Part shown: positions 1-64,000 of the stretch, piece after piece | Layout of the letters: each line of letters starts with the position of its first letter | How positions within the stretch are numbered: position 1 is the first letter of the stretch | Origin: Natronomonas moolapensis 8.8.11 | GTDB lineage: Archaea; Halobacteriota; Halobacteria; Halobacteriales; Haloarculaceae | Length of the DNA: 64,000 nt | Assembly: GCF_000591055.1 (NCBI RefSeq) | Contig: NC_020388.1 | Coordinates: forward strand, 124,001-188,000 | Reading direction: 5' to 3' | Made by a program: the position numbers and the translations under genes | Notes under the pieces: model-generated | The model's input: the letters and a program-made list of their open reading frames with translations, nothing else | The model's database searches: none | Told to the model about the DNA's origin: nothing

Positions 1-804
1 GGCGTCGGGATGATCGGCGTCGTCCACGCGACGCGGGCCATCGACGCCCTCCAGCGGCTCGTCGGTCGCGTCGAGTTGGGGATGATTCCGCAGATCGTCG
101 ACACCGTCGTCTATATCGAGGCCGGCGAGGTCGACACCGTCTACGACGTGACGACCGAGGTGAAGGTGCCACACGGCCTCGTCGAGGAGGACCTGGCCCG
201 CCCGGTCATCGTCATCGAGGACTTCGAGACGGGCACGCCGGCCTACGAGATCTACACGTTCAACCGCCAGGTCGTCACCGTCCCCCTCGACGGCGCGGAG
301 GACGGCGGCGAGACCGGTGTCGAGCGCGTCGCCAAACAGGAAATCGAACGCGAGATTCGTTCGGTGGCCCACGGCCACGTCGAGGTCGAACTCCAGGGAT
401 CCAACACTGCGGTCGTCTGGGTCGAGGACGACGACATCTCCTACGTGATCGGCAAGGGTGGCGGCCGGATCAGCGGGATCGAGGACCGACTCGGCATCGA
501 CGTCGACGTGCGGAGTCTCTCCGAGCGGCCCGACGGGAGCCGAACGGGTTCGGCGGGCAGCCCGGGAGCCGGCGCCGCGACCGCGGGCGAGATCGTCACG
601 CCCGAGATCACGAACCGCCACGTCGTCATCCCGCTGGGGGACCACCACGGCGAGACCGTCGAGATCAGATCGGACGACGAGTACCTCTTTACCGCGACGG
701 TCTCCCGCGGTGGGGAGATCCAGGTCTCGCGGGGATCGGCCATCGCCGAGGAACTGGAGGACGCGATCGACCACGGGCGGACGATCTCGGTCGTCCCGCA
801 GTAA
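1..804 (+). CDS. PINc/VapC-type ATPase with KH domain, C-terminal part (5' end outside window)
   Basis: The frame is open from the first base, so only the last 267 residues are present. They match the end of the archaeal PilT-like ATPases that carry an N-terminal PIN domain, a central P-loop ATPase and a C-terminal KH domain. The visible part begins in the late ATPase region (ATRAIDALQRLVGR) and includes a KH-like VIGKGGGRISGIEDRLGIDV segment, typical of RNA binding. A Ser/Gly/Ala linker leads into a short beta-rich tail. The Walker motifs lie upstream and cannot be inspected. The cellular role of this family is not well defined; RNA binding or processing is inferred from its domains. Confidence 0.85.
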   Translation, partial: GVGMIGVVHATRAIDALQRLVGRVELGMIPQIVDTVVYIEAGEVDTVYDVTTEVKVPHGLVEEDLARPVIVIEDFETGTPAYEIYTFNRQVVTVPLDGAEDGGETGVERVAKQEIEREIRSVAHGHVEVELQGSNTAVVWVEDDDISYVIGKGGGRISGIEDRLGIDVDVRSLSERPDGSRTGSAGSPGAGAATAGEIVTPEITNRHVVIPLGDHHGETVEIRSDDEYLFTATVSRGGEIQVSRGSAIAEELEDAIDHGRTISVVPQ

Positions 805-1038
805 GGCTTCGTGCCGGCAGGTCCGTTTCGTCGCGGGGCGAACGCGTCGAAGCGCACGGCGGGACCGCCGATCCGCCCCCGGTAGGAACCGACACCATTA
901 TTGATCATTACATACACTACGTCTCGTGTGAGGGGTGATGCGAACCCACACGCGGTCGAACGGTCATCGGACAGCCGCCGGCAACTCCCGTGGGGAACGC
1001 CGTCGGTCGGCCGTCGCAAACACCCATCCAGACAAACT

Positions 1039-1323
1039 ATGAGACTATCAGACGCCAGGGACCGTTTCGTTAGCGAGTTCACGTTCCCGGTCGAGCGCGA
1101 GACCGTACTCGATACCATCGGGGACGTCGAGATAGATGGCCTGACCGACGATCCGGAGACGGTCGGGGACGTGTTGGATCGGACGAGTTCCGAGGAGTTC
1201 CACTCGGCCGACGACCTCTACGATACGATCATCGGATCGATCGGCAGCGGGTACGTCGGTCGTCGGTTCTACGACGACCGGGGATCGAACGCCGGGATCG
1301 ACGTCGACGAGGTGTCCTTTTGA
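1039..1323 (+). CDS. DUF5789 family small protein
   Basis: A 94-residue acidic protein beginning MRLSDARDRF. It matches the haloarchaeal DUF5789 pattern: a short helix, an FPVERETVLDTIGDVEI segment, then an SSEEFHSADDLYDTII helix and a VGRRFYDDRG tail. The frame stays open upstream to 901, but the stretch before the ATG at 1039 is Arg-rich and not halophilic in composition, so the internal ATG is preferred. Its stop overlaps the ATG of the next gene by one base, which suggests co-transcription and translational coupling. No function is known for this family. Confidence 0.75.
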   Translation: MRLSDARDRFVSEFTFPVERETVLDTIGDVEIDGLTDDPETVGDVLDRTSSEEFHSADDLYDTIIGSIGSGYVGRRFYDDRGSNAGIDVDEVSF

Positions 1324-1907
1324 TGTCCGAGAACGTCCTCGTGAGCGGGGTACCGGGCGTCGGCGCCTCGCGGGTCTGTGAGGGGGCGCGGCGCGAACTC
1401 GACGGGGAGTACACGCTCCTCAACGTCGGGGACATCATGCTACAGGAGGCGCTCGAACACGGACTCGCGAGCAGCCGCGAGGAACTCTCTCGGCTCCGAA
1501 TACGCGACCAGCGGGCGCTCCAGCGGCGGGCGGCCGAGCATATCGGCCGCGAGTCGGATTCGGGGTCGTTGCTGATCAACACCCATCTGGTCGTGGAGAC
1601 ACCGCTTGGGTACGTTCCGGGGATGACCGGGGAGATGCTCGCGGAGATCGACCCCTCGGCGCTCGTCGTCGTCGACGCCGCCACCGAGACCATCCGGGAG
1701 CGCCGCGAGCGGAGCGAGCGCGGCTACGAGCACTTCAGCGAGTCCGTGGGGTTCCACAAGCAACTCCAGAACGCGGCCGCGTTCAGCTACTCGCTGCAGG
1801 GCACTATGCCAGTGTATCATCTCGACAACGAGGACAGCGCCGGGGAGACGAGCGCACAACTCGCCGCCATCGCGGGGATGCTCTCGAACCTCTCGCCGGA
1901 GTCGTAG
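1323..1907 (+). CDS. archaeal adenylate kinase-like protein (AdkA family) with degenerate P-loop
   Basis: A 194-residue P-loop protein resembling archaeal-type adenylate kinase (AMP + ATP to 2 ADP). It has a nucleotide-binding first strand and loop (VLVSGVPGVGAS, residues 5-16), a LLNVGDIMLQEA segment, an RRERSERGYEHF lid-like stretch, and a late NEDSAGETSAQLA tail. The expected Walker A Lys-Thr/Ser pair after GxG is Ala-Ser here, so catalytic competence is uncertain. The ATG at 1323 overlaps the preceding stop (TGATG); a TTG at 1320 is less likely. Assignment to the family is by overall pattern. Confidence 0.65.
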   Translation: MSENVLVSGVPGVGASRVCEGARRELDGEYTLLNVGDIMLQEALEHGLASSREELSRLRIRDQRALQRRAAEHIGRESDSGSLLINTHLVVETPLGYVPGMTGEMLAEIDPSALVVVDAATETIRERRERSERGYEHFSESVGFHKQLQNAAAFSYSLQGTMPVYHLDNEDSAGETSAQLAAIAGMLSNLSPES

Positions 1908-1970
1908 CGCCCGGGTGGTCTCGTTTCTTCTGAAGACCACTCGATATCGAGTGCCGTCCGGCGGAACCGA

Positions 1971-4900
1971 TTACTGCAGCGCCGCGTCGAGCTTCTCGAT
2001 CGGGTGTGGGGGTTTGCCGTCGACCCGATCGGTGCCCGCAAGCTGGGAACGACACGAGGTACCGGGGGCGGTGACCTCATCGGCCGGTGACTCCTCGACC
2101 GCATCGAACAGCAGCCGGCCGATCGCCTGGCTCATCGAGTAGTGTTCGGCCTCGTAGCCGAAGGAGCCGGCCATCCCACAGCAGGTCGTATCGAGGACGT
2201 CGACGTCATAGCCCGCCCGCCGGAGCACGCCGACGGCGTGGTGGTCTCGGCTCGACGCCGTCTGGTGGCAGTGGCCGTGATACGAGATCGTCCCGTCGGT
2301 CGCCGTCTCGAGGGCCTCGTCGAGCCGGAACGTGTCGATGTACTGCATCACACTGTAGGCGTTTTCGGCGACTGCCTCGACGTCGGGCCCGGAGAGCAAA
2401 TCGAGGTAGTCGTTCTGGTACATGACCGAATCTGAGGGTTCGACGCTGACCACGTCCCAGCCGTCTTCGACCCGGGGGGCCAAGGCGTCGACGTTCGCCT
2501 GCGCAGTCGCCCGGGACTCGTCGAGCATGCACTTCGAGTGGGCCGGCCGGCCGCTGTCGGTCACGTCGTCGGGAATCTCGACGTGGACGCCGGCGGCTTC
2601 GAGGGTCCGGACGGCCGCCTTGCCGACCTCGGGTTGGGTGTAGTTGGTGTAGGGGTCGGCGATGACGAGCGCCTTCCGGTCGGCCTCGCTCTCGGAAACC
2701 GCTGGCGTCCGGTTCGCGTCCCACTTTTTCAGCGTGTTCCGCTTGAAGTTCGGCAGGTCGCGTTCGCGGGCGATCCCGAGGACTTTCTCGGTGAGTATCC
2801 CCGATCCCGGTAGGCTCGTCGCGACGTTCGACAGCGGCGCGAACGTACTGCCGAGACGATACAGCGTCTCGACGTTTGCGAAGAGCCTATCGCGGAAGGG
2901 AATGCCCTCGCGTTGGTGGTATTCGTGTTTGACTTCGGTTTTGAGCTTCGCCATGTCGACGCCACTCGGGCAGTCACGCTTGCAGCCCTTACAGCCGATA
3001 CAGAGGTCCATCACCTCGTGGATGAACTCGTCCGAGAAGACGTCCTCCGGGAGGTCGCCGCTCATCGCACGTCGGAGCATGTTCGCCCGGCCACGAGTCG
3101 TCGTGATCTCCTCGTTCTCGGTCGCCCGGTAGGTCGGACACATCACGGACCCGGTCGTGTCCTGGTGGCCCGTACAGCCGGCGCAGCCGTGACAGAGTTC
3201 GGTCATCCCCTGGAAGCCGTTCTCGTTGTCCCAGTTCAGCTCGGGGGTAAAGCCCGCGTCGAACTCGTAGTCGGTGTCGTACCGGAGGTTCTCCGTCGGG
3301 TCGAAGTCGCCGCTGACGTTGCCGGGGTTCAAAAGCCCCTGCGGGTCGAAGGCGGCCTTGAGGTCCTCGAAGGACTGCCAGATCTCCTCGCCGTAGAGCT
3401 TCTTGTTCCACGTCGTCCGCGCCCGTCCGTCGCCGTGCTCGCCGGAGACGGAGCCGCCGTACTCGATGACGAGGTCGGTGATCGCGTCGGAGATTTCGAG
3501 CATCCGCTCGACGCCGTCGTCGGCCTTGAGGTCCAACAGCGGTCGGATGTGCAACACCCCCGGACCGGCGTGGGCGTAATAAGAGGCGAAGGTATCGTAC
3601 TCGTCGAAGAGCTCCTGGATGTCGGCGACGTACTCGGGGAGGTTCTCGGCGGGGACGGCGGTGTCCTCGACGAACGGCCAGTGTTTCTCGTCGCCGGTCC
3701 GCGACAGGAGGATCGGGAGACCCGATTTGCGCATCTTCCAGAACTTCGCCTTCCGGTCGTCGTCGTAGGCCTCGAGGGCGTCGACGGCCTGGACCGCGTC
3801 GCCGGTGTGGGTGCCGTCGTCGGAGGGGTCGCCGGCCGCCTCGTAGCCCGGCAGCCGGTCGGCCAGGAGGTCCGCGATCTTCCGTTTGCCGTCCTCGACC
3901 GAGTCGGCGTAGAACTCGACTAAGAGCGTCGAGTCGGTGCCCTCGGGGAGCGTCCCGACCAGTTTCGAGAACTCCGCGGTGTCGCGGGCGAGGTCGAGGA
4001 GGACGTCGTCCATCACCTCGACGGCCGCGGGGTCGTGTTCGAGGATGGGGGCGACGTCGCGCATCGCGGAGATGACGTCGTCGTAGGTGAGCAACACCAC
4101 CGACGTCTCTTCGGGGATCGGCTCCAGGGAGACAGTCGCTTCGGTGATGATTCCCAGCGTGCCCTCGCTGCCGGCCAACAGCCGACCGACGTTGACCTCG
4201 CCGCGGGCCTCGACGTCCTGAAGCAGTTTGTCGAAGTTGTAGCCGGAGACGTTGCGCGTCAGGTCGGGGTAGCGCGCCTCGATCTCGTCGGTCTTGTTCC
4301 GGAGGATGTCCGAGACGACCGCGTAGACGCGCTCTTCGATCCCCGAGTCCTCGTCGACCGAGTCGGCCCGGTCGTGGAGCTTCTCGACGTCCATCCAGCC
4401 GAACGTCGTCACTGTCCCGTCGGCGAGGACGACCTCGACCTCCTCGACGTAGCCGTCGGCCTTCTCGTATTTCAGCGAGTGCGCGCCGGTCGTGTTGTTG
4501 CCGATGCAGCCGCCCAACACGCTCTTGTCGCCCCAGGCGGGATCCGGCGCATACTTGAGGCCGTGCTCGGAGAGGTGGTTGTTCAACCGCGCGAGCGTGA
4601 TCCCCGGCTGTGCGGTGACCGTTTCGGCCTCGGGGTCGACCTCTATGACCCCGTCAAGTTGCTTTTTGAAGTCCAACACGACCGCCTCGTTGACCGTCTG
4701 GCCGGCGAGGCTCGTCCCGCCACCGCGGGGGAGGACCGGAATCGAGTGCTCGGCGCAGTACTCCATGACCGCCCTGACGTCCCCGACGGACGTCGGGATG
4801 ACAACCCCGATGGGCAACTGGTGATACGCGCTCGCGTCCGTCGCATAGAGGTTCCGGCTGTAGGTATCGAATCGGACATCCCCGTCGACGATGGCTTCCA

Positions 4901-5015
4901 AGTCGTCGACGAGCTCCGGCTCCTCGATATCCGAACTCCGGTAGTCGTAGTTGCTCCGCGGGTCGTCGGCGGGATCCGCTGGCGGTTCCGACCCCGGCTG
5001 TGTGGTCTTGCTCAT
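1971..5015 (-). CDS. FAD-binding and (Fe-S)-binding oxidoreductase, D-lactate/glycolate dehydrogenase type
   Basis: A 1014-residue fusion protein. Residues about 70-240 are an FAD-binding PCMH domain with PRGGGTSLAGQ and GGCIGNNTTGAHS. Residues about 290-590 are the FAD-linked oxidase C-terminal domain, including SGEHGDGRART. Two Cys clusters follow, near 607 (CHGCAGC) and near 672 (CIGCKGCKRDCPSG), for iron-sulfur clusters. The C-terminal part has a CCG-type domain with HGHCHQTA and TTCCGMAGSFG (about 945). This matches one-chain fusions of GlpD/Dld-like flavoprotein with GlpC-like ferredoxin that oxidise D-lactate, glycolate or similar 2-hydroxyacids and pass electrons to the respiratory chain. 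The exact substrate cannot be read from the sequence. Confidence 0.88.
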   Translation of the reverse strand: MSKTTQPGSEPPADPADDPRSNYDYRSSDIEEPELVDDLEAIVDGDVRFDTYSRNLYATDASAYHQLPIGVVIPTSVGDVRAVMEYCAEHSIPVLPRGGGTSLAGQTVNEAVVLDFKKQLDGVIEVDPEAETVTAQPGITLARLNNHLSEHGLKYAPDPAWGDKSVLGGCIGNNTTGAHSLKYEKADGYVEEVEVVLADGTVTTFGWMDVEKLHDRADSVDEDSGIEERVYAVVSDILRNKTDEIEARYPDLTRNVSGYNFDKLLQDVEARGEVNVGRLLAGSEGTLGIITEATVSLEPIPEETSVVLLTYDDVISAMRDVAPILEHDPAAVEVMDDVLLDLARDTAEFSKLVGTLPEGTDSTLLVEFYADSVEDGKRKIADLLADRLPGYEAAGDPSDDGTHTGDAVQAVDALEAYDDDRKAKFWKMRKSGLPILLSRTGDEKHWPFVEDTAVPAENLPEYVADIQELFDEYDTFASYYAHAGPGVLHIRPLLDLKADDGVERMLEISDAITDLVIEYGGSVSGEHGDGRARTTWNKKLYGEEIWQSFEDLKAAFDPQGLLNPGNVSGDFDPTENLRYDTDYEFDAGFTPELNWDNENGFQGMTELCHGCAGCTGHQDTTGSVMCPTYRATENEEITTTRGRANMLRRAMSGDLPEDVFSDEFIHEVMDLCIGCKGCKRDCPSGVDMAKLKTEVKHEYHQREGIPFRDRLFANVETLYRLGSTFAPLSNVATSLPGSGILTEKVLGIARERDLPNFKRNTLKKWDANRTPAVSESEADRKALVIADPYTNYTQPEVGKAAVRTLEAAGVHVEIPDDVTDSGRPAHSKCMLDESRATAQANVDALAPRVEDGWDVVSVEPSDSVMYQNDYLDLLSGPDVEAVAENAYSVMQYIDTFRLDEALETATDGTISYHGHCHQTASSRDHHAVGVLRRAGYDVDVLDTTCCGMAGSFGYEAEHYSMSQAIGRLLFDAVEESPADEVTAPGTSCRSQLAGTDRVDGKPPHPIEKLDAALQ

Positions 5016-5103
5016 GATGTGAACCCGAACGATACTGCGTATGGCGTATAGTCAGTTAATACTGCTGCTGGCAGCGGCCGGAAATCGTCCGGAACCGCCA
5101 CGA

Positions 5104-5155
5104 GCGATCGATGCGGGGGATCGACACGGGCGATCGATGCGGGGGATCGACACGA
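5104..5155. repeat. 26-bp tandem repeat, two copies
   Basis: Two adjacent 26-bp units beginning gcgatcgatgcgggggatcg differ only at the last base (g or a). The first bases of a third unit follow. The repeat lies in the 180-bp gap between two minus-strand genes, upstream of the 1014-aa oxidoreductase. Function is unknown; replication slippage is the simplest origin. Confidence 0.8.
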
Positions 5156-5195
5156 GCGACCGCGCCCGACCCGTCCACTGCCGGACGCGTCGCGC

Positions 5196-5441
5196 TCACT
5201 CGCCGCGTTTTCGATACCAGACTCGTTCGCCGACCGGCGAGGTCCCCGCCTCGACGTCCAGACGACCGACGAACAGGTCGTACACGGCGAACGTGACCAC
5301 GAGATCGGTCGTTTCGCCGCTCTCGGTTCGAACCGTGACGACGCGGTGGCCGTCGCGCGTCCCGACCGATTCGACGGTGCCCTCCGACCATCGCTCGACG
5401 TCGTGTGTGGGCTGTCGGGCGTGGACGCGGTCGTGATCCAT
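5196..5441 (-). CDS. small hypothetical protein, 81 aa
   Basis: The protein starts MDHDRVHARQPTHDVERW and contains a compact beta-rich pattern (GTVESVGTRDGHRVVTVRTES, then DLVVTFAVYDLFVGRL), ending in a basic tail. The frame is open upstream to 5603, but that part overlaps the preceding gene and is non-halophilic in composition, so the ATG at 5441 is chosen. It lies 22 bp downstream of the SWIM-finger gene on the same strand, probably in one transcript. I do not recognise a characterised family. Confidence 0.6.
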   Translation of the reverse strand: MDHDRVHARQPTHDVERWSEGTVESVGTRDGHRVVTVRTESGETTDLVVTFAVYDLFVGRLDVEAGTSPVGERVWYRKRGE

Positions 5442-5463
5442 CGCGTGCGGATACGACGCCCGC

Positions 5464-5811
5464 CTACAAGAACTCCCGCACCTCGGAGTACCACATATCG
5501 TGGTGGTCGACGGCGTCGATTCGCCGGGCGACCTTCGCCGCGACGACGTGCCAACAGAGCTGTTCGGGGTCGTCGGGGTCGAGGTTGTATCGGCTGTCCG
5601 CACACCGGCAGGCGTTGCCCTCGACGACGTACTCCTCGGAGTGGCCGACGACGACGGTGAAATCGCGGTACTGTTTCACTCGCCGTTCGCCGACGGCCTC
5701 GATGGCGGTGACGCCCCGGTCCCCGTGGGTATCGATGATCGTGTCGGCGGCCTCGCTCGTGAGCTCGCCGGCCGCCTCGAGGGTCCGTTCCCACGCCTCG
5801 ACTGCGTTCAC
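5464..5811 (-). CDS. SWIM zinc finger protein
   Basis: A 115-residue protein with a SWIM-type zinc motif CxC...CxH: C68 and C70 in NACRCADS, C86 and H88 in QLCWHVVA. SWIM fingers bind DNA or protein, and in archaea they are mostly in uncharacterised small proteins. The start appears to be GTG at 5811; no nearby ATG fits the family length. It is divergent from tbp with a 161-bp shared upstream region, so promoter elements there may serve both genes. The role is not known. Confidence 0.7.
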   Translation of the reverse strand: MNAVEAWERTLEAAGELTSEAADTIIDTHGDRGVTAIEAVGERRVKQYRDFTVVVGHSEEYVVEGNACRCADSRYNLDPDDPEQLCWHVVAAKVARRIDAVDHHDMWYSEVREFL

Positions 5812-5937
5812 ACCGGACGTTCCGGAGCCGACGGCAAAACAGGTTCGGTCGGAACAGAGGCCGAAGCGGGGCCGAAACCGGCCAGTGGGCCGCCCGGACG
5901 CCCGTCCGCACGACCGGCGGCCGAACGACCACCCACA

Positions 5938-5945
5938 TTTATAAA
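5938..5945 (+). promoter_or_regulatory. TATA box of tbp
   Basis: The element tttataaa is centred about 31 nt upstream of the tbp ATG, which predicts a transcript with a leader of only a few bases. A second A/T run (cttaaatac) follows directly. The near-palindromic box could also be read toward the divergent SWIM-finger gene. Confidence 0.6.
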
Positions 5946-5972
5946 CCTTAAATACGTGTTTTAAGTCGAGTC

Positions 5973-6536
5973 ATGCAGGACCCAAAGGAGACTATAAATA
6001 TCGAGAACGTCGTCGCCTCGACGGGTATCGGCCAGGAGCTCGACCTACAGAGCGTCGCGATGGATCTCGAAGGCGCGGACTACGACCCAGAGCAGTTCCC
6101 GGGGCTCGTCTACCGGACGCAGGAACCCAAATCGGCTGCCCTCATCTTTCGCTCCGGCAAGATCGTCTGTACCGGCGCGAAGTCCACCGACGACGTCCAC
6201 GAGTCGCTGCGGATCGTCTTCGACAAGCTTCGCGACCTGGAGATTCAGGTGGACGAGGACCCCGAGATCGTCGTCCAAAACATCGTGACCTCGGCGGACC
6301 TGGGCCGCAATCTCAACCTCAACGCCATTGCGATCGGTCTCGGCCTGGAGAACATCGAGTACGAGCCCGAGCAGTTCCCGGGTCTCGTCTATCGCCTCGA
6401 CGATCCCGACGTGGTCGCGTTGCTCTTCGGCTCGGGGAAGCTCGTTATCACCGGCGGCAAGGAACCCGACGACGCGAAGAAGGCGGTCGACAAGATCGTC
6501 TCCCGGCTCGAGGAGCTCGGCCTGCTCGACGGCTGA
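5973..6536 (+). CDS. tbp: TATA-box-binding protein
   Basis: A 187-residue general transcription factor with the two direct repeats of the TBP saddle. The first (about residues 7-95) contains NIENVVASTGIGQELDL, YDPEQFPGLVYR and ALIFRSGKIVCTGAKS. The second (about 97-185) contains VVQNIVTSADLGRNLNL, EYEPEQFPGLVYR and ALLFGSGKLVITGGK. It recognises the promoter TATA element and recruits TFB and RNA polymerase. The length is typical. Haloarchaea often encode several TBPs; this one has no visible unusual feature. Confidence 0.98.
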   Translation: MQDPKETINIENVVASTGIGQELDLQSVAMDLEGADYDPEQFPGLVYRTQEPKSAALIFRSGKIVCTGAKSTDDVHESLRIVFDKLRDLEIQVDEDPEIVVQNIVTSADLGRNLNLNAIAIGLGLENIEYEPEQFPGLVYRLDDPDVVALLFGSGKLVITGGKEPDDAKKAVDKIVSRLEELGLLDG

Positions 6537-6955
6537 GACCGTCGATTGGAGCCGCTATCGCCCGCATCGAGACGCGTCGTGTTCGCGTCCGGCCACGACA
6601 CAGCGCGAACTGACGGTCCTCGGCCGGGACCGTCCGGGACTGTTCGGGAGGTCAGCCGCGTTCTCGCTCGTTTTTCCGCTTTCGGTTCGATCCGGTTGGA
6701 TTCGCCTCGCGTGTTCTCTGTCGCTTTGCTCGGCTCGCCGCTGTGATCCGGGCCCGGGTCCATCGGTGGGTTTATAAATACCGTGCGGTGTGAGGACACG
6801 TCTTTACCCCTCGAGACCGGGACCGTTCGCCCCTTCTACCCGCCGAACAGTGGCTCCTGTTGACACACCGATTCGCCCCGAAGACCCAGTAAAATCCGCC
6901 GCATCCGGACGTCCGGTAGCGTGACGTTTAGTACGAACAACCTCGATGATTAGCT
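6537..6955. other. 419-bp intergenic region with no recognisable protein gene
   Basis: No plausible halophilic ORF is visible on either strand. The stretch after tbp is pyrimidine-rich (ctcgtttttccgctttcgg). It then carries a strong isolated TATA box at 6771-6780. A weaker element (cgtttagta, 6925-6933) sits the expected 26 nt from the ATG of the downstream FMN enzyme. The 6771 box is too far from that gene to give a leaderless start. Confidence 0.6.
6771..6780 (+). promoter_or_regulatory. strong TATA box without an obvious gene
   Basis: The element tttataaata is an excellent archaeal TATA box with a predicted start site near 6802. No open frame of note starts there; the next gene begins 150 nt later. 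It could drive a small RNA or give the FMN-oxidase gene a long leader. Confidence 0.5.
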
Positions 6956-8149
6956 ATGAGTGATTCAGAGGAGCCGACCCCTGGGTTCGGCAACCAACGC
7001 GTTCGGGAGATCTACCGCGACGGAATGTACGACGACGAGACGCCGGCGTATCCGGTCGCCTACGAGGACCTCCGTGAGGCCGCCTGGGAGAACATGGACG
7101 ATGCGGCGCGGGCGTACGTCCACGGCGGCTCCGGAACCGAGGAGACGTTCGAACGGAACCGGGACTTTTCGGCGTACCGGATCATGCCGCGGATGCTGCG
7201 CGGCGTCGCGGACAGAAGCCTCTCGGTCGAGCTGTTCGGCAACACCCACGAATTTCCGTTGATGATCACCCCTCTCGGAGTGCAGTCGTTGCTGCACGAC
7301 GAGGCGGAGTCGGCCACCGCCCGCGCGTGCGCCGAACTCGATATCCCGTACACACTGAGTTCGCTGTCCTCGACGCCGATGGAAGACGTCGCCGAAACCC
7401 TCGGCGACACCACGAAATGGTTCCAGTTCTACTGGAGCTCCGACCGTGCCGTCGCCCGGAGCTTTCTCGACCGGGCGGAGGCGTCCGGCTACGACGCAAT
7501 CGTGCTCACGGTCGATGCGCCCACGCTCGGGTGGCGCGACCGACTGTTGGAACGGGGGTACTACCCGTTCCTCGAGGGCGAGGGCGTCGCGAACTACTTT
7601 TCGGACCCGGCGTTTCGGGACTCGCTCGAGGCCCCGCCGGAGGCGGACCCGGAAGCGGCCGTCGATCGGTTCCTCGAAATCTTCGGGGACGAGTCGCTCA
7701 CGTGGGCGGATCTGAGCTTCCTGCGGGAGAACACGGACCTCCCGATCGTACTCAAGGGTGTGCTCCACCCCGAGGACGCGCGGTTGGCGCTCCAGCATGG
7801 CGCTGATGCGGTGCAGGTCTCGACTCACGGCGGGCGACAGGTCGACGGATCGATCAGCGCCGTCGAGGCGCTCCCGGCTGTCGCCGAGGCCGTCGGTGAC
7901 GAGGTGCCGGTGCTCTTCGATAGCGGCGTTCGACGGGGATCGGACGCGTTCAAAGCGCTCGGCCTCGGGGCCGACACCGTCATGCTCGGTCGACCCTTCG
8001 CCTACGGCCTCGCGATGGCCGGGCAAGACGGTGTCGAGTGGGTGCTCGAAAACACGCTCTCCGAACTCGATCTGACGATGGGGCTTGCGGGGTACGACGA
8101 CGTCACTGACGTCGGCCGCGAGGCGCTCAAACACGAGCAGGAGCTTTGA
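6956..8149 (+). CDS. FMN-dependent alpha-hydroxy-acid oxidase (lactate 2-monooxygenase-like)
   Basis: A 397-residue TIM-barrel flavoprotein of the FMN-dependent 2-hydroxyacid dehydrogenase family. Visible family features are the N-terminal YEDLREAAWENM helix, FPLMITPLGVQSLLH, the YTLSSLSSTPMEDVAE strand and QFYWSSD. Toward the C-terminus come LPIVLKGVLHPEDA with the FMN-contacting Lys, VQVSTHGGRQVDGS with the catalytic His, PVLFDSGVRRGSD and MLGRPFAYGL. The motif that is usually SNHGGRQLDG reads STHGGRQVDG. It probably oxidises lactate or a similar acid. A TATA-like element at 6925-6933 predicts leaderless transcription from the ATG. Confidence 0.9.
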   Translation: MSDSEEPTPGFGNQRVREIYRDGMYDDETPAYPVAYEDLREAAWENMDDAARAYVHGGSGTEETFERNRDFSAYRIMPRMLRGVADRSLSVELFGNTHEFPLMITPLGVQSLLHDEAESATARACAELDIPYTLSSLSSTPMEDVAETLGDTTKWFQFYWSSDRAVARSFLDRAEASGYDAIVLTVDAPTLGWRDRLLERGYYPFLEGEGVANYFSDPAFRDSLEAPPEADPEAAVDRFLEIFGDESLTWADLSFLRENTDLPIVLKGVLHPEDARLALQHGADAVQVSTHGGRQVDGSISAVEALPAVAEAVGDEVPVLFDSGVRRGSDAFKALGLGADTVMLGRPFAYGLAMAGQDGVEWVLENTLSELDLTMGLAGYDDVTDVGREALKHEQEL

Positions 8150-8225
8150 GGATTTCCCGGGGCCGAACTCGGCGCCGTCGTCGACTCCCCTCGTCGACTC
8201 CCGCCGTCGGCCTCGACGACCCGCG

Positions 8226-9071
8226 TCAGGGCACCAGTCGCTCGATCTCCGTCACGAGGATGTCGCTCGCCCCGGCGGTCTTCAGTTCGGGGATCACCTC
8301 GAAAACCTCCCGCTCGTCGACGACGACGTGGACGGCGAGTTTTTCTTCGCCGGCGATGTCCATCACTGTCGGCCCGCCCATGCCGGGGATCCGGTCTTTG
8401 ACGTCCTCGAGGGCACCCTCGGGGACGTTCATCATCACGTAGCGCTTGCCGTCGGCGTCGAGCACCGACCGAAACGCCGTCTTGATCTGGTCGATCTTCG
8501 GATCGTCGGCCACGGCCGGGTCGGCGAAGAGCCGGACCGAGGACTCGAGGACGTCGTCCACTACCGAGAGGCGGTTCATCCGCAGAGTCGTCCCGGTCGA
8601 GGTGATGTCGACGATGGCGTCGGCGATGTCGACGTGCGGTGTCAGTTCGGTCGCGCCCGAGACCTCGACGATGTCGGGCGAGACGCCGACGCCCTCGAAG
8701 TACCGGCGGGTGATCCGTGGGAACTCGGTCGCGACGGTGCCGCCGGAGAGCTCCTCGGGGGCGCTGACGCCGCCTTCCTCTGGCGAGGCGAGCACGAGCC
8801 GGCAGGTCCCGAACTCGAGATCGAGCAAGTCGACGAGGTCGACCTCGGATTCGCGGGCCTGATCGAGACCGGTGATCCCCAGCGCCGCCGCCCCGTCGGA
8901 GACGTACTCGGGAATGTCGGCCGCGCGGGCGAACAGCACCGAGACGTCGGGGTCGACGGTGTCCGCATAGAGCTTCCGGTCGGCACCGTCCTGTACGTGG
9001 AGGCCGGCGCGTTCGAGCAGTCCGAGCGCCGGCTCGTGGAGACGGCCCTTGTTGGGTACGGCGATGCGCAT
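8226..9071 (-). CDS. hisG: ATP phosphoribosyltransferase
   Basis: First enzyme of histidine biosynthesis, joining ATP and PRPP. The 281-residue protein starts [16 protein letters not shown], the classic HisG N-terminus. It has [21 protein letters not shown], an [13 protein letters not shown] strand and the [19 protein letters not shown]-binding motif. The C-terminal third (from about 205) is the ACT-like regulatory domain, so this is the long, HisZ-independent form subject to histidine feedback in the family. It is divergent from the pseudokinase gene; another his gene, hisB, lies at 34.2 kb. Confidence 0.97.
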
Positions 9072-9280
9072 ACCGCCGCTTGTGGGGGGCGGGTCTTTTT
9101 GTTGTCGGAGAGCGTCTTCGCGGGGGACGACGCCTGCGGACCCGGTGTTTCCCGGACGGAGACGAACGCCCCGGGACGGCCCGGGGCGGCGATACGGCGA
9201 CCGAGTCGACCCGAACGGTATTTACTCCGGGACGGCATGGCTCCCACGACGCGGTTCGACAGACCGCGCGGAGCCGACCG

Positions 9281-10630
9281 ATGATCGACGACGACCGCCG
9301 GGATGCGAACCGCATCCTCTCGGCCGCGCTGGACGACCCGAAGACGGTCTCGAAGACGGAACTCGACCGCGCGGTCGGGTTGCTGGACAGCGACGCGGAA
9401 CGCGTCCGACTCGGCGCGGCGTGGGGGTTCGGCCTCGTCGCCGAGACCGCCCCGGAGAAGGCCGTCCCGTACGTCTCTCAGATCGCGGCGGCGGTCGACG
9501 CGTCCGACCCCCACGCCGCGGCCGCCCGGGCGCTCGCGTACGTCGCCCAATCGAACCCCGAGGCGGTCGAGCGCGAGCTCCGGACGCTCGAGGAGTCCGC
9601 GGCGAGGCGGTGTCGCAAGGCGATGTGGGGGCAGTTCGCCGACCGGACAGTCGTCGAGGTGCCGGACGGACGCGACGGACCGGACGGTGCATCGACGGGG
9701 CGCTCAGACGGCGACCGCTGGGGGTGGGTCGGCGGCGGAAGCACGACCGCTTACGACACCGACGACGGGGGCGACCGTCGCGGGCCGCCGACGGATCGGC
9801 CGGTCGATCCCCCGGCCGTCGACCACGAGTACGACCGCTACACGCCGATCGAGACGATCCACCGGGGACCGACCGCCCGGACGTTCAAAGTCGTCTATCA
9901 CACCCCTGGTGGCGACATCCATCCGGGGTTGTTCAAGACGTTCGACCCGCCCGGGGAGAGCTTTCGGCCGGCGTTCGACCGGCGCATCGGGATGTGGGAC
10001 TCGGTCGACGGCCACGACGCGATCTTACCGGTGCTCGGCTGGGGGACGACGCCGGATCCGTGGGTCGTGACGGCCTGCGAGCCGACGACGGGCGTCGCGG
10101 CGCTCGGCGAGGAACGCCGGCTCGCGGCCGCGGTCTGGACGCTCCGGACGGTCGCCGACGCGCTCCGGTTCGCCCACGAGCGTGGCGTGATCCACGGCGC
10201 GTTGGTTCCGGGAGCGGTCGTTAGGTCCTCGATTCTCACCGAACCCGGGGCGTGGCGCTACCCACGGGTAACCGACTGGGGCTACGTCGGTCTCCTCCGG
10301 GCCGGGCGTCCGCCCGAGTCGATCCCCGGTCGGTATCTCGCCCCCGAGCACGTCGAGCCGGAAACGTACGGGGCGGTCGACGGCGCGACCGACGTCTACG
10401 GGTTCGGCACTGTCGCTCTGGAGGCGCTGGCGGGCGACCGGGGGGACGTGGGCGACGGTCGAGCGCCCCGGAACGGCGAGGTCGCGCTCCCGGCCGACCT
10501 CGAGAGGCGGCTCCCGGACCTCGGGGGTTTTCTCCGTCGCTGTCTCGCCACCCGGAAGGCCGAGCGCTTCGGGACGGCGGCGGCGATGGCGGGCGCCTTC
10601 GACGCGGCGACGGAGGACCTCGATGGCTGA
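9281..10630 (+). CDS. HEAT-like repeat and protein-kinase-like (probable pseudokinase) protein
   Basis: A 449-residue protein. Residues 1-125 form helical repeats of HEAT type (RVRLGAAWGFGLVAE, HAAAARALAYVAQ). A Gly/Asp-rich linker follows. Residues about 187-449 look like a Ser/Thr kinase fold: PGLFKTF with the strand-3 Lys (K219), AHERGVIHGALVPGAVV at the catalytic loop, VTDWGYVGL at the DFG position, LAPEH at the APE motif, and TDVYGFGTVALEAL. The HRD motif reads H-G-A, so the catalytic Asp is missing, and the following Asn is absent too. It probably binds nucleotide or a partner without phosphotransfer. The ATG at 9281 is chosen because the upstream open frame is Arg-rich. Its end overlaps the next gene by 8 nt. 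Confidence 0.75.
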   Translation: MIDDDRRDANRILSAALDDPKTVSKTELDRAVGLLDSDAERVRLGAAWGFGLVAETAPEKAVPYVSQIAAAVDASDPHAAAARALAYVAQSNPEAVERELRTLEESAARRCRKAMWGQFADRTVVEVPDGRDGPDGASTGRSDGDRWGWVGGGSTTAYDTDDGGDRRGPPTDRPVDPPAVDHEYDRYTPIETIHRGPTARTFKVVYHTPGGDIHPGLFKTFDPPGESFRPAFDRRIGMWDSVDGHDAILPVLGWGTTPDPWVVTACEPTTGVAALGEERRLAAAVWTLRTVADALRFAHERGVIHGALVPGAVVRSSILTEPGAWRYPRVTDWGYVGLLRAGRPPESIPGRYLAPEHVEPETYGAVDGATDVYGFGTVALEALAGDRGDVGDGRAPRNGEVALPADLERRLPDLGGFLRRCLATRKAERFGTAAAMAGAFDAATEDLDG

Positions 10631-11360
10631 CCCGGCCATCGCCGGTTCGGGCGTCCTCGCGCGGTTTCTGGCGTTCGTCGTCCTCCTCGTCGCCTGCGGG
10701 GTCGCCACTGTCTACGCCGCCTTGAGCGAGCGGGCCGGGACGCTGTCGGTCGGCATCTGGCGGTACGTCGTCATCGCGATGGGCGCCGGGATGGCATACG
10801 CCGTCGCCGGCGGGTACGAACTCCTGGGGGTGGCCACCGTCGCGGGGACGGCAGTGACGGCGATCAGGCAGGTCCTCCAGCTGTTTTTTATTATCCTGCT
10901 CTCGCTGTCGATGCGCGAGCTCTACTACCGGCTCCCGTACCGCGATCCGGGGTCGACGGCGATCCCGCACGGCCGGGCCCGGCTGCTCGAGGCGGCGTTC
11001 ATGGGGATCGCCTTCGTCGAGTTCGTCGTCGTCATCGCCATCGGGCTGACGACCGCCGTCCGGGCGGTCCAGGCCGTCGCGAGCGTCGCCTTCGCGGCCT
11101 ACGGCGTCTCCTTTGCCGCCGGGACGCGGGCGGAGGCGATGGCGGGCGGGACCGTCGTCGACGGCCTGCTGGTCCGGTTTATTTCGGTGTTGACCTGCCT
11201 CGGCGCTGCCGGGGTGCTGGAGGGGACCACGCTGCTCGGCGTGCCGCCGGCGCTCGCTGCGGGGGCGACCACGGTGTTCATCGTGATGTCCGCGACGTTT
11301 CTGTTGGCGCTGGGCGTTCGGCTCAAAGCCAACGTCGACGCGGTGTCGGGGGGGTCGTAG
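10623..11360 (+). CDS. polytopic membrane protein coupled to the pseudokinase
   Basis: A 245-residue hydrophobic protein with about six or seven membrane segments, beginning near residues 12-33 and ending near 212-236. Short polar loops contain RELYYRLPYRDP and GTRAEAMAGG. The ATG lies inside the end of the pseudokinase gene (8-nt overlap ATGGCTGA), so the two are very likely translated together and may act as a membrane sensor or signalling pair. I recognise no transporter or enzyme signature. Confidence 0.7.
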   Translation: MADPAIAGSGVLARFLAFVVLLVACGVATVYAALSERAGTLSVGIWRYVVIAMGAGMAYAVAGGYELLGVATVAGTAVTAIRQVLQLFFIILLSLSMRELYYRLPYRDPGSTAIPHGRARLLEAAFMGIAFVEFVVVIAIGLTTAVRAVQAVASVAFAAYGVSFAAGTRAEAMAGGTVVDGLLVRFISVLTCLGAAGVLEGTTLLGVPPALAAGATTVFIVMSATFLLALGVRLKANVDAVSGGS

Positions 11361-11702
11361 CTACCAGGCCTTGCAGTCCGCACAGACGAACCGGCCGTCG
11401 TCCCGCCACCGCCGCCGGACGGTCGCGCCGCAGGCGGCGCACTCGGCGCCGCCCGGAGTCCACCCGTACGCAGACTGCGCCGCATCGGGGCCGGGATCGG
11501 ACTCCGAAGCCGTCCCCGGCGTCGCGTTCGCGGCATCGGTATCGCTGTCGGCCGCGTCCTCCGAGGCGGTCCGGTCGGCCGGTTCACTCCCGTCGGCCCC
11601 CTCGCGTTCGTCCCTGCCGGTCGACCCGTCCCCGTCGGCCGGATCGTCCCTGTCCGCGCGCTCCGAACTGCCGAGGAACTCCTCCAGCGAGGCGTCGTCC
11701 AT
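11361..11702 (-). CDS. haloarchaeal zinc-ribbon protein with acidic linker
   Basis: A 113-residue protein. It has a short N-terminal helix (MDDASLEEFLGSSE), then a long disordered Asp/Ser/Ala-rich linker (about 14-75) and a C-terminal zinc ribbon with C88, C91, C107 and C110. The ATG at 11702 is preferred over a longer frame because the family starts with MDDASLEEFL. The stop codon directly abuts the stop of the convergent membrane protein, with no spacer. Function unknown. Confidence 0.7.
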   Translation of the reverse strand: MDDASLEEFLGSSERADRDDPADGDGSTGRDEREGADGSEPADRTASEDAADSDTDAANATPGTASESDPGPDAAQSAYGWTPGGAECAACGATVRRRWRDDGRFVCADCKAW

Positions 11703-11816
11703 ACCGCGAGTAGGGGTGCCGCCCACTTCAACTGATGCGGTAGCGCGCCCGCATCGGCGCGCGATGAGTCGGCGCGAGACGGATACACACAAGTAGGAGG
11801 GGTGCAACACTTCGAC

Positions 11817-12038
11817 ATGGTCGAGATTCAGAGCGGTCTGCGGGAGAACACGGTTGGAGCGATCGAGCAGTTCGCCGAGATCGCGAGCGTCGACCCCCTC
11901 GTCGCGGCGATGTTGCTCAGCGGCGCACTCATCACCGGGCTCGCGGTCTCTATTTTCGGGGTCGCGACCCTGGGGGCCGTCGCCTCGTCTATCAAGCGTG
12001 GTCTGTCCGAGTCCGAAGAGCCGAACCAGCCAGCCTGA
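11817..12038 (+). CDS. small single-span membrane protein, 73 aa
   Basis: The sequence MVEIQSGLRENTVGAIEQFAEIA leads into one hydrophobic segment (about residues 25-55, MLLSGALITGLAVSIFGVA), followed by a short basic/acidic tail. A GGAGG ribosome-binding sequence lies about 15 nt upstream of the ATG. The 3' end overlaps the convergent mer-like gene by 47 bp. No known family is recognised. Confidence 0.55.
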   Translation: MVEIQSGLRENTVGAIEQFAEIASVDPLVAAMLLSGALITGLAVSIFGVATLGAVASSIKRGLSESEEPNQPA

Positions 12039-12981
12039 TCGCCGCCTCGAGGTCCGGCCCCAGCGGCGACCCGGCGACGAAGCTGTCGGCGTGTTCCAAC
12101 ACGGCGTCGATGCGATCCGTCACGCCGTCGGGCGTCCCGGCGATACAGAAGGCGTCGATCATCCTCTCGGTCACGGCGGCGAACGCCGCTTCGAACTCGC
12201 CCGCCGAGATGTGTTCTCCGATCGTCGCCGCCGTCTCGCGGTCGATGTCGTGTCGATCCAACACCGGCGGGGCCGCTCCGGCAGCGATGAACGCCACGGC
12301 TGGCCGGGCGGCCTCGCGGGCTGCCTCGGCGTCTTCCGACAGCGAGACCGACGCGTAGGCGGCGAAATCGAACTCGCCGCGTTCGCCGGGGCGCTCCTCG
12401 AGGCCCGCATCGACCTGTTCGGCCGCCCACGCCATGTCCTTCGGGTGCGAGCCGTTGAACAGCAACCCGTCGGCGTGTTTCGCGGACATCCGGATCATGT
12501 GCGGTCCCTGGCCGCCGACGTAGACGGGGATCGTTTCGCTCGGCACGTCGAAGTTGAGCCCCGCGTCGACGGCCTCGAACGTGCCGTCGTGGTCGACGCG
12601 CTCGCCGTCGAAGAGGTCCTGGGCGAGTTTGAACGCCTCGAGTACCCGCCGGAGGGCGCCGTCGTGCTCGAAGCCGAGGTTCTCGATCGTGGAGCGGTCG
12701 CCCGGGCCGATCCCGTAGACCGCCCGGCCGTCGGCGGCCTCGTCGAGGGAGGCGACCCGGGAGGCGAGCGTCACCGGATGGGTCTCGTAGGGGTTCGCGA
12801 TGCCCGGGCCGAGACGGACGTCGTCGGTTCGAGTCGCGATGCGATCCAGGGCGACGAAGGGATCGCGGTTGTTGTAGTGACAGGAGCTGAACACGGTGTC
12901 GAAGCCGTTCGACTCGGCGCGTTCGCCCAACTCGGCGATACGACTGACGGGATGTTCGGGGGTGAGTTCGATGCCTAACAT
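11992..12981 (-). CDS. mer: F420-dependent methylenetetrahydromethanopterin reductase-like (luciferase-like) protein
   Basis: A 329-residue luciferase-like TIM barrel starting MLGIELTPEHPVSRIAELGE. Family features include SCHYNNRDPFVALDRIATRT, LGPGIANPYETHPVTLAS, a VYGIGPGDRSTIENLG segment and IPVYVGGQGPHMIRMSAKHADG. Mer uses reduced F420 to reduce methylene-C1 carriers; in haloarchaea, which lack methanopterin, homologues are thought to act on folate C1 units. The next gene upstream on the same strand is cofE, which makes F420. The longer upstream open frame is Arg/Pro-rich and is rejected. Confidence 0.88.
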   Translation of the reverse strand: MLGIELTPEHPVSRIAELGERAESNGFDTVFSSCHYNNRDPFVALDRIATRTDDVRLGPGIANPYETHPVTLASRVASLDEAADGRAVYGIGPGDRSTIENLGFEHDGALRRVLEAFKLAQDLFDGERVDHDGTFEAVDAGLNFDVPSETIPVYVGGQGPHMIRMSAKHADGLLFNGSHPKDMAWAAEQVDAGLEERPGERGEFDFAAYASVSLSEDAEAAREAARPAVAFIAAGAAPPVLDRHDIDRETAATIGEHISAGEFEAAFAAVTERMIDAFCIAGTPDGVTDRIDAVLEHADSFVAGSPLGPDLEAAIRLAGSALRTRTDHA

Positions 12982-13090
12982 GGGTGTACTCGGTCGGATC
13001 GGCCGGTGTTCGGGCCGTTCCCGGCGAGACGGGCGCGAGCGGATCGTATTCGTCGACCGCTGACAGCCGCGGTCCCTCGGGTGGATCGGA

Positions 13091-13843
13091 TCATTCCCCG
13101 AAGTCCCACCCGCGGAGCGCTTCGCGGACGATATCGTCCGCCTCGCGGCGAAAGAGGTCGTCGCTGCTTGCGTGGTCGCCGAACGACCACCCGCGGACGA
13201 CGACGGCGGGCGTCCCGCCGCCGCCCTCCCCGGCGACGAGGTTCGCGGCCGCGGCGAGTTCGTCGACGACCGCCTGGACGGTGACGCCAAGCTCTCGACC
13301 ATCGCGGTCCGATTCGCCGCGCCAATCGCGGGCGGCGGGCAGTCCCGACCAGCCAACGGCGACGCCGCGCTGGCCGTACCTGAACGGCCGGCCGGACGTG
13401 TCGGTGACGACGACGGGGACGGAGAGCGCAGACGAGAGGCGCTCCGCCGAGTCCGCCGGGGACTCGGGCAACAACAGCAGGTCGGCGCCGGGGACGTTCG
13501 AGCGGTCGATGCCCGCGTTGACCGTGACGTGGCCGAACCGCGTCACGGCGAGCAGGAAGGGGGCCTCCGTCAGCAGCGCCTCGCTCTCCTCGAGGACCGC
13601 CTGGGCGAAACGCGGGTCTTTCCGCTCGCCCGCTACCGATTCGAGCCGATCGGCGATCGATTTGGCTCGCTCGGAGGCGGGGAACGCCGAGAGGTCGGCC
13701 TTTCGGCCCTCGGCCTTCGAGACGACGGTGCTCGCGACACAGAGGACGTCCCCGTCCTCGAAGTCGACCCGCTCTTCGATGAGACCGGCGAGGTCGTCGC
13801 CCTCGCGGATTTCCGGAAGCCCCTCGACCGCGAACGTCTCCAT
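13091..13843 (-). CDS. cofE: coenzyme F420-0:L-glutamate ligase
   Basis: A 250-residue enzyme that adds glutamates to F420-0 in coenzyme F420 synthesis. It begins METFAVEGLPEIREGDDLA and has the family motifs GDVLCVASTVVSKAEGR, VTVNAGIDRSNVPG, VVVTDTSGRPFRYGQRGVA and a C-terminal DDLFRREADDIVREAL helix. The length is normal. It precedes the mer-like gene by 109 bp on the same strand, which fits a shared F420 function. Confidence 0.95.
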   Translation of the reverse strand: METFAVEGLPEIREGDDLAGLIEERVDFEDGDVLCVASTVVSKAEGRKADLSAFPASERAKSIADRLESVAGERKDPRFAQAVLEESEALLTEAPFLLAVTRFGHVTVNAGIDRSNVPGADLLLLPESPADSAERLSSALSVPVVVTDTSGRPFRYGQRGVAVGWSGLPAARDWRGESDRDGRELGVTVQAVVDELAAAANLVAGEGGGGTPAVVVRGWSFGDHASSDDLFRREADDIVREALRGWDFGE

Positions 13844-13942
13844 ACGCCCACGAGGACCGCGACGAACAAAAAGGGGCGCGATACCGGAGACGGACCCGAA
13901 GCGACGGGGACAGGACGCGATCGGGTGTATATACCGCAGCGA

Positions 13943-14737
13943 TCAGAGCGCGCCGCGCAACGCCTCGTTCATCGTCTCGACGGGCGCGTCCCGCCCCGTC
14001 CAGATTTCGAACGCCTCGACGCCCTGAAACAGCAGCATCCACGCGCCGTCGACGGTCGTCGCGCCGACCTCGGCGGCGTCGGCCAGCAGCCGCGTCTCCA
14101 GCGGCGCGTACACGGCGTCGAGCACGGCCAAATCTGCGTGGAGGGCAGCCTTCGGAACCGGCGTCTCCTCGGACTCCATCCCGACGCTCGTGGCGTTGAC
14201 CAGAACGTCGGCCCCGGAGAGCGCGGCGGTGAGGCCGTCGAGGCCGCCCGAACTCGCCCCGGGGACCGCCGCCGCCAGCGCCTCGGCCCGTTCGACGGTC
14301 CGGTTTGCGATATGGACGTCCATCCCCCCGTCGGCCAGCGCGAAGGCGGCTGCCCGCCCGGCACCGCCCGCGCCGACGACGACCGCCCGGCCCGACAGCG
14401 CCACGTCGTGGTGTTCGAGCGCGCGGACCACGCCCGACGCGTCGGTGTTGTACCCGGTCGGCCCGTCCTCGAAGGCGACGGTGTTCACCGCGCCGATGCG
14501 TCCGGCGAGGGGGTCGGTGTCGACGGCCGCCGCGACGTCCTCTTTGAACGGAATCGTCACGTTCAACCCGGCGATGCCGAGCGCGTCCGCGCCCGTGAGG
14601 ACGCGGTCGATAGAGCCCGGGTCGGGCTCGAACGTCACGTAGCGGGCGTCCATCCCGCAGACCTCGTAGGCCGCCTCGTGCATCGGCGGCGACACCGAGT
14701 GCCCGACGGGGTTGCCGATGAGGCCGAAAACCTGCAT
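13943..14737 (-). CDS. aroE: shikimate dehydrogenase
   Basis: A 264-residue enzyme of aromatic amino acid synthesis that reduces 3-dehydroshikimate with NADPH. Motifs are [18 protein letters not shown], the substrate-binding [11 protein letters not shown] with the catalytic Lys, [11 protein letters not shown], and the Rossmann motif [16 protein letters not shown]. The late [17 protein letters not shown] segment matches the family. It is divergent from dtdA. Confidence 0.96.
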
Positions 14738-14870
14738 ACCCCAGGGACCCGGCGGGCGGACAAAAGCGTTGTGCGACGGCGGGCAGCGAGTGATAAATCG
14801 TATGTCGAGATATAGAATTGCCCCTGGTCCACATCACACGCCCTTTGTCCCTCGGCCACGGACGGCCCGT

Positions 14871-16199
14871 ATGCTCGCAGTCGTCGTTTCGCGCGCGGAC
14901 GAGGCCTCCGAACACATCGGCGACCGGCTCCTGGAGATCGCCGACTGGGACGAACACGAGGACGAGCGTCGCTCGGAGGCGAACGGCGGGGGCCGGTACT
15001 ACCGGGGCGACGGGATCGAGTTGCGCACGTTCGAGGATCTCCACCTGCACCTCGACGGCGTGGCGGCGACGTTCGGGGAGCCCGAACTGCTGGTGTTCGC
15101 CTCCAAACACGCCGGCGAGACCGGACCGCTGCTCACCGCGCACGCCACGGGCAACTTCGGACCGGCGGAGTACGGCGGCCGGGAGGGCTCGCTCGCCCGC
15201 GCCGCGCCGAACGCGCTGTCGACCGTCCGCGAGGGGCTCGAGACCCACGCGCCGAGGGGGTACGGCGTCGGCATCGAGTGTACCCACCACGGCCCGAGTA
15301 CGGTCGGCTGTCCGTCGCTGTTCGTGGAGGTCGGCAGCAACGAGGCTCAGTGGCGTGACCCGGCCGCCGCCGAGGCCGTCGCACGCGCGATTCTCGGGCT
15401 GCGGGGCGTTCCCGCCCACCGCGAACGATCGGTCGTCGGCTTCGGCGGCGGCCACTACGCCCCGCGGTTCGATCGAATCCTAGCGGACACCGACTGGGGC
15501 GTCGGCCACGTCGCCGCCGACTGGGCGCTCGAGGAGATGGGCGATCCCTACGAGTCGCGGGCCGTCGTCGCGAAGGCGTTCCACTCGAGCGGCACGGAGT
15601 TCGCCGTCGTCGACGGCGGGTCGGCGGAACTCGAATCCGTCGTCGACGAGTTGGGTTTCGAGACGCTCTCGGAGACGTTTCTTCGGGAGACGACGGGCGT
15701 CCCGTTGGACCTCGTCGGACGACTCGAAACCGAGCTACTGCCCGTCGACGAGGGGCTCAGGTTCGGCGTCGGCGTCGGGGACGTCGACGCGGACGGCGTC
15801 CTGACGGACAGCCTCCCCGCGGAACTGCTCGACGCGGCCAACGGGGTCGACCACGAGGCCGTCCTCGAAGCGCTCGACCGGACGACAGTCGCGTACACGA
15901 CCGAGGAGGGAGCAACGCTGGCGGCGGGGCGGGTCGCGTTGCGGGAGGAAGGGAAATACCGAGCCGTGATCGACGAACTCGCCGCCGTCCTCGAGGCGAA
16001 GTACGACGTCGTCGAGGTTCGAGCGTCGTCGGTGATCGCGCGCCGGGAGGCGTTCGATCCCGACCGCGCCGAAGCGCTTGGCGTCGAACCCGGCCCGGCG
16101 TTCGGACGCCTCTCGGCCGGAGAGCCGGTCGAAGTCGACGGCGAACGGATCGACCCGGCCGACGTCCGGAGCGTGCGCGACCGGACGTTCCCGTTTTGA
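14871..16199 (+). CDS. dtdA: D-aminoacyl-tRNA deacylase, archaeal type (DtdA/GEK1)
   Basis: A 442-residue protein starting MLAVVVSRADEASEHIG. It has the archaeal/plant DTD2 motifs LLVFASKHAGETGPLLTAHATGNFGPA, GVGIECTHHGPS and GFGGGHYAPRF, and removes D-amino acids mischarged on tRNA. Archaeal enzymes are usually about 260-280 aa; as in other haloarchaea, an extra C-terminal region (about 280-442) is present. The ATG at 14871 is chosen because the upstream open frame (from 14712) overlaps the aroE start region. It is probably monocistronic. Confidence 0.9.
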   Translation: MLAVVVSRADEASEHIGDRLLEIADWDEHEDERRSEANGGGRYYRGDGIELRTFEDLHLHLDGVAATFGEPELLVFASKHAGETGPLLTAHATGNFGPAEYGGREGSLARAAPNALSTVREGLETHAPRGYGVGIECTHHGPSTVGCPSLFVEVGSNEAQWRDPAAAEAVARAILGLRGVPAHRERSVVGFGGGHYAPRFDRILADTDWGVGHVAADWALEEMGDPYESRAVVAKAFHSSGTEFAVVDGGSAELESVVDELGFETLSETFLRETTGVPLDLVGRLETELLPVDEGLRFGVGVGDVDADGVLTDSLPAELLDAANGVDHEAVLEALDRTTVAYTTEEGATLAAGRVALREEGKYRAVIDELAAVLEAKYDVVEVRASSVIARREAFDPDRAEALGVEPGPAFGRLSAGEPVEVDGERIDPADVRSVRDRTFPF

Positions 16200-16264
16200 G
16201 CGCCGGTCGCCGAGACCGGGTGTCCCGGCGTGTGCCGTCCCGTGGGCGCCCGTCCGGGCGGGAC

Positions 16265-17341
16265 TCAACGGTCACTCGAACCGCAGCGCTCGTCCTCCGG
16301 AATCAGATGAATCGACGCCTCCGGGACCAGAACCTGGACCTCTGAGCCGGTCTCGAGCGCCAGCCGTTCGAACGTCGGCGGCCGAACGTTCGCTGTGAGA
16401 GCGAGCGATCCCGACCCGATCTCGATATCGACCCGGTACTCACTTCCCTCGTTCAGCCACCGAAGAACGCTCCCCGCGAGTACGTTCGCCCTCCGGTCGC
16501 CGTCGACGGCACACGGCGCTTCGACCGCTACCCGTGACGGGTGGATACAGACCGTCACGGCAGACGCGGCGCTCTCAGACGTAGTCGTCCGGAACCGAAC
16601 GCCGCCGGAGCGAACTGTCGTTCCCTCCGCCGTTCGGTCGATCACTGTCGCTTCGAAGAGATTCTCGTTCCCGGTAAAGCGGGCGACGAAGCGGCTCGTC
16701 GGCCGAGTGAGTACCCTCGACGGCGTGTCCACCTGCTCGAGGGAACCGTCTCGAACGATGGCGATTCGGTCACCGAGTGCCGTCGCCGTCCGCTGGTCGT
16801 GTGTGACATAGAGTACCGGGGTTTCGAGCGACTCGAACAGGCTGTGCAGTTCGTCCCGGAGCCGTCGTCGAATCGGCGCATCGAGGCTCGACAACGGTTC
16901 GTCGAGGAGCAACGCGTCCGGATCGGTCGCCAGCGTTCGCGCGAGGGCGACTCGTTGTCGCTCCCCACCGGAGAGCGTCGGGGGCTTTCTGTCGAGCACG
17001 TCGTTCAGTTCGAGAAGCGTCGCGAACTCGTCGACGCGGTCGCCGGTCGTGGCCGCGTACTCGATGTTTTCGCGGACGGTCATGTGTGGAAACAGCGCAC
17101 CCTCCTGGAAGACCATCCCCACGCGTCGATCCTCGGGCGCCAAACCGACCAGTTCTCGCCCATCGAGTCGGATCGATCCGGAATCCGGGCCGGTGATGCC
17201 GGCGACGAGCGAGAGCAACGTCGTCTTGCCGCTGCCCGAGGGTCCCAAGACGGCGAGCACTTCCTCGTCGACCGTCAGGTCGAGGGGGCCGAAGTCGAAC
17301 TGCGAGTAACCCTTGCGCAGTTGAGAGATCTCGAGTGTCAT
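16265..17341 (-). CDS. ABC transporter ATP-binding protein, molybdate/tungstate type
   Basis: A 358-residue ATPase subunit. Walker A is GPSGSGKTT near residue 35, the Q-loop is MVFQEGALFPHM, the signature is LSGGERQRVALAR, and Walker B is LLLDEPLSSLD. From about residue 230 a C-terminal TOBE-like domain follows, common in molybdate/tungstate and sulfate importers. It overlaps the permease stop by 4 nt (ATGA). The order binding protein, permease, ATPase in one operon matches wtpABC/modABC. Which oxyanion is carried is not certain. Confidence 0.88.
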   Translation of the reverse strand: MTLEISQLRKGYSQFDFGPLDLTVDEEVLAVLGPSGSGKTTLLSLVAGITGPDSGSIRLDGRELVGLAPEDRRVGMVFQEGALFPHMTVRENIEYAATTGDRVDEFATLLELNDVLDRKPPTLSGGERQRVALARTLATDPDALLLDEPLSSLDAPIRRRLRDELHSLFESLETPVLYVTHDQRTATALGDRIAIVRDGSLEQVDTPSRVLTRPTSRFVARFTGNENLFEATVIDRTAEGTTVRSGGVRFRTTTSESAASAVTVCIHPSRVAVEAPCAVDGDRRANVLAGSVLRWLNEGSEYRVDIEIGSGSLALTANVRPPTFERLALETGSEVQVLVPEASIHLIPEDERCGSSDR

Positions 17342-18153
17342 TCCCAGGGGTTCGAGGCGACAGTGTTCAGGATCAAAAGCGCCGCGGCGGCGATCACGAC
17401 CAGTAGTATCGCAACCGGATAGGCGTTATCCAGGCCCAGTTCGATAAACGCGACCCAGATCTGGACTGGCATCGTTCGGGGATAGTACGCCATCATCATC
17501 GTCGCGCCGAACTCGCCGATGGCTCTCGCGAAGGCGAGCGTCACCCCGGCGATAATCCCCGGGCCGGCCAATGGGAGCGTGACGTGGCGGGCGGTCGTCG
17601 ATCGGCTCTTCCCCAGCGACCGGGAGGCGTACTCGAGCCTCCGGTCGACGCTCTCGAAGGCCGCCTTTGCCGTCACGACCACGAACGGCGACGCGACGAA
17701 TATCTGGGCGAGTACGACCCCGGCGAGCGACCGCGTGAGCGGGACTCCGACTGCACTCGCGGCGTCACCGAGCGCCGAACCGGGGCCGAAGACGGTGAGC
17801 AACACGATGCCGCCGACCGTCGGGGGGAGCACAAGCGGGAGGACGACGACCGCGAGGACGGCCTTCGTCACGGCCCCGTCGGTGCGGGCGAGCCAATACG
17901 CGAGCGGCAAGCCGAACAGCGCGGCGACGGCCGTGCTGATCGACGCCGACAGAAGCGACGTGGTCGCCGAGTCCACGACGCTCGGATCGCTCATCCGAGC
18001 GAGGACGTCGCCGGCCGGTACCGAGAGGAACAAAGACATCAGAGGCACCACGTAGTACAGGAGCAACACGCCCCCGAGAGCGAGCGCGACGCTGAGCCAA
18101 TCGATCCCGAACGTAGCCGTTCCCGACCGGTTCGGGCGTGAGCCTGTCGCCAT
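17338..18153 (-). CDS. ABC transporter permease, molybdate/tungstate type
   Basis: A 271-residue inner-membrane permease with about six helices and the BPD_transp_1 EAA-type loop (about 175-195: RSLGKSRSTTARHVTLPLAGPG). Its GEFGATMMMAYYPRTMP stretch is typical of ModB/WtpB permeases. The ATG directly follows the stop of the binding-protein gene, and its own stop overlaps the ATPase start, so the three are one tightly coupled operon. Confidence 0.9.
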   Translation of the reverse strand: MATGSRPNRSGTATFGIDWLSVALALGGVLLLYYVVPLMSLFLSVPAGDVLARMSDPSVVDSATTSLLSASISTAVAALFGLPLAYWLARTDGAVTKAVLAVVVLPLVLPPTVGGIVLLTVFGPGSALGDAASAVGVPLTRSLAGVVLAQIFVASPFVVVTAKAAFESVDRRLEYASRSLGKSRSTTARHVTLPLAGPGIIAGVTLAFARAIGEFGATMMMAYYPRTMPVQIWVAFIELGLDNAYPVAILLVVIAAAALLILNTVASNPWE

Positions 18154-19164
18154 TCAAACTAGGACGGTGATGTCCGAGACCGCCGACGATACCGCGTCGG
18201 TGGGCCCGCCGAGCCGGGATTGATTCCCGTCGGATCGGTCGGTTGCCGCTCTCACACGCCGGGGCACGCTGCCCGTATACAGGGGGAACTGATCGCGCAG
18301 GAGGTATCCGTGTTCTTCGAGATACGCCCCGGTCGTGTGGACGCCGAACACGGAGACTGCAGCGTCGCTCGCGTGCCGAATTGTCGAGCCGTAACTGATT
18401 ACTCCACCCTGGACGGCCTGGCCACTCGGCAGTGTGTACGACGTCCTCGAGTACCAGTCTTCGGCGTACTGCGGATTACTCAGATCGATTTGATCCGGCA
18501 ACTCGATGTAGTCGTACCCGCGCTCGACGGCCATGTTGCGGTAGGCGATCGCCGCGTCGATGGATCCGGTCTCGAACTGGCTGATCAGCGACGTTTCAGG
18601 GTAGATCTGGTCGCGCTCGAGAATCTGTGCTCCGAGATCCGACGCGCCGTCGTAGTACCGCGAGGCGAGTTCGAGCATAAAAAGGGCCCGGTATCCCAGC
18701 GGGTCCTGATCGGGGTCGGTTCGCCCGATAGCCACGTTACCGTCGAGCATCGGCTCGTACCAACGCTCGCTCCCGGCGTCGGCCAGGCGCTCCCCGCCCG
18801 TCGTGTCCGGATTGTATGCGATGACGACGGAGTTGCTGGTAAACACCGCGTGCCACGACGGCGAGAGCGGCTCTTCGAAGAGCGCCACGTCGGCGACCGA
18901 GACGATGTCGGGATCGCGTTGTCCCTCGTCGATCATTCGGGCGACAGCCGCAGAGCCGTGCGCTTCGATCTCGACGGGGACGTCTACGGCCGGTCTGAGC
19001 CCGTTGGCCAGCGCGTTCTGGAGGCTGCCGGCCGCGAGAATGGCGATCGTCGTCGATCGGCGGCCGTCCCGATCGCTCGCACCCGTACAGCCCGCACTGC
19101 AAGTGACCGCCGCTCCAGCAGCCAGGAGGACCCGTCGTCGCGTGGTCGGAGGTCTATCACCCAT
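18154..19164 (-). CDS. molybdate/tungstate-type ABC substrate-binding lipoprotein
   Basis: A 336-residue exported binding protein. The N-terminus has a twin-Arg motif (TTRRRVLL, residues 7-14) and a lipobox ending at C26 (CSAGC), so it is probably a Tat-exported lipoprotein. The body is a type II periplasmic binding fold: AILAAGSLQNALANGL, VSVADVALFEEPL, NSVVIAYNPDT, a GRTDPDQDPLGYRAL ligand loop and AIAYRNMAVERGYDYIELP, all typical of WtpA/ModA. The ATG at 19164 is preferred over TTG at 19173 because it lies 26 nt from the TATA centre. Confidence 0.85.
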   Translation of the reverse strand: MGDRPPTTRRRVLLAAGAAVTCSAGCTGASDRDGRRSTTIAILAAGSLQNALANGLRPAVDVPVEIEAHGSAAVARMIDEGQRDPDIVSVADVALFEEPLSPSWHAVFTSNSVVIAYNPDTTGGERLADAGSERWYEPMLDGNVAIGRTDPDQDPLGYRALFMLELASRYYDGASDLGAQILERDQIYPETSLISQFETGSIDAAIAYRNMAVERGYDYIELPDQIDLSNPQYAEDWYSRTSYTLPSGQAVQGGVISYGSTIRHASDAAVSVFGVHTTGAYLEEHGYLLRDQFPLYTGSVPRRVRAATDRSDGNQSRLGGPTDAVSSAVSDITVLV

Positions 19165-19187
19165 CGTCCGCAATTGAGATGTGGTTG

Positions 19188-19196
19188 AAATAAAAG
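19188..19196 (-). promoter_or_regulatory. TATA box of the oxyanion ABC operon
   Basis: On the minus strand this reads cttttattt, centred about 27 nt from the ATG at 19164. That predicts a leaderless transcript for the three-gene ABC operon and supports that start over the upstream TTG. Confidence 0.65.
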
Positions 19197-19284
19197 CTTA
19201 TCTCAAACACATCTGTTTGCGTCCGCGTGTGTCAGCCGAATCGACGACGTCGACCGAGCGCCGAGTGTTCACACGTGCATATTC

Positions 19285-19292
19285 ATATTTAA
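19285..19292 (+). promoter_or_regulatory. TATA box of adhesin gene 1
   Basis: The element atatttaa predicts a start site near 19315. The surrounding segment from about 19263 (gagtgttcac...) to 19335 is repeated upstream of adhesin gene 2 (from 25656). The predicted start falls next to an in-frame TTG at 19312, 84 nt before the ATG. Confidence 0.5.
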
Positions 19293-19395
19293 GTGGTATT
19301 ACTATCGTTGCTTGAACATCACTCGCGCTCGAGACGGCCGTCCGTGGCGTATCACCCGTCGCGAACGGTCGACCGACGCGAGGTGGACGATACTA

Positions 19396-22032
19396 ATGAC
19401 AGACGACTCCACTCAGCCACCAAACAAACCGGGCACGGACGAACAGGACACCGAGGAAGAAAGTCTCCGAGCGAAAGTGCAACGGCTCGAATCGCTGGTC
19501 GAACACCAACAGGCCATTATCGAGGAGTTACAGGCGCGCCAGGACACAGACGGCGAGGACGCGTCCGAAAGCGCGGAACAGGAGACTCCGGCGGAAGACG
19601 AACCCACCACGGACGAAGGGCTGTCGACGCCAGTCAGCCGCCGGGGTGTGCTAACGACAGGCGGAGCGCTTGGCTTGCTCGGCATCGGTGCGGGGTCGGC
19701 AAGAGCGGACCCGTCGGGCCAAATTGGAACGAGCAGCAACCCACTGAACACACTGTACACGGAGGAACTCAGCGGTGGCGTCACCGACGACACGTCACTG
19801 ACGAACATCGCCGGGTCGAACCTCTCAATCGACAACTCGGGGAATCTCAACGCCTCGGGCGGTGGTGGGGGGGGCAAGTGGGCCGATGGCAGTTCGGGCA
19901 GTAGCTGGCTCGAACCGTCCGACAGCGGCGATACCAAGATCGAAGGCATCGACACCATCAAGAACGCGGGGGGGTCATTAACGCTCCAGGCGTCCTCCGG
20001 CAGCGGCGTCACCATCAACACCGATGGCGGCACGCGCGCACTCAACCTCGGCGTCCCTACCGACGACGATGACGACAACACCGCTGGCGCGAACGTCGTG
20101 GCCGGCCACGCGGACAACATGGTCAACAACTCCGCTGCCGGCGTGGTTATTGCAGGTGGCGGTGCCGCGGGCAACGGACACTCAGTCGGTAATGACTATG
20201 CGACTGTCGGGGGCGGTCGGGGAAATAGCGCGGTGGATGCCGGTGACACCGTCGCCGGTGGCGAGAACAACACCGCGAATGCAAACGACTCTAGGGGTTT
20301 ACCGGCAACCGTTGGCGGTGGGTCGGGCAACGAGGCAATAGCCATCAACACCACAGTTGCTGGCGGGAGCGGCAACACCGCAGATGGCTCGATCGCGACG
20401 ATCGGTGGTGGGGATGGGAATAATGCCAGTGGCACCTATTCGACCATTGGAGGTGGCCAGAACAACAAATCGAATGGGGACTATGCGTGTATCCCGGGCG
20501 GCGAGGGCAACACGGCAAGTGGCTCAGGGTCATTCGCCGCGGGCCAGTGGGCGAAGGCAGAAGACGACAAATCGTTCGTCTGGAACGACGGGAGCGGTGC
20601 CACTGACGCCACCGGTGACTCATCGGACAAGTTCTCCTCCAATACGAATTTCAATTCCACGCCCGCCGGGGATAACTCATTCAGCGTGAAAGCCACCGGC
20701 GGCGTTCGCTTCGTCACCAGCGGCGACAACACGAGTCACGCCTACGTCGATACGGGCGGGAACGTGGTGGCGAGCAACAACCTCGACGCCCAGGGCGGCA
20801 CCGTCGAAAACACGACGGGCGGGCTGACGCTCAAGCAAAACGGGACGCAGGCACTGAAACTCCTCGATGGAAGTTCCAGTATATCGCCCAGTTCCGACGG
20901 CGCTACTCCACCGAATGTCATCGGTGGGCATCCCAGCAATAATACTGGGGGCAACGAGGTCAAAGGTGTAACAATCGCCGGTGGTGGTGGCGACTATGAT
21001 AATAGCTGGGACAACACGGCGAGTGACTGGTGGGCGACCGTCGGTGGCGGCCTCAAAAACACGGCCAGCAATACCCAAGCGACCGTCGGTGGTGGTCAGG
21101 ATAACACGGCCAGCGGGAGCAGAGCGACCGTCGCCGGAGGGTATTATAATACAGCTAGCAGTTCCCAAGCGACTGTCGCCGGCGGCAGCAAAAACACGGC
21201 CAAGGGTGGCAATCAACCGACCGTCGCAGGCGGCTTAAGTAACACTGCAAACGGAGACCGCGTGACAGTCGGTGGGGGCAGCCAGAACGAGGCCAGCGGG
21301 GAGCATTCGACCGTCGGCGGAGGCAGAGTGTGCACGGCAAGTGGGAATTTTTCGACCGTTCCTGGCGGTCATTACGCCGACGCCACTGGAACGAAATCGT
21401 TTGCAGCAGGATCTTCTGCAACAGCCAGCAATGACGGGGCATTCGTCTGGGGCGACAGCTCAGACACTTCTGTGGAGTCGAGTGCGAACGACCAGGTCAT
21501 CTTCCAGGCCGGGGGAACCAGGGACAGCGGGACAGCAGTCGAATTTTACTCACAGAGCGACGAGGACGCAGACGCAGGTGTTTCTCTGGATGCCAATGGC
21601 GGAGGGTGGAACTCGCTGTCGTCGCGGGCGGCCAAAACTGACGTCGACCCAGTCTCGGGATCGGAAGTTCTCGAAGAAATCGAACAACTCGAGGTCAGCA
21701 CCTGGCGATACGACGGCCAGGACGAGTCAATCCTGCATATGGGACCGATGGCCGAGGACTTCCACGAGGCGTTCGGTCTCGGCTCCAGTGAAGAGACTAT
21801 CAACACTGTCGACGCCGACGGCGTCGCGCTGGCAGCCATCAAGGGTCTCTCACAGAAACTCGACGACAAAGACGAGCGCATCGAGGGTCTCGAAGCCGAA
21901 ACGGACGATCTCCGAGCCGAGAACGAACAACTGCAGGAGCGCAACGCCGACCTCGAAGACCGACTGGCGGCCGTCGAGGCGGAACTCGGCATCGACGCGA
22001 CGGCTAGCCAGCAGGGGGTCGCCGATGACTAA
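19396..22032 (+). CDS. trimeric adhesin-like surface protein 1: Tat signal, YadA-type head repeats, S74-like chaperone domain
   Basis: An 878-residue protein. Residues 1-75 are an acidic N-terminal extension with a coiled coil (22-49, SLRAKVQRLESLVEHQQ). A Tat-type signal follows (SRRGVL at 81-86, hydrophobic core to 100, likely cut after SARA). Two blocks of YadA-like head repeats (about 268-385 and 545-680) repeat ATVGGGxxNxASG about every 14-16 residues. Each block ends in an SFAAG...FVW motif. Residues about 740-822 form an intramolecular-chaperone-like domain (VSTWRYDGQDES, HMGPMAEDFHEAFGLG, INTVDADGVALAAIKGL), then a coiled coil (818-865). The S-D pair expected at the self-cleavage site reads S-S (SSRAAK). 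Such proteins form trimeric stalks; attachment or cell-contact is inferred. Gly/Asn content differs from neighbouring core genes. Confidence 0.8.
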   Translation: MTDDSTQPPNKPGTDEQDTEEESLRAKVQRLESLVEHQQAIIEELQARQDTDGEDASESAEQETPAEDEPTTDEGLSTPVSRRGVLTTGGALGLLGIGAGSARADPSGQIGTSSNPLNTLYTEELSGGVTDDTSLTNIAGSNLSIDNSGNLNASGGGGGGKWADGSSGSSWLEPSDSGDTKIEGIDTIKNAGGSLTLQASSGSGVTINTDGGTRALNLGVPTDDDDDNTAGANVVAGHADNMVNNSAAGVVIAGGGAAGNGHSVGNDYATVGGGRGNSAVDAGDTVAGGENNTANANDSRGLPATVGGGSGNEAIAINTTVAGGSGNTADGSIATIGGGDGNNASGTYSTIGGGQNNKSNGDYACIPGGEGNTASGSGSFAAGQWAKAEDDKSFVWNDGSGATDATGDSSDKFSSNTNFNSTPAGDNSFSVKATGGVRFVTSGDNTSHAYVDTGGNVVASNNLDAQGGTVENTTGGLTLKQNGTQALKLLDGSSSISPSSDGATPPNVIGGHPSNNTGGNEVKGVTIAGGGGDYDNSWDNTASDWWATVGGGLKNTASNTQATVGGGQDNTASGSRATVAGGYYNTASSSQATVAGGSKNTAKGGNQPTVAGGLSNTANGDRVTVGGGSQNEASGEHSTVGGGRVCTASGNFSTVPGGHYADATGTKSFAAGSSATASNDGAFVWGDSSDTSVESSANDQVIFQAGGTRDSGTAVEFYSQSDEDADAGVSLDANGGGWNSLSSRAAKTDVDPVSGSEVLEEIEQLEVSTWRYDGQDESILHMGPMAEDFHEAFGLGSSEETINTVDADGVALAAIKGLSQKLDDKDERIEGLEAETDDLRAENEQLQERNADLEDRLAAVEAELGIDATASQQGVADD

Positions 22033-22177
22033 CGACACTGACCCCATCACGCTCACCGTCGAGATCGACCCGGCGGAGTTCGACGAACCGCGCCAGATGA
22101 TGTTCGAGCGACTGGTCGGGGAGTGCAGACAGGTCCGACCGAGAGTTGAAATAGCGAGGCGACCAACCAAGGCATAG
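22025..22177 (+). pseudogene. truncated copy N1 of the 90-aa adhesin-operon protein
   Basis: The ATG overlaps the adhesin 1 stop by 8 nt, exactly as in the intact copy at 27973. The first 31 residues (MTNDTDPITLTVEIDPAEFD...FERLVG) match the intact 90-aa protein. At about 22118 the match ends abruptly. The sequence then becomes leader A of the HicBA module, so the frame runs on only to GECRQVRPRVEIARRPTKA. Confidence 0.8.
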
Positions 22178-22203
22178 GAATGGCGAAGACCGACGATACT
22201 TCG
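22111..22203 (+). promoter_or_regulatory. leader A, copy 1: promoter and antitoxin start shared with the RelE module
   Basis: This segment is closely matched at 24901-24992. Shared parts are gtcggggagtgca, acaggtcc, the TATA-like tt(g/c)aaata, and a coding start that gives MAKTDDT in both antitoxins. The TATA-like element (about 22147-22153) is about 30 nt from the ATG, so the transcript should be nearly leaderless. Confidence 0.65.
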
Positions 22204-22449
22204 GCGGAAAGCCAGACGATTGAACTCGTCGAGAACCCCCGTGGGAGCTGGACAGCCAGAGACGAGGCGACCGGCGTCGCGAGCCAGGGGGAGACGCGCG
22301 AGGAAGCGCTGGAAAATCTCGACGAAGCCGTCGCACTCTACCGTGGCGAAATCGGCCACGAACCCACCGACGAGGAACTCCGTGAACTGGGGGTTGACCC
22401 CGAGGTTGCACGCTCACAGGACGGCGAACTGCCGGACGTCCTCGAATAG
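22180..22449 (+). CDS. hicB: HicB family antitoxin
   Basis: An 89-residue protein with the HicB partial-RNase-H-like core: IELVENPRGSWTARDEATGVASQGETREEALENLDEAVA in two overlapping stretches of strand and helix, then an acidic tail with a DELRELG-like helix. It should neutralise the adjacent HicA and repress the operon. The stop is immediately followed by the HicA ATG (TAGATG). The first seven residues, MAKTDDT, are also the start of the unrelated antitoxin at 24969, which indicates a shared leader. This is one of two HicBA modules in the array. Confidence 0.85.
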   Translation: MAKTDDTSAESQTIELVENPRGSWTARDEATGVASQGETREEALENLDEAVALYRGEIGHEPTDEELRELGVDPEVARSQDGELPDVLE

Positions 22450-22704
22450 ATGGGCACGCGAGACTTTTCCGGCGAGGATGTATATAAAGTGCTGGTCAAC
22501 GCAGGGAACTTCGAGCACGTGAGGACGAGTGGGAGCCACGTTATCGTCGAGTGGACGCCACCACCCGATCACGATACCGAACCGCGACGGGTCACGGTTC
22601 CCCTGCACGACCGCATCGACCTCGGCACGTTACAGAGTATCGCCGAGCAGGCAGGCGCAAACGACTTCGATTCCTTCTGTGCGTGGGTCGACCGGCACCG
22701 CTGA
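22450..22704 (+). CDS. hicA: HicA family mRNA interferase toxin
   Basis: An 84-residue dsRBD-fold toxin. It starts RDFSGEDVYKVLVNAGNFE after the initial MGT and has the catalytic-His motif SGSH (H30). The later VPLHDRIDLGTLQSIAEQAG segment is characteristic of archaeal HicA, which cleaves mRNA in a translation-independent manner. It is directly adjacent to hicB without spacer. Its closest relative in the window is the inverted HicA at 23043, sharing the DRI(D)xGTLxSIAEQ(S/A)GA...FCAW(V/I)DRHR end. Confidence 0.88.
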   Translation: MGTRDFSGEDVYKVLVNAGNFEHVRTSGSHVIVEWTPPPDHDTEPRRVTVPLHDRIDLGTLQSIAEQAGANDFDSFCAWVDRHR

Positions 22705-22707
22705 CAG

Positions 22708-22783
22708 TAATCAGATTTTGGCCGGAGCAGAATCCGTCGACGCAGAGACGCTGACAGACCTGTCGGGAGGGTTGGATGGCTGA
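22708..22783 (+). pseudogene. possible C-terminal remnant C1 of the 90-aa protein
   Basis: Immediately after hicA the frame reads NQILAGAESVDAETLTDLSG and then GLDG and a stop. It aligns loosely with the end of remnant C2 (DQIDVTDQQGVNPDALTD) and with the intact C-terminus ending GGIDD. As in the intact operon, a new ATG (ATGGCTGA) overlaps the stop. The similarity is short and weak. Confidence 0.35.
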
Positions 22784-22844
22784 ACGACCCGTCTGGGGCA
22801 GTTGCCGTGCGCTTCGAAGAGAGTCGTAGCGGATACAGCACGGA

Positions 22845-22865
22845 AACCCACTCTAGCCGTGGGTT
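22845..22865. repeat. perfect 7-bp stem-loop, IS200/IS605-end-like
   Basis: aacccac and gtgggtt enclose a 7-nt loop (tctagcc). Hairpins with a cccac...gtggg stem and a ctctagcc-type loop are found at ends of haloarchaeal IS200/IS605-type elements. No transposase gene is present, so this could be a leftover end or an unrelated hairpin. It sits immediately before gene remnant C2. Confidence 0.4.
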
Positions 22866-22867
22866 AG

Positions 22868-23023
22868 CTTATCGGCACGAACCTCAGTCAGGACCGCACC
22901 GCACAGGGCAGACACATCAGCAAAGCGCTGTGGGACAACCATGACCAGATTGACGTGACCGACCAGCAGGGCGTCAACCCGGACGCTCTGACCGACGAGG
23001 AGGAGAGCGATGACGGTCGGTAG
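22868..23023 (+). pseudogene. C-terminal remnant C2 of the 90-aa protein
   Basis: The frame reads LIGTNLSQDRTAQG, then HISKALWDNHDQIDV, ending DEEESDDGR and stop. The intact protein at 27973 has LVGANLSQNLTAQG and INAMWDNRDQIQV at the same place. Neither a start codon nor the N-terminal half is attached; the N-terminal piece N1 lies 750 bp upstream, on the far side of hicBA. Confidence 0.75.
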
Positions 23024-23042
23024 CGCGACAGATGCTGGCCTG

Positions 23043-23291
23043 TCAGCGATGCCGGTCGATCCACGCACAGAACGCGTCGAAGTCACGCGCACCCGACTGC
23101 TCGGCAATCGACCGCAGTGTTCCGGTGTCGATGCGGTCGTGCATCGGCACGCTCACCACCCGGATATCCTCGTCGTTGGTCGGATGCTCGTACCGGAGTT
23201 TGACGTGACTACCCGTCCGGTCGACGATCAAAAACCGGTTTTTTGTGAGGGCTTTGACGACCTCACGGCCGGAGAAGTCTCTGGACGGCAT
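23043..23291 (-). CDS. hicA: HicA family toxin (second module, inverted)
   Basis: An 82-residue HicA protein beginning MPSRDFSGREVVKAL, with the RTGSH motif (His29) and the VPMHDRIDTGTLRSIAEQSG segment. It lies 8 nt downstream of its hicB on the minus strand. It faces the remains of the 90-aa gene tail end-to-end. It is related to, but clearly diverged from, the HicA at 22450, so the two modules are not a recent duplication. Confidence 0.87.
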   Translation of the reverse strand: MPSRDFSGREVVKALTKNRFLIVDRTGSHVKLRYEHPTNDEDIRVVSVPMHDRIDTGTLRSIAEQSGARDFDAFCAWIDRHR

Positions 23292-23299
23292 CGGCGCTG

Positions 23300-23599
23300 T
23301 TATCGCATGAACTCCGGCAGTTCGTCTGTGTCGTCCCGGGCCTGCGCTATTTCGTCGGGGTCGATTCCCAACTCCCGAAGTACCTCGCGTTCTGCTTCTG
23401 GAGAGTCGATTGAATCGCTGGTTTCACCCCGGTGGAGGGCGAGGGCTTCGTCGAGGTTTTCGAGTGCCTCGACGCGCGTCTCGCTCTGGCTAGCGACGCC
23501 CGACTCGATGTCTGTTGCCACCCACAGCTTCCCCGAGCTGACGAGCCGAATCTCCTGTCTCGGCCCGTCATCGTCGCCTTCGGCCCTCGAACTCGCCAT
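23300..23599 (-). CDS. hicB: HicB family antitoxin (second module, inverted)
   Basis: A 99-residue HicB-like protein. Its core IRLVSSGKLWVATDIESGVASQSETRVEALENLDEALALH resembles the other HicB and is followed by an acidic C-terminal tail with LRELGIDPDEI. The ATG at 23599 lies 26 nt from a minus-strand TATA box (cttttatt), so translation is predicted from a leaderless mRNA. The first residues MASSRAEGDD closely match MASSTADGDD of the unrelated MntA at 24716, because both genes start inside the same repeated leader. Confidence 0.83.
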   Translation of the reverse strand: MASSRAEGDDDGPRQEIRLVSSGKLWVATDIESGVASQSETRVEALENLDEALALHRGETSDSIDSPEAEREVLRELGIDPDEIAQARDDTDELPEFMR

Positions 23600-23765
23600 A
23601 CACAGGTGTAGGCCGGAATCGAATAAAAGGGTTCGCACGGGGAGGCCCTCAGTATCGACGCGAGCGGGACCAGTCCCGTGTGAGGGTGATCGCTAATGAG
23701 TGACGACGCCCCTGCGTCTATCACCCTGCCCGTCGAAATCGATCCGGCGGAGTCCGACCAGTTAC
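23587..23765. repeat. leader B, copy 1: direct repeat with TA promoter and start of the broken 90-aa gene
   Basis: This segment is repeated at 24704-24880. A run of about 45 bp (tcgaactcgccatacacagg...) is identical except at one position. The repeat carries the minus-strand TATA box (aataaaag at 23622-23629), the first codons of the antitoxin on one side, and the start of the broken 90-aa gene (N2) on the other. The two copies flank the HepT-MntA module. Confidence 0.8.
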
Positions 23766-23810
23766 GAGTCAATAGACGGGCGACTGGTCGAGAAACAGGC
23801 GCGCGGTGCA
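23696..23810 (+). pseudogene. N-terminal remnant N2 of the 90-aa protein, frameshifted
   Basis: It starts MSDDAPASITLPVEIDPAESD, matching MTDDTDPITLTVEIDPAEFD of the intact copy. After that the frame is lost; the expected RLVE segment reappears in another frame (gactggtcgag). The rest of the gene is missing, replaced by the end of the inverted HepT gene. Confidence 0.75.
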
Positions 23811-23832
23811 ACTGGTCGATACGGTCTCATCC

Positions 23833-24279
23833 TCACTCCAGTATCCCGGTGTCATCGAGATATTCGCGTACAGCAAAGAGAAAGTCTCGATACCGGTCGA
23901 GGTCCTGTAACGCGTCGTAGACATCGTCGTCCTTGATGGCGTTCCCGTAGGTATGTGCGAGAACGTTCCGGAAGCGCGCTACTTGGGTCATCCGCTCCGT
24001 GGTCGCGTCATCGAGTACGTCCACGCGTCCCAGTGCGACCATCACTGCCGGGTTGCTATCTGGTTGGACCCCTCGTTCGTGGCCGACGAGTGTCCGTGCG
24101 ATGTCGAGGGCCGCCTCGGTCAACTTGACGAACCGGCGCTCGACGATATCGCGCGCCGCCCGGTCGGTCATGTACTCTTAACGGGACAGCGATTGTTTGC
24201 CAGCAAGCACCGCCAGACTCGTTTCCATCGTCTTGACAGCGCTGACGATGCGTTCGATATCGTCGTCGGAGAGAGTCAT
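23833..24279 (-). pseudogene. hepT: HepT-type HEPN toxin split by an in-frame stop codon
   Basis: The gene reads from an ATG at 24279, which overlaps the mntA stop as ATGA. A first helix MTLSDDDIERIVSAVKTMET runs to KQSLSR, then TAA (24180-24178), then in the same frame EY and MTDRAARDIVERRF to the end at 23833. HepT proteins normally have this N-terminal helix joined to the SxEEYxxDxxxxDIVERRF segment, so the TAA lies inside the expected protein. The catalytic RNxxxH motif (R68-N69-V-L-A-H73 counted from the inner ATG at 24171) is intact. The inner ATG could give a 112-residue protein lacking helix 1. Confidence 0.8.
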
Positions 24280-24716
24280 GCGAGATGGTCGTCGATAGAC
24301 GCGAGGGCGTCGTCGAACCGTTCTGCCGGCGACCGGCGGTCTTCGGTCGCGTCGTCCAGCAGTGTTTCGTGGAGATGACTGGCCGCTTCGTCGGTGCCGA
24401 CGACTAGCTTCCCGTCGCGAAATATCGCACGGAGAAGCGCCGGCGGTGCCGAACGAAGGTCGACCACGTCGACATCGTCGGTTCCGAGCGCGAGTGCCAG
24501 ATCGGCACCCACCCCGAGGCGTGCATCCAGGTGTCCGGACTCGCCCGGTTGACAGTTCTCGAACGCAATCGCAACGTCGATATCACTATATTTGTGACTC
24601 TCGCCGCGCGCGCGGGAACCGAACACGATTCCGACCGAAACAGGATGGGAAGCAAGCACTGACTCGACGGTCTCGAGCCAGTCGATGTCGTCTCCGTCCG
24701 CGGTCGAACTCGCCAT
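24276..24716 (-). CDS. mntA: MntA family nucleotidyltransferase antitoxin
   Basis: A 146-residue minimal nucleotidyltransferase with the motif GSRARGESHKYSDIDVAI (GSxARG and DxD), typical of MntA antitoxins. These block HepT by adenylylating its active-site Tyr region. The N-terminus MASSTADGDD comes from the shared leader B. The stop overlaps the start of hepT by 4 nt. The TATA box is at 24739-24746 on the minus strand, 26 nt from the ATG. Confidence 0.86.
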   Translation of the reverse strand: MASSTADGDDIDWLETVESVLASHPVSVGIVFGSRARGESHKYSDIDVAIAFENCQPGESGHLDARLGVGADLALALGTDDVDVVDLRSAPPALLRAIFRDGKLVVGTDEAASHLHETLLDDATEDRRSPAERFDDALASIDDHLA

Positions 24717-24880
24717 ACACAGGTGTAGGCCGGAATCGAATAAAAGAGTTCGGAGGGGATCCCCTCGGTATCGACGCGAGCGGGACCAGTCCCGTGTGGG
24801 AGTGATCGCCGACGACCGACGACGCCCCTGAGCCTATCACGCTCACCGCCGAAATCGACCCGGCGGCGTTCGACGAGCGA
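24704..24880. repeat. leader B, copy 2
   Basis: Direct repeat of 23587-23765. It contains the minus-strand promoter and first codons of mntA on the left and the start-codon-less N3 remnant on the right. With leader A copy 2 (24901-24992) it forms a hub between divergent mntA and the RelE-type module. Confidence 0.8.
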
Positions 24881-24918
24881 CGGCAGTTGGTGTTCAAGCA
24901 ACTCGTCGGGGAGTGCAA
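24812..24918 (+). pseudogene. N-terminal remnant N3 of the 90-aa protein, start codon lost
   Basis: The in-frame sequence TTDDAPEPITLTAEIDPAAF then DERRQLVFKQLVGE matches the intact 90-aa protein. The position of the ATG is occupied by ACG (24812-24814). The match stops after the LVG codons, as in N1, and continues into leader A. Confidence 0.75.
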
Positions 24919-24992
24919 ACAGGTCCAACCGAGGGTTCAAATACGAACGAGCCCAACCATTACACAGAATGGCGAAGACGGACGACACAGCG
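24901..24992 (+). promoter_or_regulatory. leader A, copy 2: promoter and antitoxin start of the RelE module
   Basis: It matches 22111-22203 in front of hicBA. The TATA-like ttcaaata (24936-24943) lies about 29 nt from the ATG at 24969. The first seven codons encode MAKTDDT in both modules, although the following antitoxins are unrelated. Confidence 0.65.
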
Positions 24993-25118
24993 GACGACCC
25001 AGATGAAGACGAGATGCTCCCCGACGAGGCAGAGGCGATTGCACAGCGCCTCGACAGCCTCGACGACGAACAGCGGCGTTCGCTGTCAGACGTGGCCGAC
25101 GCCCTAGACGACGAGTAA
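24969..25118 (+). CDS. small antitoxin of the RelE/ParE module, 49 aa
   Basis: The sequence is MAKTDDTADDPDEDEMLPDE followed by AEAIAQRLDSLDDEQRRSLSDVADALDDE. It is a very acidic, helical protein too short for most annotation cut-offs. Its stop shares one base with the toxin start (TAATG), the usual coupling of antitoxin and toxin. It has no recognisable DNA-binding domain, so repression of its own promoter is uncertain. The antitoxin role is inferred from size and position. Confidence 0.65.
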   Translation: MAKTDDTADDPDEDEMLPDEAEAIAQRLDSLDDEQRRSLSDVADALDDE

Positions 25119-25450
25119 TGCCGCGTGCGCCGTCGTCGCTCGAATTTCTTCCGGAAGCACAGGCAGACCTCGAACGCATCGACGACCACAATCCCGACCA
25201 CGCCGAGCGGATTCTGGGGAAGATTGCCGACTGGGACGAGAAGATCGGCTGGGGTCGAGTCCCACAGGAACACCTGACGTTCCTCACCGACTCGCCCACG
25301 GGACACAACTTCTACCGCGAGCGCGTCGGCAACAGTGGCTATCGAGTCATCTACGAAATCTCCGACGACGTGATGACGGTCGTCGCCGTGCTTCCGAAAA
25401 GCGACAACACCTACGACCTCTCGGCACTCGCGCGGCGAGCGTCGGAGTAG
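25118..25450 (+). CDS. RelE/ParE family toxin
   Basis: A 110-residue protein with the RelE/ParE fold pattern: an N-terminal strand (SLEFLPEAQADLERI), two helices (DHAERILGKIADWDEKI), then the basic strand region YRERVGNSGYRVIYEISDDV and VVAVLPKSDNTYDLS. The central Arg/Tyr residues are those expected for a ribosome-dependent RNase or gyrase poison; which of the two cannot be told. It is coupled to the 49-aa antitoxin by a one-base overlap. Confidence 0.82.
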   Translation: MPRAPSSLEFLPEAQADLERIDDHNPDHAERILGKIADWDEKIGWGRVPQEHLTFLTDSPTGHNFYRERVGNSGYRVIYEISDDVMTVVAVLPKSDNTYDLSALARRASE

Positions 25451-25465
25451 AATCCCCAGGGGTTC

Positions 25466-25547
25466 ATACGAATTGCTGTAGTCCCTTACCAGAATCGCCG
25501 GCCACCGGGTCGGCCGATTACTGGTACACAGCTACAGCAATCCGTAT
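25466..25547. mobile_element. 82-bp MITE-like palindrome
   Basis: The termini atacgaattgctgtag and ctacagcaatccgtat are inverted copies with one mismatch. Inside, ttaccag...ggcc and ggtcggc...ctggta continue the symmetry, so almost the whole 82 bp folds on itself. It has no coding capacity. Its right end directly abuts gene remnant C3. The pattern fits a miniature inverted-repeat element; the parent IS is not in the window and no clear target duplication is seen. Confidence 0.65.
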
Positions 25548-25548
25548 C

Positions 25549-25640
25549 AGTCAGGACCGCACCGCACAGGGGCTGCAGTTGGTCACCGCACTGTGGGACA
25601 ACCACGACCAGATTACCGTCGAGCAAGGGAACAGACAACT
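25549..25640 (+). pseudogene. C-terminal remnant C3 of the 90-aa protein
   Basis: The frame reads SQDRTAQGLQLVTALWDNHD then QITVEQGNRQ, matching NLSQNLTAQG...AMWDNRDQIQV of the intact gene. The left boundary is the MITE end. The N-terminal partner is N3, on the other side of the RelE module. Confidence 0.7.
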
Positions 25641-25677
25641 GCCAGTCTCAGCGACGAGTGTTCATGTGTGCATATTG

Positions 25678-25685
25678 CTATTAAG
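25678..25685 (+). promoter_or_regulatory. TATA box of adhesin gene 2
   Basis: The element ctattaag is at the same place relative to the gene as atatttaa before adhesin 1. The flanking segment from gagtgttc (25656) through ttgaacatcactcgcgctcg is shared. An in-frame TTG at 25704 lies near the predicted start site. Confidence 0.45.
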
Positions 25686-25790
25686 TAGTAGCATCCTCGT
25701 TGTTTGAACATCACTCGCGCTCGGGACGGCTGTCCCCCGTGGTGCATCACCCGCCACGAACGGTCGACCGACGCGAGATGGACGGTACCA

Positions 25791-27980
25791 ATGACAGACG
25801 ACACCACTCGGCAACCAAACGAACAGGGCACGGACGAACAGGACACCGAGGACGAGAGTCTCCGAGCGAAAGTGCAACGGCTCGAATCCTTGGTCGAACA
25901 CCAACAGCAGACTATCGAGGAGCTAGAGGCGCACCAAGAGACAGACAGCGCGGACGCGTCCGAAAGCGTGGACCAGGAGACTCCGGCGGAAGACGAGACC
26001 ACAACGGACGAAGGACTGTCGACGCCAGTCGGCCGCCGGGGCGTGCTGACGGCGACCGGAGCGCTTGGCCTGCTCGGACTGGGTGCGGGCTCGGCGAGTG
26101 CGGACGCGTCGGGGAAGATTGGGACGAGCAGCGACCCGCTGAACACACTCTACACAGATGAACTCAACGGCGGCGTCACCGGCGACACGTCACTGACGAA
26201 CATCGCCGGGTCGGGACTGACCATCGATGGCTCCGGGAATCTCAACGCCTCGGGCGGTGGAGGCGGCGGCAAGTGGGCCGATGGCACTTCGGGCGGTAGC
26301 TGGCTCGAACCGTCCGAGAGCAGCGATACCAAGATCGAAGGCATCGACACCATCCAGGCGTTCTCGGGCAGCGGCGTCACCATCAACACAAACGGGGGCG
26401 ATCGCGCGCTGGAACTGGGTGTGCCGTCGAGTGACGGCACCAACACGGCAGGCGGGAATGTCGTCGCTGGTCACCCAAACAATGCGGTGAACAATGGGGC
26501 CGTCGGCTCGGTCATCGGCGGTGGTGGCAGCGACGGTAGCTCCGGCAGTATCACCTTCGAGAACACTGTCGAGGACAACTACAGCGTCGTCGTCGGCGGG
26601 CTAGCCAATCAGGCCGGCAGTACCGGAAGCGACGAGACGAACGCGATTTATGCGACCGTCGGCGGTGGTGCCGGAAACAGTGCTAGCGGTAACTCTTCGA
26701 CCGTCGGCGGAGGTCAAAGTAACAATGCCAGCGCCACGCAATCGACCGTCGGCGGCGGGAGCAGAAACGATGCCACCAAAATCAATGCGACCATCGGCGG
26801 TGGGTTCCAGAACGAAGCCAGCGGTAGCTCTTCGACCGTCAGCGGCGGGAACAGTAACACTGCCGGGGGAAATGATGCGACCGTTCCTGGTGGCAACCAA
26901 AACGATGCAGTCGGCGACCATTCGTTTGCTGCGGGTCGGTATGCCAGGGCCGAAGACGCAAACGCCTTCACATGGAACGACGGCAGTGGAGCCACCGAGT
27001 CGGAGGGAAGTTCGAGTCTGAGCGACAAGTTCTCTTCCTCGACAACGAGCGGCATTTCGAGTGGCCCCTCGGGCGCAGAGACCTTCAGCGTGAAAGCCAA
27101 AGGCGGTGTGCGCTTCGTCACCAGCGGCGACAACACGAGTCACGCCTATGTTGACGATAGTGGGAATCTTACAGCCAGTGGGAACTTCGACGCCCAGGGC
27201 GGCACCGTCCAGAACACAACGGGCGGGCTGACGGTCACAACCAACGATAAAGGCGACCTCACACTCGACCCGGGGGAGAGCAACAACGTCGACATCGAGA
27301 ACGGCCATCTCGACCTCAAAGGCAACAACATCGAATGTACGTCCGAACCGGGGACCGATTTCAAAGCCCAGGTCGATGCTGACGGAGATGGGGAAGATGG
27401 TCAAGTCTCCTTTATCTTCCCCGACAAAGGCAGCTCAGAGGAGATCAAGTGGGCTCGGGACGCTCTAAACGATGACGCGTTCCGCGTCAGGGACGCGAAT
27501 AATGATACACCTCTTTTCACTGTCAACGACGGCGGCACGGTCGATATCCACAACGGCGATCTCGATATGAAAGAGTCGGGGAGCGTCACCAACACCTCCG
27601 ACCGTCGTCTCAAAACCGCCATCGAGCCAATTCAGGACGCCGTCGCAAAACTGTGCGAACTCGAAGCGGCGACCTACTCTTGGGAGGATGAGGACACGCC
27701 GGACGACCGCGAAGCGGGTGTCATCGCCCAGTCGGTCCAGCGCGTCCTCCCCGAAGCAGTCTCGGAGGACGAGGACGGCTACCTGAACCTCGCCTACAGA
27801 CAGTTGACTCCGCTGCTCATCGAGGCGACACAAGAACAGCAGGGCCATATCGAGAACCTCGAAGCCGAGAACGAACAGCTACGGGAGCGCAACGCCGACC
27901 TCGAAGACCGACTAGCGGCCGTCGAGGCGGAACTCGGCATCGACGCGACGGCCAGCCAGCAGGGAGTCGCCGATGACTGA
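25791..27980 (+). CDS. trimeric adhesin-like surface protein 2 with S74-type self-cleaving chaperone domain
   Basis: A 729-residue paralogue of the protein at 19396. The N-terminal 170 residues are nearly the same: acidic coiled-coil extension, Tat-type GRRGVLTATGALGLLG at 81-96, and likely cleavage after SASA. There is one block of YadA-like head repeats (about 283-400, SSTVGGGQSNNASATQ type). Residues 603-680 form a canonical intramolecular chaperone domain: SDRRLKTAIEPI with the Ser-Asp pair, TYSWEDED, GVIAQSVQRVLPEAV and LTPLLIEATQEQ. The final coiled coil (680-716) and tail ATASQQGVADD are identical in type to copy 1. It begins a four-gene operon with 8-nt overlaps. Confidence 0.83.
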   Translation: MTDDTTRQPNEQGTDEQDTEDESLRAKVQRLESLVEHQQQTIEELEAHQETDSADASESVDQETPAEDETTTDEGLSTPVGRRGVLTATGALGLLGLGAGSASADASGKIGTSSDPLNTLYTDELNGGVTGDTSLTNIAGSGLTIDGSGNLNASGGGGGGKWADGTSGGSWLEPSESSDTKIEGIDTIQAFSGSGVTINTNGGDRALELGVPSSDGTNTAGGNVVAGHPNNAVNNGAVGSVIGGGGSDGSSGSITFENTVEDNYSVVVGGLANQAGSTGSDETNAIYATVGGGAGNSASGNSSTVGGGQSNNASATQSTVGGGSRNDATKINATIGGGFQNEASGSSSTVSGGNSNTAGGNDATVPGGNQNDAVGDHSFAAGRYARAEDANAFTWNDGSGATESEGSSSLSDKFSSSTTSGISSGPSGAETFSVKAKGGVRFVTSGDNTSHAYVDDSGNLTASGNFDAQGGTVQNTTGGLTVTTNDKGDLTLDPGESNNVDIENGHLDLKGNNIECTSEPGTDFKAQVDADGDGEDGQVSFIFPDKGSSEEIKWARDALNDDAFRVRDANNDTPLFTVNDGGTVDIHNGDLDMKESGSVTNTSDRRLKTAIEPIQDAVAKLCELEAATYSWEDEDTPDDREAGVIAQSVQRVLPEAVSEDEDGYLNLAYRQLTPLLIEATQEQQGHIENLEAENEQLRERNADLEDRLAAVEAELGIDATASQQGVADD

Positions 27981-28245
27981 CGACACTGACCCCATCACGC
28001 TCACCGTCGAAATCGACCCGGCGGAGTTCGACGAACCGCGCGAGATGATGTACGAACGACTGGTCGAGGCGTTCGGCCACGAAACCGTCGCGGAACTCGT
28101 CGGCGCGAACCTGAGTCAGAACCTCACCGCACAGGGGATGGGCATCATCAACGCAATGTGGGACAATCGCGACCAGATTCAGGTCGACCCCGAGGGCGTC
28201 GACCCACCAGAGGTTCCAGACCAGCCCGGAGGTATCGATGACTGA
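27973..28245 (+). CDS. 90-aa adhesin-operon protein, intact copy
   Basis: A 90-residue acidic protein: MTDDTDPITLTVEIDPAEFD, then a helical YERLVEAFGHETVAELVGAN segment, a conserved LSQNLTAQGMG and MWDNRDQIQV motif, and a Pro/Gly-rich tail. The ATG overlaps the adhesin stop by 8 nt (ATGACTGA), and its own end overlaps the next gene by 8 nt. I recognise no known family. Its strict linkage to the adhesin gene, seen at both adhesin loci, suggests a chaperone or partner role. Several broken copies (N1-N3, C1-C3) lie between 22.0 and 25.6 kb. Confidence 0.75.
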   Translation: MTDDTDPITLTVEIDPAEFDEPREMMYERLVEAFGHETVAELVGANLSQNLTAQGMGIINAMWDNRDQIQVDPEGVDPPEVPDQPGGIDD

Positions 28246-28558
28246 CGGCGATGCAGAACCCACGGTTGCGGAGTTACGCGCCACGCTCGCTGACAGGACC
28301 GCCCGCATCGACGAACTGGCGGCGACCCTGAAAGACGCCGAAACGCGCATTAGCCACCAGCGCGAGCGCGTCGACCAGCTAGAGGGCGACCTGGTCAACA
28401 AAGACCGGCGCATCGAGGCCTTAGCGACTTCGAACGACCAACTGTGGAACCGCCTGAGTGGTGTCGAGGACGACACCAACAGTAACGGCATTCAGGAGGC
28501 GACGACAGATGCTGAGTGTGGGACCGTCGCCACAACGCAACAGGAGAACAATGAGTAA
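28238..28558 (+). CDS. coiled-coil protein, 106 aa
   Basis: An acidic helical protein with continuous heptads from about residue 8 to 75 (VAELRATLADRTARIDELAA, then RERVDQLEGDLVNKDRRIEA). The C-terminal 30 residues are polar and Asn/Thr-rich. There is no signal peptide. It resembles the cytoplasmic coiled coil at the adhesin N-terminus in general character and might pair with it; this is inference. Starts and stops overlap both neighbours by 8 nt. Confidence 0.7.
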   Translation: MTDGDAEPTVAELRATLADRTARIDELAATLKDAETRISHQRERVDQLEGDLVNKDRRIEALATSNDQLWNRLSGVEDDTNSNGIQEATTDAECGTVATTQQENNE

Positions 28559-29930
28559 CTCATCACCAGCCCGTCAGGGCACCGGTCTGCTTGCGACACT
28601 ACTGGTCGCACTGCTGGTACTGTCAGCGGTTGTGGCCTCTCTCGGGTTCGCGCCCGTCGGCACCGCCAATGCCAACACCGGCGTCCACTATGTCACCGAC
28701 TCCGGCCTGGAGGTCGAAGACGCAAGCGGCGGCGATGCCCCCAGAAACGAGGAAGCCTTCCCGGACGCTAATACACTCGATCTTCCGGGGATTACGCTGT
28801 CTGCGGACGGAACCGCCTTGATGACCCTCGACCAGCGCCAGGGGAGCCAGACCAAACTCTCGGATATCACCGCGGGCTCGGATATCACGGTCGATCCCGA
28901 CGACAAACAGGCCATCGTGGTGACAAGCGAGTTCAATTCGCTTGATTTCGCCAGCGCCAACTACGACGCGTCAAATTCGGACTCCGACCTCACCTACGAC
29001 GCCGAGAGTTCGGCCAGCCTGACGGTGCGAGAAACCGGACTGCCAGAGGGAAGGACAGTCGAGGCAATTGATCCGTCCACGGACACCGTACTCGACAGCG
29101 CCGATGTCGACAGCAATGGCGATGTCTCGTTTATGTCGCTGCCGAGTGGCAACCACGAGGTACGACTGGAGGATACGTCGACGCAGTCTTCCGGTGGCAG
29201 TGATGACGACGGGGATAGCGCCAGTGACGTCGGGGACGAAGGAGATACCCCCGATAACGGCGGTGACAGTAGTGACGACGGGGATAGCGCCAGTGATGTC
29301 GGGGACGAGGGAGATACCCCCGATAACGGCGGTGACGACGGGGACAGCGGCGATGACGGGGTGGAAGACGGTGGCGATGAGACCAGTGGCCCACGGGAGC
29401 CAAGCGGTGAAACGAGTGGGGACGAAGAGTGGGTCGAACCTTCCGAGTTTCACGCAGTCGATATCGTGGACGTGCAGCTAGTAACCGCCCCCGCAAACAG
29501 CGTGAACGCGACGAGCATCGTCACGCTGGACAATCCATCCACGGACGACCAGCGGACCGACGTCCGGTTCGTCATCGACGGTGAGGTCGTCGAAGAACGT
29601 GACGTCGTGGTTCCGGGCACAGAACGGGTGAACGTGACCCACAGCGAGATCCTCGAGGAGCCCGGCACCCACGAGTCGGCCTCGAATATCGCCACGAGAG
29701 CGGACGACGGTGGAATTATCCGCACCTACGACTTCGAGATCGGATCCGTCGAACTCGACGAGGACGGGACCGAACTCGCCAGTTCGAGTGCTGTCCCACC
29801 GTCCGGTCCTGACGACGCGGACACTGGTGAAGCTGCGAACGCACGGGGAACTCTGTCGTTCGCCCTGCTCGGATTGGTGGCTCTGGTCGCTGTCATACTG
29901 GGGGCACTCTACTGGCGTCGCTCCGACTAG
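28551..29930 (+). CDS. cell-surface protein with N-terminal signal and C-terminal membrane anchor
   Basis: A 459-residue protein. Residues 12-33 are a Sec-type hydrophobic signal, probably cleaved near ANAN (39-42). A beta-rich region with a small carboxypeptidase-regulatory-like repeat (SLTVRETGLPEGRTVEA, SLPSGNHEVRLED) follows. Then comes an Asp/Gly/Ser linker with two 23-residue repeats and a CARDB-like domain (about 305-410, TLDNPSTDDQRTDVRFVIDG). The C-terminal helix (about 434-455, FALLGLVALVAVILGALYW) ends in RRSD. This layout is usual for haloarchaeal surface proteins anchored at the membrane. As last gene of the operon it may hold or display the adhesin trimer. Confidence 0.75.
   Translation: MSNSSPARQGTGLLATLLVALLVLSAVVASLGFAPVGTANANTGVHYVTDSGLEVEDASGGDAPRNEEAFPDANTLDLPGITLSADGTALMTLDQRQGSQTKLSDITAGSDITVDPDDKQAIVVTSEFNSLDFASANYDASNSDSDLTYDAESSASLTVRETGLPEGRTVEAIDPSTDTVLDSADVDSNGDVSFMSLPSGNHEVRLEDTSTQSSGGSDDDGDSASDVGDEGDTPDNGGDSSDDGDSASDVGDEGDTPDNGGDDGDSGDDGVEDGGDETSGPREPSGETSGDEEWVEPSEFHAVDIVDVQLVTAPANSVNATSIVTLDNPSTDDQRTDVRFVIDGEVVEERDVVVPGTERVNVTHSEILEEPGTHESASNIATRADDGGIIRTYDFEIGSVELDEDGTELASSSAVPPSGPDDADTGEAANARGTLSFALLGLVALVAVILGALYWRRSD
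29205..29342. repeat. 69-bp in-frame tandem repeat (two units)
   Basis: Two consecutive 69-bp units, differing at a few positions, encode the 23-residue DDGDSASDVGDEGDTPDNGG-type repeat in the linker of the surface protein. Being a multiple of 3, copy-number change would alter linker length without breaking the frame. Confidence 0.85.
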
Positions 29931-30282
29931 ACAAACACAACAGGATTTCACTCACGATCGTCGGTAGCTCTCACCAGTTATGAGTGCTTACTCGGTTTTA
30001 GACTCGTTTTCAGTTCACTCCGACAGCGCTGGATGGGGGCTGCCACGCTGAGTGTCTTGATCACTTCAGCTCCCGAACGACGATCTCGACCGACCTGCTC
30101 CTGTCGAGGTCTCCATACACGCCGACACCCGCATTCGCAGCGCTACGAGTACGATTTGGTATCGCGATATTTGATTTATGATTTTGTTCGCCCCGGCGGT
30201 CCTCCGAGCCCTGTCGAGGCATCTGACGTGTGTCAGACGCCGGGGAAAAATACTTTATGCGCGTACGCGACATCGGCAAATA
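29931..30282. other. 352-bp region between the surface-protein operon and ftsZ1
   Basis: A lower-GC stretch that marks the right edge of the accessory island. A minus-strand frame (30061-30279) ends VYGDLDRSRSVEIVVRELK and might be the tail of a decayed gene, but nothing identifies it. Near the right end are an A/T-rich segment (tatttgatttatgattttg) and the ftsZ1 promoter. Confidence 0.5.
30251..30259 (+). promoter_or_regulatory. TATA box of ftsZ1
   Basis: The element tactttatg is centred about 28 nt upstream of the ftsZ1 ATG, so the mRNA should be leaderless or nearly so. A run gggaaaaa directly precedes it. Confidence 0.6.
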
Positions 30283-31419
30283 ATGGATTCAATTATCGAG
30301 GACGCAATCGACGAGGCCGAAGGAGACGGGGCCGATGCGTCCGATTCGGACGCGGCGTCCGAGGGCACGGGATCGGGAACGATGACCGACGAGGAGCTCG
30401 CGAGCGTCGTCAAGGACCTCGAGACGAAGATCACCGTCGTCGGCTGCGGCGGCGCGGGCGGCAACACCGTCACCCGAATGTCCGAGGCGGGCATCCACGG
30501 CGCGAAGTTGGTCGCGGCGAACACCGACGCCCAGCACCTCGCGACCGAGGTCGACGCCGACGAAAAAATCCTCATCGGTCGTCAGCGAACCGGGGGCCGC
30601 GGCGCGGGCTCGGTGCCGAAGATCGGCGAGGAGGCCGCCCAGGAGAACCTAGAGGACATCAACAACTCCATCGACGACTCGGACATGGTGTTCATTACCG
30701 CGGGTCTCGGGGGTGGGACGGGGACCGGGTCGGCCCCGGTCGTCGCACAGGCCGCCCAAGACCAGGGTGCGCTCACCATCGCTATCGTGACGATCCCTTT
30801 CACCGCGGAGGGCGAACGCCGCCGGGCGAACGCCGACGCCGGGCTGGAGCGCCTCCGGGCCGTCGCCGACACCGTCATCGTCATTCCGAACGACCGGCTG
30901 CTCGATTACGCTCCCAACATGCCGCTGCAGGACGCGTTCAAGATCTGTGACCGGGTACTCATGCGCTCGGTGAAGGGGATGACCGAACTCATCACGAAGC
31001 CTGGGCTGGTCAACGTCGACTTCGCCGACGTGAAGACAATCATGGAGAACGGCGGCGTCGCGATGATCGGCCTCGGCGAGTCCGACTCGGAGAACAAGGC
31101 CCAGGATTCGATCCGGTCGGCGCTTCGGTCGCCGCTGCTCGACGTCGAGTTCGACGGCGCCCAGAGCGCGCTTGTCAACGTGGTCGGCGGTCCCGACATG
31201 TCCATCGAGGAGGCCGAAGGCGTCGTCGAGGAGATCTACGACCGAATCGATCCCGACGCCCGCATCATCTGGGGCGCGTCCGTCGACCCCGAGTTCGACG
31301 GCAAGATGGAGACGATGATCGTCGTCACGGGCGTCGATAGCCCCCAGATTTACGGCAAGAGCGAAGCCGAACAGGAGCGGGCGGTTGCGGCGGGCGACGA
31401 CATCGACTTCGTCGAGTGA
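30283..31419 (+). CDS. ftsZ1: cell division protein FtsZ, type 1
   Basis: A 378-residue tubulin-like GTPase. An acidic disordered N-terminus (about 1-45) is followed by [17 protein letters not shown], the GTP-binding tubulin signature [12 protein letters not shown] (near residue 146), and [15 protein letters not shown]. The T7 synergy loop is [12 protein letters not shown]. The C-terminal domain has [18 protein letters not shown] and [15 protein letters not shown]. FtsZ1 co-directs haloarchaeal ring assembly with FtsZ2. The neighbours secE and nusG in this order are the conserved haloarchaeal ftsZ1 context, which supports type 1. Confidence 0.97.
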
Positions 31420-31515
31420 CGCTTCCGTTTCACCCGCCGGGTGGGGGAGCCGGCCCGCGTCGGGGCGGCACGCCGGATCAACAACTAAAAAACCCCGGAG
31501 ACGAAACGAAGGGCC

Positions 31516-31689
31516 ATGAACACCCCAACGGATCTCACGTCGTACGTTCGCGTGCTGAAGCTCGCGAGCACGCCCTCGTGGGACGAGTTCTCGAAGGTCT
31601 CGGGCGTCGCCGGGCTCGGCATTCTGCTCGTCGGTTTCATCGGGTTCGCCATCTTCGCGATCATGACGTTCATTCCGGGTGGTCCGTGA
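31516..31689 (+). CDS. secE: protein translocase subunit SecE
   Basis: A 57-residue protein. An amphipathic N-terminal helix (SYVRVLKLASTPSWDEFSKV) is followed by one membrane span (about 29-52, VAGLGILLVGFIGFAIFAIM) and the short end TFIPGGP, the SecE/Sec61-gamma layout. It stabilises SecY in the translocon. The gene is short enough to be missed by length cut-offs. Its stop overlaps the nusG ATG by one base (TGATG), and it lies 96 bp downstream of ftsZ1. Confidence 0.95.
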   Translation: MNTPTDLTSYVRVLKLASTPSWDEFSKVSGVAGLGILLVGFIGFAIFAIMTFIPGGP

Positions 31690-32129
31690 TGTCCATCTAC
31701 GCGGTCAAGACCACCGCGAGCCAGGAACGAACCGTCGCGGATATGTTGATAACCCGCGAGGAGCCCGGGATCCACGCGGCGCTCGCGCCGGATTCGCTCA
31801 CCAGTTACGTCATGGTCGAGGCGGACGGTACGGCGGCGATCGACCGCGCGCTCGAGGACATCCCCCACGCCCGGAGTCTGGTCTCCGAACGGCCCTCGCC
31901 GTTCAGCGAGATCGAACACTTTCTCAGCCCGAAACCCGACGTCGAGGGGATCGCCGAGGGCGACATCGTCGAGTTGATCGCCGGCCCGTTCAAAGGCGAG
32001 AAGGCGCAGGTCCAACGCATCGACGAGGGCAAAGACCAGGTCACAGTCGAGCTATACGAGGCGACCGTCCCGATCCCCGTAACGGTTCGGGGCGACCAGA
32101 TCCGCGTACTCGACAGCGAAGAACGGTAG
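31689..32129 (+). CDS. nusG: transcription elongation factor Spt5 (NusG)
   Basis: A 146-residue protein with an N-terminal NGN domain (MSIYAVKTTASQERTVADML to about 85) and a C-terminal KOW domain (EGDIVELIAGPFKGEKAQVQ). It binds RNA polymerase as Spt4-Spt5 and aids processivity. The ATG at 31689 is chosen because it overlaps the secE stop; the longer open frame upstream covers secE in another frame. A hairpin follows its stop. Confidence 0.97.
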   Translation: MSIYAVKTTASQERTVADMLITREEPGIHAALAPDSLTSYVMVEADGTAAIDRALEDIPHARSLVSERPSPFSEIEHFLSPKPDVEGIAEGDIVELIAGPFKGEKAQVQRIDEGKDQVTVELYEATVPIPVTVRGDQIRVLDSEER

Positions 32130-32130
32130 G

Positions 32131-32146
32131 GGCTCCCGCTGGAGCC
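32131..32146 (+). terminator. stem-loop after nusG
   Basis: GGCTCC and GGAGCC pair around a 4-nt loop (cgct) directly after the nusG stop, with a gtctgttgtatt stretch following. It fits a transcription terminator or mRNA 3' end for the secE-nusG transcript, though haloarchaeal terminators are often only T-runs. Confidence 0.45.
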
Positions 32147-32252
32147 GTCTGTTGTATTAGCGCCCGCCGGAGCGCATATCGACCGTCGTACGCACACCGC
32201 CGTTGGGTGGAAAACCGGAACCGATAACGCCCCGGCAACCGGTAGCTTGAGC

Positions 32253-33008
32253 ATGGGTCGGTTTCGCCTCGACACACACGTAAAAGTCCTCGACGAACGG
32301 GTGGTCGAGCGCGCGAAAGCCCGCGGCCTCGATGGGGTCGTCTACGCGCCGCACTTCACTCGGCTCCCAGACATCCGTGCGCGCGCAGAACGGTTCTCCG
32401 AGGAGGACTTTGTCGTCATCCCCGGGCGGGAGGTGTTCACCGGCGACTGGCGGAACCGAAAGCACGTCCTCGCGGTCGGACTCTCCGATCCGGTTCCGGA
32501 CTTCATCACCCTCGAGGGGGCGATAGCGGAGTTCGAACGCCAAGAGGCGGCGGTGCTCGCGCCGCATCCGGAGTTCGCGACCGTCAGCCTCGAAGCACAC
32601 GACATCCGCGCCCACCGCGAGCGGATCCACGCCCTCGAAGTGTACAACCCGAAGCATCTCGAAACCCACACCCGACGGTCGCGGGAACTCGCCGCCGAGT
32701 TCGAGATGCCAGCGTTCGGCTCCTCGTACGCCCACCTCCGGGGAACCGTCGGCGAGGTCTGGACCGAGTTCGACCGCGCTCTCGGGACGGCCGCCGACGT
32801 CGTCGCCGCGCTCAGGGACGGTGTCCCGCGATCGGTCCGCCGCCGGGACGGACTCGAACATCGCCTCCGGTGTGGGGCCGAGTTCACGCACCTGTTTTAT
32901 GAGAACAGCTGGGGAAAGATCGATCGGCTCTTTTTATCCGGGACGGAGCCGACCCACCCCGACCACATCGCCTACGGCGGGCGGTTTGCGGACGTGAGCG
33001 TCTACTAG
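32253..33008 (+). CDS. PHP domain protein
   Basis: A 251-residue member of the PHP metal-dependent phosphoesterase superfamily. It has an N-terminal RLDTHVKVLDERVVERAKARG segment, VVYAPHFTRLPDI, EDFVVIPGREVFTG, AAVLAPHPEFATV and LEVYNPKHLETHTRRS. The usual DxHxH metal motif reads D-T-H-V-K, so one ligand is replaced. The ATG at 32253 is preferred over a TTG two codons earlier. Substrate unknown; the family includes histidinol-phosphate and nucleotide phosphatases. Confidence 0.85.
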   Translation: MGRFRLDTHVKVLDERVVERAKARGLDGVVYAPHFTRLPDIRARAERFSEEDFVVIPGREVFTGDWRNRKHVLAVGLSDPVPDFITLEGAIAEFERQEAAVLAPHPEFATVSLEAHDIRAHRERIHALEVYNPKHLETHTRRSRELAAEFEMPAFGSSYAHLRGTVGEVWTEFDRALGTAADVVAALRDGVPRSVRRRDGLEHRLRCGAEFTHLFYENSWGKIDRLFLSGTEPTHPDHIAYGGRFADVSVY

Positions 33009-33024
33009 GATGGCCCGGGCGGCC

Positions 33025-33516
33025 CTAGGCGGGTAGCGAAAGCTGTGACGCCCACCCGAGGTCGACGTACCTCGGAAGCACGTGGACGATAGCGGTCGCG
33101 ACGGCGAGCTCGACCGCCGTAACGACGATCGTGACGGCGTTGGCGAACCGACTCGACGTCGTCACGCCAGAGGGAAAGCCATGCTCCTGGCTCGACAGCG
33201 GGTACAACAGCGCGATCCCTCGGCGGCTGCCGAGGTAATCGAGGACGTAATGGGTGAAGACCCCGATCCAGACGTAGTCGAGGTTCCCGAAAACGAACGG
33301 GAAGGCGGCGAAGAGCCCCAACACCGGGAGGTTGTGCAGCGTCTTGCGGTGTTTGCCGACGGCGGTGTCGGCGTCCGGAAACAGCGCCCCGAGCGTTACC
33401 GGGACCGTCACGGCGACCACGGTCCGAAGGGTTTCGACGGTCCCGGACGGCTCAACGACGAATCCCAGCCCGATCCCCAAGAGCGCGGCGTTGAGAACGT
33501 GGCCTTCCTTGTTCAT
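33025..33516 (-). CDS. membrane-bound metal-dependent hydrolase (YdjM/DUF457 family)
   Basis: A 163-residue protein with about four membrane segments. His motifs typical of the YdjM family are present: the N-terminal KEGHVLNAALLGIG, the loop GALFPDADTAVGKHRKTLHNLP, and VFTHYVLDYLG. The conserved His and Asp residues are thought to bind metal; the substrate is unknown. It is convergent with the PHP gene, 16 bp apart. Confidence 0.85.
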   Translation of the reverse strand: MNKEGHVLNAALLGIGLGFVVEPSGTVETLRTVVAVTVPVTLGALFPDADTAVGKHRKTLHNLPVLGLFAAFPFVFGNLDYVWIGVFTHYVLDYLGSRRGIALLYPLSSQEHGFPSGVTTSSRFANAVTIVVTAVELAVATAIVHVLPRYVDLGWASQLSLPA

Positions 33517-33591
33517 ACCGTTCGGACAGCCGCCATAATAAAAGGGTGTTCGCTCGATGGCTTCGCGGGTAGCTGAAAAGTAATTAAAAGG

Positions 33592-34083
33592 CTACGTCGC
33601 CTCGACGGCCTCACGGAGGTCCTCGAGTGCCCGCTCGGCGATCTGGCGTTTGATCTCGGTTCGGGTCCCGTCGAAGACGTACCGCTCGACCCGACACCAC
33701 GACTCGCCGCTGCCCCATCCGCCAGCATGCGCGACACCGATGTAGACGGTCCCGACGGGCTTGTCGTCGCTGCCGCCCTCCGGCCCGGCGATCCCGGTCG
33801 TCGCGACGCCCCACGTCACCCCGGCGGCGTCCCGGACCGCGCGGGCCATCGCCCGAGCCACCGGTTCGCTGACCGCCCCTTCCGCGTCGAGGCGTTCGCG
33901 GGGGACGCCCAGGTCCAGTTTGGCATCGTAGCTGTACGTGACGACGGACCGATCGAAGTAGTCGCTCGCCCCCGGAACGTCGGTGAGCAACGAACCGATG
34001 AGTCCGCCGGTGCAGGACTCGGCGGCGGCGACTGTCGCGTCGCGTTCGCGAAGCGACTCGCCGACTGTCTGTTCGATTGCCAT
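33592..34083 (-). CDS. pncC: CinA-family nicotinamide-nucleotide amidohydrolase
   Basis: A 163-residue stand-alone CinA C-terminal (PncC) domain. Motifs are VAAAESCTGGLIGSLLTDVPGASDYF, VVTYSYDAKLDLG, AVSEPVARAMARAV and VGVATTGIAGPEGG-like GVATTGIAGPEGGSDDKPVGTVYI in two parts. It deamidates NMN to nicotinate mononucleotide in pyridine-nucleotide salvage. The start ATG at 34083 gives the normal family length; the longer frame upstream is Arg/Ser-rich. It is divergent from hisB. Confidence 0.9.
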   Translation of the reverse strand: MAIEQTVGESLRERDATVAAAESCTGGLIGSLLTDVPGASDYFDRSVVTYSYDAKLDLGVPRERLDAEGAVSEPVARAMARAVRDAAGVTWGVATTGIAGPEGGSDDKPVGTVYIGVAHAGGWGSGESWCRVERYVFDGTRTEIKRQIAERALEDLREAVEAT

Positions 34084-34192
34084 GCCGGGTCGAGACGCGC
34101 CGCGGACTTGAAACCGCGGTCGCCTCGCGCCCGGGGATCTCTCCCGTGCCGCCAGACAAACAACTGATATGCGAGCGCGAGAACTGATAGGT

Positions 34193-34780
34193 ATGACGAC
34201 CCGCACGGCGGCCCGCACGCGTGAGACGGCCGAGACGGACATCGAGGTGACGCTCGACCTCGACGGCGATGGCGACAGCACGGTCGAGACGGGCGTGGGC
34301 TTTTTCGATCACATGCTCGAGGCGTTCGCGAAACACGGCCTCTTCGATCTCACCGTCCGCTGTGACGGCGACGTGGACATCGACGACCACCACACCGTCG
34401 AGGACGTCGCGATCACGCTCGGAAACGCCCTCGAGGAGGCGCTGGGCGAGAAGCGCGGCATCGTCAGGTACGCCGATCGACGGGTCCCCCTCGACGAGGC
34501 CGTCGCGAGCGTCGTCGTCGACGTCTCGGGGCGCCCCCGGTTTTATTTTAGGGGGGAGTTCTCCCAGCCGACCGTCGGGGCGTTCACGAGCGACATGGCC
34601 AGACACTTCGCGGAGTCGCTGGCGCTCAACGCGGGACTGACGCTACACGTCGAAGTCGACGGCGAGAACGCCCACCACGAGGTCGAGGCGCTTTTTAAGT
34701 CGTTGGCGCGGGCGCTGGACGACGCGACCCGGATCGACGACCGCCGCGGCGATACGCCGAGCACGAAGGGTACATTATAA
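34193..34780 (+). CDS. hisB: imidazoleglycerol-phosphate dehydratase
   Basis: A 195-residue histidine-pathway enzyme. Its Mn-binding His motifs are [28 protein letters not shown] and [14 protein letters not shown]. The [18 protein letters not shown] and TPSTKGTL ends are typical. It is the monofunctional form, without the phosphatase domain of some bacteria. The ATG at 34193 matches the family start. hisG is 25 kb away, so the his genes are dispersed. Confidence 0.97.
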
Positions 34781-34816
34781 CCGGCAGGAGGCGGGCCGGG
34801 TCCGACAGGAACCGAT

Positions 34817-35230
34817 ATGCAGGGCCGGGCCCAACGGGGAGCAATGAGGCGTCGGTCCGAGGAAACCGAAGCACTGATCGAGGAGTACTGGAGTTGGTTC
34901 GCCGTCGCGCTCTTTTTGTTACTGGCTGTCGACCTGCTGACGACCGCCGGGGCAGCCAGTAAGTACGGGCTGGCGGCCGAGAGCAACCCCGCGATGAGGT
35001 GGTTGCTCGAACGGGGAGTAGCGACTGTGATCGGTGTCCACCTGGCCGTCGTCGTGCTGGGGGCGCTCGGGTTCGCCGGCATCGTCCGCCTGCTGCGGCG
35101 CGGACGGCCACCGTACGACCGCTACCTCGCGTACTGCATCGAGGCCTGGCTCGGACTCCTCGTGGTGGCGGGACTGACGGTGTTCGCGAACAACCTCTCG
35201 GTGATCGTCCTCGGGGAGTCGTTGGTGTGA
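34817..35230 (+). CDS. membrane protein, DUF5658-like, 137 aa
   Basis: Three hydrophobic segments are visible (about 28-48, 68-92 and 108-135). Loops contain AGAASKYGLAAESNPAMRWL and LRRGRPPYDRYLAY. The NPxMRxLL feature after the first helix resembles small haloarchaeal membrane proteins of the DUF5658 type. Either ATG at 34817 or 34844 could be the start. Function unknown. Confidence 0.6.
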   Translation: MQGRAQRGAMRRRSEETEALIEEYWSWFAVALFLLLAVDLLTTAGAASKYGLAAESNPAMRWLLERGVATVIGVHLAVVVLGALGFAGIVRLLRRGRPPYDRYLAYCIEAWLGLLVVAGLTVFANNLSVIVLGESLV

Positions 35231-35275
35231 CGGTGCCGGTGCCGGGGCGTCGAACCCGGTGTGGCGAGCGACGGA

Positions 35276-37132
35276 CTACGCCAAGAAGACGTGTCGCGGG
35301 CGGTCGGCTAGGACCTCCCGGCCCCACTCGACGGTCTCGCGGAACTCCTCCGATCGGAAAAAGGCCATCGCGTCCTCGCGGCCCGCCCACTGGCTGGCGA
35401 TGAACATGTCGTTCTCGTCGCCGAGGTTGGTCATGAGGTCGGTCTCGAGGTGGCCATCCATCCCTTCGAGCATCCCGGTTACGTCCCCGAAGGTGTTGAC
35501 GAACTCCTCGCGGTAGTCGGGCTTGACGGTGTAGAACATCCCCATCGTGCCGAAGCCCTCAGTCGCGTCGGCGCCGGCGCGGGCGACGATGCCCGGCAGC
35601 TCCGAGAGAAAGCCACTCGCGGTGTCGGCGGCGTCCTCGGTCTCCCAGATCGAGACGATCGCGGTCCGGTCGCCGCCGTGTTCGTCGGCGTAGACGGCGG
35701 ATTTGACGTGGGTGTCGTAGTGCTCGAAGCGCTCGGCCAACGTGTCGAGTTCCTCGCGGAGCGTCCCGGGGTCGGCCTCGGAGTACAGCACCATCGCGTA
35801 GACGTCCTCGCCGTGCGGTTGGCCGGCGTAGATGTCGTTGTCGCCGAGCTCCCCGCGGATGTCGTCGTCGTCGTCGGTGCCGTGGGTGTCGGCGTCATCC
35901 GTCTCGGAGCCCTCGCTCCCGCCGACGTCGGACTCGATCGGTGCGCCCACGCCGGCGCGGACGCCGTCGAGGTCGGACAGAAAGCCCGAAGCGGTGTCAG
36001 CGGCGCGCTCGTTGCGCCACAGCGAGACGACCACCGTTTCGCCGTCACCGGCCCGGACCGCCGTCGAGACGTGGGTGTCGTAGTGGTCGAAGTTCCCCCG
36101 AAGCCCCTCGACCTCCTCGGCGAGATCCTCGGCGTCGGCCTCGGCGGAGAACAAAAGGCCGTAGCCCGCGTCGGCGTAGCCGTCGGCGTCGACACCGAAC
36201 CGCGAGAGCCGGGCCCGGAACTCGTCGGGGTCGATCACTTCGTGGGCGGCGTCGACGTCGGGGCGGCCGCTGGAGCCACCTTCGGTGTCGCTTCCCGCGT
36301 CGGCGTCGTCGGTTCCGGCCCGACTGGCGTCGGCGTCCGACCCCTCCGTCGGAACCGCCTCGCCGGCCAGAAGCGCCGGGAGGTCCTCGGGCGGGAACCG
36401 CCGGCCCATATAAAAAGGACCGAACTCCGCGAACTTCGAGGACGAGGGGTGAAACCGCATCTCGTAGAGGAGGTGTTTGATCTCCGTTGGGTCGTCGGCG
36501 AACAGCGTCACGCCCCACTCGTAGTCGTCGAAGCCGACGCTACCGGTGATGATCTGGTTCACTTTCCCCGCGTACTGGCGGCCGATGTCGCCGTGGGCGG
36601 ACATGTGTTCGGCGCGCTCCTCGAAGGGAAGGTCGTACCAGTTGTACTCGGGGTCGCGGCGCTTGTCCATCGGATAGAAACAGACGTGTTCGGCGTCGGG
36701 CATCTCCGGATAGATGCGCTGTTGCATGTAGTTTCGCATCCCCGCGTCCTCGATGTCCTCGATCCCCTCGACCAACTCCTCGTGCATGTACCCCGAAACC
36801 TCGGTCACGGACACGTAGGAACTCGCCCGTTCGGTGAAGCCGGCGAAGGCCGTCGACTCGAAGCGGCGTTCGGCCCGGTCGAGCGCCGCCATCGTCGGCC
36901 GGAGGTGCAGGATCATGAGGTCGGCCTTGTGGCCGACGACGGAGAACACCGCCGAGGCGCCCGCGTCGGCGTCCTCGAGATCGACGTGCGAGCGGAGGTA
37001 CTCGACCCCCTCCCCGAGGGCCGACTCGCGGTCGCGTTCGGTAGCCTCGCGCCAGCCGTCCCAGTCGATCCGACGGAGGTCGTGTAACGCGTACCATCCT
37101 TCCTCGGTGCCCGGTGGCTTTCGTCCGTCCAT
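35276..37132 (-). CDS. pitA: PitA: chlorite dismutase-like heme protein fused to monooxygenase-type domain
   Basis: A 618-residue fusion. Residues 1-245 form a Cld/HemQ-type domain (GWYALHDLRRIDWDGWREAT, TEIKHLLYEMRFHPSSSKFA and FGPFYMGRRF), the family that binds heme and decarboxylates coproheme. After an acidic linker come two related segments of about 85 residues (about 298-385 and 435-520), each with a YDTHV strand and a W(R/E)xExAADTASGFLS(D/E)L helix. The C-terminal 90 residues (from about 528, MGMFYTVKPDYREE) are an antibiotic-biosynthesis-monooxygenase domain. The same fusion is known as PitA in Haloferax. The ATG at 37132 is chosen over an open Pro/Arg-rich extension. Confidence 0.9.
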   Translation of the reverse strand: MDGRKPPGTEEGWYALHDLRRIDWDGWREATERDRESALGEGVEYLRSHVDLEDADAGASAVFSVVGHKADLMILHLRPTMAALDRAERRFESTAFAGFTERASSYVSVTEVSGYMHEELVEGIEDIEDAGMRNYMQQRIYPEMPDAEHVCFYPMDKRRDPEYNWYDLPFEERAEHMSAHGDIGRQYAGKVNQIITGSVGFDDYEWGVTLFADDPTEIKHLLYEMRFHPSSSKFAEFGPFYMGRRFPPEDLPALLAGEAVPTEGSDADASRAGTDDADAGSDTEGGSSGRPDVDAAHEVIDPDEFRARLSRFGVDADGYADAGYGLLFSAEADAEDLAEEVEGLRGNFDHYDTHVSTAVRAGDGETVVVSLWRNERAADTASGFLSDLDGVRAGVGAPIESDVGGSEGSETDDADTHGTDDDDDIRGELGDNDIYAGQPHGEDVYAMVLYSEADPGTLREELDTLAERFEHYDTHVKSAVYADEHGGDRTAIVSIWETEDAADTASGFLSELPGIVARAGADATEGFGTMGMFYTVKPDYREEFVNTFGDVTGMLEGMDGHLETDLMTNLGDENDMFIASQWAGREDAMAFFRSEEFRETVEWGREVLADRPRHVFLA

Positions 37133-37566
37133 ACACCCGATTCGGACGCACGGGTAATGTGGGTTTTGCGTCGTCTCAGCGTCCCGCAGCGTAGGACGAA
37201 ATGACGCCCCGGGCCCGGTAGGCGTGTGCTGGAGCACCACGACGGGACGGGGGAGACGCCGAACGGGACCGCGAGCCGACCCCGGCGCTCGCCGCGCACC
37301 GAGCGCTGGAGACCGATATCGCGCTCGAAGCGGGGCGTTTCGCGATCGGATCGGGGCGGATCTGGTGGTTATATATTTTCTTTTTGATCATAGAAATAAT
37401 CGTTTAAATACAGTAATAAAACGTCATCGCCGTTTTGAAAACGTCGTTTCGAATCCGACTGCCGGAGTCAAACGACGAAAAACGGACGAACGGTCCCGAA
37501 TCGACGCGAAGGCTCTGGCATTTATATACGGGTGGCAACCCGTAGAAGCGGGCGAGGAGATCACCG
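37133..37566. other. 434-bp divergent promoter region between pitA and the small membrane gene
   Basis: No gene is seen. The centre (37370-37440) is strongly A/T-rich, with gttatatattttctttttg and cgtttaaatacagtaata, and probably holds promoters. The motif agtaataaaacgt at 37412-37424 recurs upstream of the other DUF7123-type gene at 43430. A TATA box tttatatac (37521-37529) precedes the gene at 37567, with a gaggag ribosome-binding sequence at 37554-37559. Confidence 0.6.
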
Positions 37567-37818
37567 ATGTCGAGCGCCACCCAGTCCCGTCAGACACCCT
37601 CCGTGACGAACGATCGAAACACCGCCGGCACCTGGATCCACCGGGCCGTCCGCGGCGTCCGCGCGGCCGCCTTTTGGACCGCGACGGTCCTGCCGGTCCT
37701 CGTCGTCGCCGCGCTCATCGCCGGCACGGCGGGGCGGTACCCGGCGATCTTGGGCGGTGTGTTGGCGCTGAACGTCGTCTGTGCCGTGGTCGGCCACGGC
37801 CACTCGCCGGGTCGATGA
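37567..37818 (+). CDS. small membrane protein, 83 aa
   Basis: A polar N-terminus (MSSATQSRQTPSVTNDRNTA) is followed by two hydrophobic segments (about 35-54 and 58-77). No family is recognised. A TATA box lies about 42 nt upstream of the start, with a Shine-Dalgarno-like gaggag 7 nt from the ATG, an unusual arrangement here where most genes look leaderless. The stop overlaps the ATG of the next gene by 4 nt. Confidence 0.6.
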   Translation: MSSATQSRQTPSVTNDRNTAGTWIHRAVRGVRAAAFWTATVLPVLVVAALIAGTAGRYPAILGGVLALNVVCAVVGHGHSPGR

Positions 37819-38072
37819 CCGTGGCGGAATCGAACGCGGCGTCGGCCTACCGCTCCTACGGCACAAAACGCCTCGCGGAGTACCTCCGGGCCGAACGCGA
37901 GCGAACCGACGGTGATCTCTACGTCAACGGCGACCGCCTCGCCGACGACCTCGGCCGCCCGCCCGCCGAAATCGAGCGACACCTCCGGTCGCTATCCGGC
38001 TCGGCCCCCGGGCTCCGGATTTCGCTCGAGTCCGACTCCCCGCGTGCGGTCTGGCGCGTGTCGCGGCGGTGA
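37815..38072 (+). CDS. DUF7123-type winged-helix-like regulator, 85 aa
   Basis: The sequence ASAYRSYGTKRLAEYLRAER leads into DLYVNGDRLADDLGRPPAEI and ERHLRSL, ending VWRVSRR. It is a paralogue of the 79-residue protein at 43572 (RLRRYLSQRAEDGEVYIKSK, TTWRV end). The helix-turn-helix-like arrangement suggests DNA binding, as for the haloarchaeal DUF7123 family. ATGA overlap with the preceding membrane gene suggests a shared function. Confidence 0.65.
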   Translation: MTVAESNAASAYRSYGTKRLAEYLRAERERTDGDLYVNGDRLADDLGRPPAEIERHLRSLSGSAPGLRISLESDSPRAVWRVSRR

Positions 38073-38172
38073 TGCCTCCGCGGTCGCGTCGGCGGTGACG
38101 CTTCTACTCGGTCCCCCGACGCTTTCGCGGCGCTCGTTTATATATTATCAATACAGCCGACGCCCGACAGGC

Positions 38173-39957
38173 CTAGCTCAGAAGCCACGGGACGAAGAGC
38201 AACCCGAGCAGGCTCAGGATCATCGTTGCGCTTATCGCCGTCGTCACCGCGCCGACGGCCCTCGCGCTGGCCTCGCCCGGCAGCCGTGCGGCCGTTGTCT
38301 CGACGCAGGCGTTGAGGATGTGGCCGCCGTCGAGGGGGTACGACGGGATGCAGTTGAAGATACCGAGGTTGATGTTGACCCACCCGGTCCAAAACAGGAT
38401 GTTCACGAGCGTAAAGACGGTGCCCGCGCCGAGCGGCCCCGACACCGCATAGAAGTTCGTCACGGCGCCGTTAAAACCCGCGAAGTTGTATCCGACGTTC
38501 GGGTCGACGGTGTTCAGGAAGGGCAACACGAGCGCGCCGAACGTCCGCGTCACGAACGACGTCACGGGAGCCTCGCCCGGCCCGTTCCCGCCGAGCATGG
38601 CGTGGTACCGATCGGCGGGGTAGGTGTCGATGCCGAAGTCGTCGACGACGACGCCGCTCGTCCCCGCCTGGATGCCACCGACGCCGAGGAACCCGTGATC
38701 CGCCTCGGGGTGGTCGTCGAGCGTGACCGCGTAGACGTTGCGCTCACCGCTCCAGGGGTCGTCGCCGTCGCCGTGGTAGGTGACGACCTCGACTGTCTGC
38801 CCGGGATCGGTTTCCTCGAGGACGGCCGACAGCGCCGCGGGATCGGGGGTCGGCTCCCCGCCGATGCTGTGGACGACGAGCGGCGTGTCTGGCGCGCCCG
38901 CCTCTCCGAGCGGCTGCTCTGTCGACACCGTGCTGACGAAGGTCCCGACTGGGAACCGGACGGTTCGCGTCTCCTCGTCGTCGCCCGCGAGGCGCAACTC
39001 GGCGACTTCGACCCCCGATAGCGCCGACTCGAACCCGGATTCGGTGTAGACGGCCTCGCCGTCGACGTGGGTGAGTTCGGTGCCCGTCCCGATCGGCCCG
39101 TCGACGACCGCGCGGGTGGCGATGAGGCTCCGCTCGACCGTGACTGGGTCGGCGTCCCGGCGGTCGACGGTGACCTCCCGACCGGCGTCGGCAAGGGCCG
39201 CGCCGAACTCCTCGTCGCCGTCGACGGGCTGGCCGTCGACGCCCACGAGCACGTCGCCGCGGTCGATGCCGGCCTCCTCGGCCGCCGATCCGGGAAGGGT
39301 GCCGCCGATCGCGACGCCGGGAACGACGGTGACGAGGCTCGCGACGAGGGCGAAAAGCAACGCGAACGAGACCGCAGTCACGAGGAAGTTGTTGGTCACG
39401 CCGGCGGCGAACATCCGCGTCCGGCCGCCGCGGTCGGCGGCCGCCTGGCTCTCCTCGTCGGGTTGGACGAACGCGCCCATCGGGACGAACGCCAGCAGTG
39501 CCACGCCCATCGACTCGATCTCGATGTCCTCGACGCGACACAGCAGGCCGTGGCCGCCCTCGTGGACCACCAGGCCGACGAGCAGGCCGACGACGATGTC
39601 GACCGCGGCCGCCCACGGGAGAAACTGGTTGACGCCGGGGATGACGAGGGCGTCCTGCGGGCGGACGAAGCCGGCCGCCTGCGGCTGTGAGATCGTGCTG
39701 ACCGCCGACAGCAACACCGCAAAGAACGATCCAACCATGATGACGAGCGCGACCCCGACGCCCAGGTTCCCCCACGCGCGCCAGAGCCGCTTGGGCGAGG
39801 CGAGCCACTCGAGGAACGCCCGCCCGCGTTTCGTGTGGATCGTCAGGATCGGCCCGGAGAGCCTGAACGACGACGGCAACAGCCCGCGCGAATCGAGCGC
39901 CATCGCGCCGACCGTGTAGACGAGGATCCCGACCAGAATCCAAGACAGCGTGTTCAT
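38173..39957 (-). CDS. site-2 protease family membrane metalloprotease with PDZ domains
   Basis: A 594-residue M50 peptidase. The zinc motif is HEGGHGLL near residue 132 and the second motif is NCIPSYPLDGGHIL near the C-terminus, with about six membrane helices. Between them are two PDZ-like regions (around GIDRGDVLVGVDGQPVDG and GGEPTPDPAALSAVLEE). Such proteases cut transmembrane segments of regulators. ATG at 39957 is used; the GTG three codons upstream is possible. It faces the DUF7123-type gene end-to-end. Confidence 0.9.
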   Translation of the reverse strand: MNTLSWILVGILVYTVGAMALDSRGLLPSSFRLSGPILTIHTKRGRAFLEWLASPKRLWRAWGNLGVGVALVIMVGSFFAVLLSAVSTISQPQAAGFVRPQDALVIPGVNQFLPWAAAVDIVVGLLVGLVVHEGGHGLLCRVEDIEIESMGVALLAFVPMGAFVQPDEESQAAADRGGRTRMFAAGVTNNFLVTAVSFALLFALVASLVTVVPGVAIGGTLPGSAAEEAGIDRGDVLVGVDGQPVDGDEEFGAALADAGREVTVDRRDADPVTVERSLIATRAVVDGPIGTGTELTHVDGEAVYTESGFESALSGVEVAELRLAGDDEETRTVRFPVGTFVSTVSTEQPLGEAGAPDTPLVVHSIGGEPTPDPAALSAVLEETDPGQTVEVVTYHGDGDDPWSGERNVYAVTLDDHPEADHGFLGVGGIQAGTSGVVVDDFGIDTYPADRYHAMLGGNGPGEAPVTSFVTRTFGALVLPFLNTVDPNVGYNFAGFNGAVTNFYAVSGPLGAGTVFTLVNILFWTGWVNINLGIFNCIPSYPLDGGHILNACVETTAARLPGEASARAVGAVTTAISATMILSLLGLLFVPWLLS

Positions 39958-40072
39958 CGAATGCACGTAGGGTCTCGGCTACTGAAAAGTCGTTCCGTCG
40001 GGGCGGCCCGTTCCGAAACCGGGGGTACCGCCGGCACGGGGACGCCGAGGGCCACGCGCCGACGCAGTCGCG

Positions 40073-41713
40073 TCATTTCTCGCATCGAAGCCGCCGGACG
40101 ACGAAGGCGTCGTCCATCGCCGCGAGGAACGGCCCGAGACGTGGTCCCTCAGACTCGTCGAGAAAGAGCCGGTAGCCAGCCGAAAAGAACTCCCCGACGT
40201 CGAGGTCGTGATCGCGGGCCGTCTCGTAGATCGCTTCCTGGAGGGCCTCCTCGTCGGGCGATTCGTCCGCGACGACGTCGGCGAGGGCCCCGAGAGCGGC
40301 CTCGGTGTCGGCGTCGAACTCCGTCTCCGGGAGCGTCTCCGCGAGGCGGTAGTTGAACTCGTTGTCCGTCCGGACCGCCCACGCGCGCGCTTTTTCGACG
40401 CGCTCGAGCGCGGCATCGACCGCGGCGTCGCTCGCGTCTTCGGGGAGGTGTCCCGAGCGTCGGGCCATCGTGACGCGCAGGTCGCGGTCGTCTGTCATCC
40501 CGAGGACAGCGGCGAACGTGTAGGGGATCCGGATCGGCTGCGTCGTCGCGTCGTCGACGACCATCGGGTAGGCGCGGGCGGCGAGTTCGGCTTCGTCGGC
40601 GGTTATTCCGTCGGTTTCACCCTCGAAGTAGGCTCGCTCGAAGCGGTCGAACTCGTCGACGAGGCGGTCGATGCGGCCGACGTCGAAGTCCCGCTGTTTC
40701 GTCGGGTTTTTCGTGAAAAAGTACCGCAGGACCTCGACCTCGAGGAGATCGAGCACTTCGGCGACCGTGATGAGGTTGCCGGCCGACGACGAGAGCGCAT
40801 CGCCGTTGAGCGTGAACCACTCGTAGACCATCGGCACCGGCGGCTCGAAGCCGAACACCTCGCGGGCGACCGTCTCCCCCGAGGGCCACGACCCCTCGGC
40901 GTGGTCCTTGCCGAACGGCTCGAAGTCGACGTCGAGGGTCTGCCATTGGGCGGGCCACTCGAAACGCCACGGGAGTTTGCCCTCCCGGACGGTCGCGGTC
41001 CCCTCGTGGCCGCAGCCCTCGATGACGTCGTCGCCGGTCTCGACGTCGCGACAGACGTACTCGACGGTCCGCGACTCGAGGTCGACGTCGGTGACCGCCT
41101 CGGTGAGGTGGCCGCACGCCGAACACTGCGCGAAGAACGGGACGTAGGCGTCATCGACTTTGTCCTGAAACTCGGAGAGGACCGCCCGGGCGGTGTCGCG
41201 GTTCGAGAGGACCGCCTCGACTGCGTCGTCGAAGCGCCCCGACTCGTAGAGTTCGGTGTTAGAGACCATCTCGATCGGCACGCCGACGGCCGCCGCCGAG
41301 CGACCGAGCAGTTCGGTGAAGTGCGCGCCGTAGGAGCCACAGCAGCCGAACGGGTCGGGGATGTCGGTGTAGGGCTTGCCGAGGTTCCGGCCGAGCGCCC
41401 CGGCGTCGACCTCGCCGAGGCCGACGACGTTCCACTCCAGGTCGGCGAGTTTGCGCGGGAGCTTCCGGAGGCGGTCGCGGTCGTCGGTGGTGAACACCTG
41501 CTCGACCTCGTGGCCGCGCTCTCTGAGCGCCTCGGCGACGAAGTAACCGCGCATAATCTCGTTGAAATGACCCAGATGCGGAACGCCCGAGGGCGAGACG
41601 CCGCCTTTGATCACGATCGGATCGTCCGGGTCGCGCGATTCGATCTCGTCGGCGACCGAATCGGCCCAGAAGGCGCGGTGCTCGCCGGTCCCGACGTCGT
41701 AGAGCTCACTCAT
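40073..41713 (-). CDS. lysS: lysyl-tRNA synthetase, class I
   Basis: A 546-residue class I LysRS, the form typical of archaea. It has the HIGH-like motif SGVPHLGHFNEIMRGYF (near residue 45), a Zn-type Cys pair in FFAQCSACGHLTEAV, and the KMSKS equivalent LSSSAGNLI. The C-terminal helical anticodon-binding region is present in full. Its ATG overlaps the end of pyrH by 8 nt, so pyrH-lysS form an operon read leftward. Confidence 0.97.
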   Translation of the reverse strand: MSELYDVGTGEHRAFWADSVADEIESRDPDDPIVIKGGVSPSGVPHLGHFNEIMRGYFVAEALRERGHEVEQVFTTDDRDRLRKLPRKLADLEWNVVGLGEVDAGALGRNLGKPYTDIPDPFGCCGSYGAHFTELLGRSAAAVGVPIEMVSNTELYESGRFDDAVEAVLSNRDTARAVLSEFQDKVDDAYVPFFAQCSACGHLTEAVTDVDLESRTVEYVCRDVETGDDVIEGCGHEGTATVREGKLPWRFEWPAQWQTLDVDFEPFGKDHAEGSWPSGETVAREVFGFEPPVPMVYEWFTLNGDALSSSAGNLITVAEVLDLLEVEVLRYFFTKNPTKQRDFDVGRIDRLVDEFDRFERAYFEGETDGITADEAELAARAYPMVVDDATTQPIRIPYTFAAVLGMTDDRDLRVTMARRSGHLPEDASDAAVDAALERVEKARAWAVRTDNEFNYRLAETLPETEFDADTEAALGALADVVADESPDEEALQEAIYETARDHDLDVGEFFSAGYRLFLDESEGPRLGPFLAAMDDAFVVRRLRCEK

Positions 41714-42389
41714 TCGGGCGGACCTCCGTCCCGTCGGCGTCGCCCGCGACCGCGTCGGTGACCCGTGAGGGCTCGGAGCCGTCCAGGACGACGGCCCGAA
41801 GCCCGGAGCGTTCGATGATCTTCGCGGCGAGCAGGTCGACGGGCGCGTTCGACCCCGCTGTGGTCTCGATAGAGGAGATCACGTCGACGAGCTCGTCCGC
41901 GCTCAACTCGTCGTAGCGTTCGGCTCCCGTATCGACGTTCGGATCGGCCGAAAAGACACCGGGGACGCTCGTGGCGTAGACGAGCAAGTCCGCGCCGACC
42001 ATCTCGGCCAACAGCGCGGCGACGGCGTCGGTCGTGTGGCCGGGGATCGTCCCGCCCATCACGGCGACCTCCCCGCGGCGGAGGGAGGCTCTGGCGGCTT
42101 CGTGGGACTCGGCCGGTTCCGGCGTCGCGGAGCTCTCGAGAGCGGCGATCAGGAGCCGGGCGTTCAGCCGCGTCACGTCGATCCCGAGGGCGTCGAGGTC
42201 GTACTCGGTCGCCCCGAGGTCGCGGGCGGTTCGGATGTAGCGACGCGCGACCCCGCCGCCGCCGACGACGGCCGCGACCTCGTGGCCCTCGGAGACCAAC
42301 CCATCGAGGACGTCCGCGTGGGCGTCGACACGGTCGGCCTCGAGGTCGGGAGCGAGGACGCTCCCGCCGATAGAAAGGATGACTCTCAT
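41706..42389 (-). CDS. pyrH: UMP kinase, archaeal type
   Basis: A 227-residue amino-acid-kinase-fold enzyme phosphorylating UMP. Motifs are VILSIGGSVLAPD, EVAAVVGGGGVARRYIRTAR, GEVAVMGGTIPGHTTDAV, DLLVYATSVPGVFSADPN and TTAGSNAPVDLLAAKIIERSG. Length and start match the archaeal family. It is upstream of, and overlaps, lysS. Confidence 0.97.
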   Translation of the reverse strand: MRVILSIGGSVLAPDLEADRVDAHADVLDGLVSEGHEVAAVVGGGGVARRYIRTARDLGATEYDLDALGIDVTRLNARLLIAALESSATPEPAESHEAARASLRRGEVAVMGGTIPGHTTDAVAALLAEMVGADLLVYATSVPGVFSADPNVDTGAERYDELSADELVDVISSIETTAGSNAPVDLLAAKIIERSGLRAVVLDGSEPSRVTDAVAGDADGTEVRPNE

Positions 42390-42472
42390 TACCGAACGGT
42401 TGCTCTGTTTCGCTCTTAAGAGTTGTCAACCCCTCCGACACCTACAAGCGCCCGCGGCCGAACAGAGGGCGT

Positions 42473-43264
42473 ATGCACACGGCTTCACTGCTCGGCTCGG
42501 ACGCCGACGCCGCGGCGCCGCGGCTCGCGGACGCGGCCGAGGGTCGGGTCGGGATCGTCCGAAAAGCGACGGAGACCGCAGCCGACGGGGGAAAGACGCT
42601 GTCCCGCGCCGCGACGGAGTACGTCGTCGACGACGGCTGGCGCGCGAGCGGCGAGGGGCTTTCGATCCGGGACGCGATCGACCGGCTCGCGCCAGATCAC
42701 GACTTCGCGTTCGTCCTCGGCGCGCCCGGCGCGCGGCTGCCGGCGCTCGTCGTCGGCGACACGGACGAAACAGTCGAGGGACCGCTCGTCGACACCGGGG
42801 GGATCGAAGGCCTCGACGCGGCCGCCGCGGTCGAGGCGATCGAGGCGACAGAGCCCTACGAGACGCTCGAGTCGCTGGTCGCGGCGGTGAAGCGGTCCGA
42901 GGAGGCGACGTACTCCGGCGCGATCGCTACGTTCACCGGCCGCGTCCGTGCCAAAGAGGACGAGGACGACGAGCGGACCCACTACCTCGAGTTCGAAAAG
43001 TACGACGGGGTCGCCGAGCGCCGGATGGACGCGATCGAGGCGGAACTCGAAGAGCGCGATGGAATCTTGGACGTCCGGCTCCACCACCGGACGGGTCGGG
43101 TTCCGGACGGCGAGGACATCGTTTTCGTCGTCGTGTTGGCCGGCCACCGCCGGGAGGCGTTCCGGGCGGTCGAGGACGGCATCGACCGGTTGAAAGAGGA
43201 GGTCCCGTTGTTCAAAAAGGAAGTGACCGACGAGGAGACGTTCTGGGTCCACCAGCGGGAGTGA
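42473..43264 (+). CDS. moaE: molybdopterin synthase catalytic subunit MoaE with N-terminal MobB-like region
   Basis: A 263-residue protein. The first 115 residues resemble the C-terminal portion of a MobB-type domain (FAFVLGAPGARLPALVVGD) without a P-loop. Residues about 130-263 are MoaE: YSGAIATFTGRVRAKEDED, THYLEFEKYDGVAERRMDAI, VRLHHRTGRVPDGED, VVLAGHRREAFRAVEDGID and PLFKKEVTDEETFWVHQ. MoaE transfers sulfur to make molybdopterin. It is relevant to the molybdate/tungstate-type transporter at 16-19 kb but not linked to it. Confidence 0.93.
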   Translation: MHTASLLGSDADAAAPRLADAAEGRVGIVRKATETAADGGKTLSRAATEYVVDDGWRASGEGLSIRDAIDRLAPDHDFAFVLGAPGARLPALVVGDTDETVEGPLVDTGGIEGLDAAAAVEAIEATEPYETLESLVAAVKRSEEATYSGAIATFTGRVRAKEDEDDERTHYLEFEKYDGVAERRMDAIEAELEERDGILDVRLHHRTGRVPDGEDIVFVVVLAGHRREAFRAVEDGIDRLKEEVPLFKKEVTDEETFWVHQRE

Positions 43265-43571
43265 CCGCCCGCGACGGGCGACGAGAGCCACCGCTCGCCG
43301 GGGGCACCCGGAGCGACGCTCCCCTTCGCGGAACGTTTTTCGCTCCGAATCCCGTTTTATTCGCTGGATACCGAGCGAGATATATTAATATATGCTCGGC
43401 TCTTTTCACGGAAAGAAAAAGTAAAAAAGAGTAATAAAACGTTTGATCGCTTCTAAGCACACCGTGAAACGTATCATTTTACGATCTCTGCTCCGAATCG
43501 AACCGAAGGCATCCGAAGCTTCGCCCCTTTATATACCCGCTCGGCAGCAAGAACGGAACGAAGTGTCTGAT
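43265..43571. other. 307-bp A/T-rich intergenic region upstream of a DUF7123 gene
   Basis: No gene is seen. It contains the A/T palindrome at 43371-43399, an A-rich run (gaaagaaaaagtaaaaaagag), the agtaataaaacgt motif at 43430-43442 shared with 37412, and a TATA box tttatatac at 43528-43536. Confidence 0.6.
43371..43399. repeat. A/T-rich inverted repeat
   Basis: ccgagc and gctcgg frame a 14-bp perfect palindrome atatattaatatat, followed by a ctctttt stretch. It lies 107 bp after moaE and 200 bp before the DUF7123 gene. It could be a terminator of moaE or a protein-binding operator. Confidence 0.5.
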
Positions 43572-43811
43572 ATGAGCGCTACAACGGACTCCACGACGGA
43601 GAGCAAGGAAACGCGGCTTCGCCGGTATCTGAGCCAGCGGGCCGAGGACGGCGAGGTGTATATAAAGAGCAAGTTCATCGCCGACGACGTGGAGCTCTCC
43701 CCGAAGGAGATCGGCGCGCTGATGGTGAAACTCCGCGAATCGGCGGCGGAACTCGAGATCGAAAAGTGGTCCTACACCTCCGCGACCACGTGGCGCGTTA
43801 CCCCAGCGTGA
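43572..43811 (+). CDS. DUF7123 family small regulator, 79 aa
   Basis: MSATTDSTTES is followed by TRLRRYLSQRAEDGEVYIKS, KFIADDVELSPKEIGALMVK and LEIEKWSYTSATTWRV, the highly conserved haloarchaeal DUF7123 sequence, probably a winged-helix DNA-binding protein. A GTG at 43563, in frame three codons upstream, lies closer to the predicted start site of the TATA at 43528 and may be used instead. Function not established. Confidence 0.8.
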   Translation: MSATTDSTTESKETRLRRYLSQRAEDGEVYIKSKFIADDVELSPKEIGALMVKLRESAAELEIEKWSYTSATTWRVTPA

Positions 43812-43842
43812 CCCGAACGGGACCGGTGTACGGTCCCACACC

Positions 43843-44053
43843 GGCCTCGCCCCGGTAAGTCGATCCGCGTCGGCCCGACGTCGGCCTCGCCCCGGTAAGT
43901 CGATCCGCGTCGGCCCGACGTCGGCCTCGCCCCGGTAAGTCGATCCGCGTCGGCCCGACATCGGCCTCGCCCCGGTAAGTCGATCCGCGTCGGCCCGACA
44001 TCGGCCTCGCCCCGGTAAGTCGATCCGCGTCGGCCCGACATCGGCCTCGCCCG
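43843..44053. repeat. 40-bp tandem repeat, five full units plus a partial
   Basis: Units begin at 43843, 43883, 43923, 43963 and 44003; each starts ggcctcgccccggtaagtcg. The only variation is one base near the end (gacgtc in the first two, gacatc in the last three). A partial sixth unit starts at 44043. There is no spacer, so it is not a CRISPR. The unit length is not a multiple of 3, and the open minus-strand frames are Arg/Gly-rich artefacts. Confidence 0.92.
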
Positions 44054-44136
44054 GTCCTCCAATATAAGTACGGCCGTACCAGCAGCCCCGGTCGCTGGCA
44101 CGGGTTTTATTTTCACAAGACGCGTTTCTTCCCACG

Positions 44137-45309
44137 ATGCCCCCCGCCAACCGGTCGGCGAGCCACGCCGGACCGCCGCCGGAGTCGCTGCTCCCGGCGT
44201 TCCGGACGGCCGAGGTCGACGTCCGGGAGGACGGCCGGATCGTCTACTACGGCCAGCCGCAGACCGACGCCCGGCGGCTCGAACGCCAGGTGTGGCCGCT
44301 GTTCCGCGAGCGCGGCTACGAGGTCCGTTTCGACACGGTCACCCGAAGCGAGGCCGACCCCATAACCGGCGTCGAAATCGGCGAGCAGCACCGCGCGCTC
44401 GTCGCCGAACCCCGCCGGATCGGCGTCGACGGGATCCCGTGGACGAACATCGTCATGCTCTTTGCGACGATACTGACGACGCTGTACGCCGGGACGATCT
44501 GGTACTACCAGCCGATCGACGGGCCGCTCGACCTCCTCGCCGGGTGGCCCTTCGCCGTGGCGGTCCTCGGCGTGCTCGCAGTCCACGAACTGGGACACTA
44601 CGCCCTCTCGCGGTACCACGGGGTCGAGGCGAGCCTCCCCTATTTCATCCCGGTACCGAGTTTCATCGGCACGTTCGGGGCGGTGATCTCGATGCGTGGT
44701 CGCATCCCCGACCGGGAGGCGCTGTTCGATATCGGCGTTTCGGGACCGCTCGCCGGCCTCGTCGCGACGGTCTGCGTCGCGACGGTCGGCCTCCATCTCG
44801 ATCCGGTCCAGGTGCCGGCGTCCGTCCTCGAGAGCGAGGGGTCGATACAACTCGCGTTGGGCTATCCACCCCTGCTCGAGTTTATGGCATGGGCCACCGG
44901 GGGCCAACTCACTTACGAGGACCCCGGGCTCGTCGCCAACCCGGTCGTCTTCGGCGCGTGGGTCGGCCTCTTTGTGACGTTTCTCAACCTCATCCCGGTG
45001 GGCCAACTCGACGGCGGCCACGTCGTCCGGTCGCTGCTCGGCGAGCGCGCCGAGACGGTCGGGTCGTTCGTCCCTGCGGCCCTGTTCGGGCTGGCCGCGT
45101 ACCTGGCCGTCTTCGCCGACGTGAGCTACAACGCCCCGGTGTTGTGGGGCTTTTGGGGGCTTATCTCGCTGTTTTTGGCCTACGTAGGTCCCGTAACGCC
45201 CATCTTCGATGAACCGCTGGATCCGAAACGGAAGGCACTCGGGATCCTGACACTTCTCCTCGGGGCGCTTTGTTTCACCCCGGTCCCGATCGAACTCGTC
45301 GGGGCGTGA
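44137..45309 (+). CDS. site-2 protease family protein (EGY1-like)
   Basis: A 390-residue M50 membrane protease. The zinc motif VHELGHYAL is at about 149-157, and the second motif is NLIPVGQLDGGHVV. About seven membrane helices are present. The N-terminal soluble domain (about 20-95) with EVRFDTVTRSE resembles the EGY1/S2P group lacking PDZ domains. A TATA-like ggttttatttt lies about 27 nt before the ATG, so the transcript is probably leaderless and starts just after the 40-bp repeats. Confidence 0.88.
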   Translation: MPPANRSASHAGPPPESLLPAFRTAEVDVREDGRIVYYGQPQTDARRLERQVWPLFRERGYEVRFDTVTRSEADPITGVEIGEQHRALVAEPRRIGVDGIPWTNIVMLFATILTTLYAGTIWYYQPIDGPLDLLAGWPFAVAVLGVLAVHELGHYALSRYHGVEASLPYFIPVPSFIGTFGAVISMRGRIPDREALFDIGVSGPLAGLVATVCVATVGLHLDPVQVPASVLESEGSIQLALGYPPLLEFMAWATGGQLTYEDPGLVANPVVFGAWVGLFVTFLNLIPVGQLDGGHVVRSLLGERAETVGSFVPAALFGLAAYLAVFADVSYNAPVLWGFWGLISLFLAYVGPVTPIFDEPLDPKRKALGILTLLLGALCFTPVPIELVGA

Positions 45310-45349
45310 CCGCGAGGGGACGCCAGCGGTGTCCGCGCGGCCGCCGCGT

Positions 45350-46222
45350 CTACCCGTGTGTGAACCCGCGGTCGGGCAGCGGCTCCCCGTCCATCCGGAC
45401 GCCTTCGTCGGTGACGGTTCCGATCCGAGTCACCTCGACCGGAGCCGCCTCGACGGCGGCCGAAACCGACGCCTCGGGGATCGCACAGACGAGCTCGAAG
45501 TCCTCGCCGAAGTGGACCGCCAACTCGCGCTCGTCGGCGGGGGAGTCGGCCGCCCCGCGGACGGCCGGATCGACCGGGACGTCGTCGTACGAGACCGACA
45601 TCCCACAGTCGCTCGCCGCGGCGAGTTGGTGCAGCGACCGCGCCAGCCCGTCGCTCGAGTCCATCATCGCGCTCGCGTGCGGCGCGAGCGCCCGCCCGGT
45701 CGCGACGCGGGGGTCGAACCGGAACAAGTCGTTCCCACGTTCTGTGGCCCCATCCTCGAAGAACCGCAGGGCGGCCCCGCTGCGACCGAAGGCTCCGGTC
45801 ACGCAGACGGCGTCGCCGGGCGCCGCCCCCGACCGATAGACGGGGTCGTCGCTCCGGCCGATGGCGGTCGTCGAGACGGTGAACTCACTGTGCTCGTCGA
45901 GGTCGCCGCCGACGTACTCGGCGCCGACGGCCGCGCACACGTCGAGACAGCCGGCCAGAAACGACTCGAGCTCCGAGTCCCCGAACGACGGTGCGCCGTA
46001 GACCGCGAGCGCCACGGTCGCCGAAGCCCCCATCGCGGCCACGTCCGACAGCGACGCGCCGACCGCCCGCCAGCCGGCGGTGTACCGTGTCGTCCCGTCG
46101 GGGAAGTCACTTGTCTCGTGGAGCATATCGGTCGTCGCGACGAGGTCGTCGACGACGGCGCAGTCGTCGCCCGTTCCAGGGACGACCCCGCCGACGAGCG
46201 ACAGCGCCGCTTGTTCGTCCAT
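45350..46222 (-). CDS. thiL: thiamine-monophosphate kinase
   Basis: A 290-residue enzyme phosphorylating thiamine monophosphate to the diphosphate. Family motifs are GDDCAVVDDLVATTDMLHE, WRAVGASLSDVAAMGA, VSTTAIGRSDDPVYRSGA-like TTAIGRSDDPVYRSGAAPGD and MMDSSDGLARSLHQL. The C-terminal FELVCAIPE and VTRIGTVTDEGVRMDG complete it. The length is normal. It is divergent from rps19e. Confidence 0.95.
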   Translation of the reverse strand: MDEQAALSLVGGVVPGTGDDCAVVDDLVATTDMLHETSDFPDGTTRYTAGWRAVGASLSDVAAMGASATVALAVYGAPSFGDSELESFLAGCLDVCAAVGAEYVGGDLDEHSEFTVSTTAIGRSDDPVYRSGAAPGDAVCVTGAFGRSGAALRFFEDGATERGNDLFRFDPRVATGRALAPHASAMMDSSDGLARSLHQLAAASDCGMSVSYDDVPVDPAVRGAADSPADERELAVHFGEDFELVCAIPEASVSAAVEAAPVEVTRIGTVTDEGVRMDGEPLPDRGFTHG

Positions 46223-46352
46223 AGAGGCGGATCAGGCCCCGAGAAAATAGGCCCATCGGTGCGGCCGGCGTCGCCCCCATCGTCGGGCCGCGGCGCTCCG
46301 GGACCGCCGGACATCAACAAGGTTAAACGCGCCCGACGGAAACCGAAAGCCA

Positions 46353-46808
46353 ATGACGACGTTTTACGACGTACCCGCCGAAGACCTCATCGAGGCGGTC
46401 GCCGAGAAGCTCGAATCCGACCTCGAAGAGCCCGAGTGGCTCGCGTACACGAAGACCGGCACCGGCCGCGAGTTGCCCCCCGAACAGGAGGACTTCTGGA
46501 GCCGTCGCGCCGCGAGTCTCCTCCGGAAAGTCGCCGTCGACGGTCCCGTCGGCGTCGAGCGACTCCGGGGTGCCTACGGTGATTCGGCCAATGGGACGAC
46601 GCGGTATCGCGTCCGGCCGAACCACAAACACGACGGCTCCGGGAACGTCATCCGAACCGCGCTCCAACAACTCGAGGACGCGGGTTACATCGACACCTCG
46701 GAAAAACGCGGCCGAACCGCAAGCGGCGAGGGTCGCGCCCTCCTCGACGACACCGCCGAGGAACTCATAGAGGAGCTCGATCGCCCCGAACTCGAACGCT
46801 ACGCGTAG
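46353..46808 (+). CDS. rps19e: 30S ribosomal protein S19e
   Basis: A 151-residue ribosomal protein of the archaeal/eukaryotic S19e family. Recognisable stretches are MTTFYDVPAEDLIEAVAEKL, WLAYTKTGTGRELPPEQEDF, RVRPNHKHDGSGNVIRTALQ, and QLEDAGYIDTSEKRGRT. A TATA-like ggttaaacg about 27 nt upstream of the ATG suggests a leaderless mRNA. Confidence 0.97.
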   Translation: MTTFYDVPAEDLIEAVAEKLESDLEEPEWLAYTKTGTGRELPPEQEDFWSRRAASLLRKVAVDGPVGVERLRGAYGDSANGTTRYRVRPNHKHDGSGNVIRTALQQLEDAGYIDTSEKRGRTASGEGRALLDDTAEELIEELDRPELERYA

Positions 46809-46913
46809 GCCGTCCCCGGATCGGATCCGATCGGATCGGCCACAGTCGGCTCTTCGCGCCCCTTTCGACGGAGACCACAAGGGTTCTAATCACGCCGCGA
46901 GAGACTTCCGAGA

Positions 46914-48698
46914 ATGAACGTCCGCGATCGGACCGTCGGAGCGGTGCTCGCCCTGACGGCCGTCTCCGTGGTCCTCCGGCTCGTCGGACTCGGGACCCGC
47001 ATCGCCCACTGGGACGAGGGGCGGGTCGCCTACTGGATTCTCGAGTACGCCGAAACCGGCGTGCTCTCTTATCGACCCATCGTTCACGGCCCGCTGTTGA
47101 AACTTCTGAACGCGCCGCTGTTCGGGCTGTTCGGCGCGACCGACCTCACGATGCGGCTCGTCCCGGCCCTCGTCGGCGGGCTGTTGCCGCTCGTCGCGCT
47201 CGCGTTCCGACACCGGCTTCGGGACGCCGCCGTCGTCGCCCTCGCGGCGTTTTTGACGCTCGATCCGGCGCTTCTGTACTACTCGCGGTTCATGCGAAAC
47301 GACATTCTGGTCGCGGCGTTCTGTTTCGTGGCTTTCGCCGCGGTCGTCCGGGCGATCGACGTCGACGACGGGCGCTATCTCCCGGTCGCGGCGCTCGCGC
47401 TCGCGCTCGGGTTCGGGGCCAAGGAGAACGCTCTGGCGTACGTGTTCGCCTTCGCCGGCGCGGCGGGGCTGTTGGCGGGGCATCGGCTCGTGTTCGCGTG
47501 GTACGAGGGCCGGACGTCGGGGACCGGACTCGGATCGGCCGTCGCCACGCTGCGGGACCTGCTCCGGTGGGGGTACGCCGGGGCGCGCCGCCACGCGCGT
47601 GCGATCCTCGGCAGCGTGGTCGCGTTCGTCGCTACCGTCACCTACGTGTACGCCCCGCGCGGAACGATCCCGTCGGAGGGGACGTACTACAGCTCCTGTC
47701 GGGGCTACGATCCCGTCGTCGGGATCGAGGGCGCACCGACGCTCGGGGCGGCGATCGCGAACCCCCTCCGGCTCCCTCGCCTCGGCTGGTACACCGTCGG
47801 CTCGACCGCCGAGCTGTACGCCTGTCAGTGGATCACGCCCAGAACCGACGACCCGAACCCCTACCTCGAGTACGCGGGCGAACTGGCGGCGATCGCAGGG
47901 GAGTCCTCGGCGGCCCTGATCGGCCTCGCCGTCGTCGGGTTCGGGGTGACGCTGTACCGACCCGGCCTCCCAGACGACCTCGTCTCGTTCGGGTTCTACT
48001 GGGGGGCCGCCTCGCTCGTCGGCTACCCGCTCATCACGGACATCGGCGGGGCGGCCTGGCTCGTCGTCCACGTCGTGCTCCCGCTGTCGCTACCGGCGGC
48101 GTTCGGAGCGGGTGCGCTGTACGGGACCGGACGCGACGCCCGGATCGACGGCGATACGGCGAGCGCCGCCGTCTCCGTCGCGGTCGCCGCCCTGCTCGTC
48201 GGCTCCGTGCTCTGGGGCGGGTACGCCACGAGCATCGCCGGGCCGACCGACGACGACAATCCCCTCGTGCAGTACGCCCAGCCGTCGAACGACCTCAGGG
48301 CGACGCTGGTCGAGACGCGCGAACTCGCGGATCGAACCGACGGGACCGACGTCGTCCTCGCCGGCGGGAACCTCACGAACCCCACGTCGGGCGGGGAGCT
48401 CGACCGGCGGCCGAACTGCGCCGACTGGTTCGAGATCACACCGCTGCCGTGGTACCTCGAGGCCGGCGGGATAGAGGCCGACTGTGCGCCGACCGAGCGG
48501 GCCGTCGACCGGGCGCTCGCTGACGACCCCCCGGTCGTCGTCGTCACCGAGACGCAGGCCGGCCTCGTCGACGACCGGATCGATGACCGCTACGACCGCC
48601 GTACCCACCGCATGCGGACGACCGACACGGAGTACGTCTACTACGTCGACGACTCGCAGCTGTCGCGGCCAGCGGAGACGGGAGCAGGACGGACCTGA
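46914..48698 (+). CDS. Agl23-like flippase-associated membrane protein (TIGR03663 family)
   Basis: A 594-residue polytopic protein of the GT39/PMT-like glycosyltransferase fold. It has HWDEGRVAYWILEYAETG, YRPIVHGPLLKLLNAPLF and YYSRFMRNDILVAAFCF, the TIGR03663 signature, with about 12 membrane helices. The soluble end (from about 490) has NLTNPTSGGELDRRPNCADW. In Haloferax a member (Agl23) is linked to lipid-linked glycan transfer across the membrane. There are no other agl genes nearby here. Confidence 0.83.
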   Translation: MNVRDRTVGAVLALTAVSVVLRLVGLGTRIAHWDEGRVAYWILEYAETGVLSYRPIVHGPLLKLLNAPLFGLFGATDLTMRLVPALVGGLLPLVALAFRHRLRDAAVVALAAFLTLDPALLYYSRFMRNDILVAAFCFVAFAAVVRAIDVDDGRYLPVAALALALGFGAKENALAYVFAFAGAAGLLAGHRLVFAWYEGRTSGTGLGSAVATLRDLLRWGYAGARRHARAILGSVVAFVATVTYVYAPRGTIPSEGTYYSSCRGYDPVVGIEGAPTLGAAIANPLRLPRLGWYTVGSTAELYACQWITPRTDDPNPYLEYAGELAAIAGESSAALIGLAVVGFGVTLYRPGLPDDLVSFGFYWGAASLVGYPLITDIGGAAWLVVHVVLPLSLPAAFGAGALYGTGRDARIDGDTASAAVSVAVAALLVGSVLWGGYATSIAGPTDDDNPLVQYAQPSNDLRATLVETRELADRTDGTDVVLAGGNLTNPTSGGELDRRPNCADWFEITPLPWYLEAGGIEADCAPTERAVDRALADDPPVVVVTETQAGLVDDRIDDRYDRRTHRMRTTDTEYVYYVDDSQLSRPAETGAGRT

Positions 48699-48789
48699 GA
48701 CGGGACGGGTGCCGACGGACCGGGCCGGAGGCCCGAGTCCACCGTCGCGAACGACAACACTCTCTATCGTCGCGACACGACCCAACCAC

Positions 48790-49956
48790 ATGCATCACCG
48801 AACCCCGGCAGCGACCGTCGGCGTCGTCGGCGGCGGGCAGTTGGGCCGCATGATGGGCGAGGCGGCCGGTCCCCTCGGCGTCGAGGTGGTCGTCTCGGAC
48901 CCGACGCCCGACTGCCCGGCCGCACCGGTCGTCCGCGACCAGGTCGTCGGCGGCTTCGACGACGAGGGGACGATCCGCGAACTCGCCGAACGAGCGGACG
49001 TCCTCACCTTCGAGATCGAACTCGCCGACCCCGACGTAATGGCGCGCGTGAGCGAGGCGACCGGCACGCCGGTCCACCCCGACCCCGACACGCTCCGGAC
49101 GATCCAGGACAAACTCGTCCAGAACCGCGCGCTTGCGGACGCGAGCGTTCCGGTCCCCGAGTTCCGACGCGTCGACACGCCGGCGGACCTGCGCGCGGCG
49201 GGCGAGGCCCTCGGGTGGCCGCTCATGTTGAAGGCCCGAGAGGGAGGCTACGACGGACGCGGTAACCGTCCAGTCGAGGGCCCCGACGGGGTCGAGGCCG
49301 CACTGGAGGCGATCGGCGGGGCGGCGCTCGCGGAGGAACTGATCGACTTCGAGCGGGAGGTAGCGATCATGGGCGTCGTCGGCGACGGCGGCCGGCGCGT
49401 GTACCCGGTCACGGAGACGATCCACCGCGAGGAGATCCTCAGAGAGTCCGTGACCCCGGCCCGGACCGACGGGGCAGTCCGGTCACGGGCGCGGGCGGTC
49501 GCCTTCGACGTGCTGGAACTGCTCGAGGGGCGCGGCGTCTACGGAATCGAGTTGTTCGAGACCCGCGAAGGCGAGATCCTGGTCAACGAGATCGCGCCCC
49601 GCCCCCACAACTCCGGACACTGGACTATCGAGGGGACGGTGTGTTCGCAGTTCGAACAGCACCTCCGGGCCGTGCTGGGGTGGCCCCTCGGGGGGACCGA
49701 ACTCCGCTCGCCCGCCGTGACGGCGAACCTGCTCGGCGACGTCGCCGATCCCGGGCCGGTCGAGTTATCGGGGAGCGAGGCGATCCTCGAAGCCGACGCG
49801 GCGTCGCTACACTGGTACGGCAAACGCGAGGCGCGGCCGCTCCGCAAGATGGGCCACGTCACGCTCGCCGGCGATGTCGACGCCGACGACGAGGACGGCC
49901 GGGAGGCGCTGCTCTCGTGGGCCCGCGAGTTGGTCGATGCGACGACGTTCGCGTGA
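48790..49956 (+). CDS. purK: 5-(carboxyamino)imidazole ribonucleotide synthase
   Basis: A 388-residue ATP-grasp enzyme of purine synthesis carboxylating AIR to N5-CAIR. Motifs are VGVVGGGQLGRMMGEAAGPL, LTFEIELADPDV (commonly TFExE), IQDKLVQNRALADASVPVPE, MLKAREGGYDGRGNRPV and NEIAPRPHNSGHWTIEG. The ATG at 48790 gives the family N-terminus; the longer open frame upstream overlaps the previous gene. purE, the next enzyme, lies 1 kb downstream with nosL in between. Confidence 0.96.
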   Translation: MHHRTPAATVGVVGGGQLGRMMGEAAGPLGVEVVVSDPTPDCPAAPVVRDQVVGGFDDEGTIRELAERADVLTFEIELADPDVMARVSEATGTPVHPDPDTLRTIQDKLVQNRALADASVPVPEFRRVDTPADLRAAGEALGWPLMLKAREGGYDGRGNRPVEGPDGVEAALEAIGGAALAEELIDFEREVAIMGVVGDGGRRVYPVTETIHREEILRESVTPARTDGAVRSRARAVAFDVLELLEGRGVYGIELFETREGEILVNEIAPRPHNSGHWTIEGTVCSQFEQHLRAVLGWPLGGTELRSPAVTANLLGDVADPGPVELSGSEAILEADAASLHWYGKREARPLRKMGHVTLAGDVDADDEDGREALLSWARELVDATTFA

Positions 49957-49991
49957 CTGTTCGCGGGATTTCGCGGCGGTGCACCCGGTGA

Positions 49992-50000
49992 TTTATATAC
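49992..50000 (+). promoter_or_regulatory. TATA box upstream of nosL
   Basis: tttatatac predicts a start near 50022, which is about 230 nt before the chosen nosL ATG. Either nosL has a long leader, or this promoter serves something else. No gene is recognisable in 50022-50250. Confidence 0.5.
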
Positions 50001-50250
50001 CGTGATGGGGGCAAACCGCCCGTGCGCTGACACGGAGCCGACAGCCGGCCGGGGCGGCCGCGTGGATCACCGCTGTCGGATCGCGCCCACGTCGATCCAC
50101 CTGTTCGCCCATCGACAACCACCTCTCAACCCGACGACGGCTCGGGCCGACACTCGACGCCGGCCGGGGCGGTGTTCTGACCGTCTCGGACGTGCGTGCC
50201 GGACGGACACCACCGATCGTCTTTTGATGCCGTGGTTCGAGGGACCGGTG

Positions 50251-50862
50251 ATGGAGTCTTCCGACACGGGACGCGGCCGGCGGTCGGTGCTCGCGGCGAT
50301 CGCTTCGGGGAGCATCCCCGCGGTCGCCGGCTGCCTCGGCGGCGCGACCGGATCGGACGCGAGCGCCGACGCCGGCGACCTGCCGGACGAGGGCCCCTCG
50401 TTCCCCGATCATCCCGTCGACGAGCCGCGGGATCCGCCCCCTGGGCGGCGCTGCGACGGCCCCTGCGGGATGGAGCCAGCCGACTATCCGGGGTCGAACG
50501 CACAGATCGCCCACGCCGACGGCAGCGGGGTCTTCTTCGATAGCGTCGGCTGTCTCGTCTCGTATCTCCACGATCCGACGTTCTACGACGGCCCGGACGC
50601 GGCGGTCGGGAACGCCTGGGTGCGGGACTTCGGGACGAAGACACTCCTCGACGCGACCGACGCGAGCTACGTCCTCGATTACAGCAAGGAGCGCCACGAG
50701 GAAGTAATGGCACACAACCCGAAGCCGTTCGCCGACCGCGCCGACGCCGTCGCCTACGTCGACTCGTACGACGACCTCGACGAGGCCGACATCGTGGGGC
50801 TCGACGCGTTCGGGGCCGAAGCGGCCCATCGGTATCGCGACTACCCGCTCCCGGAGGAGTGA
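50251..50862 (+). CDS. nosL: NosL family copper-binding lipoprotein
   Basis: A 203-residue protein with a Tat-like RR (R10-R11) and a lipobox Cys at 28 (AVAGC). The NosL metal motif RCDGPCGMEP (C68, C72, M74) binds Cu(I). The rest has FFDSVGCLVSYLHDPTFYDG, AWVRDFGTKTLLDATDASYV and the C-terminal helix FGAEAAHRYRDYPL. NosL delivers copper to nitrous oxide reductase in denitrifiers, but no nos genes are nearby. An in-frame ATG at 50227 is an alternative start; the frame above it is Arg-rich. Confidence 0.85.
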   Translation: MESSDTGRGRRSVLAAIASGSIPAVAGCLGGATGSDASADAGDLPDEGPSFPDHPVDEPRDPPPGRRCDGPCGMEPADYPGSNAQIAHADGSGVFFDSVGCLVSYLHDPTFYDGPDAAVGNAWVRDFGTKTLLDATDASYVLDYSKERHEEVMAHNPKPFADRADAVAYVDSYDDLDEADIVGLDAFGAEAAHRYRDYPLPEE

Positions 50863-50941
50863 GCGTCGAAGCGGGAACGTCGGCGCGAGGGACCGCCGAA
50901 GAACCACAACGCCCAAGCGAGCGCCGCCCGCCGTCCCGCGT

Positions 50942-51562
50942 ATGACCCGTTCCGCCGAAGTGGAAGCGCTCATCGACCTGTTCGAGGCCGAAGCCGACCG
51001 CGACTGCCCCGACGCGGAGACCCCCGACGTCGGGATCATTATGGGGTCGGACTCGGATCTCGACACGATGTACGGCGCCTACGAAGCGCTGAGCGAGCTC
51101 GGCTTCGAGGAGGTCACCGACTACGACGACCCGCCGGAGAGCCGTTTTAGCTTCGAGACGTTCGTGATCTCGGCCCATCGGACGCCCGAGTTGATGTACG
51201 CCTACGGCGAGACGGCCCGCGAGCGCGGCCTCGACGTGCTCGTCGCCGGGGCGGGGGGTAAGTCGGCCGATCTACCGAACATGACCGCCTCGATCGCGTA
51301 CCCGCTTCCGGTCATCGGGGTGCCGGTCCAGGAGAAGTCACTCGACTCGGTCGTCGGGATGCCGACCGGCGCGCCACTGGTCGCCGTCGACGCCGGCAAG
51401 TCGTTTAACGCGGCGCTGTCGGCCGTCCAGATCCTCTCTCGGGCGCACCCGGAACTCGAGGACCGCCTCGAGGCGTACCACGACGGTCTCCAAGACGGCG
51501 TCGGGGCGGTCTCGGCGCGACTCCACGAACTCGGGACGGAGCGGTTCCGCGAGGAACGATAG
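50942..51562 (+). CDS. purE: N5-carboxyaminoimidazole ribonucleotide mutase
   Basis: A 206-residue enzyme converting N5-CAIR to CAIR. The PurE signature VGIIMGSDSDLDTM starts at residue 30, followed by FVISAHRTPELMYAYGETA, VLVAGAGGKSADLPNMTASI, LPVIGVPVQEKSLDSVVG and MPTGAPLVAVDAGKSFNAAL. About 28 extra residues precede the core, an acidic helix. It works with the upstream purK. Confidence 0.96.
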   Translation: MTRSAEVEALIDLFEAEADRDCPDAETPDVGIIMGSDSDLDTMYGAYEALSELGFEEVTDYDDPPESRFSFETFVISAHRTPELMYAYGETARERGLDVLVAGAGGKSADLPNMTASIAYPLPVIGVPVQEKSLDSVVGMPTGAPLVAVDAGKSFNAALSAVQILSRAHPELEDRLEAYHDGLQDGVGAVSARLHELGTERFREER

Positions 51563-51648
51563 CCCGACCGATGGGGGCGGAGCCGACGGCAGCCGAGCAC
51601 GACTCTGTCGAGGAGCCGTCGCCGCGAGCGCCTCCCGGTCGTGTCCGT

Positions 51649-52677
51649 CTACTCGATGCGTGCGTCTACGACGCCGTGAACGGTACCCGCGCTATGGCTT
51701 TTGACCCGGCGGGCACCGAGTACGTCGACAGTTCGACCGGTGGCCGCGGCGGCGTCCCGAAGCCGACCGATCGGCCGGCCGGGAAACAGCGCCTCGGGCG
51801 TCGCTTCGTGGAGGTGGACGACGCCGCCGGAGACGACCGCCTCGAGCGCCGAGTCGAGGTACTCGTGGGCGTCGTAGTAGCCCATTAGGACCCGGTCGGC
51901 GGCCGTCTCGACGCTCCGACAATCGCCGAGGACCGCCTCCACTCGCGCGGCGACGCCGTTCCGGCGGGCGTTCTCGACGAGTCGGCGGTGGGCGGTCGGG
52001 TCGATCTCGGCGGCGGTCACAGACGCTTCCGCCCGCGCCATTGGTAGCGAAAAGTAACCGATCCCGGCGAACATATCGAAGACGCGCTCGCCGGCGGAGA
52101 CGACATCGCCCATCCGGGCGCGCTCGGCCTTGTTGCCGGGCGAGAACATCGTCTCCGAGAGATCGAGGGCGTACTCGATCCCGTGTTCGGTGTGGACCGT
52201 CTCGGTGTCGCCCGAGCCGGCGACGACCGCGCCGGCAGGATCCCGTCGCGTTCCCGAGATCCCGCCGCGGGCGAGGACGGTGTCGGCGTCGCCGTGGACC
52301 TCAAGGAGCGCTTCGCCGATGGTTTCTCGCGAGCCGCGATCGAGCGTCCTCGCCGCGGAGACGTCACCGAAATCGACCAAGACGACGTCGCCGATCACCG
52401 CCCACGACGACGGGGCGGCCTCGACGACGTCCGCCGGGACGCCCCGGGAACGGAGCACGTCCGCCAGCCCGCGCTCGCGGGCCGGCAAGTCGAGGTCGAC
52501 GACCGCCTCGACGTCGGTCTCGATGGGCGGGCGGGTGACCGGAAGCGCGACCCGGTCGGCGTCGTAGGCTTCGATCCGGCGGCCGGGATCGTAGACGCCC
52601 TCCGCCGCGAGCGCCTCGGCTGCGCGTTCGGTTCGGGGCTTTTCGACGATCGCCGCCTTACCGGGGCGGTCCGTCAT
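51649..52677 (-). CDS. taw2: tRNA-Phe wybutosine-pathway aminocarboxypropyltransferase (Trm5/Tyw2 family, probable Taw2)
   Basis: A 342-residue Rossmann-fold protein of the Trm5/Tyw2 family. The AdoMet-binding motif is VFDMFAGIGYFSLPMARAE, preceded by LDLSETMFSPGNKAERARM and followed by AAEIDPTAHRRLVENARRN. Where Trm5 methyltransferases have NxP after strand 4, this protein has VLMGYYDAHEYLDSALEAV and GGVVHLHEATP, as in Tyw2/Taw2. That supports transfer of the 3-amino-3-carboxypropyl group to yield the wyosine derivative at G37. It overlaps the nmd3 end by 20 nt. Confidence 0.82.
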   Translation of the reverse strand: MTDRPGKAAIVEKPRTERAAEALAAEGVYDPGRRIEAYDADRVALPVTRPPIETDVEAVVDLDLPARERGLADVLRSRGVPADVVEAAPSSWAVIGDVVLVDFGDVSAARTLDRGSRETIGEALLEVHGDADTVLARGGISGTRRDPAGAVVAGSGDTETVHTEHGIEYALDLSETMFSPGNKAERARMGDVVSAGERVFDMFAGIGYFSLPMARAEASVTAAEIDPTAHRRLVENARRNGVAARVEAVLGDCRSVETAADRVLMGYYDAHEYLDSALEAVVSGGVVHLHEATPEALFPGRPIGRLRDAAAATGRTVDVLGARRVKSHSAGTVHGVVDARIE

Positions 52678-53803
52678 CGTCGGAGCCCTCCTCGGGGAGA
52701 ACGTGGAGCCCCTCGCGGTGTTTGAGCACGGGCACCGACTCCGCGTCGGGGTCGAGGTAGTTGGGGCGTGGAACCGTCTTCGATTCGAAGGTATCGGGGT
52801 CGAGAACCTGGACCGCGTGGGCGTCTTCGACCGCGACGAGCGTCGTCGCCTCGGCGTCGGAGCGCTCGCCGAGTTTGCGCGCGTCGGGGGCGATCCCCTC
52901 CTCGAAGTCGGCCTCGTAGCGCTTGCCAGACGCGAGCCGGAGTCCCTTCAGGTTGCCGTGGGCGCTCGTCACGACGACGGGTCCGTCGCCGTCGTCGAGG
53001 TCGATCACGTCGCCGGGCGTGTAGGGCGGCAGCCGGACGGTGAACGTGACCCGGTAGACCTCGTTGCCGTCGCTGTCCTCGGTCACGAGCGTCGGGGCCT
53101 CCGAAACCGCCCCGCCCAATTCGGCGACGATCCGCTTTGCGATCCCTTGACCCATCTGGTTCGTCGAGATCTTCATGTCCACCCCGTCGTCGGTTCGGGT
53201 GGTTTCGGTGATGAAGGCGTTGCGGTCGCCGGTCGCCTCCCGGTCGGCGATGTAGGATTCCGCGATTTCGACCGCGCGATCGTTCTCCGCGGGCGTCGGC
53301 GTCCGATCGGTGCCCCGCACCTGGACGATACTGGCGTAGTAGTCGCCAGCGATGCGGCCGCACCGATCGCAGGTTTCTCTGGCGATGTAGACGGGAACGG
53401 TGACCGCCTCGGAGAGACCCGTATCGCGGACCCGACCGCCGAACAGACAGTGCATTCGGATCGTGTTCTCGTCGACCTGCTCGGGGTCGACGCTCCACTC
53501 GACGTCGCGGGCGTCGACGTGGACCGCGAGCCGTTCGGCGGTCTCCTCGACGGCGACGTCGGTGTAGTCGCGCGCGCCGACGTCGATCCAGCGGTTGCCC
53601 CGGTGGAGGGCGCCACACTGGCTACACACCCGGATTTCGATGCGCTCGGGCGCGTCGACGAGGTCGAACGAGTCGAAATAACAGCCGTCACACAGCACGG
53701 CGTCGGGGTCGCGGGGACCGCCGGGGAGGTCGACCTCCGGCGGCCGCTCGATCTCGTCGCCACACCGCGGGCAGAACGCCCCCGATCGCGAGCCGGAACT
53801 CAT
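52658..53803 (-). CDS. NMD3-related protein
   Basis: A 381-residue member of the NMD3 family, the large-subunit export adaptor of eukaryotes; archaeal members are thought to act in ribosome subunit handling. Zinc-binding Cys pairs are AFCPRCGDE (C11/C14), VLCDGCYFD (C38/C41), RVCSQCGALH (C60/C63), and RETCDRCGRIAGDYYASIVQ. A central KISTNQMGQGIAKRIVAELG segment is also family-typical. Its stop overlaps taw2; the two are probably one operon for translation. Confidence 0.92.
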   Translation of the reverse strand: MSSGSRSGAFCPRCGDEIERPPEVDLPGGPRDPDAVLCDGCYFDSFDLVDAPERIEIRVCSQCGALHRGNRWIDVGARDYTDVAVEETAERLAVHVDARDVEWSVDPEQVDENTIRMHCLFGGRVRDTGLSEAVTVPVYIARETCDRCGRIAGDYYASIVQVRGTDRTPTPAENDRAVEIAESYIADREATGDRNAFITETTRTDDGVDMKISTNQMGQGIAKRIVAELGGAVSEAPTLVTEDSDGNEVYRVTFTVRLPPYTPGDVIDLDDGDGPVVVTSAHGNLKGLRLASGKRYEADFEEGIAPDARKLGERSDAEATTLVAVEDAHAVQVLDPDTFESKTVPRPNYLDPDAESVPVLKHREGLHVLPEEGSDDDGPPR

Positions 53804-53949
53804 TACCCGAAATACCGGCCCGAGGCTGTTAAGCGGCCCGGAGTGGAAGCGCTGGGGACCTCCCGTGTGCTACCGCATCGGCGATCGCGTTCCGATCGAC
53901 GGAGCGACCGTCGGGCGATCCGGCCGCCGTGCGGCTTCGGATCGGTCGG

Positions 53950-55107
53950 TCACTCCACGAACCCGCCCGCGCGGTCGACGGCCGCGAGGAGACCGACGGC
54001 GGCGAGCAGACACAGCGCCGCGCCGTTGAACACCGCATCGTAGGCGTACCCGGCCTCCAGCAGTTCGCCTACAGCCGATGATCCGACCGACTGGGTGAGC
54101 ATCCAGACCGAACTGAACACGGCGTAGGCGCTCGCCCGCGTCGAATCCGGTAGCGCGCCGAGGACGTAGGTGTCCGTCGCCGGGAACAGCGCGTGGATCA
54201 CGAACCCGATGACCGCGCTGACGGCGGCCAGCGCCACCAGCCCTTCGGCCGCCGTCAACGCGAGGATGCAGCCGGCGAACGTCCCGACGATCCCGAGCAG
54301 GTACGGGACGTGTGGGAGCCGGTCGGCCAGACTCCCGCCGACGTAGAAGGCGGGGACGCCGCTGGCGAAGACCACTGTCAGCATCGCCCCCGACGCCCCC
54401 TTCGAGAGCCCCTTCGACTGCATGTAGAGGTCGTAAAAATTGAAGATGCCCTGCCAGACGAACACTGCCCCGCCGGTGAGAGCGAGGGCGGTCAGGATGA
54501 CGCGTCGTTCCGCGAGCGCGCCGGCGAGGAAGGCCCGATCCGCCCGGCCGGCCCGCGGCATCTCCGTCCTGCGGGCGGCGATCCAAGTGTAAGCGGTGGT
54601 GATCGCCGCCCCGACGGCGACCGCCCACAGCGAGAGCCGCCAATCGACGAGCAACGCGGCGGTGACGAGCGGCGCGGCGACGACCGCGGCGAGTTGGGTG
54701 GCCGCGCCGTGGATCCCGAGGACGTGGCCGACGCCCTCGGGGTACAACTCGCTCAAAAGCGGGTTCGCAGCGACGAAGTAGACGCCGGAGGCGGTCCCCA
54801 TCGCGAACGCGCCGACCATGAGCTGGCGGGGCGTCGCCGCGGTCGCGGTGGCCGCCGAGGCGGCGGCGAGCAACAGCCCGCTCGCGACGACGAGCCGATG
54901 TCGCGGGAACTTCGTCAGCAGCCAGCCGGTCGGAAGCCGGAGCGAGGCGCTCCCGACCCACACGAGCGTCGCGACGAGTCCGGCCGTGGCCGCCCCGATT
55001 TCGAACTCGACGATGAACACGTCCAAAAGCGGCGCGAAGACGATCCTGGCGAGGTTCAAAAAGAAGACGAGCCCACAGAGAGAGCCAAAGAGGCGAGCGC
55101 GTGTCAC
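53950..55107 (-). CDS. major facilitator superfamily transporter
   Basis: A 385-residue protein with about 12 membrane segments. MFS hints are LRLPTGWLLTKFPRHRLVV after helix 2 (the GxLaDrxgrr loop) and YVGGSLADRLPHVPYLLG at the corresponding place in the second half. The start appears to be GTG at 55107. Substrate unknown. It is transcribed away from ribE, from which it is separated by 48 bp. Confidence 0.85.
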   Translation of the reverse strand: MTRARLFGSLCGLVFFLNLARIVFAPLLDVFIVEFEIGAATAGLVATLVWVGSASLRLPTGWLLTKFPRHRLVVASGLLLAAASAATATAATPRQLMVGAFAMGTASGVYFVAANPLLSELYPEGVGHVLGIHGAATQLAAVVAAPLVTAALLVDWRLSLWAVAVGAAITTAYTWIAARRTEMPRAGRADRAFLAGALAERRVILTALALTGGAVFVWQGIFNFYDLYMQSKGLSKGASGAMLTVVFASGVPAFYVGGSLADRLPHVPYLLGIVGTFAGCILALTAAEGLVALAAVSAVIGFVIHALFPATDTYVLGALPDSTRASAYAVFSSVWMLTQSVGSSAVGELLEAGYAYDAVFNGAALCLLAAVGLLAAVDRAGGFVE

Positions 55108-55155
55108 GGACGGCGTTCGGAACGCGGGGTCCCAAGCGTTCCGATTCGTGCGCGG

Positions 55156-55746
55156 TCAGCGATACCCTTCGGTGAGGCGCTCGACGTATTTGGCAACCAC
55201 GTCGACCTCGAGGTGAACCGGATCGCCGATCGACTTCTCCGACAGCGTCGTGCGGTCGTACGTCGCAGGGATGACGGCGACGGTGAACTCGTCCGCCCGG
55301 AGGTCGGCCACCGTCAAGGAGATGCCGTCGACGGCGATCGATCCCTTCTCGACGACGTAACGCGCCAGCGAGTCGGGCAACGAGAAGCCGAAGTACCAGT
55401 CGTCGCCCACCTGCTCGACGTGGGTCACCTCGCCGACGCCGTCGACGTGGCCCTGCACGAAGTGACCGTCGAAGCGGCCGTCGGCGGGCAGGGCGCGCTC
55501 GAGGTTGACGGCGTCCCCGACCGCGATCGAGTCCAGGTACGTCCGTTCGAGGGTTTCCTCGGAGAGGAACAACTCGAAGCGTTCGGCATCGAACGCCTCG
55601 ACGGTCAGGCAGGCCCCGCTTATCGCGACGCTCTGGCCGCCCTCGAGGTCGGCGCTGAACGGTGCGGCCACCTCGATCCGTCGGCCCTCGTCGGCGTCCT
55701 CGATCGAAACCACTTCCCCGGTCGCCTCGACGATGCCCGTGAACAT
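55156..55746 (-). CDS. ribE: riboflavin synthase, bacterial-type alpha chain
   Basis: A 196-residue enzyme condensing two 6,7-dimethyl-8-ribityllumazines into riboflavin. The N-terminal MFTGIVEATGEVVSIEDADE and the two internal barrels are characteristic: GGQSVAISGACLTVEAFD...DGHFVQGHVDGVGEV, and EKGSIAVDGISLTVADL. It is the bacterial/eukaryotic two-barrel type rather than the pentameric archaeal type found in methanogens, as in other haloarchaea. The ATG at 55746 gives the classic start. Confidence 0.95.
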   Translation of the reverse strand: MFTGIVEATGEVVSIEDADEGRRIEVAAPFSADLEGGQSVAISGACLTVEAFDAERFELFLSEETLERTYLDSIAVGDAVNLERALPADGRFDGHFVQGHVDGVGEVTHVEQVGDDWYFGFSLPDSLARYVVEKGSIAVDGISLTVADLRADEFTVAVIPATYDRTTLSEKSIGDPVHLEVDVVAKYVERLTEGYR

Positions 55747-55826
55747 ACCCTGAATTGGGCCGTCGACGACGAAAGGCTGTCGTCGTGCACCGGCTTTTTG
55801 TTCGCGAGCGCCGACGTCTTTATAAG

Positions 55827-56087
55827 ATGGAGCTGCTCGACACGCTCGCGCTGTTCGGTACCGTCGCGCTCGCGGCACCCATCGGGCTGCTCGGCGCCGA
55901 GTTCCTCGTCGGCGGTCGCACGGTTTCGGGCGTCGGCTTTCTCGCCGTCGCGCTCGCGCTCGTGGCCGGGGGGTACTTCCGGCCGAGCCCGAAATCGATC
56001 GTGGCCGGGCGAGTCGCGGACGCGGCGACGACGGACGGCGGGGACGAACCCGCGAGGGCCGACGACGGGGACGACGGACGGGAGTGA
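55827..56087 (+). CDS. small membrane protein, 86 aa (paralogue of the next gene)
   Basis: MELLDTLALFGTVALAAPIG is followed by LLGAEFLVGGRTVSGVGFLA, forming two membrane segments (about 5-24 and 31-51), then a polar, acidic tail. It aligns with the gene at 56144 in the membrane part. A tttataag element directly touches the ATG, too close to be the promoter for this start, so the real start or promoter use is unclear. Confidence 0.6.
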   Translation: MELLDTLALFGTVALAAPIGLLGAEFLVGGRTVSGVGFLAVALALVAGGYFRPSPKSIVAGRVADAATTDGGDEPARADDGDDGRE

Positions 56088-56143
56088 CGGGACGTCCGCG
56101 GCCGACGGCGGAGTATATAACTGTCGCGGGCGAACCGCCGGGC

Positions 56144-56365
56144 ATGGCGCTCGGGATCGTTCGGACGCTGCAGTTGGCCAGGACGCTCGTCGTCGCCGGA
56201 CCGGTCGGGCTGATCGGCGCGTTCAGCCTGCTCGAGGGGCGATACGTCCACGGGGTGTTCTTCGTGACTGCGGCGCTCGGGCTCGTCGGCGTCAGCGAGT
56301 ACGTGTATCTCCGCCTGGCGGATCGGACGGTCGGGCGGCTGCGGAACGTCCGTGGCGGCGAGTGA
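56144..56365 (+). CDS. small membrane protein, 73 aa (paralogue of the previous gene)
   Basis: The sequence RTLQLARTLVVAGPVGLIGA and VHGVFFVTAALGLVGVSEYV gives two membrane segments, similar to the preceding protein (AAPIGLLGAEFLVGG...). A TATA box tatataa at 56114-56120 lies 26-27 nt before the ATG, which fits leaderless transcription and fixes this start. Function unknown; a tandem duplication is likely. Confidence 0.65.
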   Translation: MALGIVRTLQLARTLVVAGPVGLIGAFSLLEGRYVHGVFFVTAALGLVGVSEYVYLRLADRTVGRLRNVRGGE

Positions 56366-56406
56366 TCCCCCGCCGCGACCGGCCGATCGGAGCGTTCCCC
56401 CGACCA

Positions 56407-56414
56407 TTTATAAA
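56407..56414 (+). promoter_or_regulatory. TATA box of truA
   Basis: tttataaa is centred 27 nt upstream of the GTG at 56438, so the mRNA should start at or one base before the start codon. This supports the GTG as the true start. Confidence 0.7.
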
Positions 56415-56437
56415 TACACCGCGGATACCGACGGCCT

Positions 56438-57271
56438 GTGCGTGCCTTCCGGCTGGCCTACGACGGTTCGGGGTACCGCGGCTTCCAGCGCCAGCCACAC
56501 GGCGAGACGGTCGAGGACGAACTCTTTGCGGCTCTCCGCGAACTCGGCGTCGGGTTCGACGGCGGGTCCCCGGCCGGCTACGCGGCGGCAGGGCGGACCG
56601 ACGCGGGCGTCTCGGCGCGGGCGCAGACGGTCGCCTTCGAGGCGCCGGCGTGGCTGACGCCGCGCGCGCTCGACGGCGAGTTGCCCGGAGCGATCCGGGC
56701 GTGGGCGTCGGCCGACGTGGAGCCGGGGTTTCACGCGACCCACGACGCCACCGAGCGGGTTTATAAGTATTTCCTCCACGCCCCGGCGGCCGAGACCGGC
56801 GCCCGCGAGGACGTCACAGCGGTCGACGACGGCCGCGCCCGGGAGGCCTGCCGGCGGCTCTCCGCCGAAGCCGACTTTCATAACTTCACCCCGGACGACG
56901 AGGGGACCGAGCGGGCGGTGTCGGTCTCGACACGCCGCGACGGCCCCTTCTTGATCCTCGAGTGTCGGGCCGGCGGGTTCGCCCGGCAGCTCGTCCGGCG
57001 GCTGGTTTCGGTCGTCGAGGCGGTCGCACGGGGCGTCCGCGATCCGTCGTTTATAACTCGGGCGCTCGGACCCGAACCGCTTTCGGGCCCCGACGGTATC
57101 GCTCCGGCCGCCCCCGCCCCGCTCGTGCTGTTCGGCGTCTCCTACCCCGGCGTCGATTTCGACATCGACCCCGACGCGCTCGAGAGCGCCCGCGGGGTTT
57201 TCCGTGCCCGGCGGCGGGAGCGCCTCGCCGCCGCCCGGGTGGCCGGGTCGCTGGTCCCCGACGACCCGTAG
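56438..57271 (+). CDS. truA: tRNA pseudouridine(38-40) synthase
   Basis: A 277-residue TruA that isomerises uridines in the tRNA anticodon arm. It has FRLAYDGSGYRGFQRQPHGE, the catalytic Asp in GRTDAGVSA (D55), RVYKYFLHAP, and DFHNFTPDDEGTERAVS, with LECRAGGFARQLVRRLV near the end. The start is GTG at 56438, supported by the TATA spacing. Confidence 0.94.
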   Translation: MRAFRLAYDGSGYRGFQRQPHGETVEDELFAALRELGVGFDGGSPAGYAAAGRTDAGVSARAQTVAFEAPAWLTPRALDGELPGAIRAWASADVEPGFHATHDATERVYKYFLHAPAAETGAREDVTAVDDGRAREACRRLSAEADFHNFTPDDEGTERAVSVSTRRDGPFLILECRAGGFARQLVRRLVSVVEAVARGVRDPSFITRALGPEPLSGPDGIAPAAPAPLVLFGVSYPGVDFDIDPDALESARGVFRARRRERLAAARVAGSLVPDDP

Positions 57272-57324
57272 GCGGAACGCCCGGGGACGAGGGGTTTACG
57301 ACGACGGCTCCCGTATCGGACCGC

Positions 57325-59115
57325 ATGAGTTCGGTGCCCGAGCGAAGCGACATCGCCGATGAGTACACGTGGGACCTGGCGGACCTCTTCGCCGACGACG
57401 AGGCGTGGGAGGCCGCCTACGAGGCCGTCGAGGAGCGGATCGGGGCGCTATCGGCCTACGAGGGCCGCGTCACCGAGAGCGCAACGACGCTCGCCGAGGC
57501 CCTCGAACTACGGGAGTCAATCATGCGTGACGTCTCGGACGTCGCCGCGTACGCGCGGATGCGGCGCGACGAGGACACGACGAACCAGCGCTATCAGGCG
57601 CTCACGGCGCGGTCGCAGTCGCTGGCCGCCGACGCCTCCAGCGCGGCGAGTTTCGTCGACCCGGAGCTACAGGAACTCGACCGGGCGGCCCTCGAGTCGT
57701 TCGCCGAGGAGGTTCCCGACCTGGCGACGTACGAGCACTACTTCGACGACACCCTGCGGATGAAGCCCCACACCCGATCGGCGGAGATCGAGGCGTTGTT
57801 GGCCGACCTGAGCGAGGTGACCGGGGCGGCGAGCGACGTCTACAACATGCTGACGAACGCCGACATGACGTTCCCGGCGATCGAGGACCCCGAGGGCGGC
57901 GAGCGACGCATCACGCTGTCGAACTTCACGAAACTGCAAAAACACCCGGACCGGGCGTTCCGGAAGCGGAGCTACGAGGCGTTCTACGACGAGTGGGACG
58001 AGTACCGAAACAGCGTCGCCACGGCGTACAAAAACAGCGTCAAGGCCGACCGGAAACTCGCCGACGCGCGACACTACGACTCGGCGCGGGCCGCCGCGCT
58101 GGACGGCCCGAACGTCCCCGTCGACGTCTACGAGACGCTCGTCGGGACCGTCGAGGACAACCTCGACGTGTTACACCGCCACGCCGAGCTGAAACGGGAC
58201 GCCCTTGAGGTCGACGAGCTCCGGATGTGGGACCTCTACGCCCCGATCGCCGAGGGCGAGAGCCCCGACCTCGAGTACGACCGAGCGAAGGAGTACGTGA
58301 TCGACGCCGTCGAGCCGCTCGGCGACGCCTACCGCGACCGGATGGCCGAGGGGCTCGAGTCGCGGTGGGTCGACGTCTACGAAACGGCGAACAAGCAATC
58401 GGGCGCGTACAGCGGCGGCACCTACGACAGCCAGCCGTACATCCTGTTGAACTACCACGAGGACATCGCCTCGATGTACACCCTGGCCCACGAGCTGGGC
58501 CACTCGATGCACTCCGAACTCACGAGCGACGAACAGCCCTACGTCTACTCGGGCTATGAGATCTTCGTCGCGGAGGTCGCCTCCACCGTCAACGAGGCGC
58601 TTTTGACTCGGCACCTGCTCGAGACGGTCGAGGACGAGCGGTTCCGCCGGCACGTCCTCGACGAGTACCTAGAGCGGTTCCGGTCGACGCTGTTCCGACA
58701 GACGATGTTCGCCGACTTCGAGCACCGCGCCCACGAACTCGACGCCGCGGGCGAGGCTCTGACGCCGGATCGACTCGACGAGCTGTATCGGGGGCTCAAA
58801 TCGGAGTACTACGAGCCCGCCAAAATCGACGACCGGATCGCCCGCGAGTGGATGCGGATCCCGCACTTCTATCGGGCCTACTACGTCTATCAGTACGCGA
58901 CGGGGATCAGCGCCGCCAACGCGATCGTCGACCAAATCACGTCGGAGGGCGAGCCCGCGGCGGCGGACTATCGAGAGTTCCTCCGCTCGGGCTCGCGGGC
59001 GTATCCCCTCGAACTGCTCGAGACGGCCGGGATCGACATGTCGACCTCGGAGCCGGTCGAAGCGGCGATCGACGCCTACGACGCGATGGTCTCGGAGTTC
59101 GCGTCGCTGACGTGA
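57325..59115 (+). CDS. pepF: oligoendopeptidase F-type M3 metallopeptidase
   Basis: A 596-residue cytosolic peptidase degrading oligopeptides. The zinc motif is AHELGHSMH with H389, E390 and H393, followed by the distal Glu in GYEIFVAEVASTVNEAL. The N-terminal EYTWDLADLFADDEAWEAAY and the helical M3 N-domain match PepF length. Other features are NYHEDIASMYTLAHE and FYRAYYVYQYATGISAA. The start at 57325 is chosen; the upstream open frame overlaps truA. Confidence 0.95.
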   Translation: MSSVPERSDIADEYTWDLADLFADDEAWEAAYEAVEERIGALSAYEGRVTESATTLAEALELRESIMRDVSDVAAYARMRRDEDTTNQRYQALTARSQSLAADASSAASFVDPELQELDRAALESFAEEVPDLATYEHYFDDTLRMKPHTRSAEIEALLADLSEVTGAASDVYNMLTNADMTFPAIEDPEGGERRITLSNFTKLQKHPDRAFRKRSYEAFYDEWDEYRNSVATAYKNSVKADRKLADARHYDSARAAALDGPNVPVDVYETLVGTVEDNLDVLHRHAELKRDALEVDELRMWDLYAPIAEGESPDLEYDRAKEYVIDAVEPLGDAYRDRMAEGLESRWVDVYETANKQSGAYSGGTYDSQPYILLNYHEDIASMYTLAHELGHSMHSELTSDEQPYVYSGYEIFVAEVASTVNEALLTRHLLETVEDERFRRHVLDEYLERFRSTLFRQTMFADFEHRAHELDAAGEALTPDRLDELYRGLKSEYYEPAKIDDRIAREWMRIPHFYRAYYVYQYATGISAANAIVDQITSEGEPAAADYREFLRSGSRAYPLELLETAGIDMSTSEPVEAAIDAYDAMVSEFASLT

Positions 59116-59217
59116 GGGCGGCGAGACTCCGAGAACGGCGGCGCAGTGTGCTATCGACTATCGCAAACGTCTCCCCCACCCAAAGGGCCTTTTAACCTCC
59201 GACCGCTACTAGAGATA

Positions 59218-60435
59218 ATGTCGCATAGCCCTTCGCTCCCGGACCGGCCGACGCTCAACCTCGATCCGGACATGCCGGTCGACGAGCGGCTGGCCGCCCT
59301 CAGGGAGCACTACGTCGACGTCTCGCGGGTTCACGACGAGCTTTCCGATCAACTCGAAACCGTTCGCGCACGGCAGTCGGACCTCCGCGAGGAGGTCACA
59401 GATCTTCAGGAGGAAAACGAGGCGCTGAAGACGTCGTCGCTGTATCTCGCTACGGTCGAGGAACTCACCGACGATCAGGTGCTCCTCAAACAGCACGGCA
59501 ACAACCAGGAGGTACTCACCGACGTCTCGCCCCGGCTGTACGACAAACTGGAGGCCGGCGACCGCGTCGCGATCAACGATTCCTTCGCGATTCAGACGCT
59601 CCTCGACGCCGAGACCGACGCGCGCGCACAGGCGATGGAGATCGCCGAGAAGCCCACGGTCACCTACGAGGACATCGGCGGGCTGGAGTCACAGATCCAG
59701 GAGGTTCGCGAGGCCGTCGAGGACCCCCTCGTGAACCCAGAAAAGTTCGAGACGGTCGGCATCGAACCGCCGACCGGCGTTCTCCTCCACGGGCCGCCGG
59801 GGACCGGGAAGACGATGATGGCGAAGGCCGTCGCCAACCGAACCGACGCGACGTTCATCAAGATGGCGGGCTCGGAGCTGGTCCAGAAGTTCATCGGCGA
59901 GGGGGCACGCCTCGTCCGGGACCTGTTCGAACTCGCCGCCGAGCGCGAACCCGCCATCATCTTCATCGACGAGATCGACGCCATCGCCTCGAAGCGAACC
60001 GAGTCGAAGACCTCCGGGGATGCCGAGGTCCAGCGGACCATGATGCAGCTCCTCTCGGAGATGGACGGCTTCGATCAGCGCGGCGACATCTCGATCATCG
60101 CGGCGACGAACCGCTTCGATATGCTCGATCGCGCCATCCTCCGCCCCGGTCGCTTCGATCGGCTCATCGAGGTGCCTGAGCCGGACGCCGGGGGCCGCAA
60201 GCAGATCCTCTCGATCCACACGCGGCGGATGCAACTCGACGCGGGCGTCGATCTCGAACGGATCGCAGACGACACCGATGGCTTCTCGGGGGCCGAAATC
60301 GAGAGCCTCGCGACCGAGGCCGGGATGTTCGCGATCCGGGAGGGCCGAACCGAGGTCGCGAACGAGGACTTCGAGGCCGCTCTCGAGAAGATCGAAGACG
60401 AGGAGTCGCCCGGAACCCCGATCGCCTTCTACTGA
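59218..60435 (+). CDS. pan: proteasome-activating nucleotidase (PAN)
   Basis: A 405-residue AAA+ ATPase that unfolds substrates for the 20S proteasome. The N-terminal coiled coil spans about 36-72 ([20 protein letters not shown]) and an OB domain about 75-125. The AAA domain has Walker [16 protein letters not shown], Walker [15 protein letters not shown] and Arg finger [13 protein letters not shown]. The protein ends PIAFY, a possible variant of the HbYX docking tail. A TATA-like ttttaacc sits 26 nt before the ATG, so it is leaderless. Confidence 0.97.
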
Positions 60436-60495
60436 CGCCGCGAGTGCGGGTCCGCGGCGGTTTTATGTTCCAGGGCCGCGACCGGTGACCCGACG

Positions 60496-60810
60496 ATGGA
60501 GATTGAGCGGGGACCCGAACCGTGGCAGCCGAAGATCACGGTCGAGGGGCCGAGGGCCGTCCGGGTCGTCTCGCTTCTCAAGGCGCACAACACCGACCTG
60601 ACCGCGACCCTCGCACTGGCCGCCTTCGCGGTCGGGACTCTCAGCATCTTCATCGTGCCGTGGTTACAGTGGCTCCGGTGGGCGCTGTCGTTCGTCACGT
60701 TCCTCGCCGCCGTCGTGACGACCGGCCGGTGTCTCCGTGCCGAGGTTGCCGTCTCCGGGGCGTCCGAGGACCGAAGCGAGGACGCTGAAACGGGCGACGG
60801 GGCTCAGTGA
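60496..60810 (+). CDS. membrane protein with two spans, 104 aa
   Basis: A polar beginning MEIERGPEPWQPKITVEGPR leads into two hydrophobic segments (about 38-56 and 60-80), then an acidic tail. A TATA-like ttttatgtt lies about 32 nt upstream. It lies between pan and a zinc-ribbon gene on the same strand; no function is recognised. Confidence 0.6.
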   Translation: MEIERGPEPWQPKITVEGPRAVRVVSLLKAHNTDLTATLALAAFAVGTLSIFIVPWLQWLRWALSFVTFLAAVVTTGRCLRAEVAVSGASEDRSEDAETGDGAQ

Positions 60811-60855
60811 TGTCGGAACGGACAGATACTCACCGCCGACGCCCCTACTCCCGGT

Positions 60856-61122
60856 ATGGATCGCACGTACCGCTGTCTCACCTGCCTCGAACACACCCTC
60901 TCTCGGGGGTTCGACACCTCACACCTCTCGGTGACGTGTCCGGTGTGTGGCTCCTTCGAGCGATTCGTCAACGAGTCCGTCTTCGAGCAGTTCCGGGCCT
61001 TCGAGGAGTCGCCGCCCGAATCGCTCGAGTGGTCGACGCTGGAGCGGGGGGAGCGATTGATGATCAGCGAGGCGGTCGCACGCCGCGGTCGGTCGATCGA
61101 GGCGTTCTCCATCGAGCGTTAG
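60856..61122 (+). CDS. zinc-ribbon protein, 88 aa
   Basis: A small protein with a CxxC...CxxC ribbon (C7, C10, C28, C31: YRCLTCLEHTL, VTCPVCGSFERF) followed by a helical C-terminal half (EQFRAFEESPPESLEWSTLE). Such proteins are common in haloarchaea and lack known function. It is convergent with ilvE, 18 bp apart. Confidence 0.7.
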   Translation: MDRTYRCLTCLEHTLSRGFDTSHLSVTCPVCGSFERFVNESVFEQFRAFEESPPESLEWSTLERGERLMISEAVARRGRSIEAFSIER

Positions 61123-61140
61123 GGGCTGTCGTCGGGCGGC

Positions 61141-62070
61141 TCAGACGTCGAGGAACCACTCGTCGTACCCGTCGAGGTTCCCCTCGACGAGTTCGAAGAA
61201 CTGCTGTTGGATCTCTTCGGTGATCGGGCCGCGCGAGCCGTTGCCGATCTCGGTGTCGTCGACGCTCCTGATCGGAGTGACCTCGGCGGCGGTCCCGGTA
61301 AAGAAGAGTTCGTCGGCGGTGTAGAGTTGCCCGCGACCGATGGAGGCCTCATCGTTGACGGTGTAACCGAGGTCGCGGGCGAGGTCGATGACCGTATCGC
61401 GGGTGATCCCATCGAGGATGGACTCGGAGACGCCGGTGGTGAACAGTTCCCCGTCGTTGACCATGAATATGTTCTCGCCGGGTCCCTCGGCGACCTTGCC
61501 CTCCTTGTTGAGCACGATGGCCTCGACGTAGCCGTTCCGGCGGGCTTCCTCGCCGGCGAGCATGGAGTTGAGATACGGGCCGGTGGCCTTGACGTTGGTC
61601 GGGATCTGGCTGGAGGCGTGTTTGCGCCACGAGGAGACCATCACGTCGACGCCGTTCTCGATGGCGTCCTCGCCGAGGTACGCCCCCCACGGCCAGCAGG
61701 CGACAATCGTCTCTGAGGGGCAGTCCTTCGGGGAGACGCCCAACGAGTTGTAGCCGTAGTAGACGAGCGGGCGGATGTAACACGACTCGAAGCCCTGTTC
61801 GCGAATGAGCGACAGCGTCGCGTCGGTGATCTCCTCGCGGGTGTGATCGATGTCGTGATCGAGCACCTTCGCGGAGTCGTAGAGCCGGTCGAGGTGTTCG
61901 TCCCACCGGAACAGCGCCGGGCCGTCCGACGTGTCGTAACACCGGGCCCCCTCGAAGACCCCGGTGCCGTAGTGCAGCGAGTGGGTCAACACGTGCGTCT
62001 GCGCTTCGTCCCAGTCGACGAACTCGCCGTCCATCCAGATCGTGTCGACATCCATCTCCTCGAAAGACAT
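61141..62070 (-). CDS. ilvE: branched-chain amino acid aminotransferase
   Basis: A 309-residue fold-type IV PLP enzyme for Leu/Ile/Val metabolism. It has IWMDGEFVDWDEAQTHVLTH, LHYGTGVFEGARCYDTS, ESCYIRPLVYYGYNSLGV, the PLP Lys in NVKATGPYLNSMLAGEEARR, EGPGENIFMVNDGELFT and ELFFTGTAAEVTPIRSVD. Length normal. It is divergent from the methyltransferase gene. Confidence 0.96.
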   Translation of the reverse strand: MSFEEMDVDTIWMDGEFVDWDEAQTHVLTHSLHYGTGVFEGARCYDTSDGPALFRWDEHLDRLYDSAKVLDHDIDHTREEITDATLSLIREQGFESCYIRPLVYYGYNSLGVSPKDCPSETIVACWPWGAYLGEDAIENGVDVMVSSWRKHASSQIPTNVKATGPYLNSMLAGEEARRNGYVEAIVLNKEGKVAEGPGENIFMVNDGELFTTGVSESILDGITRDTVIDLARDLGYTVNDEASIGRGQLYTADELFFTGTAAEVTPIRSVDDTEIGNGSRGPITEEIQQQFFELVEGNLDGYDEWFLDV

Positions 62071-62204
62071 AGTTCGTCTGTGGACCGGCCCCGTAATGAG
62101 TGTTGACGATCCGGGCGGATCCCCGAAGCGAAATCAACCCGCAGGTTCCGGCAGCGCGAGCGCGAATCAGGGGGGTTATGCCCCGAGAGCCACAACGGAC
62201 ACCG

Positions 62205-62867
62205 ATGGGAGTCCTCGAAGACAAAGCCCGCGCGCGGCTCTTTTATAAATATCTCTCGCGGGTCTACGACACGATCAATCCGTTCATCTGGAACGAGGAG
62301 ATGCGCGACGAAGCCCTCGAGTGGTTCGGAATCGAGGCGGGCGATCGCGTCCTAGACGTCGGATGCGGGACCGGGTTCGCGACCGAGGGCCTGTTGGAAC
62401 ACACGGACGACGTCTGGGGGCTCGACCAGTCGGCCCACCAACTCGAGAAGGCGTTCGGGAAGTTCGGCAAGCGCGATCGGGTGAACTTCCACCGCGGCGA
62501 CGCCGAGCGGTTGCCCTTCGCCGACGACAGCTTCGACGCCTACTGGTCGTCGGGATCGATCGAGTACTGGCCCGATCCGGTCGCTGCGCTCCGGGAGGCC
62601 CGCCGGGTCACGAAGCCGGGCGGGCCGGTGTTGGTCGTCGGCCCCGACTACCCGAAGTCGACGGCGTTCGCGAGACTCGCCGACGCGATCATGCTGTTCT
62701 ACGACGAGGCGGAGGCCGACCGGATGTTCGCCGAGGCCGGCTTCCAGGCGTTCGAACACCGGATTCAACAGCGCGCCCCCGGGACGCCGCGGGCGATCAC
62801 GACGATCGCGCGGGTCCCCGAATCAGGGGCCGAGACGGCCGCTGATCCGATCCCCGACCCGCGCTAG
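62205..62867 (+). CDS. SAM-dependent methyltransferase, quinone-methyltransferase-like
   Basis: A 220-residue class I methyltransferase. The N-terminus ARLFYKYLSRVYDTINPFIW resembles the MPBQ/MSBQ and MenG-type quinone methyltransferases. The AdoMet motif is VLDVGCGTGFATEGLLEH, followed by RGDAERLPFADDSFDAYWSS and GGPVLVVGPDYPKSTAFA. Methylation of the menaquinone ring is plausible but not proven. The ATG at 62205 is preferred; another is at 62178. The end overlaps the convergent pilin gene by 4 nt. Confidence 0.8.
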   Translation: MGVLEDKARARLFYKYLSRVYDTINPFIWNEEMRDEALEWFGIEAGDRVLDVGCGTGFATEGLLEHTDDVWGLDQSAHQLEKAFGKFGKRDRVNFHRGDAERLPFADDSFDAYWSSGSIEYWPDPVAALREARRVTKPGGPVLVVGPDYPKSTAFARLADAIMLFYDEAEADRMFAEAGFQAFEHRIQQRAPGTPRAITTIARVPESGAETAADPIPDPR

Positions 62868-63319
62868 GCGGTCACCTCGAGTTCCGCGACGCTGTAGCCC
62901 TCGACGGAAAGCCGGATCGTCACGGTGTCGCCGGGGTCGATCGACGGCCCGTTCGTGCCCGCTGTCCGGAAGGAGGCCGTCTCGCCGACCCGCCAGGCCG
63001 TGGTGGTCGCGCTGTTGAACGCGCCGGTCGGTGCGCTCTCGAAGCCGCCTGCGGAAAAGAACGGGACCGGCGGTTGTTCGGCGAGCGGTTCGCCGTCGAC
63101 GCGCACTCGAACGTCGAGCGCTTCCGGATCGATCACGTCGCCACCGGTGTGTGTTACCCTGATCTCGCCGGTCGGATCGGCCGCCGCGTCGAAGGTGGCG
63201 ACGGTGGGCTCGGGCGCGGAGCCGACGGGGACGGCCACGAGCACAGTCGCAGCGAGGGCGACGGTCACCACGAGCAGACACAGGACGCCGACGAGCGGCG
63301 AGACGCCACGGGGAGCCAT
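62864..63319 (-). CDS. type IV pilin-like protein
   Basis: A 151-residue protein with a class III signal: short basic start MAPRGVSPLVG, then a hydrophobic helix (about 8-31, LCLLVVTVALAATVLVAVP) as in haloarchaeal pilins (DUF1628 type, RGxSPLxG). The mature part is beta-rich with TGEIRVTHTGGDVIDPEALD and ETASFRTAGTNGPSIDPGDT. It probably assembles in, or resembles, adhesion pili. A minus-strand TATA box at 63341-63350 lies 26 nt from the ATG. Confidence 0.82.
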   Translation of the reverse strand: MAPRGVSPLVGVLCLLVVTVALAATVLVAVPVGSAPEPTVATFDAAADPTGEIRVTHTGGDVIDPEALDVRVRVDGEPLAEQPPVPFFSAGGFESAPTGAFNSATTTAWRVGETASFRTAGTNGPSIDPGDTVTIRLSVEGYSVAELEVTA

Positions 63320-63340
63320 GAGGGTCCTGGCCGCGTCCCG

Positions 63341-63350
63341 ATATATAAAT
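63341..63350 (-). promoter_or_regulatory. TATA box of the pilin gene
   Basis: On the minus strand this reads atttatatat, centred about 27 nt from the ATG at 63319, which predicts a leaderless mRNA and fixes the pilin start against a longer open frame. Confidence 0.65.
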
Positions 63351-63351
63351 C

Positions 63352-63395
63352 GTCGGGCGTCGCAGGTTGTCGGGCGTCGCAGGTTGTCGGGCGTC
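63352..63395. repeat. 17-bp tandem repeat, two units plus a partial
   Basis: gtcgggcgtcgcaggtt occurs at 63352-63368 and 63369-63385, with a 10-bp partial third unit after. It lies upstream of the pilin promoter, between the pilin gene and the end of the next gene. Confidence 0.8.
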
Positions 63396-63402
63396 CCGGC
63401 GC

Positions 63403-64000
63403 TCAGGAGGGCGACGCCTCGAGCGACACCGTCTCGCCGTCGTGAGCCGCGGTTACTGTCACCGGACCGCGGGGAGCGACGGCCCACAGCCGGTCCCCGT
63501 CGGTCGACCCGATCGGGTCGCCGCCGAGCTCGATTCGTGCGTTCAGGGGGTCGCCGGTCGCGTCGTCGAGGGCCGAAACCCCGATCGGCCCGCCGCCGCG
63601 GGTCGTGTCGACGACGAGGCGAAGCCCGTTCGCGGTGGTTCGGCTCCTCTGAGTCGGGAGCGAGTCGAGGTCGTTTCGCTGGAATTCGATCGCTACGGCC
63701 TCCGAGCCGCTGTCGAGGTACGTCTCGAGCTCACCGTGCGGGTGGGGAATGCTGAAGCGATAGACGCGTTCGAAGGGCGGCCCGATGGGCGAGGCCGAGA
63801 CGCCGAGGTTGTTCTCTGTGACCCACGGGTAGATACGCTCCATTCGCTCGAGCGCGAGGAGCGGGCTTCCGCCGTATTGATCCTGAGTCCGTCTGTCCCT
63901 CGCGCTCGGATCGTGGGCCTCGCGAAGATACGTCCCGTCGTCCCGATCGATCGCGGCGAGGACGACCCCGTCGCCGGCCGTCTCGACGTACACCCGAACG
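63403..64000 (-). CDS. haloarchaeal protein of unknown function, 5' end outside window
   Basis: The last 199 codons are present; the frame is open to the edge of the window, and a GTG at 63993 is probably internal. The sequence has acidic, beta-rich segments such as ENNLGVSASPIGPPFERVYR, GELETYLDSGSEAVAIEFQR and a C-terminal ARIELGGDPIGSTDGDRLWA. It resembles extracellular domains of haloarchaeal surface proteins, possibly a partner of the adjacent pilin, but I do not recognise a family. Confidence 0.6.
   Translation of the reverse strand, partial: VRVYVETAGDGVVLAAIDRDDGTYLREAHDPSARDRRTQDQYGGSPLLALERMERIYPWVTENNLGVSASPIGPPFERVYRFSIPHPHGELETYLDSGSEAVAIEFQRNDLDSLPTQRSRTTANGLRLVVDTTRGGGPIGVSALDDATGDPLNARIELGGDPIGSTDGDRLWAVAPRGPVTVTAAHDGETVSLEASPS

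Follow-up and report, generated by a model that had tools for sequence, protein, structure and literature searches.

Predicted toxin–antitoxin operons with probable chimeric 5′ ends in a rearranged locus of Natronomonas moolapensis

Introduction

Toxin–antitoxin (TA) pairs move as units and swap partners. In HicBA, a type II TA system, the antitoxin HicB often has an HTH or RHH domain (PMC2701414). The HicBA pairs of the Natronomonas moolapensis 8.8.11 locus described here have the same antitoxin–toxin order, sizes, and Pfam families (HicA, PF07927; HicB of the DUF7387 type), and one branch of HicBA is the native owner of a 5′ sequence, leader B, that recurs in the locus. They differ from the described systems in that HicB has no recognizable HTH or RHH domain, and one copy probably bears the 5′ end of another family. 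MntA-HepT, a type VII TA system, is marked by the motifs GSX10DXD in MntA and RX4HXY in HepT (PMC7641770). The pair in our locus gives the same NCBIfam equivalog matches, has both motifs, and has the antitoxin first, but its MntA opens with what appear to be ten HicB codons, and codon 34 of its HepT is a stop in the window, by which we mean the whole 64,000-nucleotide stretch analyzed. TA pairs of the RelE/ParE superfamily with a short ParD-like antitoxin, which occur on haloarchaeal plasmids, share with ours the toxin family (PF05016, above cut-off) and an antitoxin directly upstream; they differ in that the antitoxin here has no known family. Finally, Panacea is a hyperpromiscuous antitoxin domain found in combinatorial TA networks (PMC8832971), and our array resembles it in having one constant antitoxin part with varied partners. 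However, the folded domain of Panacea neutralizes many toxins, whereas the array shares only a putative promoter and 7–13 probably disordered codons, and whole antitoxin–toxin pairs change. The open-licence literature that we searched describes neither this locus nor swaps of antitoxin 5′ ends.

Results

The window covers positions 124,001–188,000 of a single contig of 2,912,573 bp. The TA array within it has a GC content of 61%, with flanks of 65–70%, and its neighbors are a gene for a solute-binding protein on one side and ftsZ on the other. Two tail-fibre-like genes are present, the first at 19396–22032 (+), with a Peptidase_S74/chaperone of endosialidase domain (PF13884, E = 1e-8) and a Tat-like signal, and the second at 25791–27980 (+; PF13884, E = 1e-14), which also has PHROG tail fibre matches. 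The second is followed by an intact small open reading frame (smORF; 27973–28245, +) of 90 amino acids without a known family, and the 3′ end of the first overlaps the first copy of this smORF. The smORF is present in 3 of 146 genomes of the family (N. moolapensis, Natronomonas sp. LN261, and one other), and a search of phage records gave no match.

An earlier sequence-only reading of this DNA had placed four TA modules here, and Pfam and NCBIfam confirm them as predicted modules, apart from a stop in one toxin gene. HicBA(+) comprises a HicB-type antitoxin (DUF7387; 22180–22449, +; PF24113, E = 4e-26) and a HicA toxin (22450–22704, +; PF07927). In HicBA(−), the HicB-type antitoxin (23300–23599, −; PF24113) starts with MASSRAEGDD behind leader B, and the HicA toxin (23043–23291, −; PF07927, E = 4e-14) shows 94% amino acid identity to that of LN261, where the orthologous module has the same leader. 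Both Pfam families score above their cut-offs in both modules, gene neighborhood is the basis for assigning DUF7387 as HicB in both pairs, and their two antitoxins are related. The third module contains MntA (24276–24716, −; NF047752 above cut-off), which starts with MASSTADGDD and has an intact GSX10DXD motif, GSRARGESHKYSDID, and HepT (23833–24279, −; NCBIfam equivalog), which has an in-frame stop at codon 34. The remaining HepT ORF, 23833–24171, retains the RX4HXY motif as RNVLAHTY, but the window copy is not full length, so this module may have lost its toxin activity, and only three of the four modules are plainly intact. The fourth consists of a 49-residue ParD-like antitoxin (24969–25118, +), whose homologues lie upstream of RelE in other haloarchaea, and a RelE/ParE-superfamily toxin (25118–25450, +; PF05016, 36.5 bits against a cut-off of 23; 84% amino acid identity in LN261); the pair is kept in other haloarchaea. 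The 49-residue protein has no match in Pfam, NCBIfam, or PHROG, and searches of all four antitoxins against Pfam and NCBIfam revealed no DNA-binding domain. All four modules belong to known families, and the unusual part is the chimeric 5′ ends.

The two plus-strand modules share leader A (22111–22203 and 24901–24992, both +), with a putative promoter (GAAATA at about −30), the start codon, and the first 8 codons. Alignment of the two copies gives 76 identities, 14 mismatches, and 5 gaps (80%), with a score of 88 against a maximum of −18 in 200 shuffles. The likeness ends at about codon 8 of the antitoxin, and the 90 nt past the junction score −33 (shuffle maximum −19), at or near the shuffle level. 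Only these two copies exist genome-wide (E = 5e-13 for the second). The two minus-strand modules share leader B in the same manner (23571–23659 and 24688–24776, both −, 86% identical), a putative leaderless promoter, with TTTTAT 29 nt before the ATG, followed by 10 codons. The longer segments 23587–23765 and 24704–24880 align with 153 identities, 24 mismatches, and 2 gaps (85%), with a score of 224 against −72 for shuffles. Here the likeness ends at about codon 10, and the next 90 nt score −37 (shuffle maximum −32), again at or near the shuffle level. Thus, within each leader pair the junction does occupy a fixed position early in the antitoxin gene, and the antitoxins that follow are unrelated, as had been read from the sequence: HicB against the ParD-like protein behind leader A, and HicB against MntA behind leader B.

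The sharing of both leaders is therefore real, but the earlier description of them as leaders is too narrow, since the shared DNA extends beyond the leader in each case. The start of leader A falls within the N-terminal portion of a broken smORF, and both copies are joined to the smORF at about its codon 32. Leader B is continuous with a duplicate of the tail-fibre gene's end and, past that, with a fragment of the smORF start, so that the repeat block of its first copy extends to about 23766. Repeat and alignment comparison places this tail-fibre end and smORF fragment at 23660–23766 (+), as part of a duplicated block, and at 24777–24912 (+), between the divergent leaders; 24688–24993 is thus a divergent unit of leader B (−), a dead smORF N-terminal half, and leader A (+). 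In all, N-terminal pieces of the smORF lie at 22025–22120 (+; 88% amino acid identity to residues 1–32 of the intact smORF, by alignment), 23696–23766, and 24820–24912, and C-terminal pieces lie at 22877–23022 (+; after the HicBA(+) payload, 53% identity to residues 39–85, found as a direct repeat) and 25547–25640 (+; by repeat comparison). With truncated smORF copies next to the leaders and smORF C-terminal halves behind the payloads, the array is a duplicate family scarred by insertions and deletions, unlike clean cassettes. An integron-type gene cassette array would have attC-like sites between its cassettes and an integron integrase; the repeats between the modules here are fragments of coding genes.

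We looked at two segments of the array as candidate repeated mobile elements, an 82-bp palindromic segment with inverted-repeat ends (25466–25547) at the break before the second smORF C-terminal half, and a 176-bp segment between the leader A payload and the smORF. Both are single-copy in the genome and were rejected.

The leader B block occurs genome-wide as the two array copies and one more at 922,834 (E = 1e-26), and the only gene outside the array that carries it is the MntA of a second MntA-HepT pair, at 922 kb; all other gene starts in the genome lack it. If haloarchaeal TA promoters were simply alike, with a leaderless promoter and an acidic N terminus, the leaders could resemble one another without any recombination. 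A native MntA leader does have TTTTAT and GTGTATG where leader B has them, with a score of 40, above the shuffled maximum. However, unrelated families elsewhere score only about 16–30, while in the array an 86% identity over 90 nt is followed by about 100 further bp of tail-fibre and smORF sequence. The identity thus extends into DNA that is not promoter, which refutes this explanation and leaves it next to no chance of being correct.

Among genomes with the locus, that of LN261, of the same genus, is the closest. Its order is tail fibre, smORF, leader A, ParD, RelE, smORF, HicBA(−) with leader B, and surface gene, both smORFs are whole, and the cluster has other upstream neighbors (PIN and PRC-barrel genes). 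Another genome of the family has tail fibre, smORF, and surface gene in this order, and the search there gave no match to these TA families. The LN261 arrangement appears to be the unscrambled state. These two arrangements suggest that leader B with HicBA(−) and leader A with ParD-RelE are the older pairings in the genus and that HicBA(+) and MntA-HepT are newcomers.

For leader B, the comparison with other genomes points to a HicBA origin. All five outside genomes with leader B (LN261, Salinibaculum KK48, SHR40, Halorientalis regularis, and one more) have HicBA behind it. When about 85,000 GTDB genomes were scanned for a leader B pattern, 43 matches came back; the four haloarchaeal matches at a TA gene are all upstream of HicB, a match in Halorussus meets a stop after 14 codons, and the bacterial matches are taken as chance from the expected number. 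The window MntA leader scores 94 (KK48) and 79 against HicB leaders of other genomes, whereas its best score against an MntA leader is 40 and the shuffled maximum is 32. Starts of the form MASS..DG[DE] are seen at 7 of the 36 HicB loci compared and at none of the 30 MntA loci. The HicB of KK48 starts with MASSTADGDDPEQEIRLV, while the window MntA reads MASSTADGDD and then IDWLETVESV, so that comparison of the two places the junction in MntA at codon 10. Leader B is thus native to one haloarchaeal HicBA family as its 5′ end, and the reading that MntA took a HicB 5′ end is well supported by these comparisons.

For leader A, convincing matches across 394 genomes of the order are confined to N. 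moolapensis and LN261. Outside N. moolapensis it is followed by ParD-RelE in one of one genome (LN261), whose ParD leader is 80% identical to the second array copy over 70 nt (E = 1e-10), and plasmid records gave RelE matches only, without leader A. The HicB(+) leader matches ParD leaders only. The closest relative of HicBA(+), in SHR40 (HicB 80% and HicA 76% amino acid identity), can be aligned with it at the DNA level over 22219–22704 only, from codon 14 to the HicA stop. Since the fusion of smORF and leader is common to both leader A copies and absent from LN261, the copies are duplicates made in this lineage. It is probable, though not certain, that HicBA(+) took its 5′ end from ParD. Leader A might instead be native to HicB(+) and have been captured by ParD in a Natronomonas ancestor, given that the SHR40 HicB begins with MAKSD and that in other families the relatives of ParD start with MATDG behind different leaders. 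This reversed direction is rather unlikely: the DNA upstream of the SHR40 HicB does not match leader A (score < 19, noise level), LN261 has ParD and not HicB behind leader A, and HicB(+) carries the smORF–leader fusion found only in N. moolapensis. Nevertheless, the ultimate owner of leader A is uncertain, because LN261 is the one species outside N. moolapensis known to have it. ParD could likewise be a borrower, given the different leaders of its relatives in other families, and part of the HicB(+) "tag" may be its own, given the MAKSD start of its nearest relative.

The MntA-HepT module lies in a 1,051-bp block (23734–24784, −) composed of smORF fragment, HepT, MntA, and leader B, which recurs at 922 kb with 90.7% identity and ends in the tail-fibre end beyond leader B. 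The position of this block between two leader B blocks fits the product of a single homologous crossover. The HepT at 922 kb is uninterrupted. Between the two copies, MntA has 27 synonymous and 10 nonsynonymous nucleotide differences, and HepT has 16 synonymous and 23 nonsynonymous, with no synonymous excess. It appears that the antitoxin MntA is kept while the toxin HepT of the window decays. A third MntA-HepT pair, at 1,645,858 of the same genome, differs in both leader and start.

Discussion

The sequence-only reading had explained the array as cassette exchange in fixed leaders, each supplying expression and an N-terminal tag while the payload changes; this would require each leader to stand before different TA families in other genomes. 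What survives of this is that the 5′ ends have been recombined, as the comparison with relatives indicates. The idea of the leaders as generic expression platforms does not survive, because outside N. moolapensis each leader is always found with one family, the very outcome that the reading had named as telling against it. The tag reads as the acidic start usual in HicB or ParD-like antitoxins and not as a dedicated tag. A genuine cassette system, in which fixed leaders receive TA payloads repeatedly and in many genomes, would account for two leaders with two unrelated payloads each in one 3.4-kb locus, and for a leader A payload flanked by homologous DNA on both sides (smORF N-terminal half with leader A, and smORF C-terminal half). 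However, besides the tie of each leader to one family, the two MntA chimeras trace back to a single one that was duplicated as a block and not to two independent exchanges, no recombinase is seen in the array, and 4,429 cross-family pairs of leaders compared in other genomes, which come from relatives of the window's own genes and are not a random sample, yield one high score only, a dispersed intergenic repeat. That pair, a HicB and a ParD leader with a score of 98, was rejected, as the match is a dispersed upstream repeat that stops well short of the promoter and has no promoter or start codon. Because the compared pairs are a nonrandom sample, swaps may occur elsewhere at a low, nonzero frequency, but a cassette system proper is unlikely.

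The explanation that we favor, and consider probably correct, is that duplication and recombination in a scrambled island produced two chimeric TA operons, which would function as ordinary TA pairs. The array would be a scrambled copy of a small island consisting of a tail-fibre-like gene, smORF, TA modules, and surface gene, in which duplications and deletions ending in the smORF, the end of the tail-fibre gene, and the antitoxin 5′ regions gave the two chimeras, with homologous or microhomologous recombination as the probable means of joining the front ends. HicBA(+) would have gained a promoter, start codon, and about 8–13 codons from the ParD-like antitoxin, and MntA-HepT a promoter, start codon, and 10 codons from a HicB. 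Both swaps appear to be lineage-specific events in one rearranged locus.

The borrowed 5′ end is a putative leaderless promoter, with a TATA-like element about 27–30 nt before the ATG (TTTTAT at 29 nt; AAATA at about 30). A TATA-like element at this spacing is the layout of haloarchaeal leaderless transcripts. The shared codons would give an acidic, probably disordered start that leaves the antitoxin undisturbed, and the payload would retain its own toxin–antitoxin specificity. An incoming antitoxin joined in frame to a resident start could be expressed at once, and addiction would then disfavor loss of the new pair. We infer that retention of the chimeras reflects the ability of antitoxins without DNA-binding domains to exchange a leaderless promoter and start codon; as no such domain was found, operator matching may not limit promoter exchange.

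The locus thus presents two apparent cases, in one place, in which only the promoter and opening codons of an antitoxin were replaced by those of an unrelated TA family, with unscrambled relatives for comparison. Such 5′-end replacement would be a concrete route to regulated expression for a newly arrived TA pair. A broader reading, which we offer with low confidence, is that antitoxin 5′ ends in haloarchaea are reusable landing sites, with TA pairs re-homed by 5′-end capture, and that this capture is favored by antitoxins without DNA-binding domains. The favored explanation predicts that haloarchaeal TA promoters would be interchangeable.

Results and Discussion

The genes at 19396-22032 and 25791-27980 encode secreted, tail-fibre-like paralogues, each with a Tat-like signal and a Peptidase_S74 domain. 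Both products contain repeated TVGGG..N.AS motifs and match phage tail-fibre families. The pair is encoded on a haloarchaeal chromosome. The intact smORF (27973-28245, 90 aa) has no family match in Pfam, NCBIfam or PHROG. It is rare, being present in 3 of the 146 family genomes searched, and a tail-fibre-like gene adjoins it in all three.

Directly upstream of the C-terminal half of a broken smORF copy is the hairpin AACCCACTCTAGCCGTGGGTT (about 22847-22873), which resembles the ends of haloarchaeal IS200/IS605 elements; the segment containing it is single copy. An 82-bp segment at a smORF break (25466-25547) has 27-nt inverted-repeat ends that are 78% complementary. This segment was considered as a mobile element, but since it is present in a single copy in the genome, that status is not demonstrated.

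The HepT toxin gene at 23833-24279 (-) is interrupted at codon 34, whereas MntA is conserved. The HepT copy at 922 kb has no interruption. This second locus (L014:3552-5061, genome 921.5-923.1 kb) comprises a coiled-coil gene paralogue, a smORF fragment and the chimeric MntA-HepT. It also contains 50 bp from the promoter region of the tail-fibre gene, with 96% identity to 25637-25686. The locus represents the same island as the array in the window, in a scattered copy.

Follow-up and report, generated by a model that had tools for sequence, protein, structure and literature searches.

Four genes at positions 25,791 to 29,930 of the window, the whole analysed stretch of 64,000 nt from Natronomonas moolapensis 8.8.11, follow each other with short overlaps. 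A reading made from the sequence alone (the sequence-only reading) had taken them for a candidate four-gene surface system and suggested a fixed stoichiometry. Here we ask which of these genes belong together in other genomes and what kind of surface structure they may encode. The four genes, all confirmed, are:

25791..27980, + strand: fibre gene ("adhesin 2"), 729 aa; coiled coil, Tat signal, docking segment, YadA/UspA1-type head, S74 self-cleaving chaperone (cleavage predicted), C-terminal coiled coil
27973..28245, + strand: 90-aa protein (p90); acidic, probably helical, lacking signal peptide and transmembrane (TM) helix
28238..28558, + strand: coiled-coil protein (cc), 106 aa; paralogue at 7552-7833 of locus L078
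28551..29930, + strand: ED anchor protein, 459 aa; signal peptide, conserved ectodomain (ED), acidic repeat linker, beta-rich domain, C-terminal TM helix, WRRSD

Gene overlaps

The overlap was 8 nt at each of the three junctions (ATGACTGA, ATGACTGA and ATGAGTAA), as had been claimed; for the cc/ED gene junction this is conditional on 28551 as start of the ED gene. The automatic gene call set this start at 28632, yet the full signal peptide is obtained only from 28551. The paralogous fibre gene adhesin 1 (end at 22032) also overlaps its own p90 remnant by 8 nt (ATGACTAA). The same length was found between the fibre and p90 genes of Halorhabdus salina (L080, 9161-9168) and between fibre and ED genes at L140 (6650-6657) and L149.

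Of 490 same-strand neighbour pairs, taken from the window and from the haloarchaeal loci retrieved for the analysis, 138 overlapped, 16 of them by 8 nt (~12%). Overlaps of 4 and 1 nt were the commonest, and 8 nt ranked third. Three consecutive 8-nt overlaps are unusual (0.116 cubed, ~0.0016, given overlap), and we ascribe the series to common haloarchaeal gene ends "..DD*" (GATGACTGA) that meet starts of the type "MTD.." (ATGACTGAC). Since 8 nt makes up such a share of all overlapping pairs, the overlaps show an operon, not a stoichiometry. Co-transcription of the four genes was supported, a fixed stoichiometry was not.

Domains of the fibre and of the ED protein

Within the fibre gene the following features were located; the paralogous gene is added for comparison:

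26034..26111, + strand: Tat signal; RR at residues 82-83, hydrophobic core, AxA-type cleavage site (SASA↓D)
26112..26160, + strand: conserved docking segment GKIGTSSDPLNTLYTDEL, directly after the Tat cleavage site
26646..26945, + strand: YadA/UspA1-type trimeric head repeats (UspA1 head 3pr7, E=3.9e-19)
27597..27761, + strand: Peptidase_S74 (intramolecular chaperone), Ser603/Lys608 dyad
19396..22032, + strand: adhesin 1, paralogous fibre, 878 aa, with a different S74 domain (Ser742/Lys747)

These matches bear out the earlier assignment as a Tat-type protein with trimeric head and chaperone. The Tat arginines (R70 R71 in the numbering of the aligned segment) are invariant across 26 fibres, and AxA-type cleavage sites are present in nearly all chromosomal fibres. 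The docking segment has the consensus GxxGTxxxPLxxLYT. A simple regular expression for Tat signals was too loose as a fibre detector (106 of 611 background genes matched); fibres were detected by a profile of the docking region in its place. The window fibre matched the profile comprising coiled coil, Tat signal and GxxGTxxxPL with E=1.1e-25. Pfam UspA1_rep gave a weak match in the window fibre and a significant one in a relative (L147). Peptidase_S74 was recognized in adhesin 2 with 54.6 bits (Pfam cut-off 22; E=1e-14). The reference catalytic pair of S74, MYRF S578/K583, is five residues apart (PMC3742443). The same spacing is present in adhesin 2 (S603/K608) and adhesin 1 (S742/K747), and the pair of adhesin 2 is intact.

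Trimeric-type head repeats, coiled-coil stalk segments and the general logic of a surface adhesin are features that the fibre has in common with the bacterial trimeric autotransporter adhesins YadA and UspA1. In contrast to these proteins, which use Sec and an outer-membrane barrel, it carries a Tat signal for export and is apparently anchored by the separate ED protein; the Pfam scan found no YadA membrane-anchor barrel at its C-terminus, where S74 and a coiled coil are located instead. The best PHROG matches of the fibre were tail fibres. Phage tail fibres and spikes with Peptidase_S74 (endosialidase; S16 long tail fibre, 6f45) likewise have S74 at the C-terminus with Ser and Lys five residues apart. 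Unlike them, the window fibre is encoded in a haloarchaeal chromosome without tail genes nearby and has a Tat signal with a coiled-coil n-region. The tips of chromosomal fibres are of trimer-forming types (S74, YadA head, C1q); the fibre of Natronomonas sp. LN261 lacks S74. We found no earlier description of haloarchaeal YadA-like or S74 adhesins in the open literature.

The membrane-anchored partner that had been proposed is the ED protein with its C-terminal TM helix. It has two main parts:

28671..29192, + strand: conserved ectodomain ED, all-beta
29330..29930, + strand: C-terminal linker/beta/TM part; together with 69 bp downstream its DNA is 98.7% identical to L078 14844-15513

ED was modelled with a pLDDT of 95. 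Foldseek gave no match at E<=0.001 in PDB or BFVD, a profile search of PDB sequences returned nothing significant, and a search of IMG/VR had no matches. According to the model, ED is a new all-beta ectodomain without PDB or viral fold match. This L078 region closes a giant cadherin/PKD gene at another place in the same genome, and the product of that gene is nearly identical to the anchor protein over the latter's last ~200 residues. Unlike the window anchor, the haloarchaeal giant cadherin/PKD surface proteins have neither an ED nor a fibre partner.

Pairing of fibre and ED genes

ED was present in 36 of 394 haloarchaeal genomes from several families (30 at E<=1e-10). A strong docking segment (E<=6e-14) was found in 24 genomes, 22 of which also had ED (~2 expected); the two others contained only decayed fragments. 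For 30 of 38 ED genes a docking-segment fibre gene lay no more than three genes away in the same orientation, as in the window, where the ED gene lies three genes downstream of the fibre gene. Five ED genes had no such fibre nearby (L146, L148, L155, L160, L161), and in one genome (G314) an intact fibre gene and ED are far apart and unlinked. Loci with YadA-head or S74 fibres lacking the docking segment had no ED. The full set of four genes was restricted to this genome, and the conserved unit is fibre plus ED anchor, not the four genes that had been proposed. Distances between EDs and between docking segments were correlated (r=0.55, 27 pairs, reached by 0 of 2000 permutations). This correlation partly reflects shared species history, and among the viral-type pairs it is weak, being equalled or exceeded in 113 of 2000 permutations. 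In Halorhabdus salina (L080) a Natronomonas-like fibre and p90 stand beside an ED that branches in the opposite part of the tree; fibre and ED partners can therefore be swapped.

The ED proteins fall into a chromosomal group and a group from virus-like elements. The C-terminal ~500 aa of the viral-type proteins are common with the 904-aa surface-type protein WWZ16970.1 of the Haloferax lemon-shaped virus LSV-48N, as are neighbouring small membrane proteins. This half was present in all ED proteins of virus-like elements and in none of the chromosomal ones, including the window anchor. The LSV-48N protein itself has other N-terminal domains in place of ED, and a Tat fibre was not recognized in the LSV-48N genome; ED and a separate fibre are thus present or absent as a pair. 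In the tree, the chromosomal EDs other than that of L080 group in a single supported clade (96/94), separate from the viral EDs. No other LSV genes were found next to the window pair or near chromosomal ED genes.

Most chromosomal ED proteins have a single C-terminal TM helix and no cytoplasmic domain. In three genomes (G060, G061, G063) ED is the extracellular domain of an archaeal 7TM histidine kinase (HisKA_7TM-HisKA-HATPase), in contrast to the window protein, which has no kinase, and a second kinase adjoins each fusion. Histidine kinase genes as constant companions of the fibre were considered and dismissed, as this is untrue for most chromosomal ED loci. Both the pair in relatives of lemon-shaped viruses and the kinase fusions had escaped the sequence-only reading.

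A putative two-part fibre and its small companions

We consider it probable that the locus encodes a two-part surface fibre, a Tat-exported trimer which, as we infer, is docked on the membrane-bound ED anchor. Trimerisation would be started by the coiled coil ahead of the Tat motif and finished by the S74 chaperone. The folded fibre would be exported through Tat and lose its signal at SASA↓D, while autocleavage in front of Ser603 would release the S74 tail. With the N-terminus so exposed (DASGKIGTSSDPLNTLYTDEL) the fibre could then dock onto ED, the extracellular domain of an anchor that is fixed in the membrane by a C-terminal TM helix. The YadA-like head and an exchangeable tip would face away from the cell and attach to a surface or a partner. 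Lemon-shaped-virus-like elements may use the same pair with other tips as a receptor-binding device, and in some hosts ED is wired to a histidine kinase. Points against the two-part reading are the exchanged partners of L080, the LN261 fibre lacking S74, the five ED genes with no docking-segment fibre in their vicinity, and the unlinked genes of G314.

Three other explanations have to be weighed. The fibre could be a self-sufficient trimeric adhesin, retained by an uncleaved Tat signal or in the cell coat, with the ED gene as an unrelated operon-mate. Some haloarchaeal Tat signals do remain as membrane anchors, and the unlinked genes of G314 would fit. We nevertheless regard this as unlikely in view of the pairing over several families in viral and chromosomal settings, the missing ED at fibres without docking segment, and the AxA-type sites. 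A provirus remnant, left from an integrated lemon-shaped virus and without role in the host, would account for ED and docking segment being common to LSV-48N-like elements. It is very improbable: apart from L080 the chromosomal EDs form their own clade, lack the LSV-type half and have no further LSV genes around them, and the chromosomal pairs are intact with YadA heads, some EDs even being fused to kinases.

These fusions, together with kinase and/or BAT-type regulators beside L080, L083 and the related giant-protein loci L078, L081 and L082, would suit a pair which mainly signals contact or a ligand via a fused kinase or nearby kinase/BAT regulators and is not an adhesin. Considering that no kinase is among the genes called around the window locus and that most chromosomal ED proteins end with one TM helix, we think that this is improbable.

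Fibre and anchor in the two-part arrangement look like a receptor-binding device common to hosts and viruses. Tentatively, they may represent a new class of two-component apparatus in haloarchaea and lemon-shaped viruses, a Tat-exported trimer with its N-terminus on the new-fold ED. It might serve adhesion in hosts, contact sensing where ED is fused to a kinase, and attachment in viruses. Little is known about the construction and anchoring of archaeal non-pilus adhesins or about host attachment by haloarchaeal spindle-shaped viruses. The pair offers identified proteins, a docking motif that is predicted and a partner domain modelled with high confidence, and so makes both questions testable; the kinase fusions point to a conversion of contact into a signal. 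ED would also help annotators to spot LSV-48N-like elements that are currently annotated as plasmids encoding hypothetical proteins.

The two small proteins may be lineage-specific factors that assist the fibre in the cytoplasm during folding or export. That they are tied to the adhesin held for p90, which was found in three of 394 genomes, each time in a fibre/ED locus (plus one marginal match), and did not hold for cc. The only significant relative of cc, which was found in this genome only, is the paralogue at L078 adjoining the giant cadherin/PKD protein, without a fibre there. Matches of cc outside this genome were generic coiled coils, and it was rejected as a conserved partner. With no relatives in viral contigs and three genomes, p90 is ruled out as a widespread assembly factor; its model (pLDDT 49) is usable only as "helical". 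Upstream of the operon lie p90 remnants split by toxin-antitoxin modules, which had been overlooked before:

22025..22117, + strand: p90 residues 1-31, ends before hicBA
22859..22999, + strand: p90 residues 39-84, after hicBA, internal stop
23696..23767, + strand: p90 residues 1-23
24815..24907, + strand: p90 residues 2-31, before relBE
25546..25623, + strand: p90 residues 47-72, after relBE

Genomic Pairing of Fibre and Ectodomain Protein

A profile of the conserved ectodomain (ED) of the anchor protein (459 aa) detected ED in 36 of 394 haloarchaeal genomes. The profile of the fibre N-terminus comprised a coiled coil, the Tat signal, and the presumed docking segment GxxGTxxxPLxxLYT, and matched strongly (E≤6e-14) in 24 genomes. 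ED was present in 22 of these, while about 2 were expected by chance (24 × 30/394), and both genomes without ED contained decayed fragments. For 30 of 38 ED genes (some loci being near-identical copies), a fibre with docking segment was encoded on the same strand at most three genes away. The fibre was more distant at three further loci: toxin-antitoxin genes separate it from ED at L079, it lies five genes away at L159, and at L139 (2479-6305) an IS200/IS605-like transposon splits the fibre gene, which adjoins an intact ED gene. Pairwise distances of EDs and docking segments were correlated (r=0.55, 27 pairs), also for the chromosomal pairs alone (n=18, r=0.43), and none of 2000 permutations reached these values in either case. 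This correlation is partly due to shared ancestry.

Unlike the fibre-ED pair, the four-gene unit is local. The sequence-only reading had suggested a search for co-occurrence of all four genes across Halobacteria; in this search, p90 (90 aa) proved rare and cc, a 106 aa coiled-coil protein, was confined to the window genome. Only 3 of 148 family genomes harbored p90 (the window genome, its genus mate Natronomonas sp. LN261, and Halorhabdus salina FL145), and the class-wide search (394 genomes) added a single marginal match. A tie of the small genes to the adhesin held for p90, which was located in the fibre/ED locus in all three genomes; it failed for cc, as its sole significant relative is a paralogue within the window genome that adjoins a giant cadherin/PKD protein.

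Proteins of the Four-Gene Unit

The three 8-nt overlaps joining the four genes were all found in the sequence. Since overlaps of 8 nt are common in these genomes (16 among 138 same-strand pairs that overlap, drawn from the haloarchaeal loci and the window), the fixed stoichiometry previously suggested is not implied; three in succession are a sign of a tightly packed operon.

The Tat-type head and chaperone ascribed to adhesin 2 (729 aa) were supported. Its hydrophilic n-region contains a coiled coil and is followed by the Tat motif (RR at 82-83), its repeats match the UspA1 head 3pr7 (E=3.9e-19), and Peptidase_S74 scored 54.6 bits (cut-off 22); from these features we infer a trimer. The best PHROG matches were phage tail fibres. 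Self-cleavage is expected, because Ser603 and Lys608 are spaced like the catalytic pair S578/K583 of MYRF and endosialidases (PMC3742443).

Behind its signal peptide and ED (about 170 aa), the anchor protein has a linker of acidic repeats, a region rich in beta structure, and a single C-terminal TM, in agreement with the proposed membrane anchor with extended linker. The predicted all-beta ED model was confident (pLDDT 95, pTM 0.90). Foldseek gave no significant match in PDB and BFVD, although rearranged beta proteins can escape such detection; ED may possibly represent a new fold or known sheets newly arranged.

In the likely order of events, the fibre would trimerise in the cytoplasm, be exported via Tat, and lose its signal at SASA|D; S74 would then release itself, the mature N-terminus would dock on ED, and the head would be displayed. 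Both p90 and cc, which lack signal and TM, could aid folding or Tat targeting.

In three closely related genomes (G060, G061, G063), a 7TM histidine kinase has ED as its extracellular part, and a second kinase gene comes next. Kinases or BAT-type regulators also flank L080 and L083, as well as three related giant-protein loci (L078, L081, L082); none was among the genes called near the window locus.

Relation to LSV-48N

LSV-48N is a Haloferax virus shedding lemon-shaped particles, whose most abundant supernatant protein has been described with a beta-sandwich (residues 365-549) and a C-terminus similar to an SSV19 tail protein (PMC12714723). By size and domains, its 904 aa protein WWZ16970.1 fits as a candidate for this protein. 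The C-terminal half of the ED protein is homologous to WWZ16970.1 at 16 of 38 ED loci, whereas the N-terminal domains differ. These viral-type loci are surrounded by small membrane proteins and other LSV-like genes, and several lie on known plasmids (PL23, 23,486 bp, of the genus mate N. pharaonis, G123; Natrinema sp. DC36; Halobaculum sp. CBA1158; Halomicrobium urmianum). LSV-48N lacks ED as well as any recognisable Tat fibre. Of the indirect evidence that the role of ED is to hold the fibre, this joint absence, with other N-terminal domains instead, is the strongest.

The remaining 22 ED loci are chromosomal and lack the LSV part. Most of their fibres combine a YadA-like head with a tip of a trimer-forming type (S74, C1q), and except for L080 their EDs form one clade (96/94).

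The H. urmianum plasmid NZ_CP084093 (75.8 kb; L093, G065:C4) carries four viral-type ED genes, and the chromosome a fifth. The copies that were read had the same neighbouring genes, which marks a multi-copy LSV-like element. An LSV-48N-type surface protein was also encoded on PL23 (L154/L158) and on NZ_CP084478 and NZ_CP090374 (L151, L155), which are probably relatives of lemon-shaped viruses.

History of the Window Locus

The following features precede adhesin 2:
18154-19164, opposite strand, genes for a solute-binding protein and an ABC transporter, immediately upstream of adhesin 1
19396-22032, + strand, adhesin 1 (878 aa), a paralogue of adhesin 2 with a differing S74 tip
22025-25650, four toxin-antitoxin modules (hicBA, hicAB, HEPN/MNT, relBE) among p90 remnants

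The transporter genes showed no sign of a link to adhesin 1. The DNA of the anchor C-terminus (29330-29999) matches the final part of the giant gene with 98.7% identity at L078, the paralogous cc locus of the same genome, which points to a recent exchange. This gene (L078 9448-15444) encodes a 1998 aa cadherin/PKD surface protein, whose last ~200 residues nearly equal those of the anchor protein, and adjoins a 7TM histidine kinase and a BAT-type response regulator. The HEPN/MNT module (23734-24784) is 91% identical to L078 7881-8931.

Five p90 remnants lie between the two adhesins. In two split copies, residues 1-31 are parted from a later stretch beginning at 39 or 47 by hicBA in one and relBE in the other, at roughly equal positions after residue 31. 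The modules may serve to stabilise the array of repeats, or p90 may be a site into which they insert. LN261 has two intact p90 copies with relBE between them and hicAB adjoining the second.
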